Shown piece after piece: positions 1 to 44,951 of a stretch of DNA of 44,951 nucleotides. Origin of the DNA: Planctomycetota bacterium (GTDB taxonomy: Bacteria > Planctomycetota > Planctomycetia > Planctomycetales > Planctomycetaceae). Every line of letters starts with the position of its first letter. Within the stretch, counting starts at the first letter, position 1. The stretch lies in assembly GCA_027618475.1 (NCBI GenBank), contig JAQCEJ010000037.1, forward strand, positions 1 through 44,951, written 5' to 3'. The translations under genes and the position numbers were made by a program. The notes below the pieces were generated by a model. It had not been told where the DNA came from, ran no database searches, and saw nothing but the letters and a program-made list of their open reading frames with translations.

Positions 1-142
1 CCGCACATTCCGGGACAACCAAGCCCGCTTGCAGCTCTTCGCCTTGGCGTACAACCTGGGCAACTTCCTTTTAAACTCAGAAAATGCATTTCTGAGCTTA
101 TTTAGTTCCCTTATTGTTGCCAGCATACTATCATTGAGATAG
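1..142 (+). pseudogene. C-terminal remnant of an IS1380-type transposase
   Basis: The window opens inside a reading frame whose first 23 residues (RTFRDNQARLQLFALAYNLG, then NFL) match the conserved C-terminal block of IS1380-family DDE transposases as I know it. The match breaks off after NFL. In intact relatives about 50-70 more residues follow, but here the frame runs through unrelated sequence to a TAG at 140-142. The fusion point lies just before a perfect hairpin (CTCAGAAA 76-83 / TTTCTGAG 89-96). What remains is a dead fragment. The upstream part lies outside the window, so it is not known whether the 5' portion is intact. Confidence 0.7.
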
Positions 143-267
143 TAAGACACATATCAGATTCCATTTCGTTCTCACCTATCTTACTTTTGAATCTGATTCG
201 ATGAGCCGTTCGCGATTTCCCGTGGTTAATTTCGATAATCGGTTAAGACAATTTCCACTTTTCGATC

Positions 268-285
268 TTGAATTCGTAAATTCAA
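268..285. promoter_or_regulatory. Short inverted repeat upstream of the FHA gene
   Basis: TTGAATT-CGTA-AATTCAA is a perfect 7-bp inverted repeat with a 4-bp spacer, about 100 bp upstream of the FHA gene start. It could be an operator or chance in an AT-rich leader. No regulator can be named. Confidence 0.25.
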
Positions 286-387
286 TTTGACTCGGACGGA
301 ACGCGGTCGAGATGTGAGTTGATGATTCTGGAGTCTGGTACCACGAATCAGTCGTTTCATGTTTTCTCAGGGTAGGATTCAGACGTT

Positions 388-1362
388 ATGCTTCACGCGG
401 AACTGCGAGTCATCGGGGGGAAACATCACAATCATGTTATTCCCCTTTCTACGCCGAAATTTCTGATTGGCCGTGAACACGATTGTCAGTTGAGGCCGAA
501 CAGCGAATCTGTGAGCCGCCACCACTGCGTCTTCACCGTCGACGACTATACGGTTCGCGTTCGTGATCTGGGAAGCACCAACGGAACACTGGTCAATGAG
601 GAAGTCATCAGAGGGCAGGTTGTGCTGCAATCGGGAGACAAAGTAACAGTCGGTAAATTGGAATTTTTTATTGAGATTCACGACGCCGATTCCGATCAGC
701 AAGTCGGCTCCAGCGGCGATGTGGAAATGCCCGATGCGTTCGCGGCATTGGAAGACGCCGGTTCTGAAACGATTCAGATGCTGGGGGACGAGACGATTTC
801 ATCGACGGCTCCCAACCCGAGTGTCGATCCGTCGGTTCATGGCGATTCACCGGTGGAGACGGGGGTCTATGGTTCCGACACCACGATCATCCAACCGGGG
901 AGTATGCCGGGCGCCCCGGGAGAAGCCCCGCAGCCTCAACAGATGCCAGGGATGCCTTATGGCATGCCGCCACAGATGATGCCGCCGTATGGGATGTATC
1001 CTCCGCCGGGTTACCCTGGTTATGGATATCCTCCGATGCCGGGTTATCAGCCGGGATATCAGCCCCCGATGTATCCGCAACAGACAATGGTTTATCCGGG
1101 TGCGTCGCCGCAAGAAGGGACGGCTCCTCCGGCAAATAAGGGGCAAGGATCATCCAAGGCCGATGCCGATTTAACGCCGGTTCGGCTTCCGGATCCGGAA
1201 ACGGCCGGATATGTCGCGCCGGCTCCCCCCCCCCCGCCTCCGCCACCGAAGGAGGGAGAAGCCGAAGGGGCTGCCCCCCCCCAACCGGCGAATCCGTCCC
1301 AGCAGGCGGCGGACATCATCCGCCAGTTCATGCAGCGTCGTCCTCCCAGTTCGCAAAGTTAA
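388..1362 (+). CDS. FHA-domain protein with long Pro/Gly/Tyr-rich tail
   Basis: A 324-residue soluble protein. Residues about 18-95 form a forkhead-associated domain, a phosphothreonine-binding module: GRE (glycine-arginine strand), SVSRHHC and GSTNGTLVN are the hallmark peptide-binding loops and all are present. Residues about 170-240 are low complexity, rich in PGY, PPMP and GYP repeats, followed by a polyproline tract. The last 17 residues look ordered again (ADIIRQFMQRR). There is no signal peptide or membrane segment, so a cytoplasmic scaffold reading Ser/Thr phosphorylation is likely. The ATG at 388 is preceded by GGTAGGA at 371-377. Two poly-C runs, 11 C at 1225-1235 and 9 C at 1274-1282, encode the prolines. 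The partner kinase is not in the window. Confidence 0.85.
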   Translation: MLHAELRVIGGKHHNHVIPLSTPKFLIGREHDCQLRPNSESVSRHHCVFTVDDYTVRVRDLGSTNGTLVNEEVIRGQVVLQSGDKVTVGKLEFFIEIHDADSDQQVGSSGDVEMPDAFAALEDAGSETIQMLGDETISSTAPNPSVDPSVHGDSPVETGVYGSDTTIIQPGSMPGAPGEAPQPQQMPGMPYGMPPQMMPPYGMYPPPGYPGYGYPPMPGYQPGYQPPMYPQQTMVYPGASPQEGTAPPANKGQGSSKADADLTPVRLPDPETAGYVAPAPPPPPPPPKEGEAEGAAPPQPANPSQQAADIIRQFMQRRPPSSQS

Positions 1363-1455
1363 GCCGGTGGTGAGAGCGAACTCCCTGAGTATTGCGATAC
1401 CGCCGGTTGGGTTTCAATTCCTTCCCGCGATCGATGTCTTCGTTGAGGTAATGTC

Positions 1456-1653
1456 ATGGCCGACCCAAATGAACTCCAGCGTAAATATCGCGAATTTCTC
1501 GATCTGATGCCGTTAACCATTGCTCTGGCCGGTCTGCCACACAGCGACGGTGGCAAGTATTACTCCGAAGAACAGATTGAATCTCGCATCTATACGTTGA
1601 AGTACGCCTACAAACATGCCCGCGCATTTGCCAAGGATAGTATTCAACGCTGA
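1456..1653 (+). CDS. Small conserved hypothetical protein (65 aa)
   Basis: A 65-residue, charged, mostly helical protein that opens MADPNELQRKYREFLDLMPL and ends AFAKDSIQR. It has no signal peptide, membrane helix or cysteine. The start at 1456 follows GAGGTAA at 1445-1451. It lies 93 bp downstream of the FHA gene on the same strand and may be co-transcribed. Proteins of this look are common in planctomycetes, but I know no function for them. The regular amino-acid composition and good ribosome binding site argue that it is real. Confidence 0.7.
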   Translation: MADPNELQRKYREFLDLMPLTIALAGLPHSDGGKYYSEEQIESRIYTLKYAYKHARAFAKDSIQR

Positions 1654-2061
1654 ATGGCAGCGCCTGCGTTGTACGGTCGGCGGATTGATCTGAGCTGTCG
1701 ATGTCACGTTTCCTTCCCGGGTATATCGGTGTCCCGGTCTGTTTTCGGTCCGGGTGAAAATGAGCATCGCGGGAGTTTCTCTATAGAGACTCCGTTGTGT
1801 TCATTTGACCACTTTCTGGTGGGGTGTTCTTGGTTTGACGTTCGGGCTGTTGTGCCGGTCGAACCGATCCCGCCGGGAAATGAACGCCGTTCGAGAGGAT
1901 TCTTCTGTGACGGCCCGTCGTATGAAACTTGTCCGGAATTTCGGGGGTATTACCGTTGAGGAACTCTGAAACCGGTAAACGAGAGGTCAGGGTGCGTTGC
2001 AAAGCCTTTCGAAGAAAAGTTCATCGTCGGCCGAATTTCAAGGATTGAACGAGGTTCCCAC
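1654..2061 (+). other. Intergenic region with a probable terminator hairpin
   Basis: No convincing gene lies in these 408 bases. The frame opened by the ATG directly after the preceding TGA (1654-1959) has an irregular composition and is rejected. A near-palindrome at 1772-1793 (GGAGTTTCTC-TATA-GAGACTCC) could fold in RNA and may end the transcript of the two upstream genes, although only a weak T-run follows. The remainder presumably contains the promoter of the sigma-factor operon. No clear -35/-10 pair could be fixed by eye. Confidence 0.4.
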
Positions 2062-2634
2062 GTGAACCAGGACGACGCCGAGGTGATCGGGTTGTGTCTA
2101 CAAGGGGACGTTGATGCCATGCATCAGCTCGTCGAGCGATATCAGTCCGCCGTGTTCGGCTTGTGTTTGAGGATTCTCGGACACCGCGAAGATGCGGAAG
2201 ATACCGTCCAGGACGTGTTTTTGCGGACGTTCCGCAATCTGGAAAAATGGGATCCCATGCGTCCGTTCAAGCCGTGGATTCTCACGATTGCCGCCAACCG
2301 TTGTCGCACGGCACTCGAAAAACGCAGCCGACAGGCACGCACTATCGACAATTCGATGGATACGTTTAATTCAAAGCATTCGAATCGAACATCCGATCGA
2401 ACCGATTTGGGAGAAGAACTCGACCTGGCATTAGCACGGCTGCGCAGCGATTATCGAATCTGTTTCGTACTGTTTTATCAGCAAGAACTCAGTTGTGCGG
2501 ACATCAGCCAGATGCTCGACTGCCCCGTTGGCACCGTCAAGATCTGGCTGCATCGTGCCCGTAAAGAATTGGCCGAACACTTTACCCGGCGTGGCATCGT
2601 GCCGGAGGGACATTATGAACTGCCTCGAATTTAA
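2062..2634 (+). CDS. ECF-type RNA polymerase sigma factor
   Basis: A 190-residue group-4 (extracytoplasmic function) sigma factor. Region 2 spans about residues 18-88: HREDAEDTVQDVFLRTFRNL is the typical -10 recognition and core-binding helix, followed by KPWILTIAANRCRT. Region 4 spans about 120-175, with the helix-turn-helix DISQMLDCPVGTVKIWLHRARKEL that reads the -35 element. Regions 1 and 3 are absent, as expected for the class. The start is GTG at 2062; no ATG fits the conserved N-terminus. The 3' end overlaps the next gene by 20 bases, and that gene encodes a zinc-type anti-sigma factor, so the pair is very likely a translationally coupled envelope-stress switch. The regulon cannot be told from sequence. 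Confidence 0.92.
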   Translation: MNQDDAEVIGLCLQGDVDAMHQLVERYQSAVFGLCLRILGHREDAEDTVQDVFLRTFRNLEKWDPMRPFKPWILTIAANRCRTALEKRSRQARTIDNSMDTFNSKHSNRTSDRTDLGEELDLALARLRSDYRICFVLFYQQELSCADISQMLDCPVGTVKIWLHRARKELAEHFTRRGIVPEGHYELPRI

Positions 2635-3391
2635 AACCGTATTACAGTCCGCCATCGAAACGCGTCAGCTTCCTGACGAGGAAGGGCTCGTGATCCATCG
2701 CCGGCAATGTGCGGCGTGTCAACACGATTGGAACGAGTACCTGCTGCTTGCGCAGGCGGTTGCGTCGTGGAAGGAGTCGATCCCCGAGGTCGACCTCACC
2801 GATTCGATTGTTTCCCGCTGGTTGTTGGAAACCACCGGACCCGTCCAATTCGCATCGCCGGCATCATCGAGCGAAGAACTTGCAATCGCCTCTACGCAAC
2901 ATGTCGTTCTGGCACCCGACTCTCGCGTGTTTCAACGGCGATCGGTCGACCGAATTCGCGCGCGGCAAGTCTTCTGGATTCCCGGTGGGTTGCTGTTGTT
3001 GTTTTTCCTGTTGATCTGGCGTGAACCATCGTCGACCGAACGTTCGCGGCTGTTAACGACGGCATCGAATAAGACAAATGGTTCAACCGTGGAGCCGCCG
3101 CTTCCCGAGTTGGACTCGCTGCTGAAAGATGTCGAATCGGGATACTGGGTACTGGCCAACTCCGCCGCGAGCACGGTCAGCGGTGCCGCCGATTTGTTGC
3201 CGATGCGTTCGGTGGGAATGAATGGCCGCCCGCTGTTCTGGTCTGCCCTTATGCCGATGTCATCCGGTATCGAATCGACGCATCCGGTAGAGGACGACAA
3301 CAAGCCGTCCGGTCCGTTTCGCCAGGGATTTTCCAAAGCCGTTGATCTATTGCTCGAAGTCGTTCCTGCGGCCGATCTGCCGACATCATAA
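2615..3391 (+). CDS. Membrane-anchored zinc-binding anti-sigma factor
   Basis: A 258-residue protein starting at ATG 2615, with GGAGGG at 2604-2609 as ribosome binding site, inside the end of the sigma-factor gene. The N-terminus carries the ZAS pattern: Cys3, then His28-x3-Cys32-x2-Cys35 (HRRQCAAC), which in this family binds zinc and the cognate sigma factor in the cytoplasm. One membrane helix lies at about residues 118-134 (VFWIPGGLLLLFFLLIW), followed by an extracytoplasmic part of about 120 residues with no recognised domain. A longer frame upstream in the same phase overlaps the sigma gene and is not needed. Role by family knowledge: it sequesters the sigma factor until an envelope signal arrives. 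Confidence 0.85.
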   Translation: MNCLEFKTVLQSAIETRQLPDEEGLVIHRRQCAACQHDWNEYLLLAQAVASWKESIPEVDLTDSIVSRWLLETTGPVQFASPASSSEELAIASTQHVVLAPDSRVFQRRSVDRIRARQVFWIPGGLLLLFFLLIWREPSSTERSRLLTTASNKTNGSTVEPPLPELDSLLKDVESGYWVLANSAASTVSGAADLLPMRSVGMNGRPLFWSALMPMSSGIESTHPVEDDNKPSGPFRQGFSKAVDLLLEVVPAADLPTS

Positions 3392-3463
3392 TGGACAGGA
3401 CGCCGACAATGATCATCAGTTACGACACCTGTTTTTACTCGAATCCATCACGATGATGAAACC

Positions 3464-3503
3464 GAAATGAACGAGAGTCCTATGAAATGAACGAGAGTCC
3501 TAT
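3464..3503 (+). repeat. 20-bp tandem duplication across a start codon
   Basis: The unit GAAATGAACGAGAGTCCTAT occurs twice without a gap (3464-3483 and 3484-3503). Each copy contains an ATG. The first ATG (3467) opens a frame of only seven codons that ends at TGA 3488-3490, overlapping the second ATG at 3487 as ATGA. The duplication therefore created a mini-frame abutting the gene that follows. Confidence 0.9.
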
Positions 3504-5298
3504 GAAGTGTATGCCCCGGCAGGTTCGCGAATTGCTGTTCTCGATCATCGTGGTGGTCGTGTTCGGTCCCGCCGTTCGACTCTACGCCGACGAATCCCGA
3601 CCGCTGACACGGCTCGTTGCATCAGATGTTGGAATCTGCATCGAAGCACACGACCTGAAGACACATGTCACAGGGTGGTTGAACAGCAATTCGGCGACTC
3701 GGCTGAAAACGCTCTCGTTCTATCAATTGTGGCGTAACGGCGACGAATTCAGGAAGTTGATCGCCGCCCGTGGCGTGTTGCAGGGGGTACTGAATCAACC
3801 CCCGGAAGAGTGGGCCGGCCAACTGTTCGGCAAGTCGGTAATCATTGCCTTATATCCGCGAGAAGGGCAAAGCCCCGCCGGCGTGCTGCTTCTTGAGGCA
3901 GAAAATCCCGAAGTCGTTCAGACGACAATTCATGCGTGGAATCGTGCCGAACAACAGAAGACGATCGAACTGACGCACCGGGATCAAAAATATTTCAGCC
4001 GTACGTCGATTCGTGCGGAACGCGAAGACAACAAACGCATGTTTTACTGGCACGATGGTGCGACCTTTGCGATTTCCGATGAAGAAGAAATGATACACCG
4101 CGTCATCGAGTTAAAACTGCAAAACGATGCTTCCGAAGGCGTTCCCGATTCGTCGCTCGATCAGTTTGCAGTGTACCAGAAGGCGATGAAATCGCTGACC
4201 GGCGAAAATATCATCTCACTCTTTTTCAATGTAGAAGTCTGGGATCGTTCGTGGCTGTCGGAACAGCCGGGGCAGTTTGTCCCATTTTTTGATCTGCTTC
4301 GCCGAACGCAGACCATTATCTCTGGTGTGCACTGGGACCAGGGACTGATCGTCGAAACGGTCGTGCATCATCAAAAAGCAGATTCGTCCGAGCGTTTCTG
4401 GGGAGAAATCGCCGATGACCCCTCCGATTGGCCGCACGCGGTGATGCATTCTCCGGCAAACACGCTCATATTGATTGCCGGCCGAAACGAATGGTCGCTG
4501 TTATTGAGGGAATTGGCGAACTGGAGTGACGTGCGTCAGAAACAGGATTTCCAGGATTTTCGCATGGCCCTCAAAAGTCTGCTGTTAGGTCGCGACTTTT
4601 TCGACGATCTACTGCCGACGCTCTCGTCAGACTGGGGATTGTTCATCGTCGCCCCTGATGAGCCTCCTGAAGGGGAGTTGCCGCTACAGGGGCTTTGGCT
4701 GATCGCTTCGCCCAAAGAAGATTCAACACCGTCAGCACCAACCGCACATGAATCGCTGGACAACCTGTTGCGCACGTCGGCGAATCTGCTGGCGATCTTT
4801 ATGAATATGGCCATTCGTCCGGAGACAACGATCACCACACACACGGACGAACAGGAAACGCTGTCGCTGGTCTGGCTCGATCGTGTCGCGGGATATCAAC
4901 CGGCGTATGCCATTACCGATCGTTATGTCTGGATAACGAGCTCTCTCAGTCTGCTTCGTCACAGATTAAATGCAGCTACAGGCGATTTTCATCATATACG
5001 AGAGGAATGGAACGTCTGGGCGTCGAAGTATTTTCCATCGGCCGATTTCATCGTCCTGTTGCGCGTCGCCCATCTGCGCGACGCCCTGCAAACGCATCGC
5101 GAGGTCGTACTCAATCTGGCGACATCCCAAGATCCCAAGCGGCGCGGACCGTTAGAGACAAAGCTGGCCGGCGTGCAGGAACTGTTGCAGGTCATCGACG
5201 GTGCATTCGTGACTGCCGACTGGGGAGCCGAACAGACACGCATCAGCTTCGGGTTGGTGTTACATGCCGACACCAGCAAGCTGTCGCAAGCGGATTGA
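3487..5298 (+). CDS. Secreted protein of unknown function
   Basis: A protein of 603 residues from ATG 3487, or 598 from ATG 3502. Near the N-terminus a hydrophobic segment (LLFSIIVVVVFGPAV) followed by RLYADES forms a cleavable signal peptide, so the product is exported. The mature part is a mixed alpha/beta sequence with no motif I recognise; its overall look recalls DUF3352-like planctomycete proteins, which is a weak impression only. The start is ambiguous because of a 20-bp tandem duplication: ATG 3502 has GAGAGT four bases upstream and may be the ancestral start. It lies 95 bp behind the anti-sigma gene, so it may be a co-regulated envelope protein. Confidence 0.75.
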   Translation: MNESPMKCMPRQVRELLFSIIVVVVFGPAVRLYADESRPLTRLVASDVGICIEAHDLKTHVTGWLNSNSATRLKTLSFYQLWRNGDEFRKLIAARGVLQGVLNQPPEEWAGQLFGKSVIIALYPREGQSPAGVLLLEAENPEVVQTTIHAWNRAEQQKTIELTHRDQKYFSRTSIRAEREDNKRMFYWHDGATFAISDEEEMIHRVIELKLQNDASEGVPDSSLDQFAVYQKAMKSLTGENIISLFFNVEVWDRSWLSEQPGQFVPFFDLLRRTQTIISGVHWDQGLIVETVVHHQKADSSERFWGEIADDPSDWPHAVMHSPANTLILIAGRNEWSLLLRELANWSDVRQKQDFQDFRMALKSLLLGRDFFDDLLPTLSSDWGLFIVAPDEPPEGELPLQGLWLIASPKEDSTPSAPTAHESLDNLLRTSANLLAIFMNMAIRPETTITTHTDEQETLSLVWLDRVAGYQPAYAITDRYVWITSSLSLLRHRLNAATGDFHHIREEWNVWASKYFPSADFIVLLRVAHLRDALQTHREVVLNLATSQDPKRRGPLETKLAGVQELLQVIDGAFVTADWGAEQTRISFGLVLHADTSKLSQAD

Positions 5299-5859
5299 GC
5301 GTCCAGAGGCACCCCCTTGTGTCGGAGTGTAGTTCCGGGTTGGGCTCCTGCTCTCAAGACTTGAGGAATCTGTACACGGAGTCTCCTCCGTGAAATGCAT
5401 TATCCGTGTGATTCCTCTTTTCGTCATAATCCGAACAGTTTTCCTCAAAATGTCTTCGCAACCTGGCGCATCGAGGCGAATTGCGCGCAGAATTAGAAGA
5501 GTGGCGAAAATGCAACAGTCAGCCAGAGAGCAATGATAAAACGCAACAATTCGATTGGCAAAAGTTGACAGACTGAACGTCCAATTCAGCTGTCGAGAAA
5601 CTCTCGGTCGATCGATTGCGGCTGTTAAGACTGGTCACGGTTCAGCAACACCGCCATGTGACAGGGGTTGTTCGTTGAAGATAGAAATTTGAGTCGCACG
5701 CTGGTTTTCGGACGCGTTTCGTAACCCGGTGGTTGACGGAACAGATGTCTGACAGGTCGCGTAAGGCTCGCCGCCCAAACGGTTATGTAACGACCCGGAG
5801 GAGAATTCCTGGTCGGTGACGATGATGCATGTTTTGTGAAATTTACGGAGTCCAACATT
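5299..5859 (+). other. Intergenic region, hairpin near its left end
   Basis: About 560 bases without a supportable gene; frames on the minus strand here show no protein-like composition. A perfect hairpin at 5375-5392 (CACGGAG-TCTC-CTCCGTG) may terminate the upstream transcript, though no T-run follows. The segment next to 5860 should hold the promoter of the downstream small gene. Nothing else stands out. Confidence 0.4.
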
Positions 5860-6168
5860 ATGCTTGACACAACACAGGCCCCCGCCGAGCGTCTGCAAAT
5901 CAATCGACGCGTGACGGGGGATCGCCGTAATAGCGACGGAGCGACCAACAAGGGAAGTGATCGACGCAAGGTCGAACGCCGACGGCAAATCGACCCCACG
6001 ACCTGCGAACGGGATTACTCGGTCGATGAAATCGACTTCATGAAAGCCATGGACGATTACAAGCGTCTCAGTGGCCGTCAGTTTCCCACATGGAGCGAAG
6101 TTCTCGAAGTCATTCGCAGCATGGGATATCGCCGCGTTGCCGATCCGTCGGAAATTACATTGAAGTAG
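5860..6168 (+). CDS. Small conserved planctomycete-type protein (102 aa)
   Basis: A 102-residue protein with two parts. Residues about 15-50 are highly basic ([18 protein letters not shown]), suggesting nucleic-acid or phosphate contacts. Residues about 55-100 form a regular helical segment ([20 protein letters not shown], then [19 protein letters not shown]). The ATG at 5860 has CGGAG at 5846-5850, nine bases upstream; an in-frame GTG at 5836 is less likely. I know proteins of this pattern as conserved hypotheticals in planctomycetes, without a function. It converges with the phosphatase gene at 6221, with only 52 bases between. Confidence 0.75.
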
Positions 6169-6220
6169 CCGGAAAACCGTGGCTTCGAGAGCCTACGGGC
6201 CAGGTTCTCGGGCCGCAGCG

Positions 6221-7927
6221 TCAGGTACGACCGAACACCATCAGCGTAATGTCGTCGTTCTGGGGTCTGCTTCCGGCATGGAGGCGGACATCTTCGCGAA
6301 TTGCTTGTCCCAGTTGACTCGCCGATAAGGACGAATTCGCCACCAGTTTCCGCAAGCGTTCGATACCGTACAACTCGTTGTTGTGGTTGAGAGCTTCGCT
6401 GACGCCGTCCGTGAAAATAACGACGGTCTCGCCGGGTTGCAGCGTCGTATGCACTGAGGTGTACGGGAAATCGTCGATGACTCCGATCGGGACGCCGATG
6501 TCCTCATCATCAAACGTATCGATCGACCCGTCGCGGCGACGAATCATCGGCGACATATGACCGGCGATGACGCACGAAAGTTTGTGTTTGCGGCAGTCCA
6601 TCATCGAGAGGACAAACGTCACGAATCGTCCTTCGACAGAACTCGAGCACATATGTTCGTTGATACGCATCGCGGCTTTCTCGACGTGTGGCACAAATTC
6701 CATCGTGCTACGGACGAAACTCGAAATTCGTGACATGACCAGCGAGGCGGCGACCCCCTTGCCGGCGACGTCGCCGAAGGTAAGACACATTCGATCTGCG
6801 CTGAGGGGTATGCAGTCGTAATAGTCTCCCCCGACCGCAAGAGCCGGTTCATAGTTGGCAAAAAATTCATAGCCGCCGACGGTGGGAAACGTCTTGGGTA
6901 AGATCGCCGCCTGAACGTTGCGAGCCATATTCATTTCGTTTTCGAGCCGCTGACGTTCCATATGTGAAACGAGCAGTTCGGCACTGTAATACGAAGCTGC
7001 CGCCTGCGAGGCGACTGCCATCAGCAAATCGAGATCGTTCTGCTTGAATTGGTGAAACGCGCTTTGCGTATCGATGTGAATTGCCCCCATCGGTTCTTCG
7101 TAGGGATTCAACATCGGAACGCACATCATCGATCGAATCGACAGATTCGAAATCGAAGCGCTGGCGTCGAATCGCGAGTCGTTCGAGGCATCGGCAGAGA
7201 GAATCCCCCGTTTCTCTTCGAGCACCTTTCGCAGAATCGTGCGACTGATTTTCACCGTCTCGTCTTCATCGTCTCGACGATGCTTCGTCGCATGGGGGAT
7301 GATCTGTCCGGAATCCGGGTCACGAAGAAGAATACATCCCCGATCGGCCTGCGGAAAAATCACGAAGAGCGTATCGAGAATTTTCGGCAGTAGTGCTTCG
7401 ATTCTTGTTGTTCCTGCCAGGGCACGGGTGATATCGACAATCGCCTTGAGCTTGACCTCGGGTTTGACGGTGAGCATCGAAAATGTATCGGTACTCGACA
7501 TGGAACTCATAATCTGCTCGGAATCGACATCGGTATCAGAGAGACGCACGCCGAGCGCCGTCGGTTTGATGTCGAGAGATTCCGGTGAAATCAGATCGGA
7601 CTCCGAATACTCACCCGTAGGCGTATTCTCTCCGTTGGTGTTGCCCGAATCGAAGCGAAACAGAATGGGACCGACCTTCACGCGATCATCGTGCTTGAGC
7701 GGCGTCGGTTCGAGCACGGGTTGACCGTTCAGGTAGGTGCCGTTCCCGCTGCCGAGGTCTTCGATGCAATAGGCTCCCTCGCGAACAACAACCCTCGCAT
7801 GTCGGCGTGAGACCATGTTCGAATTCAACATGACCTGGCAATCGGAATGCCGGCCGATGACCGTTTCGCTTTCTGAAAGCGTAAACGGGATGGTCTCGCC
7901 TCCCTGTAGCAGCAGTAATAATGCCAT
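6221..7927 (-). CDS. FHA-GAF-SpoIIE-type PP2C phosphatase
   Basis: A 568-residue signalling protein. An N-terminal FHA domain at about 5-85 carries GRHSDCQ, MVSRRHA and GSGNGTYLNG. A GAF domain follows at about 155-320 (IFPQADRGCILL, SIRSMMCVPML), then a short coiled linker and a C-terminal PPM/SpoIIE phosphatase at about 345-568. The phosphatase metal ligands are all visible: [22 protein letters not shown] and NDDITLMV. Such enzymes usually dephosphorylate anti-sigma-factor antagonists or other phosphoserine proteins. Start: ATG 7927 aligns exactly with the start of the upstream paralogue (MALLLLLQGGE against [11 protein letters not shown]). A GTG at 7999 overlaps the upstream stop (GTGA) and would add 24 residues. 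The pair is probably one operon. Confidence 0.88.
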   Translation of the reverse strand: MALLLLLQGGETIPFTLSESETVIGRHSDCQVMLNSNMVSRRHARVVVREGAYCIEDLGSGNGTYLNGQPVLEPTPLKHDDRVKVGPILFRFDSGNTNGENTPTGEYSESDLISPESLDIKPTALGVRLSDTDVDSEQIMSSMSSTDTFSMLTVKPEVKLKAIVDITRALAGTTRIEALLPKILDTLFVIFPQADRGCILLRDPDSGQIIPHATKHRRDDEDETVKISRTILRKVLEEKRGILSADASNDSRFDASASISNLSIRSMMCVPMLNPYEEPMGAIHIDTQSAFHQFKQNDLDLLMAVASQAAASYYSAELLVSHMERQRLENEMNMARNVQAAILPKTFPTVGGYEFFANYEPALAVGGDYYDCIPLSADRMCLTFGDVAGKGVAASLVMSRISSFVRSTMEFVPHVEKAAMRINEHMCSSSVEGRFVTFVLSMMDCRKHKLSCVIAGHMSPMIRRRDGSIDTFDDEDIGVPIGVIDDFPYTSVHTTLQPGETVVIFTDGVSEALNHNNELYGIERLRKLVANSSLSASQLGQAIREDVRLHAGSRPQNDDITLMVFGRT

Positions 7928-7995
7928 GTTCCAAGCCCGCTGGTTGTGTTCAGTCCCCCGTACGGTGCAAAACCATCCGGCGAATCCGAGGGGAT

Positions 7996-9678
7996 TCACA
8001 CGGCATTTCGGCCTAACGTCATGATGGTGATATCGTCGTTCTGCGGACGTCCGGCCGCATGTCGGCGGACATCGCTAAGCAAAGCCCGACCGAGTTCTTC
8101 CGCATCGGGTTTGCTGTTCTTGATGAATTCTCGCATTCGTTCCAGTGTATACAAATCTCCCGCCGGATTCATAGCCTCGTCAACGCCGTCGGTGAACAGG
8201 ACGATCGTTTCACCTGCAGAGATCGTGCGCGAGACCACTTCGTAGGGATAATCTTCCATCACGCCGATCGGCATTCCGACGGCGTCATCAGGAAATTCAT
8301 CGATTGATCCGTCGGGTCGGCGGATCATCGGTGACATATGGCCGGCATTGACCATTGTCATCTCGTTCGATTTCGGGTCGAGAATGATCAGCAAAAAGGT
8401 GACGAACCGTCCCTCAACCATATTGACGCACATATGATTGTTGATCGCCGTTGCGGCTTCACCGACATCGCTTACATATTGCATGACGTTCTGTACGCAA
8501 CTGGAGATTCGCGACATGATCAGCGCGCCAGGAACTCCCTTGCCGGCCACGTCGCCGAACGCGAGGCAGATGCGGCCGTCGTCGAGTTGAATCGACGAGT
8601 AATAATCGCCTCCGACTGCTTGTGCCGCATCGTACGAAGCGAAAAACTGATAACCGTCGGCCTGCGGCAATTCTTCGGGGAGCAATGCCCGTTGCACCGC
8701 TTGAGCGATCTGCATTTCGCCATCCTGTTTCATTTTTTCCATATGCGAGACCAGCAGGCGGGCATTTTCGTACGACAGAGCGGCTTGACCGGCGATCGCG
8801 ACCAGCAGTTCGAGATCGTCGTCGCGAAACTGTTTGAAGGCGTTTTGCGTGTCGATGTTGATGATGCCGATCGGCTCGCCATTCAGATCGAGCAGGGGGG
8901 CGCACATCATGGAACGGATCGTCAAATTCGAGATCGATTCGCTGGCTTCGAACCGGGCATCATTGGCGGCGTCGGCCGAAAGAATCGCCGATTTTTCGGA
9001 AAGAACCTTGTTGACGATCGTTCGGCTCAATTTGACCGAATCGTCGTCCGATGATTTGCGGTGCTTGACGGCCTTGGGAATCAATTTGCCCGATGCCGTA
9101 TCCTTAAACAGAATGCAGCCGCGGTCGGCGTGAGGAAAGACGTTGAACAGCGTCTCCAGAATTTTGGGAAGGAGTGCTTCAGGACTAACCGTCCCCGCAA
9201 GGTTGCGGGTAATTTCGAGAACAGCTTTCAGCTTTGCTTCCGGTTGCACTTCGAGAAGCCCGAATCCGCCGGCGGGACGGACGGTTCCCATCACCGTTCC
9301 TTCCTGGGCTTCGTCCCCACCGAAATCGATGCCGAATTCGTTGGGAGGAGACGCTGTTTTCGGTGAAGATGCCGATGGTGCCGGAGTCGGCGCACTGGCC
9401 GTGTAATGAAACAACATCGGGCCGACTTTAATGCGGTCGTCGTGTTTGAGTTCGGTAGGGGCTGTGATCTGCTGGCCATTGACGAATGTGCCGTTGCCGC
9501 TGCCGAGGTCTTCGATGAGATGTTTGCCGTTATTAGTGACGATCTGTGCGTGACGCCGGGAGATCATGTTCGAATCGAGTCGGACTTCGCAATCCGGATG
9601 CCGACCGATGACCATCGGCGATTTATTGAGATCAAAAGGGGTCGATTCCCCTCCTTGTAACAAAGTCAGCGTTGCCAT
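7996..9678 (-). CDS. FHA-GAF-SpoIIE-type PP2C phosphatase, paralogue
   Basis: A 560-residue protein with the same layout as its downstream neighbour: FHA at about 5-85 ([30 protein letters not shown]), a linker rich in Ala, Pro and Ser at about 110-145, GAF at about 165-320 ([23 protein letters not shown]) and a SpoIIE-like phosphatase at about 345-556 ([31 protein letters not shown]). The position that is Asp in the neighbour's GGDYYD is Ser here; the preceding Asp, the more critical metal ligand, is kept. The ATG at 9678 has GGGAGTG upstream. The high similarity over the full length points to local duplication. The two FHA domains may read phosphorylation by a Ser/Thr kinase encoded elsewhere. 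Confidence 0.9.
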
Positions 9679-9766
9679 ATTCGAATTTCACTCCCGCGAG
9701 AACAATGGTTTAGATTCGGTATTCATCTGCGACAATCTGCGGATATGATCGTTCCATATTAAAAAA

Positions 9767-9794
9767 CCTGTCAGGTGAAGTCACACCTGACAGG
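9767..9794 (-). terminator. Rho-independent terminator of the molybdenum hydroxylase operon
   Basis: A perfect 11-bp stem (CCTGTCAGGTG 9767-9777 / CACCTGACAGG 9784-9794) with a 6-base loop. Read on the minus strand it is followed directly by TTTTTT, a textbook intrinsic terminator. It sits 32 bases after the stop of the last gene of the operon. The other side carries a T-run too (9798-9804), so it may also stop plus-strand transcripts. Confidence 0.9.
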
Positions 9795-9826
9795 CGATTT
9801 TTTTGACGTATCCCCATGAACGGGAA

Positions 9827-10042
9827 TCAGGCTTCGTAACAGCTGCGTGCCGCATTTCGGCAATGGTCGTTGTCGCAAAGTTGATGATCGGGGCCGAACA
9901 TCGTTTGCGTCTTGCCGCACCAGAAGTGTCCGTCGCCGGCCGCTTCTTTCCCGGGGGGAAGACCGTGGTTGATGTACAATCCCTTTGAGAGCAACTTACG
10001 GCAGCGTGCCGTTTCTGTGATGACGGGAAGTATTTCCGACAT
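9827..10042 (-). CDS. 71-aa cysteine-rich protein, last gene of the hydroxylase operon
   Basis: A 71-residue protein from ATG 10042, with a strong AAGGAGG ribosome binding site 8 bases upstream, one base after the FAD-subunit stop (TAAcATG). It has five cysteines: Cys14, Cys42, Cys56, Cys61 and Cys68, the last three in LCDNDHCRNAARSC. There is no signal peptide or membrane segment. The density of Cys, plus His26, His39, His53 and His60, suggests a metal or Fe-S site. I do not recognise the family. Its place in the operon implies a role in assembly of, or electron transfer from, the hydroxylase. This is notable because the small subunit of that enzyme has lost one cluster-binding site. Function unknown. 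Confidence 0.8.
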   Translation of the reverse strand: MSEILPVITETARCRKLLSKGLYINHGLPPGKEAAGDGHFWCGKTQTMFGPDHQLCDNDHCRNAARSCYEA

Positions 10043-10043
10043 G

Positions 10044-11039
10044 TTAGATGCCTCCTTCCGGATGACCGATCGCCTTGAGCAGCGAACGTTTGACGGCGGT
10101 ACGTGCCAATTGAACTTTGTAACCGTTGTTCGACAGCGGCGTTGCCTGCGAGACGGCAATATCTGCGGCGAGATTCGCCGCGTCGACGGTCAGAGCGTTG
10201 CCGAGCAAAATTGTGGCAGCGGCGGTCGCAACGATCGGTGTCGGAGCGACGTGCCCCATCACGATTTTCGCCGATTGCACCACACCACCTTCGATTTCGA
10301 CACACGAGGCCGCCGCCGCAAGAGGCCAGTCGAGACCCTCCATCTGCAGCACTTCATAAGTGGCACTCTGTTGTTGACGGGCGACCGGCAACCAGATGTG
10401 CGAAATCAATTGCCCCGGCTTGAGCACCGTCACCCCCTGATTTGACAATTTGGGAGTGATGTAGAAATGCTCGAGCGGAATCGATTCGCTCTGTTGCGGG
10501 TTGGGGCCGATCACTTCCACGCGGGCACCCCATGCCACAAGGCCCGGAGCAAACCGTGACGCGGAGACGAATTTTGCCGCTCCCTGGTTGCCGAATATCG
10601 CGTGGTAGCGGTTATCGCCCGCTTCGACGAGGGAGACCCCTCGTTCGATCGCAAGCAATCCGTATCCACTACGGAAATACCAGCAGTTCGGCAGATGACA
10701 CAAATCGCCGCCGAGCGTTCCCATGTGCTGGATCTGAATCGCCCGAATGCCGTCGATGACATGTCTCAGCGACTGGTAGTTGTTGAGCAACGGATGCTTT
10801 TGCATCTCGTCGAGCGTCACAAGCGAGCCAATGCGCACGCCTCCGTCTTCCTCACGGATTTCGGAAAGCGACGGCACATTTTTCAGATCGACGACGCGGT
10901 CCGGAGTAACCAGCTCGCGTTTCATCAGGCTGATCAAGTCGGTGCCGCCGGCGAGAACCGCCGTGTTGCCGCCGTGATCGTTCAACATTTCCAAGGCTTC
11001 CGCCTCGGTATCCGGTCGAGCATATTCAAACGGTCTCAT
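10044..11039 (-). CDS. Molybdenum hydroxylase FAD subunit (PaoB/YagS-like)
   Basis: A 331-residue FAD-binding subunit of the xanthine dehydrogenase/aldehyde oxidoreductase family. The N-terminal FAD-binding part carries AGGTDL (residues 30-35) and TLGGDLCH, the pyrophosphate-binding loops; CO-dehydrogenase flavoprotein C-terminal features follow (IAVSQATPLSNNGYKVQLAR). In PaoB-type proteins a cysteine-containing insert after the second loop binds a 4Fe-4S cluster. Here only Cys114 and Cys119 (LCHLPNCWYF) are seen there, so the presence of that cluster is doubtful. The start ATG overlaps the stop of the molybdopterin subunit as ATGA, giving strong translational coupling. Role: passing electrons from the Fe-S subunit to an acceptor. 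Confidence 0.9.
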   Translation of the reverse strand: MRPFEYARPDTEAEALEMLNDHGGNTAVLAGGTDLISLMKRELVTPDRVVDLKNVPSLSEIREEDGGVRIGSLVTLDEMQKHPLLNNYQSLRHVIDGIRAIQIQHMGTLGGDLCHLPNCWYFRSGYGLLAIERGVSLVEAGDNRYHAIFGNQGAAKFVSASRFAPGLVAWGARVEVIGPNPQQSESIPLEHFYITPKLSNQGVTVLKPGQLISHIWLPVARQQQSATYEVLQMEGLDWPLAAAASCVEIEGGVVQSAKIVMGHVAPTPIVATAAATILLGNALTVDAANLAADIAVSQATPLSNNGYKVQLARTAVKRSLLKAIGHPEGGI

Positions 11040-13243
11040 GCAGCACCTCCCTTCAGCGCTTCCAAAACCCGTTGTGGTGTTAATGGCAACACGGGTACGC
11101 GAACGCCGAGAGCGTTGGCGACCGCGTTAGAAATGGCGGCTCCCGGAGCGATCACCGGCGGTTCACCCAGACCGATCACTCCCCGTGCGTATTCGCTGTC
11201 GGGCTGGTACATTTCGACGACGAGTTCGCCGATGTCGCCGATGCGCGGCAGTTTATAGGTTTCCAGGTCGGTGTTGATGTAACGGCCGGTCTTGTTGTCC
11301 ATGATCCGTTCTTCGCTGAGGGCAAAAGCAATCCCCATAATCATGGCACCATAGACCTGACTTTTCGCCGTCATCAGATCGACGATCAAACCGCAGTCCT
11401 GGACCGCAACAAATTTGTTGATGCGGACCTTTCCGGTTTCGGTATCGACCGAGACATCGGCCATCTGCACCCCCCCGACACCGTCGCTGGTCAAGCCGTC
11501 GTCTGCAGGGCCTTCGCCCATGACTTCCAACGGCATGGCCCCGATGAGCCCGCACGCTTGTTTCCACGAGCAGACTTCGTTTCCGCCGGACAGAATCTTT
11601 CCGTCTTTCGCCGTCAGCGTGCCAGCATCGACGTTGTGCTTTGCGGCGACGAGATCGAAGATCTTTCCGAGAGCGGAAATGGCTGCCCGGCGATTCGGTC
11701 CCGAGACACCGCCGATGGTCGTGCTTCCGCCCGAAGGGCCGGAGCGCGGGTACTTGCTGCTGCCGATCGTCACTTTAACCGACGACAACGGCAGTCCGAA
11801 CGTTTCGGCCACGACGATGGCAATCGCCGTTCGCGTCCCGGTGCCGATATCCTGACTGCCGGCGATCGATTCGACGGTTCCGTCGGGATGAACGCGGAGC
11901 AAACAGGTTGCCGCGTGAGACCGGCCGCCCCAGGTGTGCAGCGCCATGCCGAGCCCCTGTTTCACCGGTCCATTATCAGCACCGCTGGGATGCCATTTGG
12001 CTTTCCAGTCGATCAGCTTTGCACCAATCTTCATTTCTTCGGCGTAGACGTCGGCACGCGGCGTCTGATCGAGGTTTTTCATGAAGACGTCGTAACTGTC
12101 CATTGCCAATTTATCGGCCAGGTCGGCAATCGCCGTCTGGCTGATGGCACACGCCTGCGGATGGTTCGGTGCCCGCCATGCCTGTTGCGGGCCGGTGTTG
12201 GTGACCAGTCCGCTTGCGCGGCGATTCAGGTTCTCGAACGTAAAGACGTACGGCATCACGCCCGGAGAGATCGTCCCGCCGTTGAGACCTGACGAACCCC
12301 AGTGGTGAGAATCCCACGCGGTGATGCGTCCTTCTTCGTCAGCGGCGATCGTGACTTCGACAAAGCCCGACGGTCGAATACCTGCAGACTTCAGTTCGGT
12401 CGCACGATCGAGCATCAATTTGACGGGGCGTTTGATTTCTTTGGCGAGTTCAGCACAGGCCAATCCCCATTCACCAGCGGCGAATTTCGAGCCGAAACCT
12501 CCGCCGATGTAGTTACAGACGATTTCGACGTTTGCGGCATCCAGCCCGAGTGGTTCGGCGAATTGTCCGGCGGTTCCCGAAACGTTTTGTGTCGAGAGAT
12601 GCACGAGCAGCGAATCGTCACCGGTCCATTCACAGTGTGAACCATGCGGTTCGAGACACATGTGACTGATGGTCGCGATGCCGTAATAGCCCTTATGTAC
12701 GGCTTTGGCGTTCGCGACCGCCGCGTCTACGTCGCCGTTCTTGTCATCAGCGAGCGGCTTAACGCGAACCATATGGCCGAGTTTCGCCGATTCTTCTTTA
12801 ACCACCTTTTCATCGTCAACGATTTCGGTATGTTCGGCGTCGAGCGCTTCGGCCGCTTTCAAGTCGTCTTCATCGACGAAATGGGCCAGCGGTTCGAGTT
12901 CGAGCTTGATCGCACGAATGCCGTCGGCGGCGTAATCGGGCCGTTCGGCGGCAACGGCGGCGATGATCTGGCCGTCGTAGAACAACTCATCGCCTACATC
13001 CTGCAACACATGCACGGCGAGTACGCCTTTTACTTTCTTTGCTTCCTCGACGTCGAGTTTGGCGATGCGGGCGTGTCCCGTCTTGCAGGTCAGCAGTTTG
13101 CAATAGGCGGTTCCTTTGGTGTTGATGTCTGCCGAGTATTTCGCATGTCCTGTGGCCTTTTCGACCCCTTCCATGCGGGGGACGTCGGTCCCGATAAGTT
13201 TATTTTCTTCGCGTGGTCCCCAGGCGACTGAAAGTTCTGCCAT
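11036..13243 (-). CDS. Molybdenum hydroxylase molybdopterin-binding catalytic subunit
   Basis: A 735-residue large subunit of the xanthine oxidase/aldehyde oxidoreductase family. The N-terminal hammerhead domain starts near GTDVPRMEGVEKATGHAKYS. The cofactor-binding part includes GGGFGSKF, GGRSHAATCL and SQDIGTGTRTAIAI. Near the C-terminus VIGLGEPPVIAPG supplies the invariant catalytic Glu at about residue 694. No signal peptide is present; in this class the folded heterotrimer is exported on the Tat signal of the small subunit. The ATG at 13243 has AAAGGAGGAG upstream, two bases after the preceding stop. A longer frame to 13282 overlaps the upstream gene and is rejected. The substrate (purine, aldehyde or other N-heterocycle) cannot be decided from sequence. 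Confidence 0.92.
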   Translation of the reverse strand: MAELSVAWGPREENKLIGTDVPRMEGVEKATGHAKYSADINTKGTAYCKLLTCKTGHARIAKLDVEEAKKVKGVLAVHVLQDVGDELFYDGQIIAAVAAERPDYAADGIRAIKLELEPLAHFVDEDDLKAAEALDAEHTEIVDDEKVVKEESAKLGHMVRVKPLADDKNGDVDAAVANAKAVHKGYYGIATISHMCLEPHGSHCEWTGDDSLLVHLSTQNVSGTAGQFAEPLGLDAANVEIVCNYIGGGFGSKFAAGEWGLACAELAKEIKRPVKLMLDRATELKSAGIRPSGFVEVTIAADEEGRITAWDSHHWGSSGLNGGTISPGVMPYVFTFENLNRRASGLVTNTGPQQAWRAPNHPQACAISQTAIADLADKLAMDSYDVFMKNLDQTPRADVYAEEMKIGAKLIDWKAKWHPSGADNGPVKQGLGMALHTWGGRSHAATCLLRVHPDGTVESIAGSQDIGTGTRTAIAIVVAETFGLPLSSVKVTIGSSKYPRSGPSGGSTTIGGVSGPNRRAAISALGKIFDLVAAKHNVDAGTLTAKDGKILSGGNEVCSWKQACGLIGAMPLEVMGEGPADDGLTSDGVGGVQMADVSVDTETGKVRINKFVAVQDCGLIVDLMTAKSQVYGAMIMGIAFALSEERIMDNKTGRYINTDLETYKLPRIGDIGELVVEMYQPDSEYARGVIGLGEPPVIAPGAAISNAVANALGVRVPVLPLTPQRVLEALKGGAA

Positions 13244-13245
13244 GA

Positions 13246-13872
13246 TTACGCTCCTCCTTTCTGCGCCAGTTCCATCGCACACGCGGTGATGCCCGCATAG
13301 GTGCCACAGCGACAGATATTGCCACCGAGCCCGTGGCGAATTTCTTCGAGCGAGGCTTTGGGATGTTCGTTAAGAAAAGCACGCGTTGCCATCACAAAGC
13401 CCGGAGTGCAGAAACCGCACTGCATGGCATCGTGTTTGACAAAACCCGACACGACCGGATCGACCTGGTCGCCGTTGCGCAGCGATTCGACCGTATTGAT
13501 CGTTTTGCCGACGCATTCGATAGCCAGCCGGCTTCCGGCGAGCGTGGCTTTGCCGTCGACAAGAACCGTATCGGCACCGTCGGCACCTCGGTCGTCGACT
13601 TCTTTACATCCGGTAAAATTCAGGTCGTCCCGCAGGACTTCGAGCAACGTCACACGGGGTTCGACGGTCACGTCGTAATCTTTGCCGTTAACATTTAACG
13701 TGATTGTGGTCGGTTCGGCCGACGTGATTTTTGAGATGTTGTTATTTTGTGCGGCGGCCAACTCTTGAGAGGTGGCCAGTGCGGTCGCGGCAACGGCGGC
13801 ACCCGACCCCTTCAAGAAGTTGCGTCGATTAAACGACGGCCCGCTGCGATTCTTGTCTTTCCGGTCCAACAT
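13246..13872 (-). CDS. Molybdenum hydroxylase small subunit, one 2Fe-2S site lost
   Basis: A 208-residue iron-sulfur subunit of the PaoA/YagT-CoxS type. A Tat signal (NRRNFLKGSGAAVAATALA, residues 15-33) begins the protein, so the complex is exported folded. The helical C-terminal cluster domain is intact: Cys152-x2-Cys155 (QCGFCTPG) and Cys187-x-Cys189 (ICRCGTY). The plant-type ferredoxin domain keeps its frame (TGCKEV, TVLVDGK) but the four expected ligands are replaced by Asp93, Asp98, Asp101 and Gly113, so the second 2Fe-2S cluster cannot form in the usual way. ATG 13872 follows CAGGAGAG; a longer upstream frame has no such site. It is the first gene of a four-gene operon. Confidence 0.92.
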   Translation of the reverse strand: MLDRKDKNRSGPSFNRRNFLKGSGAAVAATALATSQELAAAQNNNISKITSAEPTTITLNVNGKDYDVTVEPRVTLLEVLRDDLNFTGCKEVDDRGADGADTVLVDGKATLAGSRLAIECVGKTINTVESLRNGDQVDPVVSGFVKHDAMQCGFCTPGFVMATRAFLNEHPKASLEEIRHGLGGNICRCGTYAGITACAMELAQKGGA

Positions 13873-14066
13873 AGATCGTGCTCTCCTGTGTCCAGAACCT
13901 CGGTTGAGACATCTACGCCACATGAATAAGGAACCGCGTAACAATCCGGCGAGGCCGACAGAAGCCGGTCGTGAGACAGGAAATATACAGCCAGACTTTG
14001 CCGCGGGTCTCAATTCGCATTGTATCCGCTACTGTGAGCGTTACAACGATTGCAGAGGAAATTTTG

Positions 14067-14228
14067 ATGAATCACGAGTTATCGATGAAGATGATTTTTT
14101 CGGTGTTCGCAGACTTGACGATGATCGCGATCGTCGGAGTTCGCGATCTCTTCAACCAGATCATCGGACAGTCAGTACGGCCTTGTGATGGAATTGGAAT
14201 TTCGGATCTTCATAGAATGGAAGGATGA
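14067..14228 (+). CDS. Possible 53-aa small protein
   Basis: A short frame from ATG 14067 with GAGGAA at 14055-14060, six bases upstream, ending in a TGA that overlaps the ATG of the next frame (ATGA at 14225-14228). The product would be a 53-residue peptide with a hydrophobic stretch (MKMIFSVFADLTMIAIVGV). It lies divergent from the hydroxylase operon. The good ribosome binding site and start/stop overlap are the only support; the family is not recognised and it may be spurious. Confidence 0.3.
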   Translation: MNHELSMKMIFSVFADLTMIAIVGVRDLFNQIIGQSVRPCDGIGISDLHRMEG

Positions 14229-14587
14229 CTGCTCGTTTTGAAATTCCTTTGGATCATCGAACCTATTGCCTGACGCACTTCCTTCCGGAAGACCAGGCAA
14301 GCAACATCGGTTTGATCTGCCCGCGTTGCCGGCAGAGATTGTACACGCAGCCTCCATCGGGAACCTGTCGTAGTTTCTGGGAAAGCCAACCGGCTGCCTA
14401 TTCGTTGCATCAGCAACCCTGTTTTGTCTACACGCTTCAATGGGACGACTTTTGTATTCGCTCGCTTCATCCACCGGGTGACGTGCTCGACAGCCGCTCG
14501 CAAATCCGTACTCTCCCATCTTCCTCGTACATGGAAGGTGATGACACGATCTGGAAACGTCGTCAGTCTCGCTTTGGGGATGAGTAG
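14225..14587 (+). CDS. Hypothetical 120-aa protein with a CxxC motif
   Basis: A 120-residue frame starting at ATG 14225. It contains Cys15, a Cys-x2-Cys pair (LICPRCRQRLY, Cys32/Cys35) and further cysteines at about 48, 65 and 77, a pattern compatible with a zinc-binding fold. The opening FEIPLDHRTYCLTHFLPED is protein-like. The ribosome binding site (GGAAGG) abuts the start codon, so translation would depend on the overlapping upstream frame. The gene ends 28 bases before the convergent DUF1445 gene. No function can be assigned. Confidence 0.5.
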   Translation: MTARFEIPLDHRTYCLTHFLPEDQASNIGLICPRCRQRLYTQPPSGTCRSFWESQPAAYSLHQQPCFVYTLQWDDFCIRSLHPPGDVLDSRSQIRTLPSSSYMEGDDTIWKRRQSRFGDE

Positions 14588-14615
14588 TCGCTAACGATGC
14601 GGTTAGCCGCCAACA

Positions 14616-15410
14616 TTACCCGACGGTCAGCGCATCGTCCTTCAGGTCGGTGAAGAACATGCATCCCGGGCTATGTGTGATAGCAAACGGAGGCTTCGCC
14701 GCCATTAACACCGCTTGTGGCGTAACGCCGCAGGCCCAGAAGACGGGCAATTCGTTATCGCCGACAGGAACCATGTCACCATAATCGGGTTTGTGAATAT
14801 CCGTAATACCGATCTGTTCGGGAAATCCAAGGTGCACCGGTGCCCCGTGCACTGACGGGTAGCGCGACGTCACTTGCACCGCACGAATGGCGTCTGCAGG
14901 TGTGAGCGGTCTCATCGAAACGACAAGCGGACCGTGAAAACGTCCCGAAGGGTGGCACGCCACATTGGTTCGAAACATCGGCACGTTGCAGCCACGTTCG
15001 ATGTGGCGCACTGGGAGTCCTGCACGCAGCATCGCGGTTTCGAACGTGAACGAGCACCCGATCACGAAGCTCACGAAATCGTCTCGCCAGAGGTCGGTGA
15101 TATCGGTCGGTTCGTCGGTGAGTTCGCCGTCGACCCACACGCGGTACTTCGGGACATCGGTCCGCAGATCGGCATCCTGCGCGGAATTTCGTGGCACCGG
15201 ATCTCCCGGTTCGGTGACATCGAGTAATGGGCAAGGCTTCGGATTCGCTCGGCAGAATCCGAGAAAATCGTAGGCCCAATCGCGCGGAAGGATGACGAGG
15301 TTCGCCTGCGCGTAACCCGGCGCGAGCCCGGAGGTCTGGCCGGTGAGTTCGCCATGCCGGCAGGCGAGACGAACGTCGGCGGCGGTTGTGAGGTTGTGTG
15401 ATGATGTCAT
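14616..15410 (-). CDS. DUF1445 / YcsI-family putative hydro-lyase
   Basis: A 264-residue cytosolic protein of the DUF1445 family (YcsI/Bcr4p type; mammalian relatives include the D-glutamate cyclase domain). Family signatures seen: [20 protein letters not shown] near the N-terminus, the central [14 protein letters not shown], the RNxx-type segment [12 protein letters not shown], and the C-terminal [20 protein letters not shown] followed by [12 protein letters not shown]. Length agrees with the family. The ATG at 15410 is used; a GTG at 15422 is an in-frame alternative. The reaction is not known for bacterial members; cyclisation or dehydration of a small amino acid is only an analogy. It stands alone on the minus strand beside a REP transposase module. 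Confidence 0.85.
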
Positions 15411-15460
15411 GAGGATCCCCACTTCGACGAGTTTCTATCGAGTTGGATTTGTACATTCAC

Positions 15461-15551
15461 CCGGCCCGAAGGGCCAGCCGTTTTTCTAGTCAGGCCCGGC
15501 AGGGCCTGGAACGCGGATTCCCGATATGCTGCTAGGCCCAACGGGCCGGCC
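15461..15551 (+). repeat. Left REP-like repeats of the RAYT module
   Basis: Two palindromic blocks. The outer block 15461-15511 combines CCGGCCCGAAGGGCC and CAGGCCCGGCAGGGCCTG around TTTTTCTAG. The inner block 15532-15551 (CTAGGCCCAACGGGCCGGCC) ends two bases before the transposase stop codon. Both have inverted partners on the other side of the gene. Confidence 0.85.
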
Positions 15552-15553
15552 AT

Positions 15554-16009
15554 TTAGTCCCACACATAACGCTCATCGACATCGATGCCGTGTTTCCGGC
15601 AAAGTTCGCGAAATTCGTCTTGAAAGGATCGTTGTGCATGATGCGACGCCTGATTTTTGACATACGCCTCGACTCGCGGTAATAGCGATTGACTGACCGA
15701 GAATGCCGCATATCCTGACTGCCAGGCGAACATCGGGATTCCCATTACGTCCTTTTTCGCCCACTTCGACGTTTCGACTTTGATGAGCTCGACCAGCGTC
15801 GCGATGTCAATCGTCCGCAACAGGCCGCACACGACGTGCACATGATCAATCCAGCCGCCGACGCGAACGACGACGCAACCTGTCTCTTGCACATGATGGG
15901 CCATCATTTTGAACATTTCTTCGCGGAAATCATCGTCTTGCAGATAGGGACGGCGGTCTTTGGTGCTGAACGTGATGTGTAGCCACACGCGTGCGAATGA
16001 TTGGCCCAT
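15554..16009 (-). CDS. REP-associated tyrosine transposase (RAYT, Y1/IS200-like HUH)
   Basis: A 151-residue single-domain HUH endonuclease of the TnpA-REP group. The HUH pair is His-Val-His in WIDHVHVVCG (about residues 58-62), which binds the metal. The nucleophilic tyrosine is Tyr114 in PRVEAYVKNQ, which forms a 5'-phosphotyrosine link with single-stranded DNA. The opening VWLHITFSTKDRRPYL is typical of the family. The length fits the short RAYT class without a C-terminal extension. The frame is intact, so activity is possible. It is flanked on both sides by the palindromic REP-like sequences it is expected to recognise. The start is ATG 16009 with GAGAC a few bases upstream. Confidence 0.92.
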   Translation of the reverse strand: MGQSFARVWLHITFSTKDRRPYLQDDDFREEMFKMMAHHVQETGCVVVRVGGWIDHVHVVCGLLRTIDIATLVELIKVETSKWAKKDVMGIPMFAWQSGYAAFSVSQSLLPRVEAYVKNQASHHAQRSFQDEFRELCRKHGIDVDERYVWD

Positions 16010-16028
16010 GCATCGTCTCGCTGATAAC

Positions 16029-16117
16029 GGCCGGCCCGCAGGGCCTAATGCGCTTCCTCACGCCGCCTTCCAGGCCCTGCGGGCCTGGCTAGATAAACGC
16101 GTGGCCCTTCGGGCCGG
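16029..16117 (+). repeat. Right REP-like repeats of the RAYT module
   Basis: The inner block 16029-16048 (GGCCGGCCCGCAGGGCCTAA) and the outer block 16068-16117 are the inverted counterparts of the left blocks. The outer pair differ at only a few of about 50 positions. Confidence 0.85.
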
Positions 16118-16219
16118 AAGATCTTGTTGGAACTGTGAATAAACTTCCCTCTCGTGTCCAAGATCCCGACTCGCGACCCTCGCCAACAATCCTACACCAT
16201 CAATACTGCCGTAAACAGC

Positions 16220-16387
16220 TCACTCCCACCGCGCTAGTGGATCCCTCCCCCGGTCCGCCTTGAACGTCGGCAGAGGCGACTCCGCGACGAATCGTTCAAC
16301 ATCGTCCGGCGAAAGATCATCCCTTCGCCCGCCTTCACCACGGAAAATGGCGAATCCATGAAAATGCAATCCTTCCCCATTAACCTG
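16220..16387 (-). pseudogene. Possible gene remnant (55 open codons, no ATG)
   Basis: Read on the minus strand, an open stretch of 55 codons between TGA (16388-16390) and TGA (16220-16222) has a distinctly protein-like composition: GLHFHGFAIFRGEGGRRDDL, then SPDDVERFVAESPLPTFKAD. No ATG lies in frame and no clear ribosome binding site is seen. It may be the decayed 3' end of a gene whose upstream part is now the dimethylformamidase gene's trailer. Alternatively it starts at a TTG. The rest of 16118-16433 shows nothing else. Confidence 0.3.
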
Positions 16388-16433
16388 TCAGGCAGGGGGC
16401 TGATCCCTACACCACCATACACCACCAATCAAT

Positions 16434-18038
16434 TTACGCTGTAAACCGCCGTATCACATTCGCAGTGATTTGCGAGACCGGTTCGTCGACCAGCACGCAG
16501 GCCGGCCATGTGATCGAACCGACCGAAAAGACTTCACCGCCACTCGGCGTGGTGTAATGCACCATATCGGCTCCCCCTTTATCCGCATTGAGACCCTGTG
16601 CGAGCAACTTCGTGTTCTTCGGTGACGATCGTGGTGAAATCTTGTCGGTTTCGTGTCCCGAGGCTCCCCCTGGTACACGTTGATGCTGACTGTTGTGGCC
16701 GAAGGTCTCCCCTTTTTTCAGTTTTGTCCCTTCGAAGCACCAATGAGTTGGGTCGATGACCTGATACGGCGCTGCCGTCATGATTCCCGCAAATGTGAAC
16801 ACGACACCGAGTAGATTGGCCTCCGATTCGCAGCGATTGGCGAACCGGCTTTCGATCTCGTTGCCGTCGGCGTCTTTCGGCGGGGCGATGTGATCCCAGT
16901 TGGTGTTGTGGTACACGATGCGATGATCATCGAGGAATTCGACTTCGCAGTTGAGGCCGTTGCCGCCGAGGTAAATCAACCGGCCTCCTTTATTCCAGAC
17001 CCAGTCTTTCAGCGTTTCGTACATATGCCGAGACCAGTACTCCGGGTGCGTACTGATCAACAGGGCGTTGTAGCTTTCCAGAGGAACTTTATCGAAGTGA
17101 AACAGCGTTTCGCTGTAGAAATCGTAAGGGATATTGTTTTTTTCCATCCAACCGAGCAGACGCCATTCGGCGGAAGACGTGTGACATCCCTGCCGACCGG
17201 CGATCGGGTCCATCAGGTGTTCGTGCTCGTCGATATGCTGAAACGGATCGGGACGATCGAGCGAAAGCGGCGCGTAGACATCGCTGTCGTACGTGCGGTG
17301 CGATTTTTCGGTGTAACGCTTGAGTTCTAATCGCGAATTGACGGTCGGTGTTTTCGGAAAACAATCGGCGTGAATGTAGTTGCTCCTTCCGCCAAAACTG
17401 TTGTAGGCATTCCAGTTGATGTCCGATGCCAGCACGGCGAGTTTGCACGTCGGTTTTTTCGGCGCGACAACCCAGGGAAAGGAAAAAAAACTTCCCGATT
17501 TTCCCCGTGCGTGCAGGTAATACAACCCCGATTTTTCAGGACCGGTCTGGAATTGTCCCATCGCTTTGAGGTGATAGCCGTGCTTGTTCCATTCGACGCC
17601 GGTTTGCGTGTAATCGCCATCGGGAGTGATCTGCATAGTCGCCCGCGGGCCATGTTCATCGTAGGTGCCGATGCGGTGAATGAATTCTTTTTCGGCACCA
17701 TAACGCCAGAGTTCCATGCCGTACTCTTCGACGGCATGCACGCGGAATTCCGACTCTTCGCCGGACAACACACAACGTGGCCACATATAGCCGAAGAGGC
17801 TGTCGGACAGCAGGCGGAAATGATACGGATTAGCCGGGTCGACCATCATCTTGCCCCGTTTCGCTCCGTAACCTTGCCGATAGAGAACGACATCGTACGT
17901 CTGTCCCGCATCGACATCGGCGTAAACGGCTCCCGAGGCCGTTGACCGCGTGGAGGTCGAACCGCTGGGTCCAATGAACTCGAGCATGACATCGGGCAAG
18001 GCGACATAGCGTTCGTTACTGACGTAACCGACAAACAT
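16434..18038 (-). CDS. N,N-dimethylformamidase beta-subunit-like protein
   Basis: A 534-residue protein related to the large subunit of N,N-dimethylformamidase. An N-terminal beta-sandwich-like part (GSTSTRSTASGAVYADVDAG, then QTYDVVLYRQG) is followed by the family core: DINWNAYNSFGGRSNY, LISTHPEYWS and GGRLIYLGGNGLN. In characterised enzymes of this family two Tyr and one Glu hold a mononuclear iron; the HPEYWS block supplies candidates, but I cannot assign them with certainty. The C-terminal TTPSGGEVFSVGSITWP is also typical. No signal peptide is seen. The ATG at 18038 has CAGGAG upstream. No small alpha subunit is encoded nearby, so the substrate is likely not dimethylformamide itself; amide hydrolysis is inferred. 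Confidence 0.8.
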   Translation of the reverse strand: MFVGYVSNERYVALPDVMLEFIGPSGSTSTRSTASGAVYADVDAGQTYDVVLYRQGYGAKRGKMMVDPANPYHFRLLSDSLFGYMWPRCVLSGEESEFRVHAVEEYGMELWRYGAEKEFIHRIGTYDEHGPRATMQITPDGDYTQTGVEWNKHGYHLKAMGQFQTGPEKSGLYYLHARGKSGSFFSFPWVVAPKKPTCKLAVLASDINWNAYNSFGGRSNYIHADCFPKTPTVNSRLELKRYTEKSHRTYDSDVYAPLSLDRPDPFQHIDEHEHLMDPIAGRQGCHTSSAEWRLLGWMEKNNIPYDFYSETLFHFDKVPLESYNALLISTHPEYWSRHMYETLKDWVWNKGGRLIYLGGNGLNCEVEFLDDHRIVYHNTNWDHIAPPKDADGNEIESRFANRCESEANLLGVVFTFAGIMTAAPYQVIDPTHWCFEGTKLKKGETFGHNSQHQRVPGGASGHETDKISPRSSPKNTKLLAQGLNADKGGADMVHYTTPSGGEVFSVGSITWPACVLVDEPVSQITANVIRRFTA

Positions 18039-18163
18039 GGTTGGCTCCTGTGGTTGGTGTTGAATGGGAGCGATGTTAATGGATTGAGCGTCGATTTTGC
18101 AGTCTACCGAGAGAGGGAGAGGGGGGGAGTGGGGAAGTGGGGAATAAAAACTGCGCATTCTTA

Positions 18164-18195
18164 GGTTAGCCGCGACGCAACGCGGAGCGCTAGCC
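18164..18195. repeat. REP-like palindromic repeat
   Basis: GGTTAGC (18164-18170) pairs with GCTAGCC (18189-18195) through one G-U, with an inner CGCG/CGCG pair (18171-18174, 18181-18184). The unit resembles the intergenic palindromes scattered in planctomycete genomes. It lies in the gap between two minus-strand genes. Confidence 0.55.
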
Positions 18196-18235
18196 CGATC
18201 AGATACGACCGGCGATCGCTTCAAGAAAATTATTC

Positions 18236-18264
18236 CTTGTTCCCAGCGGGAGCTTGGGAACAAG
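18236..18264 (-). terminator. Hairpin between minus-strand genes
   Basis: A perfect 10-bp stem, CTTGTTCCCA (18236-18245) / TGGGAACAAG (18255-18264), with a 9-base loop, 9 bases after the stop of the deacetylase-fold gene. It may act as a terminator or be another dispersed palindrome; the AT-rich AAGGAATAATTTT follows on the minus strand. Confidence 0.5.
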
Positions 18265-18272
18265 ACGCGCCG

Positions 18273-19289
18273 TCAGGTCGCTTCTTTTACCCGCTCAGCG
18301 ATCTTACTCAAGCCAACAATCTCCGCTTTATCGCCGGCGTCCTTGACGAGTTGACAGATCAGTTTCACCGTCTCGAATCCTGGATCTTCCACCAGCATGC
18401 ACGAGGGATGGCAGAGAAAATCGTACACGCCGCCGGTTTCGATCGCATGTTCGACAGCGAGGCGGACCGCTTTAAGGAACCATTCGAGTTTCCAGTAGTT
18501 GCTGCGGAAGGCGCCGACGTCGCTGATGGCGCTCATCGGGATTTCAATCAATCCGTTGGGATAAACGAACGGTTGCGATGCCATTTGCGATTCGACGATC
18601 GAATCGTAGACGTCGGGGGTTGGTTCTTCTTTGGGAACGCCGTATTTGTGCGACGGGTACAGCGAACTGATCCACGAAAAGCCGAGGTCGATGAACATCT
18701 CCTGCAGGTCGGGGCGATCTTTGATGCCGTTGTTGAACCCTCCGGGCGTGCGGAACCCGTCGGCGACGATATTGGCCCGTTCGAACATCGCTGTGGTCGT
18801 GACGGCGACGTTATCGCGGATCACCATTTCCACCGGCTCTCCTTCGATCAGCCAGGGGGCGCGTTGGAAGCGGAATTGAATCTTTTCAGGCGCTTTCGCA
18901 TGCACGTTGACATGGTCGTACGTGTGATTGCCGATGGGATGCCCCAGCGCGGCGATTTCTTTCAGCCAGTCGATGTTCGGCTGTTCGAGCACGCGACCGA
19001 CGCAGAAATAATGAATGACCCCTCCCAAGTCGGAGGCGACCTGCGCGGCCTGCACCGAATAATTTTTGGTGTCGGTGTCGAGGTTTCCTTTCTGATAATC
19101 CCATTCGAGCTGATCGCGCGTGGGATACATCCGGCTCATCTCGAGATCGAACGTGATGGCGATCTGGGCTTTTTTCTTCTTTTCGTTTTGATCATTGAGG
19201 CGGGCGAGTGCCGCGACGCCCCCCATCATCGCCGCCGTTGCCCCGGCGAGGAAGGTGCGTCGTGAGACGAGTGATGTGGAGTGTGTCAT
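18273..19289 (-). CDS. Tat-exported polysaccharide deacetylase-fold protein (NodB/PuuE-like)
   Basis: A 338-residue protein with a Tat signal (SRRTFLAGATAAMMGGVAAL, residues 9-28). The NodB-type fold follows: motif 1 ITFDLE (Asp48), motif 2 NHTYDH (His122, His126, the metal-binding pair) and motif 3 FRTPGG. In classical deacetylases motif 1 is TFDD, where the second Asp binds zinc; here that place is Leu49 and Glu50 follows, so the metal site may be altered. Substrates in the superfamily include N-acetylated sugars and, in PuuE-type members, allantoin-like amides. The start has a strong AAAGGAGGACATCAC site. It sits 63 bases downstream of an isochorismatase-fold gene, probably in one operon. 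Confidence 0.85.
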   Translation of the reverse strand: MTHSTSLVSRRTFLAGATAAMMGGVAALARLNDQNEKKKKAQIAITFDLEMSRMYPTRDQLEWDYQKGNLDTDTKNYSVQAAQVASDLGGVIHYFCVGRVLEQPNIDWLKEIAALGHPIGNHTYDHVNVHAKAPEKIQFRFQRAPWLIEGEPVEMVIRDNVAVTTTAMFERANIVADGFRTPGGFNNGIKDRPDLQEMFIDLGFSWISSLYPSHKYGVPKEEPTPDVYDSIVESQMASQPFVYPNGLIEIPMSAISDVGAFRSNYWKLEWFLKAVRLAVEHAIETGGVYDFLCHPSCMLVEDPGFETVKLICQLVKDAGDKAEIVGLSKIAERVKEAT

Positions 19290-19352
19290 GGTGATGTCCT
19301 CCTTTATGACGAATGTCGAATTCCGAATAAAGCCTCTCGATCGTCCTTACGA

Positions 19353-20426
19353 CTACTTTTCGATCGGCTTGATCCACGAAATTTGTGTGATCAACTGATT
19401 GAGAGCCGCGAAGGAAATCGCCGCGTTGACGGCGAAGCGTGGGGACGTGTTCGACGGGAACGTGGCCAGCGATGCATCACCCACCAGGAAGACGTTGAAA
19501 TCGCGTGAGAGATTGTTGTAACCCGCCGTGGTTTCGCAGAAACACATATCGGTGGCGTAACCGGTGAGCAGCACGTGCCTCACGCCGTTGGCTTGCAGGA
19601 ATTCCTTCAGCGGTTCATAACCTTCGGAATCGTAGATGACGACGTCGTCGGGATAGCAGTCGACATCAGTCGTCACGGGGATCGGCAAGTCCCAAAACCC
19701 GGCGTTGTTATATTTCGCACCGGCATCGAGACCGGGAAACTGACGAAAGTAATCGATGACCGGTTTGTCGGTTGAAAGCGTCAATTCGTGAATCAGCGGT
19801 TGGCCTTCGTATTTGAAACTCATCAGTTTGGTCTTGAGTTCTTTCGCTCCCTCTTTGCGCTCATCTTCGGTCGGAGTATGTGTAAACGACCGATACAACT
19901 TATGGCGGATTTCATCTTTGCCGCCGGGGAGGCTGTACATCACGAAGCCGACCTTCTCGCGGAGCGAATTGATGAAGGGCCTGACGACGTCTCGCGTATG
20001 TACTGCGGCGAGATGGTTTTTGGTAATCGTACAAAAGTCGGCCACGCCCGCCGGTTCGGGGGTGTTCCAACCCTGGCCGTCGTCGATGCCCCACGGATGG
20101 ACCATAATGATCGCCGTTTCGGAGGCCTTCAGATAATTTGGCATTTCAATAATGCCGCGGGCATTGTACGAAAATCGCCAGGCACGGACGGCGAGATCGG
20201 CCCCTTCGTCGGTCACGATTGCGGGGGCTTCGTAATGGTTTTCTTCGACAATTGGTTCGAAGAACTCGGGATGGTCGGCGAGCAATGGCTGCGGATGTTC
20301 GATTTTCTTGAGAGTATTTCGATAGACCCTCATTTTAGTAGCGTCATCGGCCATCGTCCGAGGAAGCGAAACAAGAATAAACGTCAGGCTGAGCAAGGCG
20401 ACCGATGAAAGTGAATTTCTCGACAT
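19353..20426 (-). CDS. Secreted isochorismatase-fold cysteine hydrolase
   Basis: A 357-residue protein from ATG 20426 (AAAGGTG upstream) with a signal peptide (VALLSLTFILVSLPRTMADD). The isochorismatase-like fold is seen in AIIMVHPWGIDDG (strand 1), AAVHTRDVV and LLTGYATDMCFCETTAGYNN, where the Cys of DMC takes the place of the nucleophile. In the family a catalytic Asp normally follows strand 1 (VIDxQ); here the equivalent residue is His, with Asp-Asp four residues later, so the Asp-Lys-Cys triad is not obviously complete. It is longer than typical members (about 200 residues), with N-terminal and mid-protein additions. Amidase activity is inferred only. The first 108 bases of a longer frame are rejected because no ribosome site supports them. 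Confidence 0.75.
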   Translation of the reverse strand: MSRNSLSSVALLSLTFILVSLPRTMADDATKMRVYRNTLKKIEHPQPLLADHPEFFEPIVEENHYEAPAIVTDEGADLAVRAWRFSYNARGIIEMPNYLKASETAIIMVHPWGIDDGQGWNTPEPAGVADFCTITKNHLAAVHTRDVVRPFINSLREKVGFVMYSLPGGKDEIRHKLYRSFTHTPTEDERKEGAKELKTKLMSFKYEGQPLIHELTLSTDKPVIDYFRQFPGLDAGAKYNNAGFWDLPIPVTTDVDCYPDDVVIYDSEGYEPLKEFLQANGVRHVLLTGYATDMCFCETTAGYNNLSRDFNVFLVGDASLATFPSNTSPRFAVNAAISFAALNQLITQISWIKPIEK

Positions 20427-20670
20427 GGGCACCTTTCGCGGAAAGAGGGTCTTTTGGGGGGCATGGTTGTGAACTTCTCTAAATGCAGTAGAATCGGCAA
20501 TTGTCGAAAGTGAGAAAACGGCAATTGCCATCAATCGAGTTTAGCAAGATTTTGCGTCAGGGAAAATGATCACCGTATCGCGTCAAATCTTCGAGGTATA
20601 GAGAAACGCCCACAGGCTCTGAAAAAATCTTGCCGGGATTTCGTGTCGTCAGGAAATTAAGGTGTAAACG

Positions 20671-22740
20671 ATGAAGCGACCTGTAGAATTGTTGACGTCG
20701 ATGGTTTGTGTGTTAGCGGTGTCGTCATACGTCGCGGCACAGGACGAAAAGTCGATCGACCTCGGTGACGTGCGCGAAGAGGCGGTGATGATTCCCATGC
20801 GCGACGGCGTGCATCTCTCGGGATATCTGTATTTTCCGTCTGGTGATGGCCCCTGGCCGGTATTGTACGAACAACGATATGCGAACATTCATGCCGAGTC
20901 GACGCGAAAAGTATTCGCTGATCTTGCCACGAGAGGTTATGTCGTTTGCATCGAAAACTATCGGGGTTCGGGGAAGTCGGAAGGTCAATGGGTCGGTTAT
21001 CGTGCATTGGGATGGGGCGATCTTAAGGATGGCTACGACACTGTCGAATGGCTCGCTGCGCAGCCGTGGTCGACGGGAAAGATCGGTACATTTGGCAGTT
21101 CACAGGCCGGGTTCGCACAGAACTTCCTGGCGGTCACCGAACCCCCTCATCTCGTGGCCCAGTACATGATCGACACGGGATTGAGCCTGTTTCACGAAGG
21201 ATATCGCATCGGCGGGACGACGCGGCCTGAGCGATTTAAGGGAATGGGTGTCGTCTGCCGCGAACCTGCGCACAACGAACTTTTACTCAAAGAATGGTTC
21301 GAGCATCCCACGTATGACGAATACTGGGCCGACGAAGATTGTTCGCTCTACATCGACAAGATGAACGTCCCTTGTTTTACCGTCGGCAGTTGGTACGACT
21401 TTATGAATGTCGGTTCGGTCGACAGTTACATTGGCCGTCAGCATCGCGGCGGTCCGAATTCTATTGGCAAACAACAGTTGATTATCGGTCCCTGGCTGCA
21501 TGGCCGCTTCAACAAAGGGCACATCGTCAGCGAGTTGACTTATCCCGAGAATGCTGCATTTGCCATCGAGGATCACATGATTCGCTGGTTCGATTACCAT
21601 CTTAAGGGAATCGATAACGACGTCAACAACGATCCGGCCGTTAAGTATTACGTCATGGGGCCCGTCGATGAGCCGAACGGTCCCGGCAATGTCTGGCGAA
21701 CGGCCGATGACTGGCCGGTCGAGGCGACGCTGACCCCTTACTATTTGAAGGGGGAGGGAGATCTCTCGACGGGGAAGCCCGAAAGCGACGATGCCGTGAC
21801 GAAATTCAAGGCCGATCCGCTGCATCCGAATTCGATACCGACGACGAGTTTTCCCGGTGCCGCCGATGCTCGTGGCTTTGAAGAACAGGCGGAGGTTCGT
21901 ACGTTTACGACGGACGTGCTGACCGAATCGGTCGAATGGACGGGTAAGGTGACTGCCGAATTATACGTCGAATCAACGGCAAAGGATTCTGATTTCATCG
22001 TTCGCGTAACCGATGTGTATCCCGATGGACGTTCGATATTGATTATCGATTACATTCGTCGTGGACGGTATCGCGATGGGTTCGAAGTCGAAGTTTTCTT
22101 CGAGCCGGGCAAAATCGAGAAAGTGGCGTTTGACGTCGGCTGGCTAAGCCAGATCTTCGCGAAAGGGCATCGCATTCGCGTGACGGTGGCCAGCACCGGC
22201 GCTCCGTTTTTTGAACCGAATCCAAACACCGGAGAGCCCCTCGGGCTCGATTTTCCCGACAATGCGGTCGTCGCGGAGAATACACTGCATTTGAACCGCA
22301 TTAACGCTTCGCGAATCTTGGCACCGGTTCGGGAAATTGAAGGAGGCAAAGTGGCGACATTAATCCCCAAAAACGCGGGTCCGACCGATGCGGACGCACC
22401 GAAAGAGTTCACGACAACCGACTCGGGATTGAAATACCGCATTCTTCGCAAGAGTGACGGCAAGAAACCGGCGGCGACCAATACTGTTGAAGTGCATTAT
22501 CACGGCTGGCTCGATAATGATAACGTGTTCGACAGTTCGTACGATCGCGGACAGTCGATCTCGTTTGGGTTGAATCAGGTCATTCCCGGTTGGACCGAAG
22601 GAATGCAACTTGTCGGCGAAGGGGGAATGATCGAACTAGAGATTCCCAGTAATCTTGGCTACGGCAAACGGGGAGCTGGTAACGTCATTCCCCCCGATGC
22701 CACGCTCCATTTTCTTGTGGAGTTGCTCGAGGTCAAGTGA
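20671..22740 (+). CDS. CocE/S15-type hydrolase fused to an FKBP prolyl isomerase domain
   Basis: A 689-residue exported protein; residues 1-23 are a signal peptide (VCVLAVSSYVAAQ). Residues about 35-330 are an alpha/beta-hydrolase of the CocE/X-Pro dipeptidyl-peptidase (S15) class, with RDGVHLSGYLYFP, ENYRGSGKSEG and the nucleophile Ser144 in GSSQAG; IIGPWLHGRF supplies the likely catalytic His. Residues about 345-560 match the jelly-roll C-terminal domain of the class (TGKVTAELYVESTAKDSDF). Residues 575-689 are a complete FKBP-type peptidyl-prolyl isomerase domain (GWLDNDNVFDSSYDRG, VIPGWTEGMQL). I know of no such fusion as a standard architecture. The ATG has AAGGTG six bases upstream. The FKBP part nearly duplicates the next gene. 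Confidence 0.88.
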   Translation: MKRPVELLTSMVCVLAVSSYVAAQDEKSIDLGDVREEAVMIPMRDGVHLSGYLYFPSGDGPWPVLYEQRYANIHAESTRKVFADLATRGYVVCIENYRGSGKSEGQWVGYRALGWGDLKDGYDTVEWLAAQPWSTGKIGTFGSSQAGFAQNFLAVTEPPHLVAQYMIDTGLSLFHEGYRIGGTTRPERFKGMGVVCREPAHNELLLKEWFEHPTYDEYWADEDCSLYIDKMNVPCFTVGSWYDFMNVGSVDSYIGRQHRGGPNSIGKQQLIIGPWLHGRFNKGHIVSELTYPENAAFAIEDHMIRWFDYHLKGIDNDVNNDPAVKYYVMGPVDEPNGPGNVWRTADDWPVEATLTPYYLKGEGDLSTGKPESDDAVTKFKADPLHPNSIPTTSFPGAADARGFEEQAEVRTFTTDVLTESVEWTGKVTAELYVESTAKDSDFIVRVTDVYPDGRSILIIDYIRRGRYRDGFEVEVFFEPGKIEKVAFDVGWLSQIFAKGHRIRVTVASTGAPFFEPNPNTGEPLGLDFPDNAVVAENTLHLNRINASRILAPVREIEGGKVATLIPKNAGPTDADAPKEFTTTDSGLKYRILRKSDGKKPAATNTVEVHYHGWLDNDNVFDSSYDRGQSISFGLNQVIPGWTEGMQLVGEGGMIELEIPSNLGYGKRGAGNVIPPDATLHFLVELLEVK

Positions 22741-22864
22741 AGACAATATCACGCGACATCGACAGGAAACGATAGAGTATAGCCGTTGTCGGCGTCGATG
22801 ATCTTGGCGTATTGGTGTGAAGCGATTTTTGGTCTTATCCGGACGTTTTTTGAAAGGGAGCGTA

Positions 22865-23407
22865 ATGCGACTTCAATGGCGGGTGATGTATTGTGCCTGC
22901 GCGGCACTGAGTTTGTGTGTTCTGGGTTGCGGAGAATCGGTACCGCAACGGAATTCCAGTGATCCACCAATCGCCGAGGCTCCACCTGCAAAGCAGCCGG
23001 GGGCGACGACAGAACACGTTCGCCCGGAGATGCCCAGCAGCGCCGGTTTGGTTGATCCCGATGCCCCGGAAGAATTCACGGCCACCGATTCGGGTTTGAA
23101 ATACCGCATTTTGCGGCATGGAACCGACAACAAGCCAAAACGAAGCAATGCGGTGGAAGTGAATTACCACGGCTGGCTTGATGATGGAACCGTATTTGAC
23201 AGCTCGTATGATCGCGGCGAATCCATTGAATTCGGCCTGAATCAGGTCATTCCCGGTTGGACCGAAGGGATGCAACTTATCGGCGAAGGGGGCATGATCG
23301 AACTGGAAATTCCCAGCGATCTGGGTTATGGGCCGAGAGGAAGTCCACCGACGATTCCCGGCGGTGCCACGTTGCACTTTCTCGTGGAATTGATCGAGGT
23401 GAAGTAG
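22865..23407 (+). CDS. FKBP-type peptidyl-prolyl isomerase lipoprotein
   Basis: A 180-residue protein from ATG 22865 (AAAGGGAGCG upstream). Residues 1-22 are a lipoprotein signal with the lipobox VLGC (Cys22), so it is anchored to a membrane outside the cytoplasm. A Pro/Ala-rich linker follows, then a full FKBP domain at 66-180 with the hallmark VFDSSYDRG and NQVIPGWTEGMQLIGEGG blocks. Family role: cis-trans isomerisation of prolyl bonds in exported proteins. By hand alignment the domain matches the C-terminal domain of the preceding fusion at 88 of 115 positions with no gap, pointing to duplication. Transcription ends at a strong hairpin 32 bases after the stop. Confidence 0.92.
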   Translation: MRLQWRVMYCACAALSLCVLGCGESVPQRNSSDPPIAEAPPAKQPGATTEHVRPEMPSSAGLVDPDAPEEFTATDSGLKYRILRHGTDNKPKRSNAVEVNYHGWLDDGTVFDSSYDRGESIEFGLNQVIPGWTEGMQLIGEGGMIELEIPSDLGYGPRGSPPTIPGGATLHFLVELIEVK

Positions 23408-23438
23408 CGACGACATCGAGTTCAGAAACAAAGAAAAG

Positions 23439-23467
23439 AAACCGGCCGTTGATTCAACGGCCGGTTT
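23439..23467. terminator. Bidirectional intrinsic terminator between convergent genes
   Basis: A perfect 14-bp inverted repeat, AAACCGGCCGTTGA (23439-23452) / TCAACGGCCGGTTT (23454-23467), followed by CTTTTG and preceded by an A-rich run. It lies between the FKBP gene (+) and the desaturase gene (-) and can serve both. Confidence 0.92.
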
Positions 23468-23492
23468 CTTTTGTACCTGTATTCGAGATTCG

Positions 23493-24479
23493 TCATCCTT
23501 CGACGAGCGTTTCATTCGTGGGGATGTCGTCCTGCACGTTTTTCGCGAGGCCGAGGATTTTCAACGTCTTGATCGTCCAGTAGGTCATGTCGATCTCCCA
23601 CCATTTGTGACCGGCGCGGGCATTGGAGGGATGGGCATGATGATTGTTGTGCCAGCCTTCACCATAACTCGCGAGGGCGACCCACCACAAGTTACGCGAA
23701 GCGTCTTTGGTCTGGTATGTGCGATATCCCCACAAATGCGTCGCCGAATTCACGAACCACGTGCTGTGGTAGGCGACCGCCATGCGGAGGAACAAACCCC
23801 AGAAGACGAACGGCCAACCGCCGATGAAATACAACGCGACCCCCGATGCGACCAGGAAGAGACCGTAGGTCTTTTCGAAGAACATCAGTGTCGGTTGTCG
23901 CATCAGATCGGGGACATATCGTTGCAGGAGTTGGTTGTGAATTTTCGGGTCGCGACGGACGAAAACCCACCACAGGTGTGCCCACCATCCATCTTCCTTG
24001 ACCGGTGAGTGCGGGTCACCCGTCTGATCGGACTTCTGATGATGCAGGCGGTGTGTGGCCGCCCATGTCAGCGGCGAACCTTCACCCGAGAGTACGCCGC
24101 ACAGCGTCATGAAGAATTCGACCGGTTTGGCGAGCTTCATCGAGCGGTGCGACAGAAAACGGTGATAGCCAAGACAGATTCCCAGACTGGCGGTCATCCA
24201 GTGCAAGACGAAAAAGCAGGCAACGGCCGGCCAGGAGAAAAACGTGGGAAAGAATACCAGTGTCGCAATTGCACCGACGTGAATGGCGGTCATCCAGACG
24301 ACAACCGGCCAGTCGAGGTTGTTAAACCGAAGCATCGAGCGGTCGAACGAGGCGTACAGCAGATCGACGTCCGATGGTTGTGCCGATTGAGGCGACGTTT
24401 CCAGTTCTGTTTTCGGTGCGACGGGGTTGCCAGGGTGCGGGATTTTCGAGGGAGCTTTGGGAATTATCACGGATGCCAT
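23493..24479 (-). CDS. Acyl-CoA desaturase (delta-9 type fatty acid desaturase)
   Basis: A 328-residue membrane enzyme that introduces a double bond into saturated acyl chains using a diiron centre. All three histidine boxes are present: HRFLSH (106-111), HRLHH (143-147) and HNNHH (277-281). Four hydrophobic segments in two hairpins are visible (about 58-80, 84-105, 205-225, 222-242). The overall form is that of the soluble-electron-donor, stearoyl-CoA desaturase-like bacterial class, without a fused cytochrome b5. The ATG at 24479 follows GAGGA. Upstream, 165 bases away, are four TGTCA repeats with 11-bp spacing next to a two-component system, suggesting control by that regulator. Confidence 0.93.
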   Translation of the reverse strand: MASVIIPKAPSKIPHPGNPVAPKTELETSPQSAQPSDVDLLYASFDRSMLRFNNLDWPVVVWMTAIHVGAIATLVFFPTFFSWPAVACFFVLHWMTASLGICLGYHRFLSHRSMKLAKPVEFFMTLCGVLSGEGSPLTWAATHRLHHQKSDQTGDPHSPVKEDGWWAHLWWVFVRRDPKIHNQLLQRYVPDLMRQPTLMFFEKTYGLFLVASGVALYFIGGWPFVFWGLFLRMAVAYHSTWFVNSATHLWGYRTYQTKDASRNLWWVALASYGEGWHNNHHAHPSNARAGHKWWEIDMTYWTIKTLKILGLAKNVQDDIPTNETLVEG

Positions 24480-24643
24480 TAGAAAAATCCTCGGTTGTTT
24501 TCGGGGAAATCAATCGATTTGTTGTGTACGCCGGCGGGTTTTTTATCTGAGTTTGGACATCTCTCCAAGAGAGATATTTTTCGCAGAGAAACGACACGCC
24601 GTCACATGAATGCAGGGGGAGTATATAAGGAAGAGGAAAATGG

Positions 24644-24687
24644 GGTGTCAGGCGTGTGTCAAACTTGTGTCAAAGTTGTGTCACACG
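24644..24687. promoter_or_regulatory. Four 11-bp direct repeats (TGTCA core), likely OmpR/PhoB-family binding site
   Basis: TGTCA begins at 24646, 24657, 24668 and 24679, an exact 11-bp period; the fuller unit is (G/T)GTGTCAnnnn(T). Direct repeats spaced by one helical turn are the known signature of PhoB/OmpR-family response regulators, and the core resembles the E. coli Pho box. The array starts 8 bases past the stop of such a regulator gene and lies upstream of the desaturase gene. A possible -10 (TATATA, minus strand, 24627-24622) lies 16 bases beyond the array. The repeat polarity is opposite to desaturase transcription, unlike the usual Pho box. Confidence 0.7.
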
Positions 24688-24694
24688 CGCAACA

Positions 24695-25477
24695 TCATGG
24701 AGTGAAATGATTTAGGGGTTGGTCCTGGGCGTCGGGATGAGGGATGAACCGATATCCGGTACCACGAACCGAGACCAGATAACGAGGATCGGCAGAATTC
24801 TCTTCGATGATTTTTCGCAACCGTAAGACGAAATTGTCGACCGACCGTGTCGTGATCTCGGCGGATTCTTTCCAGACATTTTCGAGTAATTCGCTACGGG
24901 ATAGCACGCGACCTTTGTGCTCGATGAAGTACCTTAAGAGTTGAAATTCCATCGTGGTCAGGCTGTGGACTTTGTCCCCGACTTTCACCTCGTACGCGTC
25001 GAAGTCGACCTCGACGTCGCCAAACCTGAATTTTTCTACGGTATTTTTTTCAGGAGGAGTGACGATTTCCCCGGACGACGGGGGTTTATTGGCTCGCTTT
25101 CGGAGCAGATTGCGAACGCGCGAAATCAATTCGGGAAGGGCGAACGGTTTGGTGAGGTATTGATCGGTTCCCAGATCGAAGGCATGCGCTCGATCTTCGC
25201 TCAGCCGTTTGGCGCTGAGAATCAGCACCGGAACAAAGGGATCGAGTTCGCGGACCTTGGCGAGAATCTCGAATCCGCTCATACCAGGAAGCATCAAGTC
25301 GAGAATGATCAGATCGATTCCACCAGGTTGCCGTGCGAAGCTGGCAAGCGCACTCGGGCCGTCTCCTGCGACGGAGACTTCATATCCTTCCTGCTCGAAG
25401 TTGAACTGCATTCCCTTAGCCAGCGCATCCTCATCTTCGACAATAAGAATGTGTTTCGGGGGCTCTTCGATACTCAT
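24695..25477 (-). CDS. OmpR/PhoB-family response regulator
   Basis: A 260-residue two-component regulator. The receiver domain, residues about 8-125, has the acidic pocket VEDED, the phospho-acceptor Asp60 (IILDLMLPG), Ser88 and Lys110 (YLTKPF). A linker at 126-145 leads to a winged-helix DNA-binding domain at about 147-248, with TTMEFQLLRYFIEHKGRVLS and the recognition-helix region SVDNFVLRLRKI, ending in the wing YLVSVRGTGYRF. It is the second gene of an operon with the kinase upstream (11-base gap). Target sites are probably direct repeats with 11-bp spacing, and four such repeats lie directly downstream. Confidence 0.93.
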   Translation of the reverse strand: MSIEEPPKHILIVEDEDALAKGMQFNFEQEGYEVSVAGDGPSALASFARQPGGIDLIILDLMLPGMSGFEILAKVRELDPFVPVLILSAKRLSEDRAHAFDLGTDQYLTKPFALPELISRVRNLLRKRANKPPSSGEIVTPPEKNTVEKFRFGDVEVDFDAYEVKVGDKVHSLTTMEFQLLRYFIEHKGRVLSRSELLENVWKESAEITTRSVDNFVLRLRKIIEENSADPRYLVSVRGTGYRFIPHPDAQDQPLNHFTP

Positions 25478-25488
25478 GATGAAGGTTC

Positions 25489-26457
25489 TTATTCCGTGAT
25501 GGCTTCGGCGCGACCGGGGAGTTGAATTTCAAAGAGCGTTCCGGATGTCTCTTCGCGGGCATGTACGGTGATTTTTCCCGACAACATGTGAACCAGCGTG
25601 CGGGCAATGTATAGCCCTAACCCGGTTCCTTTCTTCTTGCGTTCGAGTTCGCTGCCGCGACGGTAAAAAATCTGGAAGATTTTCTTGCGGTCTTCGCTGG
25701 GAATCCCTTCGCCATTGTCGCTGACGCGAATGATCACAACTCCTTCGGGAATCGTCTGAACCTGCACATCGACTCGAGGAGGATTCGCTCCGTACTTAAC
25801 GGCGTTATCGAGAATATTGCCGAAGATCATTTCCATGACAATCCTGCGTGCCTGCACGACCGCGGGTTGTATATCGAATGTGAAGACCTCTTCGATTTCG
25901 TACTTGTGATGCACACAGGCCGACGCAGCACATTGTCGCAGCAGCGGTTCGATCGAGACATCTTCATGATCGGTGACATGCCCGAGGGCGTCGAGGCGAC
26001 CGACTTCGAGCAATTGATCGATCAAATGATCGAGCCGGGTGAGTTCTTTATCCATCACGCGATAAAATTCCGCTCGTTGGGTTTCATCGAGCGTGCGAAG
26101 TTGCAGGGTTTCGAGATAAAGTCTGAGCGACGAAATCGGTGTTTTCAATTCGTGCGTCACGCTGTCGATAAAGTTCGCCTGACGTTGATTCAGGCGAACT
26201 TCCTTGACCGTCAACACCAGATAGAAAGCAAGTCCGACCAAAATCAGCGAGAAAACCACCGTACCGACGGCGAGAATGCCCCAATAATTCTGGCGGGCCA
26301 ACAGAAGAATCCACACGACCATTAAGGCGATATTCAGCGTCATCAGCACGGCGCTGAGCGTGATCGGCCAATGAAACGGACGTCGCTTTCGCAGATGTCC
26401 GCGTGTGGTCGGCGTGCTGCTCACCGGCGGCTCCCTCGATCGGAATTCCGCGGCCAT
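25489..26457 (-). CDS. Sensor histidine kinase with no extracytoplasmic domain
   Basis: A 322-residue histidine kinase. Two membrane helices (about 31-54 and 60-82) are joined by only a few residues (RQNYW), so there is no periplasmic sensor; this layout is that of intramembrane-sensing kinases. The catalytic part follows at once: H-box SVTHELKTPISSLRL with His102, N-box NILDNAVKYG, G1 VSDNGEGIP, F-box FQIFYRRGSE and G2 GTGLGLYIA. No HAMP or PAS domain is seen. The chosen start is ATG 26457; a TTG at 26535 with AGGAG adjoining is an in-frame alternative adding 26 residues. Its regulator partner follows in the same operon. Confidence 0.85.
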   Translation of the reverse strand: MAAEFRSREPPVSSTPTTRGHLRKRRPFHWPITLSAVLMTLNIALMVVWILLLARQNYWGILAVGTVVFSLILVGLAFYLVLTVKEVRLNQRQANFIDSVTHELKTPISSLRLYLETLQLRTLDETQRAEFYRVMDKELTRLDHLIDQLLEVGRLDALGHVTDHEDVSIEPLLRQCAASACVHHKYEIEEVFTFDIQPAVVQARRIVMEMIFGNILDNAVKYGANPPRVDVQVQTIPEGVVIIRVSDNGEGIPSEDRKKIFQIFYRRGSELERKKKGTGLGLYIARTLVHMLSGKITVHAREETSGTLFEIQLPGRAEAITE

Positions 26458-26697
26458 GGAATTTGGCGAACAATGATCATTCGGCGTCTGTTCATTATGA
26501 CATTCGAGTGTACTGCCGGTTGGCAGTCTCGACAACTCCTGTGCCGCACATCAAGACATCTGCAGTCGCTTTTGGGCGACGTCACCTGATGCGGACACGG
26601 TGATGATTTGTTATGATGGATATCCGACGCGCCTTGTGAAATATCTAGGGCTGACAGGACAAGGTAAGACAACGTATTCCATGATACTCACCTCGCC

Positions 26698-29490
26698 ATG
26701 AGCAGAAGCACACTCTTCGCACTTGTCGTTTTCGTGACGAATGCCACGTCATTTGTGAATGCTGAACCGTCGGCTCTTCAAATCGAATTCTTCGAAAAGC
26801 AGATTCGTCCACTCCTGGCAGAGAAGTGCTGGTCGTGTCACGGTGCAAAGAAGCAGGAGTCGGGCCTGCGGCTCGATTCTCGAATGGCACTGCTAAAGGG
26901 AGGCGATTCCGGTTCGATCGTCAATGTGGAGAAGCCGGAAGCCAGCCCAATGATCGAGGCGGTCAAATGGTCGGGCCGCCTGCAAATGCCGCCGGATGAG
27001 ATGCTGTTGGTCGAAGAGATTGCCTCTCTCTCGGAATGGATCAAACAGGGGCTCCCCTGGCCGGAGGATCATTCAACAGCAGACCAGGCGACTCAGGATG
27101 CTGCTTCACACTGGGCATTTCAGCCCATTCGGTCAGTGATGATTCCGACCTTGGATCGTTCGATCGCGTCGCATGCCGATATGCCGGTCGACATCTTTTT
27201 GCTGGAAAAATTATCGGCTCACGGTTTGACATTTTCACCCCCCGCCGATCGTCGCACGTTAATTCGCCGGGCGACATTCGATTTATGGGGTCTGCCGCCG
27301 ACTCCTGAAGCGGTGGCTGAGTTTGAAGCTGACGAATCGCCCGATGCGTATGCTCGTGTGATCGATCGGCTGCTCGCTTCTCCTCGATACGGAGAACGTT
27401 GGGCTCGTTATTGGCTCGACGTGGCCCGTTACGCCGACAATAAAGGCTATGTGTTTTTTGAGGACAAGAATTTGCCGTGGGCTTATACGTATCGTGATTA
27501 TGTGATCCGCGCTTTGAACGATGACTTGCCTTACGACCGCTTTCTCGTCGAACAGTTGGCCGCCGATCATCTCGATCTGGGAGACGACAAGCGCCCGTTA
27601 ACGGCTCTTGGGTTTTTAACGGTCGGCAGCCGCTTTCTCAACAATCTGCACGACATGCTCGACGACCGCATCGACGTGGTCTCGCGTGGCATAATGGGGT
27701 TAACCGTCGCGTGTGCCCGGTGTCACGATCATAAATTCGACCCGATCTCACAGGCCGATTATTATGCGATGTATGGGGTATTTCGCAGCAGTACCGAGCC
27801 GCTCGTCCCGCCAGTTTTTCAGCCGGTCCCCGAGACCGATCAATCCCGAGAGTTTCAAACCGAGTTGAATGATCGACTTCAGAGGCTCTCGGAATTTATC
27901 GATACGACGCACGCCGAACTTGTCAAAGGAGCCCGCAGCCGTTTCGCGGAGTACCTGATCGCTGCGTATCACTTGCGCAATCAACCGATCACCGAGGACT
28001 TCATGCTGCTGGTCGACAAGGGAGAATTGAACCCGTCGATCATCGTTCGCTGGCAGTTGTATCTCGAAAAGATGGCGCGGGAATCGGACCCGGTCTGGAG
28101 ACTGTGGCATCGATTCGCCGAACTTCCAGCCGATGAATTCGAAACTCGTGGTGCCGATTTGATGAATACGCTGTCGAATGCGGACGATCCTGCGCAGCGG
28201 GGAAATCGCCGGTTGTGGAAACGTTTTCTGAATCTTCCACCGCCGAAATCGATGAACGAAGTCGCCGATCGATACGTCGCGACGTTTGAAGAGATCGAAA
28301 CTCTTTGGCAGAAGGAGAGCGAAAACGCTCATTCAGAGAATCTTTCTCCTCCCACGCGGTTCTCTGACGACGAGGATGAGGCCCTTCGAGACGTTCTTGT
28401 CGGCTCCGCCTCACCGTTGAACATTCCGCGACAACTCGGCTGGGGATTTCTCGCATTACTTCCTGATCGGCCGAGTCAGGACGAATTCAAGAAATTGTTG
28501 GGCGAAGTCGAAAAGTATTCAGCGACCGGTCCCGGGGCACCGCCGCGAGCAATGGTCTTGCAGGATGAAGAGCCGCCGTACGAACCGCGTATCTTTCTTC
28601 GGGGAAATCCATCGCGGTTGGGTTCGGAGGTGCCGCGCCGATTCCTCGCGTTGTTCGACCCCGAAGAAGCTCCGTTTTCGCAGGGAAGCGGTCGCTACGA
28701 ACTGGCGATGCAACTGGTCTCGGAGAACAACCCGCTTACGCCGCGCGTAATGGTCAATCGTATTTGGCTGCATCATTTCGGCCGCGGGCTCGTGAACACG
28801 CCTGGCGACTTCGGAATGCGGAGCGATCTCCCGTCGCATCCCGAGTTGCTTGATTATCTTTCGCACAAGTTCCGTCGTGAAGGGTGGTCCATCAAATCGC
28901 TGCATCGGGAAATTATGCTTTCAACGGCGTATCAGCAGTCGAACACCGGAAACAAAAATGCTGCAAGGCTCGACCCTGAAAACCGCTGGGTCTGGCGGAT
29001 GAATCGACGTCGGCTCGACTGGGAAGCGTTTCGCGATGCCCATCTGTTTGTCTCGGGCTCGATCGACAACCGCATCGGTGGGGCGTCGGTTGACATTGGT
29101 GGTGCGTCGTTCGTCGAACGGCGGACGTTGTATGGTTATATCGATCGGCTCGATTTGCCCGGCTTGTTCACGACATTCGACTTTCCCAGCCCGGCCTCGA
29201 CGAACTCACAGCGGGATGAAACGACGATCGCCCCGCAGGCGCTATTTCAGATGAATCACCCGTTCGCGACCGAAGCCGCGAACCGATTGCTGCGGCGTTC
29301 AGACGTTGCAGACCGGACATCGAACATCGAAAAGATCGACCGCATTTACGGAGTGATCTTTCAGCGGTCGCCGACGGGGGAAGAACGGCAACTTGCTGCA
29401 ACGTATCTCGGCGAGAGTCCGAATGACGACCGCTGGCGGCGATTCGTGCATGCGTTATTGATGACCAACGAATTTGTGTTTGTGGATTGA
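26698..29490 (+). CDS. PSCyt1-DUF1549-DUF1553 planctomycete cytochrome protein
   Basis: A 930-residue exported protein; residues 1-22 form a signal peptide. It has one c-type heme site, Cys44-Trp-Ser-Cys47-His48 (PSCyt1 domain, about 28-115). DUF1549 (PSCyt2), about 155-360, carries RRATFDLWGLPPTPEAVAEF, RYADNKGY and CARCHDHKFDPI, whose CARCH is a second CxxCH heme motif. DUF1553 (PSD1), about 640-900, has NRIWLHHFGRGLVNTPGDFG and LHREIMLSTAYQQSN. The order and length match the standard planctomycete form. The partner DUF1501 gene follows after seven bases. Function in the family is unsettled; electron transfer linked to polymer degradation has been suggested. The start ATG lacks a clear ribosome site. 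Confidence 0.93.
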   Translation: MSRSTLFALVVFVTNATSFVNAEPSALQIEFFEKQIRPLLAEKCWSCHGAKKQESGLRLDSRMALLKGGDSGSIVNVEKPEASPMIEAVKWSGRLQMPPDEMLLVEEIASLSEWIKQGLPWPEDHSTADQATQDAASHWAFQPIRSVMIPTLDRSIASHADMPVDIFLLEKLSAHGLTFSPPADRRTLIRRATFDLWGLPPTPEAVAEFEADESPDAYARVIDRLLASPRYGERWARYWLDVARYADNKGYVFFEDKNLPWAYTYRDYVIRALNDDLPYDRFLVEQLAADHLDLGDDKRPLTALGFLTVGSRFLNNLHDMLDDRIDVVSRGIMGLTVACARCHDHKFDPISQADYYAMYGVFRSSTEPLVPPVFQPVPETDQSREFQTELNDRLQRLSEFIDTTHAELVKGARSRFAEYLIAAYHLRNQPITEDFMLLVDKGELNPSIIVRWQLYLEKMARESDPVWRLWHRFAELPADEFETRGADLMNTLSNADDPAQRGNRRLWKRFLNLPPPKSMNEVADRYVATFEEIETLWQKESENAHSENLSPPTRFSDDEDEALRDVLVGSASPLNIPRQLGWGFLALLPDRPSQDEFKKLLGEVEKYSATGPGAPPRAMVLQDEEPPYEPRIFLRGNPSRLGSEVPRRFLALFDPEEAPFSQGSGRYELAMQLVSENNPLTPRVMVNRIWLHHFGRGLVNTPGDFGMRSDLPSHPELLDYLSHKFRREGWSIKSLHREIMLSTAYQQSNTGNKNAARLDPENRWVWRMNRRRLDWEAFRDAHLFVSGSIDNRIGGASVDIGGASFVERRTLYGYIDRLDLPGLFTTFDFPSPASTNSQRDETTIAPQALFQMNHPFATEAANRLLRRSDVADRTSNIEKIDRIYGVIFQRSPTGEERQLAATYLGESPNDDRWRRFVHALLMTNEFVFVD

Positions 29491-29497
29491 GACTTTG

Positions 29498-30952
29498 ATG
29501 AATCGACTTTTGATAAGCGAATCTCAACAACCATCTGAGATGGTGGAAACGCCGTGCTCACTTTCCCGTCGCGACCTGCTCGCACGGTCGGGGACGGGCG
29601 TCGGCTTGCTGGGATTATGGAGTCTGCTGGCCGACAACGGCATGTCCCAAAGTCGCGCGGCTGAAAACCTCTCGCCGCTTGCACCCAGGGCTCCGCATTT
29701 CTCGGCGAAAGCGAAACACGTCGTTCATCTGTTCATGAACGGTGGACCGTCGCAGGTCGATACATTCGATCCAAAGCCGAAGCTGGACGAGTATCACGGC
29801 AAGCCGTTGCCGACGCCGAATCTGAGGACCGAGCGCAAAACCGGTGCGGCGATGCGGTCGCCATTCGAATTTAGACGGTACGGAGAATCGGGCATTGAAG
29901 TGAGCGATTTGTTTGCCAACACGGCCCGGTTTATCGACGATATCGCCGTCATTCGTTCGATGCATGCGGAAGTGCCGAATCATGAACCGTCGCTGATGCT
30001 GATGAATTGCGGCGACGGACGATTGCCACGCCCAAGTTTTGGTTCGTGGGTGACGTACGGCCTGGGAGCCGAAAACCAGAATCTCCCCGGTTTTATCGCC
30101 ATGTGTCCCGGTGGTTACCCGATCGTGTCGACGCAAAACTGGCGAAATGCATTTCTGCCTGGTGCGTATCAGGGAACGTACATCAACACGCAGGATACAG
30201 AAGTCGAAAAGCTGATTGCGAATATTCGGCATCCGTCCCTGAACCGTGATGAACAGGGCGAACAACTCGAACTCGTAAGACGATTGAACGAATTCCATCA
30301 GGCTGCGCGACGTGATGACCCGCAACTTGAGGCAAGAATTCAATCGTTCGAACTGGCATTTCGGATGCAGACCGAAGCGACCGACGCCTTCGATCTCGAC
30401 CGTGAACCGGCCTACATACATGATATGTACGGTCGTACGACCGCGGGACGGCAGCTTATCCTCACGCGTCGGCTGATCGAGCGCGGCGTGCGCTTCGTGC
30501 AGGTCTGGAGCGGCGCGGGTCAGCCCTGGGATAATCATTCCGATTTACAGAAAAACCATCGCAAGCTGGCAAATGAATGGGATCCGGCGATCGCAGGATT
30601 GCTCGGCGATTTAAAACAACGCGGCCTGCTGAACGACACGCTGGTGCTGTGGGGAGGCGAATTCGGGCGAACCCCGGTCGCCGAGTTGCCCGCACTCAAT
30701 GGGCGCGACCACAATCATTATGGATTTTCATGCTGGCTCGCGGGGGGGGGGGTTCGAGGGGGAATCGTGCATGGTGCAACGGATGAATTCGGATTTCAAG
30801 CGGTCGAAAACAAGGTCCACGTACACGATCTGCACGCGACCATGCTGAGTTTGTTGGGGTTCGATCACGAACGGCTGACGTATCGTTATGCCGGCCGTGA
30901 TTTTCGCTTGACCGACGTCCATGGCCGCGTCGTAACGGAGTTGATCGCTTAA
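29498..30952 (+). CDS. Tat-exported DUF1501 protein (sulfatase-fold)
   Basis: A 484-residue protein from ATG 29498, seven bases after the preceding stop. It has a Tat signal (SRRDLLARSGTGVGLLGLWS, residues 23-42). The DUF1501 core includes HLFMNGGPSQVDTFDPKP, NHEPSLMLMNCG, RLIERGVRFVQVWSGAGQPW with DNHSDL, LWGGEFGRTPVAE and GRDHNHYGFSCWLAGGGVRG, the metal-binding blocks resembling the alkaline-phosphatase/sulfatase fold. Planctomycetes carry dozens of such pairs beside DUF1549/DUF1553 genes; their joint role is not established. A run of 11 G at 30742-30752 encodes the GGG of the conserved AGGGVRGG and could be prone to slippage or sequencing error. Confidence 0.93.
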   Translation: MNRLLISESQQPSEMVETPCSLSRRDLLARSGTGVGLLGLWSLLADNGMSQSRAAENLSPLAPRAPHFSAKAKHVVHLFMNGGPSQVDTFDPKPKLDEYHGKPLPTPNLRTERKTGAAMRSPFEFRRYGESGIEVSDLFANTARFIDDIAVIRSMHAEVPNHEPSLMLMNCGDGRLPRPSFGSWVTYGLGAENQNLPGFIAMCPGGYPIVSTQNWRNAFLPGAYQGTYINTQDTEVEKLIANIRHPSLNRDEQGEQLELVRRLNEFHQAARRDDPQLEARIQSFELAFRMQTEATDAFDLDREPAYIHDMYGRTTAGRQLILTRRLIERGVRFVQVWSGAGQPWDNHSDLQKNHRKLANEWDPAIAGLLGDLKQRGLLNDTLVLWGGEFGRTPVAELPALNGRDHNHYGFSCWLAGGGVRGGIVHGATDEFGFQAVENKVHVHDLHATMLSLLGFDHERLTYRYAGRDFRLTDVHGRVVTELIA

Positions 30953-31041
30953 CAGACCGTTGCGTTTCGAGTATCTTGCGGCGTCCCGATATCGGCAGAA
31001 GAGACGGAACCGCCCGCAAACATTTTATTGGAGATTCGATT

Positions 31042-31491
31042 GTGATACTTGATTCCCTGACAAATGGCGATCGTTATGCAGCGGTGCATCCGCTGTTTCA
31101 GCAGGCATTCGATTACCTGCGTGTAACCGACTGGCAGAATCTCCCCGAAGGAAAGCACGTCATCGACGGCGAGAAGCTGTATGTGATGATGCAGCGAGGG
31201 ACCGGTCGCGGTAAAGACGGCGCAAAACTCGAAGTTCATCGTCGGTACATCGATATCCAATATACGATCGCCGAGGCGGATGAGATCGGTTGGAAAGGGC
31301 TCGCCGATTGCCGGGACGTCGAGATGGAATACACTTCTGCCGGTGAGGCGGCATTGTTTGCCGACCGACCCGAGACATGGCTGCATGTTCCTGCCGGTCA
31401 TTTCGCAATCTTCTTCCCCGAAGATGCGCATGCACCGTTGGGGACGACGGGAACCTTCACGAAGGCTGTTGTGAAGGTGGAAGTGGTGTAG
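31042..31491 (+). CDS. YhcH/YjgK/YiaL family protein
   Basis: A 149-residue cytosolic protein with a GTG start at 31042 and GGAG at 31030-31033; a longer upstream frame from 30976 is rejected because its first 22 residues do not belong to the family. The single-domain DUF386 beta-barrel is seen in KLEVHRRYIDIQYTIAEADE, LADCRDVEMEY and FAIFFPEDAHAPLG; the last block holds the His and Asp/Glu expected at the metal site. Members are linked to sialic acid or other sugar catabolism, often as an anomerase-like accessory, but no sugar genes adjoin here. Transcription ends at a strong hairpin 43 bases on. Confidence 0.9.
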   Translation: MILDSLTNGDRYAAVHPLFQQAFDYLRVTDWQNLPEGKHVIDGEKLYVMMQRGTGRGKDGAKLEVHRRYIDIQYTIAEADEIGWKGLADCRDVEMEYTSAGEAALFADRPETWLHVPAGHFAIFFPEDAHAPLGTTGTFTKAVVKVEVV

Positions 31492-31534
31492 TTCAGTCTG
31501 TAACCCGATGTACTCGCACTCGGTAAACAAACGA

Positions 31535-31572
31535 AAAACGGCTGAGGGGTTGTATAAGCCCTCAGCCGTTTT
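31535..31572. terminator. Bidirectional intrinsic terminator
   Basis: A perfect 14-bp stem, AAAACGGCTGAGGG (31535-31548) / CCCTCAGCCGTTTT (31559-31572), with a 10-base loop and T/A runs on both flanks. It sits between the convergent YhcH-family (+) and PEP-CTERM (-) genes. Confidence 0.93.
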
Positions 31573-31596
31573 TTCGTCAGTTAATATAAGAACCGA

Positions 31597-32400
31597 TTAC
31601 AGTTTACGTCGGCGAACGTAACCGCAACCGGCAATCAGACCGATAACGGCCAACGCCAGCGTCGATGGTTCAGGAACTGGCACTCCGAACGTTTCATCAC
31701 CGGCGACGAAGGCATGTCCTCCAACACCACCAAACCCGGGAGGCCCAAAAAGTTCGTCACTCTCAAAATCGGTTAATGGTGTGACAAGTTCACCTGCCTT
31801 TAGCCTGATATTATCAACCAGGAGGGCTGTATCAATGAGTGGTTCCTCATCATCGGCCAAGAACAGGACAAGTGTATGAGACCCGGCTGGAAGATCCGAC
31901 GCGGGAATGGAAACCGTAAACCACCCGGACTGACCGCTAAGAAACAGCGACCCATCGGGACCGACGATCGGAGTGAAGGTAAAGAACTCCGGCGGAATGA
32001 CAGCCACGTGAAATCCATTCGGTTCAACTAACGAAAAGAATCCAGGGGTAAGTCCCAGAGGTGAACCGACACTCACAGCGTCTCCATCAACGGTCACTCC
32101 AAAAAAATCGGGAACCGGATCGTCGTCACTGTACTCGCTGGTCAGGACGTTAATATCGGCAAACAAGTCTTCGGCCCCTGTGGTTGTAAACTCGAATGTG
32201 AACACCGCAGCGTCAAAGTCTATCGTCGAATTTCCGCTAATGGGTCCGACGGGCCCTACAAAGTTGGGGCCGGGACCGTTGGTGAGGTACAAGAACTTGG
32301 ACCCGCCCGGCGAATCAATCGGTCCAATGGGAGTGGCCTGTACGGTGGTTGTGAGAGCCATACTGGCAAGAAATCCGAGAGCTGTCAGGACGTTCTTCAT
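31597..32400 (-). CDS. PEP-CTERM sorting domain protein
   Basis: A 267-residue secreted protein. Residues 1-22 are a signal peptide (LTALGFLASMALTTTVQA). The middle is a beta-rich, Asp-rich domain (DLFADINVLTSEYSDDDPVP, LPAGSHTLVLFLADDEEP) of the kind seen in PEP-CTERM proteins but without a named family; the acidic clusters may bind calcium. The C-terminus is a complete PEP-CTERM signal: VPEPST, a hydrophobic helix (LALAVIGLIAGCGYV) and the basic end RRRKL, recognised by an exosortase. The exosortase itself is not in the window. The ATG at 32400 has CTGGAG upstream. A longer frame to 32460 lacks a ribosome site. Confidence 0.9.
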   Translation of the reverse strand: MKNVLTALGFLASMALTTTVQATPIGPIDSPGGSKFLYLTNGPGPNFVGPVGPISGNSTIDFDAAVFTFEFTTTGAEDLFADINVLTSEYSDDDPVPDFFGVTVDGDAVSVGSPLGLTPGFFSLVEPNGFHVAVIPPEFFTFTPIVGPDGSLFLSGQSGWFTVSIPASDLPAGSHTLVLFLADDEEPLIDTALLVDNIRLKAGELVTPLTDFESDELFGPPGFGGVGGHAFVAGDETFGVPVPEPSTLALAVIGLIAGCGYVRRRKL

Positions 32401-32580
32401 GGTGTCTCCAGTACGCAGATGTAAACCTGGAATTGTTTCGTGTCGCATGATGTGATGCACGTGAAGGGTGTCTACTCCTCCAGAGTAATCGCTGGAAACA
32501 GAAATACAACGTTAAACTTGCTGTGAAGTACGCATTTTTTCTAACTTGGAAATAGTGTTCAATAGGCCACGTTTTAAAGG

Positions 32581-32625
32581 CGAACAGAGCAAGATGGACC
32601 AGTTCGGTCAATCTTGCTCTGTTCG
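32581..32625 (-). terminator. Long hairpin terminator after the giant surface-protein gene
   Basis: Twenty-base arms, CGAACAGAGCAAGATGGACC (32581-32600) / GGTCAATCTTGCTCTGTTCG (32606-32625), with one mismatch and a 5-base loop, 28 bases past the stop of the giant gene on the minus strand. The stretch CCTTTAAAACG follows on that strand. Confidence 0.8.
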
Positions 32626-32652
32626 TATTAACGTGGATTGAATTTATTTCGA

Positions 32653-35600
32653 TTACGGATAGGCCGGGTCGGGGAAGACGGTTCCCAGTGATGGGAAGAG
32701 GAAGTTGGAACCGCTGAAGGTGTTGAACATGCTCTGTACGGTACCGCTCAGGACGAAGAAGTTTCCGCCGTCAACATTGGTGCCGTCCAACAGGTCGAGT
32801 ACAGGATTGGCATTGTGGCCATGGACCTGGAAGTATCCGATAACCGGTCGGTCAATATCGAGTCCCGTGATGGGATCGGCGTGAGTTGCCTTGAGCGGAT
32901 CGTTATTAGTAAATCGTCCTGTCTGAGTGATCGATGCAGAGATCGAGGTTCCTTCTCCGAGAACGTCGATCTGTTCACCTCGGTTGCCGAACTTCGTGTC
33001 GACCGGGTTTCCTGACGCTCCGAAGACCAGGTCGAGGTGTGCCACGGGATCCTGATAAACCGTATCGAGCACCGGAGACGCATTGTCGATCGAATTCGTC
33101 GGGTTGACCGAGCGCACGGGGAAGATGCGAATATCATACGTGCTGTTTTCGGGATCGACCGGGTCGATGTCGGTATTTCCTGAAAACAAGTTGTCGTTAA
33201 CGACCGCATTCATGCGTGTGCTCGATCCGACGGAGATGGCCAGCCCGTTGTTGACGTTGTCGGCAATGGTATTGCTCTGTGCGATGATTAACGTGGTGAA
33301 GACGTCGGCGCTCTGATTGTTTACGTAATCCTGAGGATTATCGGGATCGCCATCGACGAATATCGGATCGGAAGGATACGAATTCGCCAACGTCGCCAGT
33401 AACAGCCCTTGTGAGTTGTTGTTACTAAGTTCATTCGATTCGATCAGCGAACTGCTGCCGGCGGCCCTTACGTCGACCGACGCCCCGCGTCCGCTGTTGT
33501 TCGTACCAATGCTATTCTGCAGCGTGTACGTTGTCGTACCACCATCATGCAGATAACGGAAACCGTCTTGAATGTTGGCATCGGCCAGCGAATCGTTAAT
33601 GACGACATTGTTCGTCCCGCCGGTGGTATGCAAACTGAAACCGTCGGACGTGTTGCTGTTGCTGACGACGGTGTCGATCAGGCCGATGTTGACATTGGTT
33701 ATGTCGTCGAGTTGGCCATTCAGGTCGATGTTGACGCCGTCGGATGTGTTACCAAAAATATCAAGTCCGTCAAGATCGTAGTCGCGAGTCGTTGCGCCGG
33801 CGATGCTGTTGGTGAGAATGCGGATGCCGAAGTCATTGCCCGTAAATGTTTGAGTGCTCGTCAACGCATCGGGATCGTAGACACCGAAAATATCGACATC
33901 GTGATTGGAAAGTTCTTCGGCGTTGAGGAAGATACCATCGCCATTGCCAGTGAAGAAGTTGTTGGAGATGAGAGAGGCATTGCCTGTTAATCCGAACGAC
34001 GAACTGTCTTCAGAAAGAACGCGAACGCCAGAACCGGCGTTGGTTTCAAAAGAGTTGCTGTCGATTAAGGCGACGATTTCAGCGTCGTTCAAGCTATGCA
34101 AGAATACGCCGTCGTCGTTGCCGATGAATTGATTGCTGTTGTTGATCGTGACGTTGACCGTATTGACAGGGGCGATCTGATTCACGGTGAGTTCGAATCC
34201 GCTGTCGCCGTTATTTGCGATCACCGAATTGCTGATGCTCGGATCGATGACCGCGTCATCAAGAACGCTGATATCGATGCCGTCGCTCAGATTTCCGGAA
34301 ACCACGGCGCTGGTGACCTGGAAATTCGTGATGGTGCCGGTTCCGAGCAGATCGATTTCAAGTCCGCGGTTGCCGTTGCTGTTTAAGGTTCCTGAGATCG
34401 CGGCGTTGGTGATAATCGAGTCGTCAACCGTGATATTCATCCCGTCATTGGTAACGTTTTCATCGGAGAATCCGAAGTAACTGAAGTTGTCGATCGTCGA
34501 TCCGTTAAGCAGTGTGAGGCTATTGCCGGACTCCTGATTTCGGCTGTTGTTCGAGCTGATGATCAGCGTTGTAACATCCGCATTATCCATATTCAGATCG
34601 AGGCCGTTGGAAAAGTTTGTTGACAGCGAGGCCGATTCATTGAGCAGCAGGTTATCGATACGGGCGTTGGTGTCGAGGTTGATTTCGAGGCCGTCACCCA
34701 GGTTCGTGTTGAGTTGACCGGAAAATTCCGCATTGGTGATGAGTGCAAAGTCGCTGGCGTTGATTTCGACGCCGTCGAGGTCGTGGTTCGTCACCTGAGA
34801 GTTCGAGTCGACGGAAATGTCAAGCGTCGAGCCGATTCCTGTGACATTCGTCTGAATTCCATATAAACCGTTGTTGCGAATCGAAGCGAAACGGAATGCG
34901 GCCTCGGCATCGGCACCGTCCAGGATGTTAAGGACGAATCCACTGTCGCTATTTTCCGAGATCGTTGAATTGAGAATGTCGAACGTGGCAATCGATGCGG
35001 CATCGGTGACTGTCGTGTTGATTCCGTCTCGCGACAACTGGTCGGTGATGGTCGCTTTATCCAGTTGAACGTCTAATGCCGCTCCACCAGAGACATTCAA
35101 CGTCATGCCGTCCAACGCATTGCCTATTATGCGAGTCTGGTCGAAATTCAACGAGGCGGAGCTTCCCGGTCCGATGACGCGACCGTCGATTCCGGATTCG
35201 AAATTGTTGGAAATCGAACGTCCGATGAATTCGTTCGGAGCCGTTGCGGTTAACGTGCTGCCGTTTTGTGCCAGGAAGAAGATACCATCCCCAAAGTTGC
35301 CGTTGATTTGAGTGTTGCCATCGAGTGTGATATCGGCGGTCGAATCGTCGGCGAAGACAAAGAGCCCTGTGCCAAAGTTCGATGAGACAACGGTATTCAG
35401 TAAATCAACCGTCGTCGTCGAGTTGTCCGTCGCCGTAGTGATGATACCCAATGATCCATTGTTGCTGACGCTGGACTGATCCAGGCTGAGGCTGTTGGAT
35501 GCATTCGTGGCGGCGATCAATTGAATACCGGCCCCACTGTTGATCGTAAAGTTGCCGTTTGCGATGTCGGCCGTGAATTGCCCTCCGTTTGAGGTCGACA

Positions 35601-38600
35601 CATTCATGCCAATTCCAGAGTTGTCCATCGCCACGAGTCTGGTGATGTCCATATCCACAGTCGATCCGGCACCATTGATCGTGCCGTTGATACCGTCGCC
35701 TCCGTTAGTCGAGAACGAAGCGTCGTTTCCGCTAATGGTCATGGTCGAGCCGTTTACCGCCGAGAATTCAAAACCATGATTGCCATTGTCCGTAACGGCG
35801 GCATTGTCGAAGCTGACGGCGGCATCGGAATCATCCAGCGAAATGAGCAAACCGTCGTTACCACTGTTGGTGATGGTCGTGGCATCGGTAAACGATGCCG
35901 TCACAGTCGAACCGCTGCTGGCTCCGAGTGCAACGCCATTCAACGCAGAGTCGTCGACCGTCGTTCCGCTCAGTGCAACGGTGGCATCGGAATTGTCGAT
36001 CGCCCCGAAAATACCATGTGATGTGCTGGTCACGAAGGTTGAATCGACCGCCGTCAGTGAAAACTCGGAGTTGTTCGTGGCGGAAAAATCGAATCCGCTG
36101 TCGCCACTAAAGTCGGCAGTGACGGTGTCGAGATTGAAGACGGCGCTGGAACCGTTACCGGTCACTGCAGCAGAGAAGGCATCGAGCGTATTATTCGAGA
36201 AATTGCTGTTCGAGATGTTTGCTACCAGATCCCCACCGTTCTGAACCAGGAATTGCGCCCCGTTCGAACCGTTGGTCTGAGCATCGGCGTTGTCGATCGT
36301 CAGAGTGACGTCAGAGTCGTCTGCGAAGATATTAACAGCGTTGGACCCGTTATTGGCCAATGAACCGTTGACGAAGGAAATGGTCGCCGTCGAATCAACA
36401 GTGGCCGACCCGGCGATGGCGCTGATTCCCGCGTTGCCAAGATCGGAATCGAGGAACGAAGCATTCAGCGTTGAATTGTTAAAGACGACGAAGAGGAAGC
36501 CGTTGTCCGTGGCTCCGGTTGCCGGTGTCGGATCGACGAATAAGTTCAGCGTCGAACCGTTAAAGACCGTGGTGTCGAAAGCGTCCCCACCGGCATTTAA
36601 GAACGAGCCGTCGGTGATGTCGATCGTGAGCAGCGAATTGTTCTGCACGAGGACGTTCATGCCGTCCAGACCGGCATTGTCGACGGTGGTGTTCGTCATC
36701 GTCAGATTGCTGTTCGCCGCTGTATTGGAGAAGTTCATGAGAAAGCCGTTGCCACCGGCGTTCGAGAACGTGCTGTCGTTAATGGTCGCTGTGAACAGTC
36801 CTCCGGCCGAAGTATTGATTTCCATACCGTGGCTTCCGGCATTGGAGATATCGGTATTGTCCATTGTGAGATTCAGGGTACCAGCAACATCGTTGATGAG
36901 AGCACCGCGTCCTTCGGTGACAAGGGCGCTAGAGGCATTTGTAAAGGTGCTGTCAGCGATGTCGATATTGAGTGTCCCCGCTGCGGTGGCAGCGAGGTTG
37001 AGTCCGTTGCGGTTGGCATCGGCCATGAAGTCGGTGACCGTGGCATCGATGGTGGAAGCATTGGCTACGATCCGCAGGGCATTCAATCCGCCCGATGCGG
37101 TGGCGAAATTATCGATCGTGAGATCGAGCGGTTGTGTCGCCGTGTTTACTACGCTGACGCCGTTTGAATTGATACCGGCACCAAGAGCGAAGGACGAGTC
37201 GACGATACGGCCGGTTCCGGAAGCATTGACGAGATTGAAGGCCGGGCCGTCTCCGGTGACGTCGACGTTATTGATATCGAAGTCCTTGATATTTACACCC
37301 GAGATCGCACTATGTCCGATCGTCGTATCGATGATGTTGAAACCGCTGACTTCATTGTTATTGGCCAGAGTGATGACCGGGCCGACCGCTCCTTCGGTAA
37401 CGAACGGCTTGGGTGCGGCGTCGTCGAAGCCCATCGTGCTGAATGCAAACGTTCCACGATTGTGGACATCGAACGTATGCGGCACCCCTTCACCCAGCAA
37501 TCGCTGATTGTTCACGAGCGTTACACCACCGATCAATGGCGTGGCCATCGTCGTATTACCGCGCCAAACCAGTGTGATATCGGAGTTGGACGACTGCAAC
37601 GTTGTAAACGGGTCTTCAAATGTGCCGGTTCCCGGTGCGGCGTTGCTGTCATCTACGTGTGTGATGATGTACGGAAGCAAGGTTCCCGGGTTGATGGCTG
37701 GTGTGTCAACCGGGCTCTGGGATGCTCCCATGGCGACGCGATAGCTACGAAAGACCTGATCGTATCGTTTATCGAGGACGGTTCGTTCCGGAAACGGCGT
37801 AAGCATCGGCCTTCCGGAGAATGTAATCTGCACACCGACGGTTATCCGCGTTCCGAACAGACTGTCATCTGTCACAGCCACCTCGGTCGCAATGTCGTTT
37901 GTGAAATTGAAGAACAATCGTCCGCGAAAGCCGACGAGGTCATCGTCGGTAGGGGTGTTGTAATAATAAGTGCCGACGTATCCGCGAGCCCATGAATAGC
38001 CGAGCAGCGGCATACCGTATTCGAGGTCGACCCCTTTCATGGCGTTTTCGAACAATCCGGTATCCTGAAACAGAATCTGATTTCCCTCGAAGAACGGGGT
38101 CATGCCGGTGGGGAGAACGCCGATTTGATTCGAGTCGGAATTCGTCGGCAGATAAACGTTACTGCGCAATTCAAAGTTCTGATCGATCCATTCGACGCCG
38201 AATGTCAGTTGATCGTAGCGGTTTTCGCTGGGAGTCTGATCGGAATCGAAGAACGCCGACACGCCGATCAACTGATTCGTTTCTTCCATGTAATGGCGAT
38301 AACCCAAGCCGGCGTTGACGCCGGGAAGATGGTCGTCGTCGGTGATAAATAGGCGAGCAGTACCGAAGATGATGCTGAGATCGGCGAATTCATAGAGGGG
38401 GACAAATCCACCAATAGTGGAGTATCCGCCCTGATAACCGACGCCGCTGTCGATCTGTTTTTGGAACAGCAGGTAAGCGCCGTGACTTCCCAGGGGAGCG
38501 GAGCCGCTGAAATTCGAACCGTTCGCATAATACGAACCATCGGAGACGGAGATCGTTCCCGAATCGTCCGTCAGCACGGACTGCGCATGGGATGTTCCTA

Positions 38601-38631
38601 CACAGACCATCGGTATCAACAACAGGAGCAA
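32653..38631 (-). CDS. Giant inverse-autotransporter-like protein with beta-helix passenger
   Basis: A 1992-residue surface protein. A hydrophobic N-terminus (LLLLLIPMVCVGTSHAQ) is a signal peptide. Residues about 50-272 form an outer-membrane beta-barrel of inverse-autotransporter type: alternating strands such as GAYLLFQKQI, GLGYRHY, TFGVEWI, GYVGTYYYN and ITVGVQITFSG. From about 330 to the C-terminus runs a passenger of repeated rungs of roughly 25-30 residues, rich in Asn, Asp, Ser and Thr, with NxGxDG-type turns (for example VDNAGLDGMNVLVQNNS), expected to be a right-handed parallel beta-helix. No C-terminal anchor is seen. It may act as an adhesin or surface-layer fibre. The start is uncommon: no ATG precedes the signal peptide, TTG 38631 is used, and an in-frame TAG lies six codons upstream. 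Confidence 0.85.
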   Translation of the reverse strand: MLLLLIPMVCVGTSHAQSVLTDDSGTISVSDGSYYANGSNFSGSAPLGSHGAYLLFQKQIDSGVGYQGGYSTIGGFVPLYEFADLSIIFGTARLFITDDDHLPGVNAGLGYRHYMEETNQLIGVSAFFDSDQTPSENRYDQLTFGVEWIDQNFELRSNVYLPTNSDSNQIGVLPTGMTPFFEGNQILFQDTGLFENAMKGVDLEYGMPLLGYSWARGYVGTYYYNTPTDDDLVGFRGRLFFNFTNDIATEVAVTDDSLFGTRITVGVQITFSGRPMLTPFPERTVLDKRYDQVFRSYRVAMGASQSPVDTPAINPGTLLPYIITHVDDSNAAPGTGTFEDPFTTLQSSNSDITLVWRGNTTMATPLIGGVTLVNNQRLLGEGVPHTFDVHNRGTFAFSTMGFDDAAPKPFVTEGAVGPVITLANNNEVSGFNIIDTTIGHSAISGVNIKDFDINNVDVTGDGPAFNLVNASGTGRIVDSSFALGAGINSNGVSVVNTATQPLDLTIDNFATASGGLNALRIVANASTIDATVTDFMADANRNGLNLAATAAGTLNIDIADSTFTNASSALVTEGRGALINDVAGTLNLTMDNTDISNAGSHGMEINTSAGGLFTATINDSTFSNAGGNGFLMNFSNTAANSNLTMTNTTVDNAGLDGMNVLVQNNSLLTIDITDGSFLNAGGDAFDTTVFNGSTLNLFVDPTPATGATDNGFLFVVFNNSTLNASFLDSDLGNAGISAIAGSATVDSTATISFVNGSLANNGSNAVNIFADDSDVTLTIDNADAQTNGSNGAQFLVQNGGDLVANISNSNFSNNTLDAFSAAVTGNGSSAVFNLDTVTADFSGDSGFDFSATNNSEFSLTAVDSTFVTSTSHGIFGAIDNSDATVALSGTTVDDSALNGVALGASSGSTVTASFTDATTITNSGNDGLLISLDDSDAAVSFDNAAVTDNGNHGFEFSAVNGSTMTISGNDASFSTNGGDGINGTINGAGSTVDMDITRLVAMDNSGIGMNVSTSNGGQFTADIANGNFTINSGAGIQLIAATNASNSLSLDQSSVSNNGSLGIITTATDNSTTTVDLLNTVVSSNFGTGLFVFADDSTADITLDGNTQINGNFGDGIFFLAQNGSTLTATAPNEFIGRSISNNFESGIDGRVIGPGSSASLNFDQTRIIGNALDGMTLNVSGGAALDVQLDKATITDQLSRDGINTTVTDAASIATFDILNSTISENSDSGFVLNILDGADAEAAFRFASIRNNGLYGIQTNVTGIGSTLDISVDSNSQVTNHDLDGVEINASDFALITNAEFSGQLNTNLGDGLEINLDTNARIDNLLLNESASLSTNFSNGLDLNMDNADVTTLIISSNNSRNQESGNSLTLLNGSTIDNFSYFGFSDENVTNDGMNITVDDSIITNAAISGTLNSNGNRGLEIDLLGTGTITNFQVTSAVVSGNLSDGIDISVLDDAVIDPSISNSVIANNGDSGFELTVNQIAPVNTVNVTINNSNQFIGNDDGVFLHSLNDAEIVALIDSNSFETNAGSGVRVLSEDSSSFGLTGNASLISNNFFTGNGDGIFLNAEELSNHDVDIFGVYDPDALTSTQTFTGNDFGIRILTNSIAGATTRDYDLDGLDIFGNTSDGVNIDLNGQLDDITNVNIGLIDTVVSNSNTSDGFSLHTTGGTNNVVINDSLADANIQDGFRYLHDGGTTTYTLQNSIGTNNSGRGASVDVRAAGSSSLIESNELSNNNSQGLLLATLANSYPSDPIFVDGDPDNPQDYVNNQSADVFTTLIIAQSNTIADNVNNGLAISVGSSTRMNAVVNDNLFSGNTDIDPVDPENSTYDIRIFPVRSVNPTNSIDNASPVLDTVYQDPVAHLDLVFGASGNPVDTKFGNRGEQIDVLGEGTSISASITQTGRFTNNDPLKATHADPITGLDIDRPVIGYFQVHGHNANPVLDLLDGTNVDGGNFFVLSGTVQSMFNTFSGSNFLFPSLGTVFPDPAYP

Positions 38632-39473
38632 AGTCCGGGTGAAGATCTATTTCCATACCCGCGGACAACCGGGAACGCCCCGTGATTTTCTACGGGGCTG
38701 TTGATGTCCGTCAGGTTTTGATGTCACTTGGCTTACCGTTGGCATAGATCGCTCCGCGGACTAATCGTGGATGATTGTTCCAGAGGATTCATCGTTTTGT
38801 GCATCGAATCAGGTTTTAGCAACCGGTCGAACGAAAATTGGAAATGAGGAGTTTGTTTTCGAAAGGCCAAGACATTTCCCAATTCTTCCGGCATCGCGAT
38901 TCCTACAGGGAGTCGCGAAATGGATTCGCCGTTAACCGGGCTAAAGGTTCAGTTTTTAATAAAACAGGACTTTACTCCTGAGATCACGTCATCGAGACTG
39001 AGGCGGTGGCCATACAATCCCTCCAAAGGGAATCATCCGACATTCCCGCATATCCCTTATAATCGTCAAAGCTTGACACCGACTGTAACGGATTTACCGG
39101 TTGTAACACGGAAGTCGATAATGTGATGAAGGGTATCGAACCTCGATACCGGCAACATTTGCCGCTCGACATCGATTCGCGAGAGTTTGGGCATCGTCCG
39201 GGTGTTACGCTAAATACGTGAGGGACCGGTATGCGACAGTCCTCGTCGTTTAGAAAGCCTGGTTCGTTTCCACAATTTTGTTGAGCTTCGGTCTGTGGAG
39301 CCGTCTCGTTAACATTTGGAATTCATTACTTTGTGTAATCGTTGACTTCCCCAAAGAATCTGCCGGATGCTATTCCCGATTACGACCTTTACGGACTAAA
39401 ATCGAATTCCCACGTTTTGTTACGACTGCACCGAACGACTTCAATCTGAAGCCGGGAGTTTATCAGGGAAGTC
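38632..39473. other. Intergenic region between divergent genes
   Basis: About 840 bases without a supportable gene. Two hairpins are seen: 38677-38697 (GCCCCGT / ACGGGGC), in the leader of the giant minus-strand gene and 46 bases before its start, and 38894-38918 (TCGCGATTCC / GGGAGTCGCGA). Promoters for both divergent genes should lie here. Short frames, such as that at 38920-39126, look random. Confidence 0.4.
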
Positions 39474-41201
39474 ATGTCGGAGACCCACGACCGCTCAAGT
39501 TCAACGCGAACGGTGATGGAGAGCCTTGTCTCGCTGTCACTGGCGGTCATCCTGTTTCGTACATTTGCTGTCGAAGGGTACATGATTTCGACCGGCTCGA
39601 TGGCTCCGACACTGCTCGGATATCATAAGCGTGTCACCTGTCCTGCTTGTCGTTACGAGTTCCCGTTCGGAGTAGCCTTTGACGAATCGGTTGACGACAG
39701 TGGGAAGATCGCCGATTCACCGCAATGGGCCATGTGTCCCAATTGTGGCCAGGGGGGAATCGATGTTCGAACTCAGCCACGAAACGAAGGGGATCAGCTG
39801 CTTGTCCAGAAGGATTCCTATTCATTTATTCCTCCCAAACGCTGGGAAGTCGTCGTTTTCAGGAATCCCGATCATCCCACCGATGTGTATGTGAAGCGAG
39901 TTGCCGGACTTCCCGGTGAATCGGTACAGGTTCGCCACGGCGATCTGTACATTAACGGACGGTTGCATCACAAACACATCAAGGCACAACGGGCGGTCCG
40001 TATTTTGGTCTACGATGATCGCTTCTCGCCGCAGAACGACAAATTCTGGAAACCCCGCTGGATTCCGGTCTCCGATTTGAAGTCCGGTCAAAAATCTGCA
40101 TCAAAGGGCGATTCGCAAGATGCTCCCACGTGGATTGGTAAAGATTCGGTCTATGTGATCGATGATACAAGCGAATCGACGACGACAAGACCCATTCCCG
40201 GCGATGCGGATAACAGCAAACCGAAGCAACTGGCGGAAACGTCTGATGCGGATATGAAGTGGTTGACGTATCGACATTGGATTCGCTCCGGGGGAGATCA
40301 TCGTTCGCATGTTCCCATGAATTCCTGGCCCGATGCGATCGCATTGCCGGAATCATTCAGCGATCGGTTGAGTTACCATGCCGAAGGAAAACACCTCATA
40401 TGCATTGGAGCGATGCCGTCGGATGTTGCCAAGCGGGTGATGTTGGCATCGAACGATTTGTCTTTTCGAAAGACAATTTACGATCTGTATCTTCAATCTC
40501 ATATTGCTCCGGTGACGGATGAATATGGTTACAATCGTGACCTTCCCTGGCATAATCCTCTTGATGTCCATGATTTAATGTGTGAATTTCAATTGGCATT
40601 TCATCGCGGAGAAGGTGAGTTTGTCGTGCAGATGAGAGTCGCCGATCAAACGATGCGCGGCGTATTTGACGTCGAGAGCCGGCAGGTGCAACTCTACGTG
40701 AATAGCGACCCTCGTCCCGTCCGGACAGCGGAATTTGACGAACTGTGGTTGAACGAACCGGCACGCGTAGAGATGTCTTTATTCGACCGTCAGGTGATTC
40801 TCGCCGTAAACGGCGAACCGGTGTTTACATCCTATCCATTTCAAATCGGACAGGAAGAATCGGCCTCGGATCGCCACCCGATTCAAATCGGCGCCCGTGG
40901 ACTGAAGGTGCAAGTCAGCGAATTGAAAGTCTATCGCGACGTCTATTACACGAATGGAAAGGGACGTCATGGCGTAAATGAACCGTGCCCGTTAGGCGAC
41001 GGCGAATACTTTATGCTCGGCGATAACAGTCCGGTCTCACTCGACAGTCGAAGTTGGGTCAATGCGGCGGTGTCTCGCGAACAGCTGCTGGGAAAGCCCC
41101 TCTTTGTCCATTTGCCTTCGAAACCCGGAAAATTTCGCTGGGGAAATCACGAGATCAATTTCCGAGTCCCCGATTTTTCTCGGATTCGCTATGTACGCTG
41201 A
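39474..41201 (+). CDS. Signal peptidase I-like protein with zinc ribbon and sandwich insert
   Basis: A 575-residue S26-family protease-like protein. One membrane helix lies at about 15-35. The nucleophile Ser42 lies in STGSMAPTL, the general base Lys141 in YVKRVAGLPGE, and the C-terminal box GDNSP at 516-520 is followed by DSRSW. Between Ser and Lys a zinc ribbon is inserted (Cys56-x2-Cys59, CPAC; Cys88-x2-Cys91, CPNC). Between Lys and the GDN box lie about 370 extra residues, ending in a beta-sandwich-like part (YVNSDPRPVRTAEF, VILAVNGEPVF) that recalls laminin-G/DUF1080 folds. Ordinary bacterial SPase I has 250-330 residues. Role: cleaving signal peptides at the membrane surface. The start ATG has CAGGGAAG upstream. 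Confidence 0.88.
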   Translation: MSETHDRSSSTRTVMESLVSLSLAVILFRTFAVEGYMISTGSMAPTLLGYHKRVTCPACRYEFPFGVAFDESVDDSGKIADSPQWAMCPNCGQGGIDVRTQPRNEGDQLLVQKDSYSFIPPKRWEVVVFRNPDHPTDVYVKRVAGLPGESVQVRHGDLYINGRLHHKHIKAQRAVRILVYDDRFSPQNDKFWKPRWIPVSDLKSGQKSASKGDSQDAPTWIGKDSVYVIDDTSESTTTRPIPGDADNSKPKQLAETSDADMKWLTYRHWIRSGGDHRSHVPMNSWPDAIALPESFSDRLSYHAEGKHLICIGAMPSDVAKRVMLASNDLSFRKTIYDLYLQSHIAPVTDEYGYNRDLPWHNPLDVHDLMCEFQLAFHRGEGEFVVQMRVADQTMRGVFDVESRQVQLYVNSDPRPVRTAEFDELWLNEPARVEMSLFDRQVILAVNGEPVFTSYPFQIGQEESASDRHPIQIGARGLKVQVSELKVYRDVYYTNGKGRHGVNEPCPLGDGEYFMLGDNSPVSLDSRSWVNAAVSREQLLGKPLFVHLPSKPGKFRWGNHEINFRVPDFSRIRYVR

Positions 41202-41393
41202 GGTGTCGGAACGCTGGTCGTTACGAAATCGTTCGTAACGTCTTCGCGTGTCGGCGGTAATCGGCGAAAAGTTTATTTCTGAGTGACATTGAAGTGAACC
41301 AATGCTCTCGGACGGACGTTGTCAGTCTTTGGCACTTCCGAGTAAACTATTAACGGATATCAATAGCCGAAAATCGATATGTGAAAGCATAAT

Positions 41394-43238
41394 ATGACGT
41401 CCCCCCAGAAGTCTGCACCCGACCGCACACGACGCGCTCCGCGAGCCGACGGACAACCGTCCGGCTCGAATACCACCAACGAACACTACGCCACCAACGG
41501 CGAGGGAATTCGCGAAACCGTGGAATCGGTCGTCGTGGCCTTTATCCTCGCATTTTTATTTCGAGCTTTCGAAGCCGAGGCGTTTGTCATTCCCACAGGT
41601 TCGATGGCACCGACGTTATACGGACGCCATAAGGAAGTTGAATGCAAGGAATGCGGCACCCTCTTTGCATTTGGTGCGAGCGATGAAGTCGATAAAGATT
41701 CCGGCTTGCTGATTCCCGTGCAACGCATCGAGGCGGGGGTCTGTCCGAACTGTCGATTTGAAAACGTCGTGAAGGACGATCTTCCCTTTAAGGGGGATCG
41801 CATTCTGGTGAATAAATTCCCTTACGAACTGGGCCATCCGAGCCGCTGGGACGTACCGGTTTTCAAATATCCCGAAGAACCTCAGGTCAATTATATCAAA
41901 CGGCTGATCGGTCTGCCGGGTGAAGAAATTCAAATCAACCGGGGTGACATTTACGCCCGTACCACGCCTGAAGGACGCTTTGAAATTCAGCGTAAGGATG
42001 ACCCGGCGAAGCAGATGGAATTACAGCTGATGGTGTACGATAATTCGCGCCACGCTCCCCAGCTTCTCGCGAACGGATTTCCGGAACGTTGGCGGCCGTT
42101 GCGTGCGGATGCCATTCGATCCGAGGACTGGGAACCCGAAAACGACGGCGGTTGGTCATGGAATGCCGAAACTCGCACCTTTAATATCGCGGCGCATCAA
42201 TCGACCGATGAAACTCCCCGCTGGGTTCGTTACCAGCATTTGCTGCCGACACCGCTCGATTGGGAACGGGCACTGGAAGGAGATCGTCCGGCGGAACCTC
42301 CGCTGCCGGTTCTGATCACCGATTTTTGTTCATATAACGCGGCCGGTGGGGGAGGTTTTCACAATCGCATTCCCCAGGACGACGTCTATTGGGTGGGAGA
42401 TCTCACACTCAGCTGCACCGTTGATGTCTCCTCGGAGGAAGGGTCTTTTCTGCTGGAACTCGTGGAAGGGGTTCGCCGATATCGCTGCCGTTTTGATGTC
42501 GCCACCGGCGAAGTCACATTGTTGTATCTCGACGATCATCTCGATCGCAAATCTCCCGAACAGGTTGTGGTCGGGCAGACGACCTGCGAACTCCAGGGCA
42601 CGGGAAAATACGAATTGACATTCGCCAATGTCGATCAGCGATTGACCTTGTGGATCAACGGATCGGTTGTCGAATTCGAGGGCGGAGGCGACTACGAAAA
42701 TCCGGCTTATCCCGGCCCGCAACGTGCCGATTTGTCGCCGATCGGAATTGCCGCTAAGGGAACATCCCTTGCTGTTTCCGGGTTGATGATTTATCGCGAT
42801 ATCTATTATCGTGCCGAGCAATATCCCGAGGATGGATTCGGTCGCGAACAGGAATACACGCGAAGTACGCATCATCTGCGTGAACTGCTGCACGATCCCG
42901 ATGAATGGGGACGCGAATACGAAGCGCATCATCAGGTCGTTACGTTCGAGGCCCTGGGGGATAACGAATTCTTCATGCTCGGCGACAACAGCCCCCGCAG
43001 TCAAGACAGCCGATTATGGCCGAACAAGCGCGGCGCCCTCCATCGGCATGCCGTTCCTCGTTCTGCACTGGTCGGCAAGGCATTTCTCGTCTACTGGCCG
43101 CACGCAATCCCCTTTATGAATGACGGGCATGGATACACCGTCTTCAATCACCGCACCGTCAATAATGCGCCAAGCGACTATCCACAGTTTACCGTGCCGT
43201 TTTATCCGAATTTCTCTCGAATGGGCCGCATTCGGTGA
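41394..43238 (+). CDS. Second signal peptidase I-like protein with the same inserts
   Basis: A 614-residue paralogue of the preceding gene. A disordered N-terminus of about 38 residues (basic, Pro/Ser-rich) precedes the membrane helix at about 42-58. The catalytic pair is Ser70 (PTGSMAPTL) and Lys169 (YIKRLIGLPGEE); the C-terminal box GDNSP is at 530-534, followed by SQDSRLW. The zinc ribbon after the serine is Cys84-x2-Cys87 (CKEC) and Cys117-x2-Cys120 (CPNC). The large insert holds the sandwich-like segment DLTLSCTVDVSSEEGSFLLE and LTLWINGSVVEF. All catalytic residues are kept in both copies, so both may be active with different substrates. It lies 192 bases behind the first copy and upstream of the LptB-like gene. 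Confidence 0.9.
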   Translation: MTSPQKSAPDRTRRAPRADGQPSGSNTTNEHYATNGEGIRETVESVVVAFILAFLFRAFEAEAFVIPTGSMAPTLYGRHKEVECKECGTLFAFGASDEVDKDSGLLIPVQRIEAGVCPNCRFENVVKDDLPFKGDRILVNKFPYELGHPSRWDVPVFKYPEEPQVNYIKRLIGLPGEEIQINRGDIYARTTPEGRFEIQRKDDPAKQMELQLMVYDNSRHAPQLLANGFPERWRPLRADAIRSEDWEPENDGGWSWNAETRTFNIAAHQSTDETPRWVRYQHLLPTPLDWERALEGDRPAEPPLPVLITDFCSYNAAGGGGFHNRIPQDDVYWVGDLTLSCTVDVSSEEGSFLLELVEGVRRYRCRFDVATGEVTLLYLDDHLDRKSPEQVVVGQTTCELQGTGKYELTFANVDQRLTLWINGSVVEFEGGGDYENPAYPGPQRADLSPIGIAAKGTSLAVSGLMIYRDIYYRAEQYPEDGFGREQEYTRSTHHLRELLHDPDEWGREYEAHHQVVTFEALGDNEFFMLGDNSPRSQDSRLWPNKRGALHRHAVPRSALVGKAFLVYWPHAIPFMNDGHGYTVFNHRTVNNAPSDYPQFTVPFYPNFSRMGRIR

Positions 43239-43248
43239 CAGGTACCCA

Positions 43249-43321
43249 ACTAGCCGTGACCGTCAGGGAGCGGTCGAATATCGATTGATCACCAAACCGC
43301 TTCCTTACGGTCGCGGCTGGT
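43249..43321. repeat. Long imperfect inverted repeat between two genes
   Basis: Arms of 26 bases, 43249-43274 (ACTAGCCGTGACCGTCAGGG, then AGCGGT) and 43296-43321, match in inverse orientation with 5 mismatches around a 21-base loop. It lies just after the second signal peptidase gene. The GACCGT-AGGGAGCGG core resembles dispersed palindromes of planctomycete genomes. It could end transcription or be a non-autonomous repeat. Confidence 0.7.
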
Positions 43322-43420
43322 AACGTCTCACCGAAAACTGCTCTTCGAAAAATCGCCGCTCCGCGTTACAGTTCGCGTTCGCAGCGGTTGCCTTATCTTC
43401 GGATCAGGGAGGATCCTCTC

Positions 43421-44218
43421 ATGGCCATTTTGCAATGCCTCGGGCTCGTCAAGGAATACCCCGGTAAACGTGCCGTCGACGGCGTGAGCTTTCATGTCGA
43501 TCGGGGAGAAATCGTCGGCCTCATCGGCCCCAATGGTGCCGGCAAAACGACGTCGTTTCGCATGGCCTGCGGCATGATCGCCCCCACACAAGGTAAAGTC
43601 ATTCTCGGCGGGGTCGACGTCACCGACTGGCCGATGTATATGCGGGCTCAGCACGGCATGGGCTACCTGCCGCAGGACGAAAGCGTCTTTGGCAAGCTGA
43701 CAGTCGAACAAAACCTGCTGGCGATTCTCGAATACCTCCCCGTCGGACGGAAAGAACGCCGTATGATGACCGATCAGCTCCTCTCGCAATTCGGGCTGAC
43801 CGATAAGCGGAAGCAGACCGCCTCGACTCTTTCCGGAGGAGAACGTCGGCGTCTGGAGATCGCCCGTTGTCTTTCAAGCAAGCCAAACCTCATTCTGCTC
43901 GACGAACCGTTTACCGGGATCGACCCGGTGACGATTCACAGCATCCAGGACATCATCGCCGAGCTGCGCGATACGGGGATTGCGATGTTGATCACCGATC
44001 ACCGCGAACGCGAGATTCTGACGATCACCGATCGCACCTATGTGATCTGCGCGGGCAAAGTGCTGGTGAGCGGCGACGCCGAGACGGTTCTCAGCAACAA
44101 GCAGGCCCAGAACCTCTACTTCGGCAAACGCTTCGACGCCGGTTCGATCATCGAGGGAAAAGAGACCTTCTCCGCCGAGAATGCCGAAGGGCAACGCTTG
44201 CCATCGCGCGCCGCGTGA
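43421..44218 (+). CDS. lptB: LptB-like ABC transporter ATP-binding protein
   Basis: A 265-residue ATPase subunit of the LptBFG lipopolysaccharide-export transporter type. Walker A is GPNGAGKTT (36-44), the Q-loop region LPQDESVF is typical of LptB, the ABC signature is LSGGERRRLEIAR, Walker B LILLDEPFTGID and the switch His lies in LITDHRE. A C-terminal tail of about 20 residues beyond the usual LptB length (EGKETFSAENAEGQRLPSRA) is present. The ATG at 43421 has GGGAGG upstream. The membrane subunits LptF/LptG are not in the window. Role: powering extraction of lipopolysaccharide from the inner membrane. Confidence 0.9.
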   Translation: MAILQCLGLVKEYPGKRAVDGVSFHVDRGEIVGLIGPNGAGKTTSFRMACGMIAPTQGKVILGGVDVTDWPMYMRAQHGMGYLPQDESVFGKLTVEQNLLAILEYLPVGRKERRMMTDQLLSQFGLTDKRKQTASTLSGGERRRLEIARCLSSKPNLILLDEPFTGIDPVTIHSIQDIIAELRDTGIAMLITDHREREILTITDRTYVICAGKVLVSGDAETVLSNKQAQNLYFGKRFDAGSIIEGKETFSAENAEGQRLPSRAA

Positions 44219-44295
44219 TCCCAAAGCAACCGATCCCCGCGTGAATCGCGGCACGTTCCTCGGCTAGCTGCGACGCATCGCGAAGCGTTTCAAAA

Positions 44296-44343
44296 CCCTC
44301 TCCCCACAGGGAGAGGGTGGCGGCACAGCCGCCGGGTGAGGGG
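44296..44343. repeat. Double-hairpin REP-like element
   Basis: CCCTCTCCC-CACA-GGGAGAGGG (44296-44317) is directly followed by GGCGGC-ACA-GCCGCC (44319-44333) and GGGTGAGGGG. The same kind of twin hairpin occurs as a dispersed intergenic element in many bacterial genomes. It lies 77 bases after the lptB stop and may double as its terminator. Confidence 0.7.
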
Positions 44344-44471
44344 ACCGTCAAAATTTCAACTAGCTTTCGATCCGCTATCCGCTGTCCGCTGTCCATAATT
44401 CACGCTCCTCATCCTTCCGGAGCCGGTTGCGCCACGGCGTGAAAATGGGAAGTTTTGAAGCCCTTGCACCG

Positions 44472-44562
44472 CGGATTGTACCATCGCAATCCGTGTTTGA
44501 AGTTGCAAAACGGGCTCGAAATGCGCGCAAAGTGAGGTCTCGCGCGCGGTTCGCGCTCACTT
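44472..44562. ncRNA. Possible structured RNA region
   Basis: Two stems are visible: CGGATTG (44472-44478) / CAATCCG (44487-44493), and AAGTGAG (44530-44536) / CTCACTT (44556-44562) enclosing a GCGCGCG-rich arm. Alternating T/GCGC tracts follow to about 44610. It might be a small RNA or a repeat; no known RNA family is recognised. Confidence 0.2.
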
Positions 44563-44951
44563 CGGAGCCAAAAATTGGCATTTTTGCGCGCTTTTGCGCA
44601 GATTTTGCACATTCATAAACAATGATGTGAACCCAACCACCTGTTTGATCAATTCTCCTTCGCGCAACCAGAGACCGATAGAGGTGCTGATCTTTCGCGC
44701 CTCTTACCGATCGCTGTTTGGGAATGGAAGAGTCGATGGGACGCTGATTCAGCCAGAGAAAAATGCTACCCTCCATTTCGCATGAGATGAGGAAAGAAAA
44801 TCGAAGGCCACGGCCCCAGTCGATGACTTGTGAAGGTTCCGACAGACTGGGGCCATGAACTCGTTTCGAAGCATGGCCGATCATCGCCGGGTGCCACCTA
44901 TAGGAAGTTTTCTGTCAAGGCATACTTTGGGTGAATCCACGGATGCTCCTC

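Follow-up and report, generated by a model that had tools for sequence, protein, structure and literature searches.

The operon and its iron-sulfur subunit

The window, a stretch of 44,951 nucleotides from a planctomycete genome (GCA_027618475.1), contains an operon for a three-subunit molybdenum hydroxylase. Its first gene encodes an iron-sulfur subunit of 208 amino acids resembling PaoA and CoxS (13246-13872, minus strand; Fer2_2 with E = 3.9e-25, PaoA, 5g5g_A, with E = 1.2e-32), with the Tat signal RRNFLKG near its N-terminus (TAT_signal, E = 1.1e-7). The two other genes lie downstream on the same strand and encode a PaoC-like molybdenum cofactor subunit (11036-13243, minus strand), recognized by its MoCoBD_1 and MoCoBD_2 domains (PF02738, PF20256), and a PaoB-like homologue of FAD subunits with 331 residues (10044-11039, minus strand). 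The motifs GGGFGSK, WRAPNHPQ, QDIGTG and GLGEPP of the molybdenum subunit are intact; GLGEPP aligns with the GVGELG region of PaoC, and its Glu is presumably the catalytic Glu of the active site.

FeS II is a plant-type [2Fe-2S] cluster with four Cys ligands, and the window protein does not have this ligand set. Within the stretch TGCKEVDDRGADGADTVLVDGKATLAGSRLA, taken from the translation of 13246-13872 (minus strand), D93 (codon 13594-13596), D98 (13579-13581), D101 (13570-13572) and G113 (13534-13536) align with the columns in which homologues have their four Cys, so that the whole ligand region (13534-13596, minus strand) is altered. An earlier note on this DNA had claimed this replacement, and translation and alignment confirm it to the exact coordinate; we also agree that each Cys-to-Asp change takes two base changes (TGY to GAY). 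The other cluster had been called intact, and by translation and alignment the FeS I ligands C152, C155, C187 and C189 (13306-13419, minus strand) are indeed all there, within a Fer2_2 domain that has its four Cys. At E-values up to 0.01 Pfam matches Fer2_2 (PF01799) and the TAT signal in the window protein and does not match Fer2; as a control, Fer2 was matched in five of five Cys-bearing relatives and in none of five other proteins with a broken FeS II ligand set.

Structure prediction gave a model of the window protein with a mean pLDDT of 77.8 and a minimum in the signal region, weaker also at residues ~91-100 and 181-190, which are the two ligand loops. The predicted fold matches the iron-sulfur chains of aldehyde oxidase, CO dehydrogenase, 4-hydroxybenzoyl-CoA reductase and PaoA, and according to the model the subunit keeps a normal fold despite its emptied ligand positions.

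Distribution of the ligand loss

How widespread is the loss of the FeS II ligands? Among 170 genomes searched from the taxonomic family of the window, 78, including that of the window, contain the iron-sulfur subunit at E-values up to 1e-45. We call a locus with a broken FeS II ligand set a loser and a locus that retains CCCC a keeper, writing the set as the residues in the four ligand columns. The set is broken in 36 of the 78 genomes in 15 different ways and reads CCCC in the other 42. The losers comprise QDDG and SSSS (six each), DDDG (five), DSDS and FCDS (three each), KDDG, SDDS and EADN (two each) and the single cases DVDG, EVDG, EDDS, DADG, YCDS, GDDG and DTDS. Position 1 is thus occupied by D, E, K, Q, G, S, F or Y, position 2 by D, S, A, V, T or C and position 4 by G, S or N, whereas position 3 is nearly constant, with D in 30 and S in 6 of the 36. 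The four loci of the FCDS/YCDS group have a one-residue insertion and a single Cys left in the loop; where loops have gaps, the letters assigned vary with the alignment, as FCDS/YCDS reads DSDS and L125 reads ELDG pairwise. FeS I reads CCCC in all 36 losers and in 39 of the 42 keepers, the three remaining keepers being cut by contig ends or interrupted in this region and therefore not fully readable, and all 78 loci were used for the ligand counts. One CCCC member, L158 (G008:C142), has an in-frame TAA that interrupts the iron-sulfur subunit gene. A loose R/K-R twin-arginine-like pattern is found in 78 of 78 members.

Outside the family, the broken set occurred in 19 of 20 loci sampled from the 22 best-scoring matches in other families of the class, mostly with Ser in the ligand columns, and one locus read CCCC. 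Such Ser-type losers often have Ser in all four columns. Three of the 19 retain one Cys (CSSA once, SCSA twice), which together with the four FCDS/YCDS loci makes seven losers with a single Cys at a ligand column. The ligand set is CCCC in the 12 other-family loci of the class in our first set (L021-L032) and in all 36 loci from beyond the Planctomycetota (L058-L093, mostly Acidobacteriota).

The earlier note had raised the recurrence of Asp/Asp/Asp/Gly as a clade: the loss of the Cys does recur, but DDDG itself is narrow, being found in 5 of the 78 loci, namely the window and one clade of four. It had also named Cys in all relatives as the sign of a sequencing or assembly error. Such an error is excluded, because broken sets recur in 36 of the 78 family genomes, among them the single-contig genomes G120 (KDDG) and G175 (SDDS). 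Among the matches listed, no report of FeS II ligand loss in this enzyme family was found in the open-access literature.

Number of origins and selection

For the history of the losses a tree was built from 111 concatenated trios of subunits with the ligand loop excluded; it includes 6 loci from Acidobacteriota/KSB1 and omits the fragments L122, L140, L178, L184 and L191 as well as the unrelated operons L090 and L205. These are quick trees without a mixture model, in which long rows were flagged. The tree requires at least 8 changes of the FeS II state, 6 of them forced by strongly supported branches. A single origin of the Asp type is ruled out, as a clade uniting the full 28 losers that have Asp at position 3 is rejected with p-AU 2.6e-61; a clade of the core of 11 Asp-type rows that includes the window is not rejected (p-AU 0.176). 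Judged from these sequences, FeS II appears to have been lost about five times or more, the approximate count being made up of the S-type clade (25 rows), EADN with K/QDDG (one or two losses), the core, GDDG/SDDS and FCDS/YCDS. Since one Asp-type origin is rejected, the choice of Asp at position 3 looks convergent, and this convergence suggests that the residue contributes to the structure of the emptied loop.

It could be imagined that the losses were fewer and that the four Cys of a single ancestral loser were later regained by recombination in some lineages. The nesting of keepers among losers in the tree would fit such a history, as would the loop, which without its ligands has a mean identity to Cys-bearing relatives of other families of 0.541 in keepers and 0.500 in losers. 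Fer2 outside the loop, however, shows no such pull (0.529 in keepers versus 0.542 in losers). A further point in favor is L204 (G016:C408), where at the start of a contig, upstream of an ordinary molybdenum subunit, an XdhA-like Fer2 is joined to a Fer2_2 of the planctomycete type, but its iron-sulfur protein, lying at the contig edge, stems either from an exchange of domains or from a join made during assembly. Altogether we regard regain after a single loss as improbable.

Substitution rates were compared in 20 of the 36 losers and 22 of the 42 keepers, chosen as close relatives. Mean dN of the Fer2 domain was 0.016-0.095 at dS 0.51-1.57 in five loser groups and 0.006-0.101 at dS 0.27-1.04 in six keeper groups, and the ratios are rough because some pairs approach saturation in dS. 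The ligand loop is somewhat freer in the losers, as its mean dN is higher there (0.018-0.099 versus 0-0.082 in keepers). To judge from these rates, the emptied Fer2 domain is maintained under purifying selection, much like that of its Cys-bearing relatives, which speaks against decay as a pseudogene.

A nested order of losses in the FAD subunit

Missing from the earlier note was the finding that the FAD subunit of the same operon lacks three of the four presumed ligands of a [4Fe-4S] cluster and is altered in a motif near the FAD. The four Cys in a loop region of PaoB-like relatives, which we take to be the ligands of the extra [4Fe-4S] cluster, and the motif HPS(S/D) have their counterpart at 10524-10706 (minus strand), where one Cys of the four is left and HPSx reads SASR. 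The four-Cys pattern is present in 12 of 12 chosen Acidobacteriota/KSB1 loci, in 2 of 11 other-family loci of the class and in none of 66 family loci, and each of the 67 family loci with a readable region, L204 included, has an altered FAD subunit. The change near the FAD leads from HPS(S/D/T/N) to xxSR. The ADP-binding loops (AGGTDL and GTLGGD, both kept in the window, and their variants) are mostly retained, and FAD may for this reason still be bound. Furthermore, Pfam finds a FAD_binding_5 domain in the window homologue, and its predicted fold still matches FAD subunits, PaoB among them.

The order of these losses was surveyed in 142 loci, 128 with and 14 without a readable FAD region, including 12 loci from Acidobacteriota/KSB1 and omitting L090 and L205. 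Four Cys, HPSx and FeS II are all kept in 31 of the 128 loci, among them the more PaoABC-like operon L264. Thirteen loci have lost the four Cys and kept HPSx and FeS II; 37, including L204 with its chimeric-looking iron-sulfur protein, have lost the four Cys and carry xxSR with FeS II kept; and in 47, which are all of the readable losers, the four Cys are gone, the motif is xxSR and FeS II is lost as well. No locus among the 128 breaks this nested order, in a classification whose motif classes were defined after viewing the sequences and whose xxSR call was made by eye in 7 of the 47 losers. On the tree xxSR is one event that marks one clade of 93 rows; inside this clade FeS II disappeared repeatedly, and among the sampled loci it did so nowhere else. 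The nesting therefore links FeS II loss to one clade and not to many separate motif changes.

The molybdenum subunit and the genomic neighborhood

The molybdenum site is conserved in most losers. Among the 35 losers with a molybdenum subunit, GGGFGSK is exact in 33, WRAP(N/P)HPQ is found in 32, QD(L/I)GTG in 28 and G(L/N)GEPP in 31, and the remaining cases are gaps, near variants or L187. At this last locus (G125), the molybdenum subunit alongside an EADN iron-sulfur subunit has motifs that read FRGSHHPH, SDTGTG and GFVDPP, which is perhaps a further step of loss that has reached the active site.

The genome of the window (G000) has one XdhC-type gene. Upstream of the operon lies a gene of the D-glutamate cyclase family (PF07286; 14616-15422, minus strand), whose neighbor cluster occurs, among the matches listed, in 11 of the 78 family loci, 6 losers and 5 keepers. 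Downstream are two adjacent, slightly overlapping FHA-GAF-SpoIIE genes (6221-7999 and 7996-9678, minus strand). Elsewhere in the window a repetitive protein of 1992 residues, rich in Asn, Ser and Thr and secreted-looking by eye, is encoded at 32653-38631 (minus strand).

A neighboring cytochrome was considered as new electron acceptor and rejected. Among 240 neighbor clusters, two occur at two or more loci and show CxxCH in half or more of their members, one in 5 keepers and the other in 2 losers, and beyond this one pair no heme-c-like (CxxCH) neighbor is common to losers. A secreted-looking protein with CxxCH is encoded some 3.5-7.5 kb downstream of the iron-sulfur gene in the related keepers L136, L144, L145, L150 and L152 and at no loser.

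A co-occurring cysteine-rich protein

SEC3 is a small exported-looking protein with five Cys (C-x2-C ... C-x-C-C) that are invariant in 28 of 28 aligned copies, and it has neither a Pfam match (E up to 0.01) nor a solved relative (E up to 1). It adjoins the operon in 13 of the 78 family loci, 12 losers and 1 keeper, many loci having short flanks (L116-L118, L121, L129, L132, L142, L146, L180, L188-L190 and L192), and forms a module there together with a DUF1326 protein and another protein that looks secreted; no paper naming DUF1326 was found in the open-access literature. In the genome of the window SEC3 lies on another contig (G000:C132:3295-3687, L236). SEC3 is present in 66 of the 78 family genomes with the trio and in 5 of the 92 without it (Fisher p 2.7e-28, with shared ancestry ignored), and one of these five, G016, does have a trio, with the chimeric iron-sulfur protein. 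The same comparison in a class draw of 397 genomes gave 127/152 versus 16/245 (p 7e-59, again with shared ancestry ignored).

Does SEC3 compensate for the lost clusters? All 10 f3 genomes that were picked for having SEC3 keep the four Cys and FeS II in the operon, as do 6 other f3 genomes in which SEC3 is absent (one of them with the PaoABC-like L264), and 4 f2 genomes picked for lacking SEC3 have lost the four Cys. In these genomes SEC3 thus does not track cluster loss, and the idea of a compensating partner was rejected. Nevertheless, SEC3, the DUF1326 protein and the second secreted-looking protein are candidates for an undescribed partner module, with SEC3 as candidate partner of the molybdenum enzyme.

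Mechanism and alternative explanations

Ligand loss, its recurrence, its nested order and the selection on what is left can be read from the sequences themselves. We propose, with a probability of about 0.6, that the operon encodes a PaoABC-type enzyme of the xanthine oxidase family, a molybdenum hydroxylase with three subunits that is located in the periplasm, and that the distal half of its electron transfer chain has been taken apart step by step. The first loss would have been that of the extra [4Fe-4S] cluster in the FAD subunit, then the motif near the FAD would have changed from HPSx to xxSR, and finally FeS II would have been lost repeatedly, cutting the enzyme back to molybdenum and FeS I. 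The emptied Fer2 domain would bind no cluster and be kept as a structural link between FeS I with the molybdenum subunit on one side and the FAD-subunit homologue on the other, and the FAD module would likewise be retained for structure. The loop formerly wrapped around the cluster may be satisfied by Asp at position 3 and, in the other large group, by Ser.

How could electrons leave such an enzyme? FeS I is buried in known structures, and an exit without FeS II is therefore not obvious. Most likely the electrons from molybdenum and FeS I would take another route through a soluble periplasmic partner that docks at the former FeS II site. The usual route, according to the excerpted text of a paper on xanthine oxidoreductase, leads from molybdenum to Fe/S-I and on to Fe/S-II, the one nearest to FAD (PMC8097209). 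From this order of centers follows the break that the earlier note had expected, as the path should no longer reach FAD once FeS II is missing.

The main alternative is that no outlet would be needed. The molybdenum site could oxidize and reduce substrates in turn, as in a reaction of the transhydroxylase, dismutase or hydratase type, and FeS I would be a mere electron buffer. Such a redox-neutral enzyme would be consistent with the known outlets (FeS II, the [4Fe-4S] cluster and the surroundings of the FAD) being lost or altered while molybdenum site and FeS I are kept under selection, and there are precedents in another family of molybdenum and tungsten enzymes, acetylene hydratase and pyrogallol transhydroxylase. 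However, we know of no redox-neutral example in the xanthine oxidase family, and close relatives in the same clade have FeS II intact together with nearly identical molybdenum motifs. We consider this explanation rather unlikely, and a shade more doubtful is the suggestion that goes with it, namely that here an outlet-free periplasmic member of the xanthine oxidase family works redox-neutrally with molybdenum and FeS I alone and that the family displays the steps by which it arose from an oxidoreductase.

Could the operon instead encode a decaying enzyme, or a pseudo-enzyme kept for another role? The motifs of the molybdenum site are also lost in L187, and the FAD subunit is altered in every readable locus of the family, L204 included. 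Against this stand the purifying selection on both the Fer2 and the Fer2_2 domain and the intact molybdenum motifs of most losers, and we judge decay distinctly improbable. The view of the earlier note that the change is real and selected is supported by the many cases, the purifying selection, the nearly always intact FeS I and molybdenum motifs and the normal modeled fold. Its other proposal, an acidic metal site, we have discarded as a candidate, because the replacements vary at positions 1, 2 and 4 and another large group is of the Ser type; more generally, it is very improbable that Asp or Ser coordinates another metal site or an oxygen-ligated [2Fe-2S] cluster, as the Asp at position 3 in 30 of the 36 family losers despite the rejected single origin, and the frequent Ser at all four columns of the Ser type, are outweighed by charged, polar, small and aromatic residues at the other three positions that are incompatible with a common metal site.

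Enzymes of the xanthine oxidase family are textbook examples of a fixed chain of molybdenum, FeS I, FeS II and FAD. The loci described here form a natural deletion series, from the full ligand set through loss of the ligands of the extra cluster to loss of the FeS II ligands, kept under selection, and therefore the need for FeS II and FAD, and the destination of the electrons without them, become directly testable. This family of exported molybdenum enzymes in planctomycetes may no longer send electrons along the route of its relatives. Moreover, family-based annotation can assign two [2Fe-2S] clusters where the Cys can hold only one.

Comparison with known systems

The periplasmic aldehyde oxidoreductase PaoABC of E. 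coli (5g5g) has, like the window operon, three subunits with the same folds of the iron-sulfur and FAD subunits, and the window molybdenum subunit can be aligned to PaoC over nearly its whole length. According to the excerpted text of its description, the iron-sulfur subunit of PaoABC has a Tat leader, and PaoA carries both [2Fe-2S] sites (PMC3958847). The Tat signal on this subunit is common to both systems, whereas the window subunit is without the FeS II ligands. PaoB, annotated as FAD-binding iron-sulfur subunit, has four Cys in a loop region of which its window homologue lacks three; these Cys presumably hold a [4Fe-4S] cluster, of which the excerpted text makes no mention for PaoABC. The gene order is FeS-Mo-FAD in the window versus paoA-paoB-paoC in E. 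coli. Against the NCBIfam equivalogs the window proteins also score below the cut-off, with 141.4 of 322 bits for PaoA and 308.1 of 1180 bits for PaoC.

4-Hydroxybenzoyl-CoA reductase (1rm6) is, like the window enzyme, a member of the xanthine oxidase family with similar iron-sulfur and FAD subunits, and contains FeS I, FeS II, FAD and an additional [4Fe-4S] cluster. Both [2Fe-2S] clusters are retained in the aldehyde oxidoreductase MOP of Desulfovibrio gigas. The extra cluster of 4-hydroxybenzoyl-CoA reductase is named in the title of a reference within the excerpted paper on PaoABC, which also describes MOP as an enzyme of the xanthine oxidase family that works without FAD domain (PMC3958847). 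The window operon shows the reverse truncation, as MOP has dispensed with the FAD domain and kept both clusters, whereas here the homologue of the FAD subunit remains and it is the FeS II ligands that are gone. We know of no described counterpart of this combination, and the loss of the FeS II ligands with retention of the FAD homologue is a new variant inside a known family.
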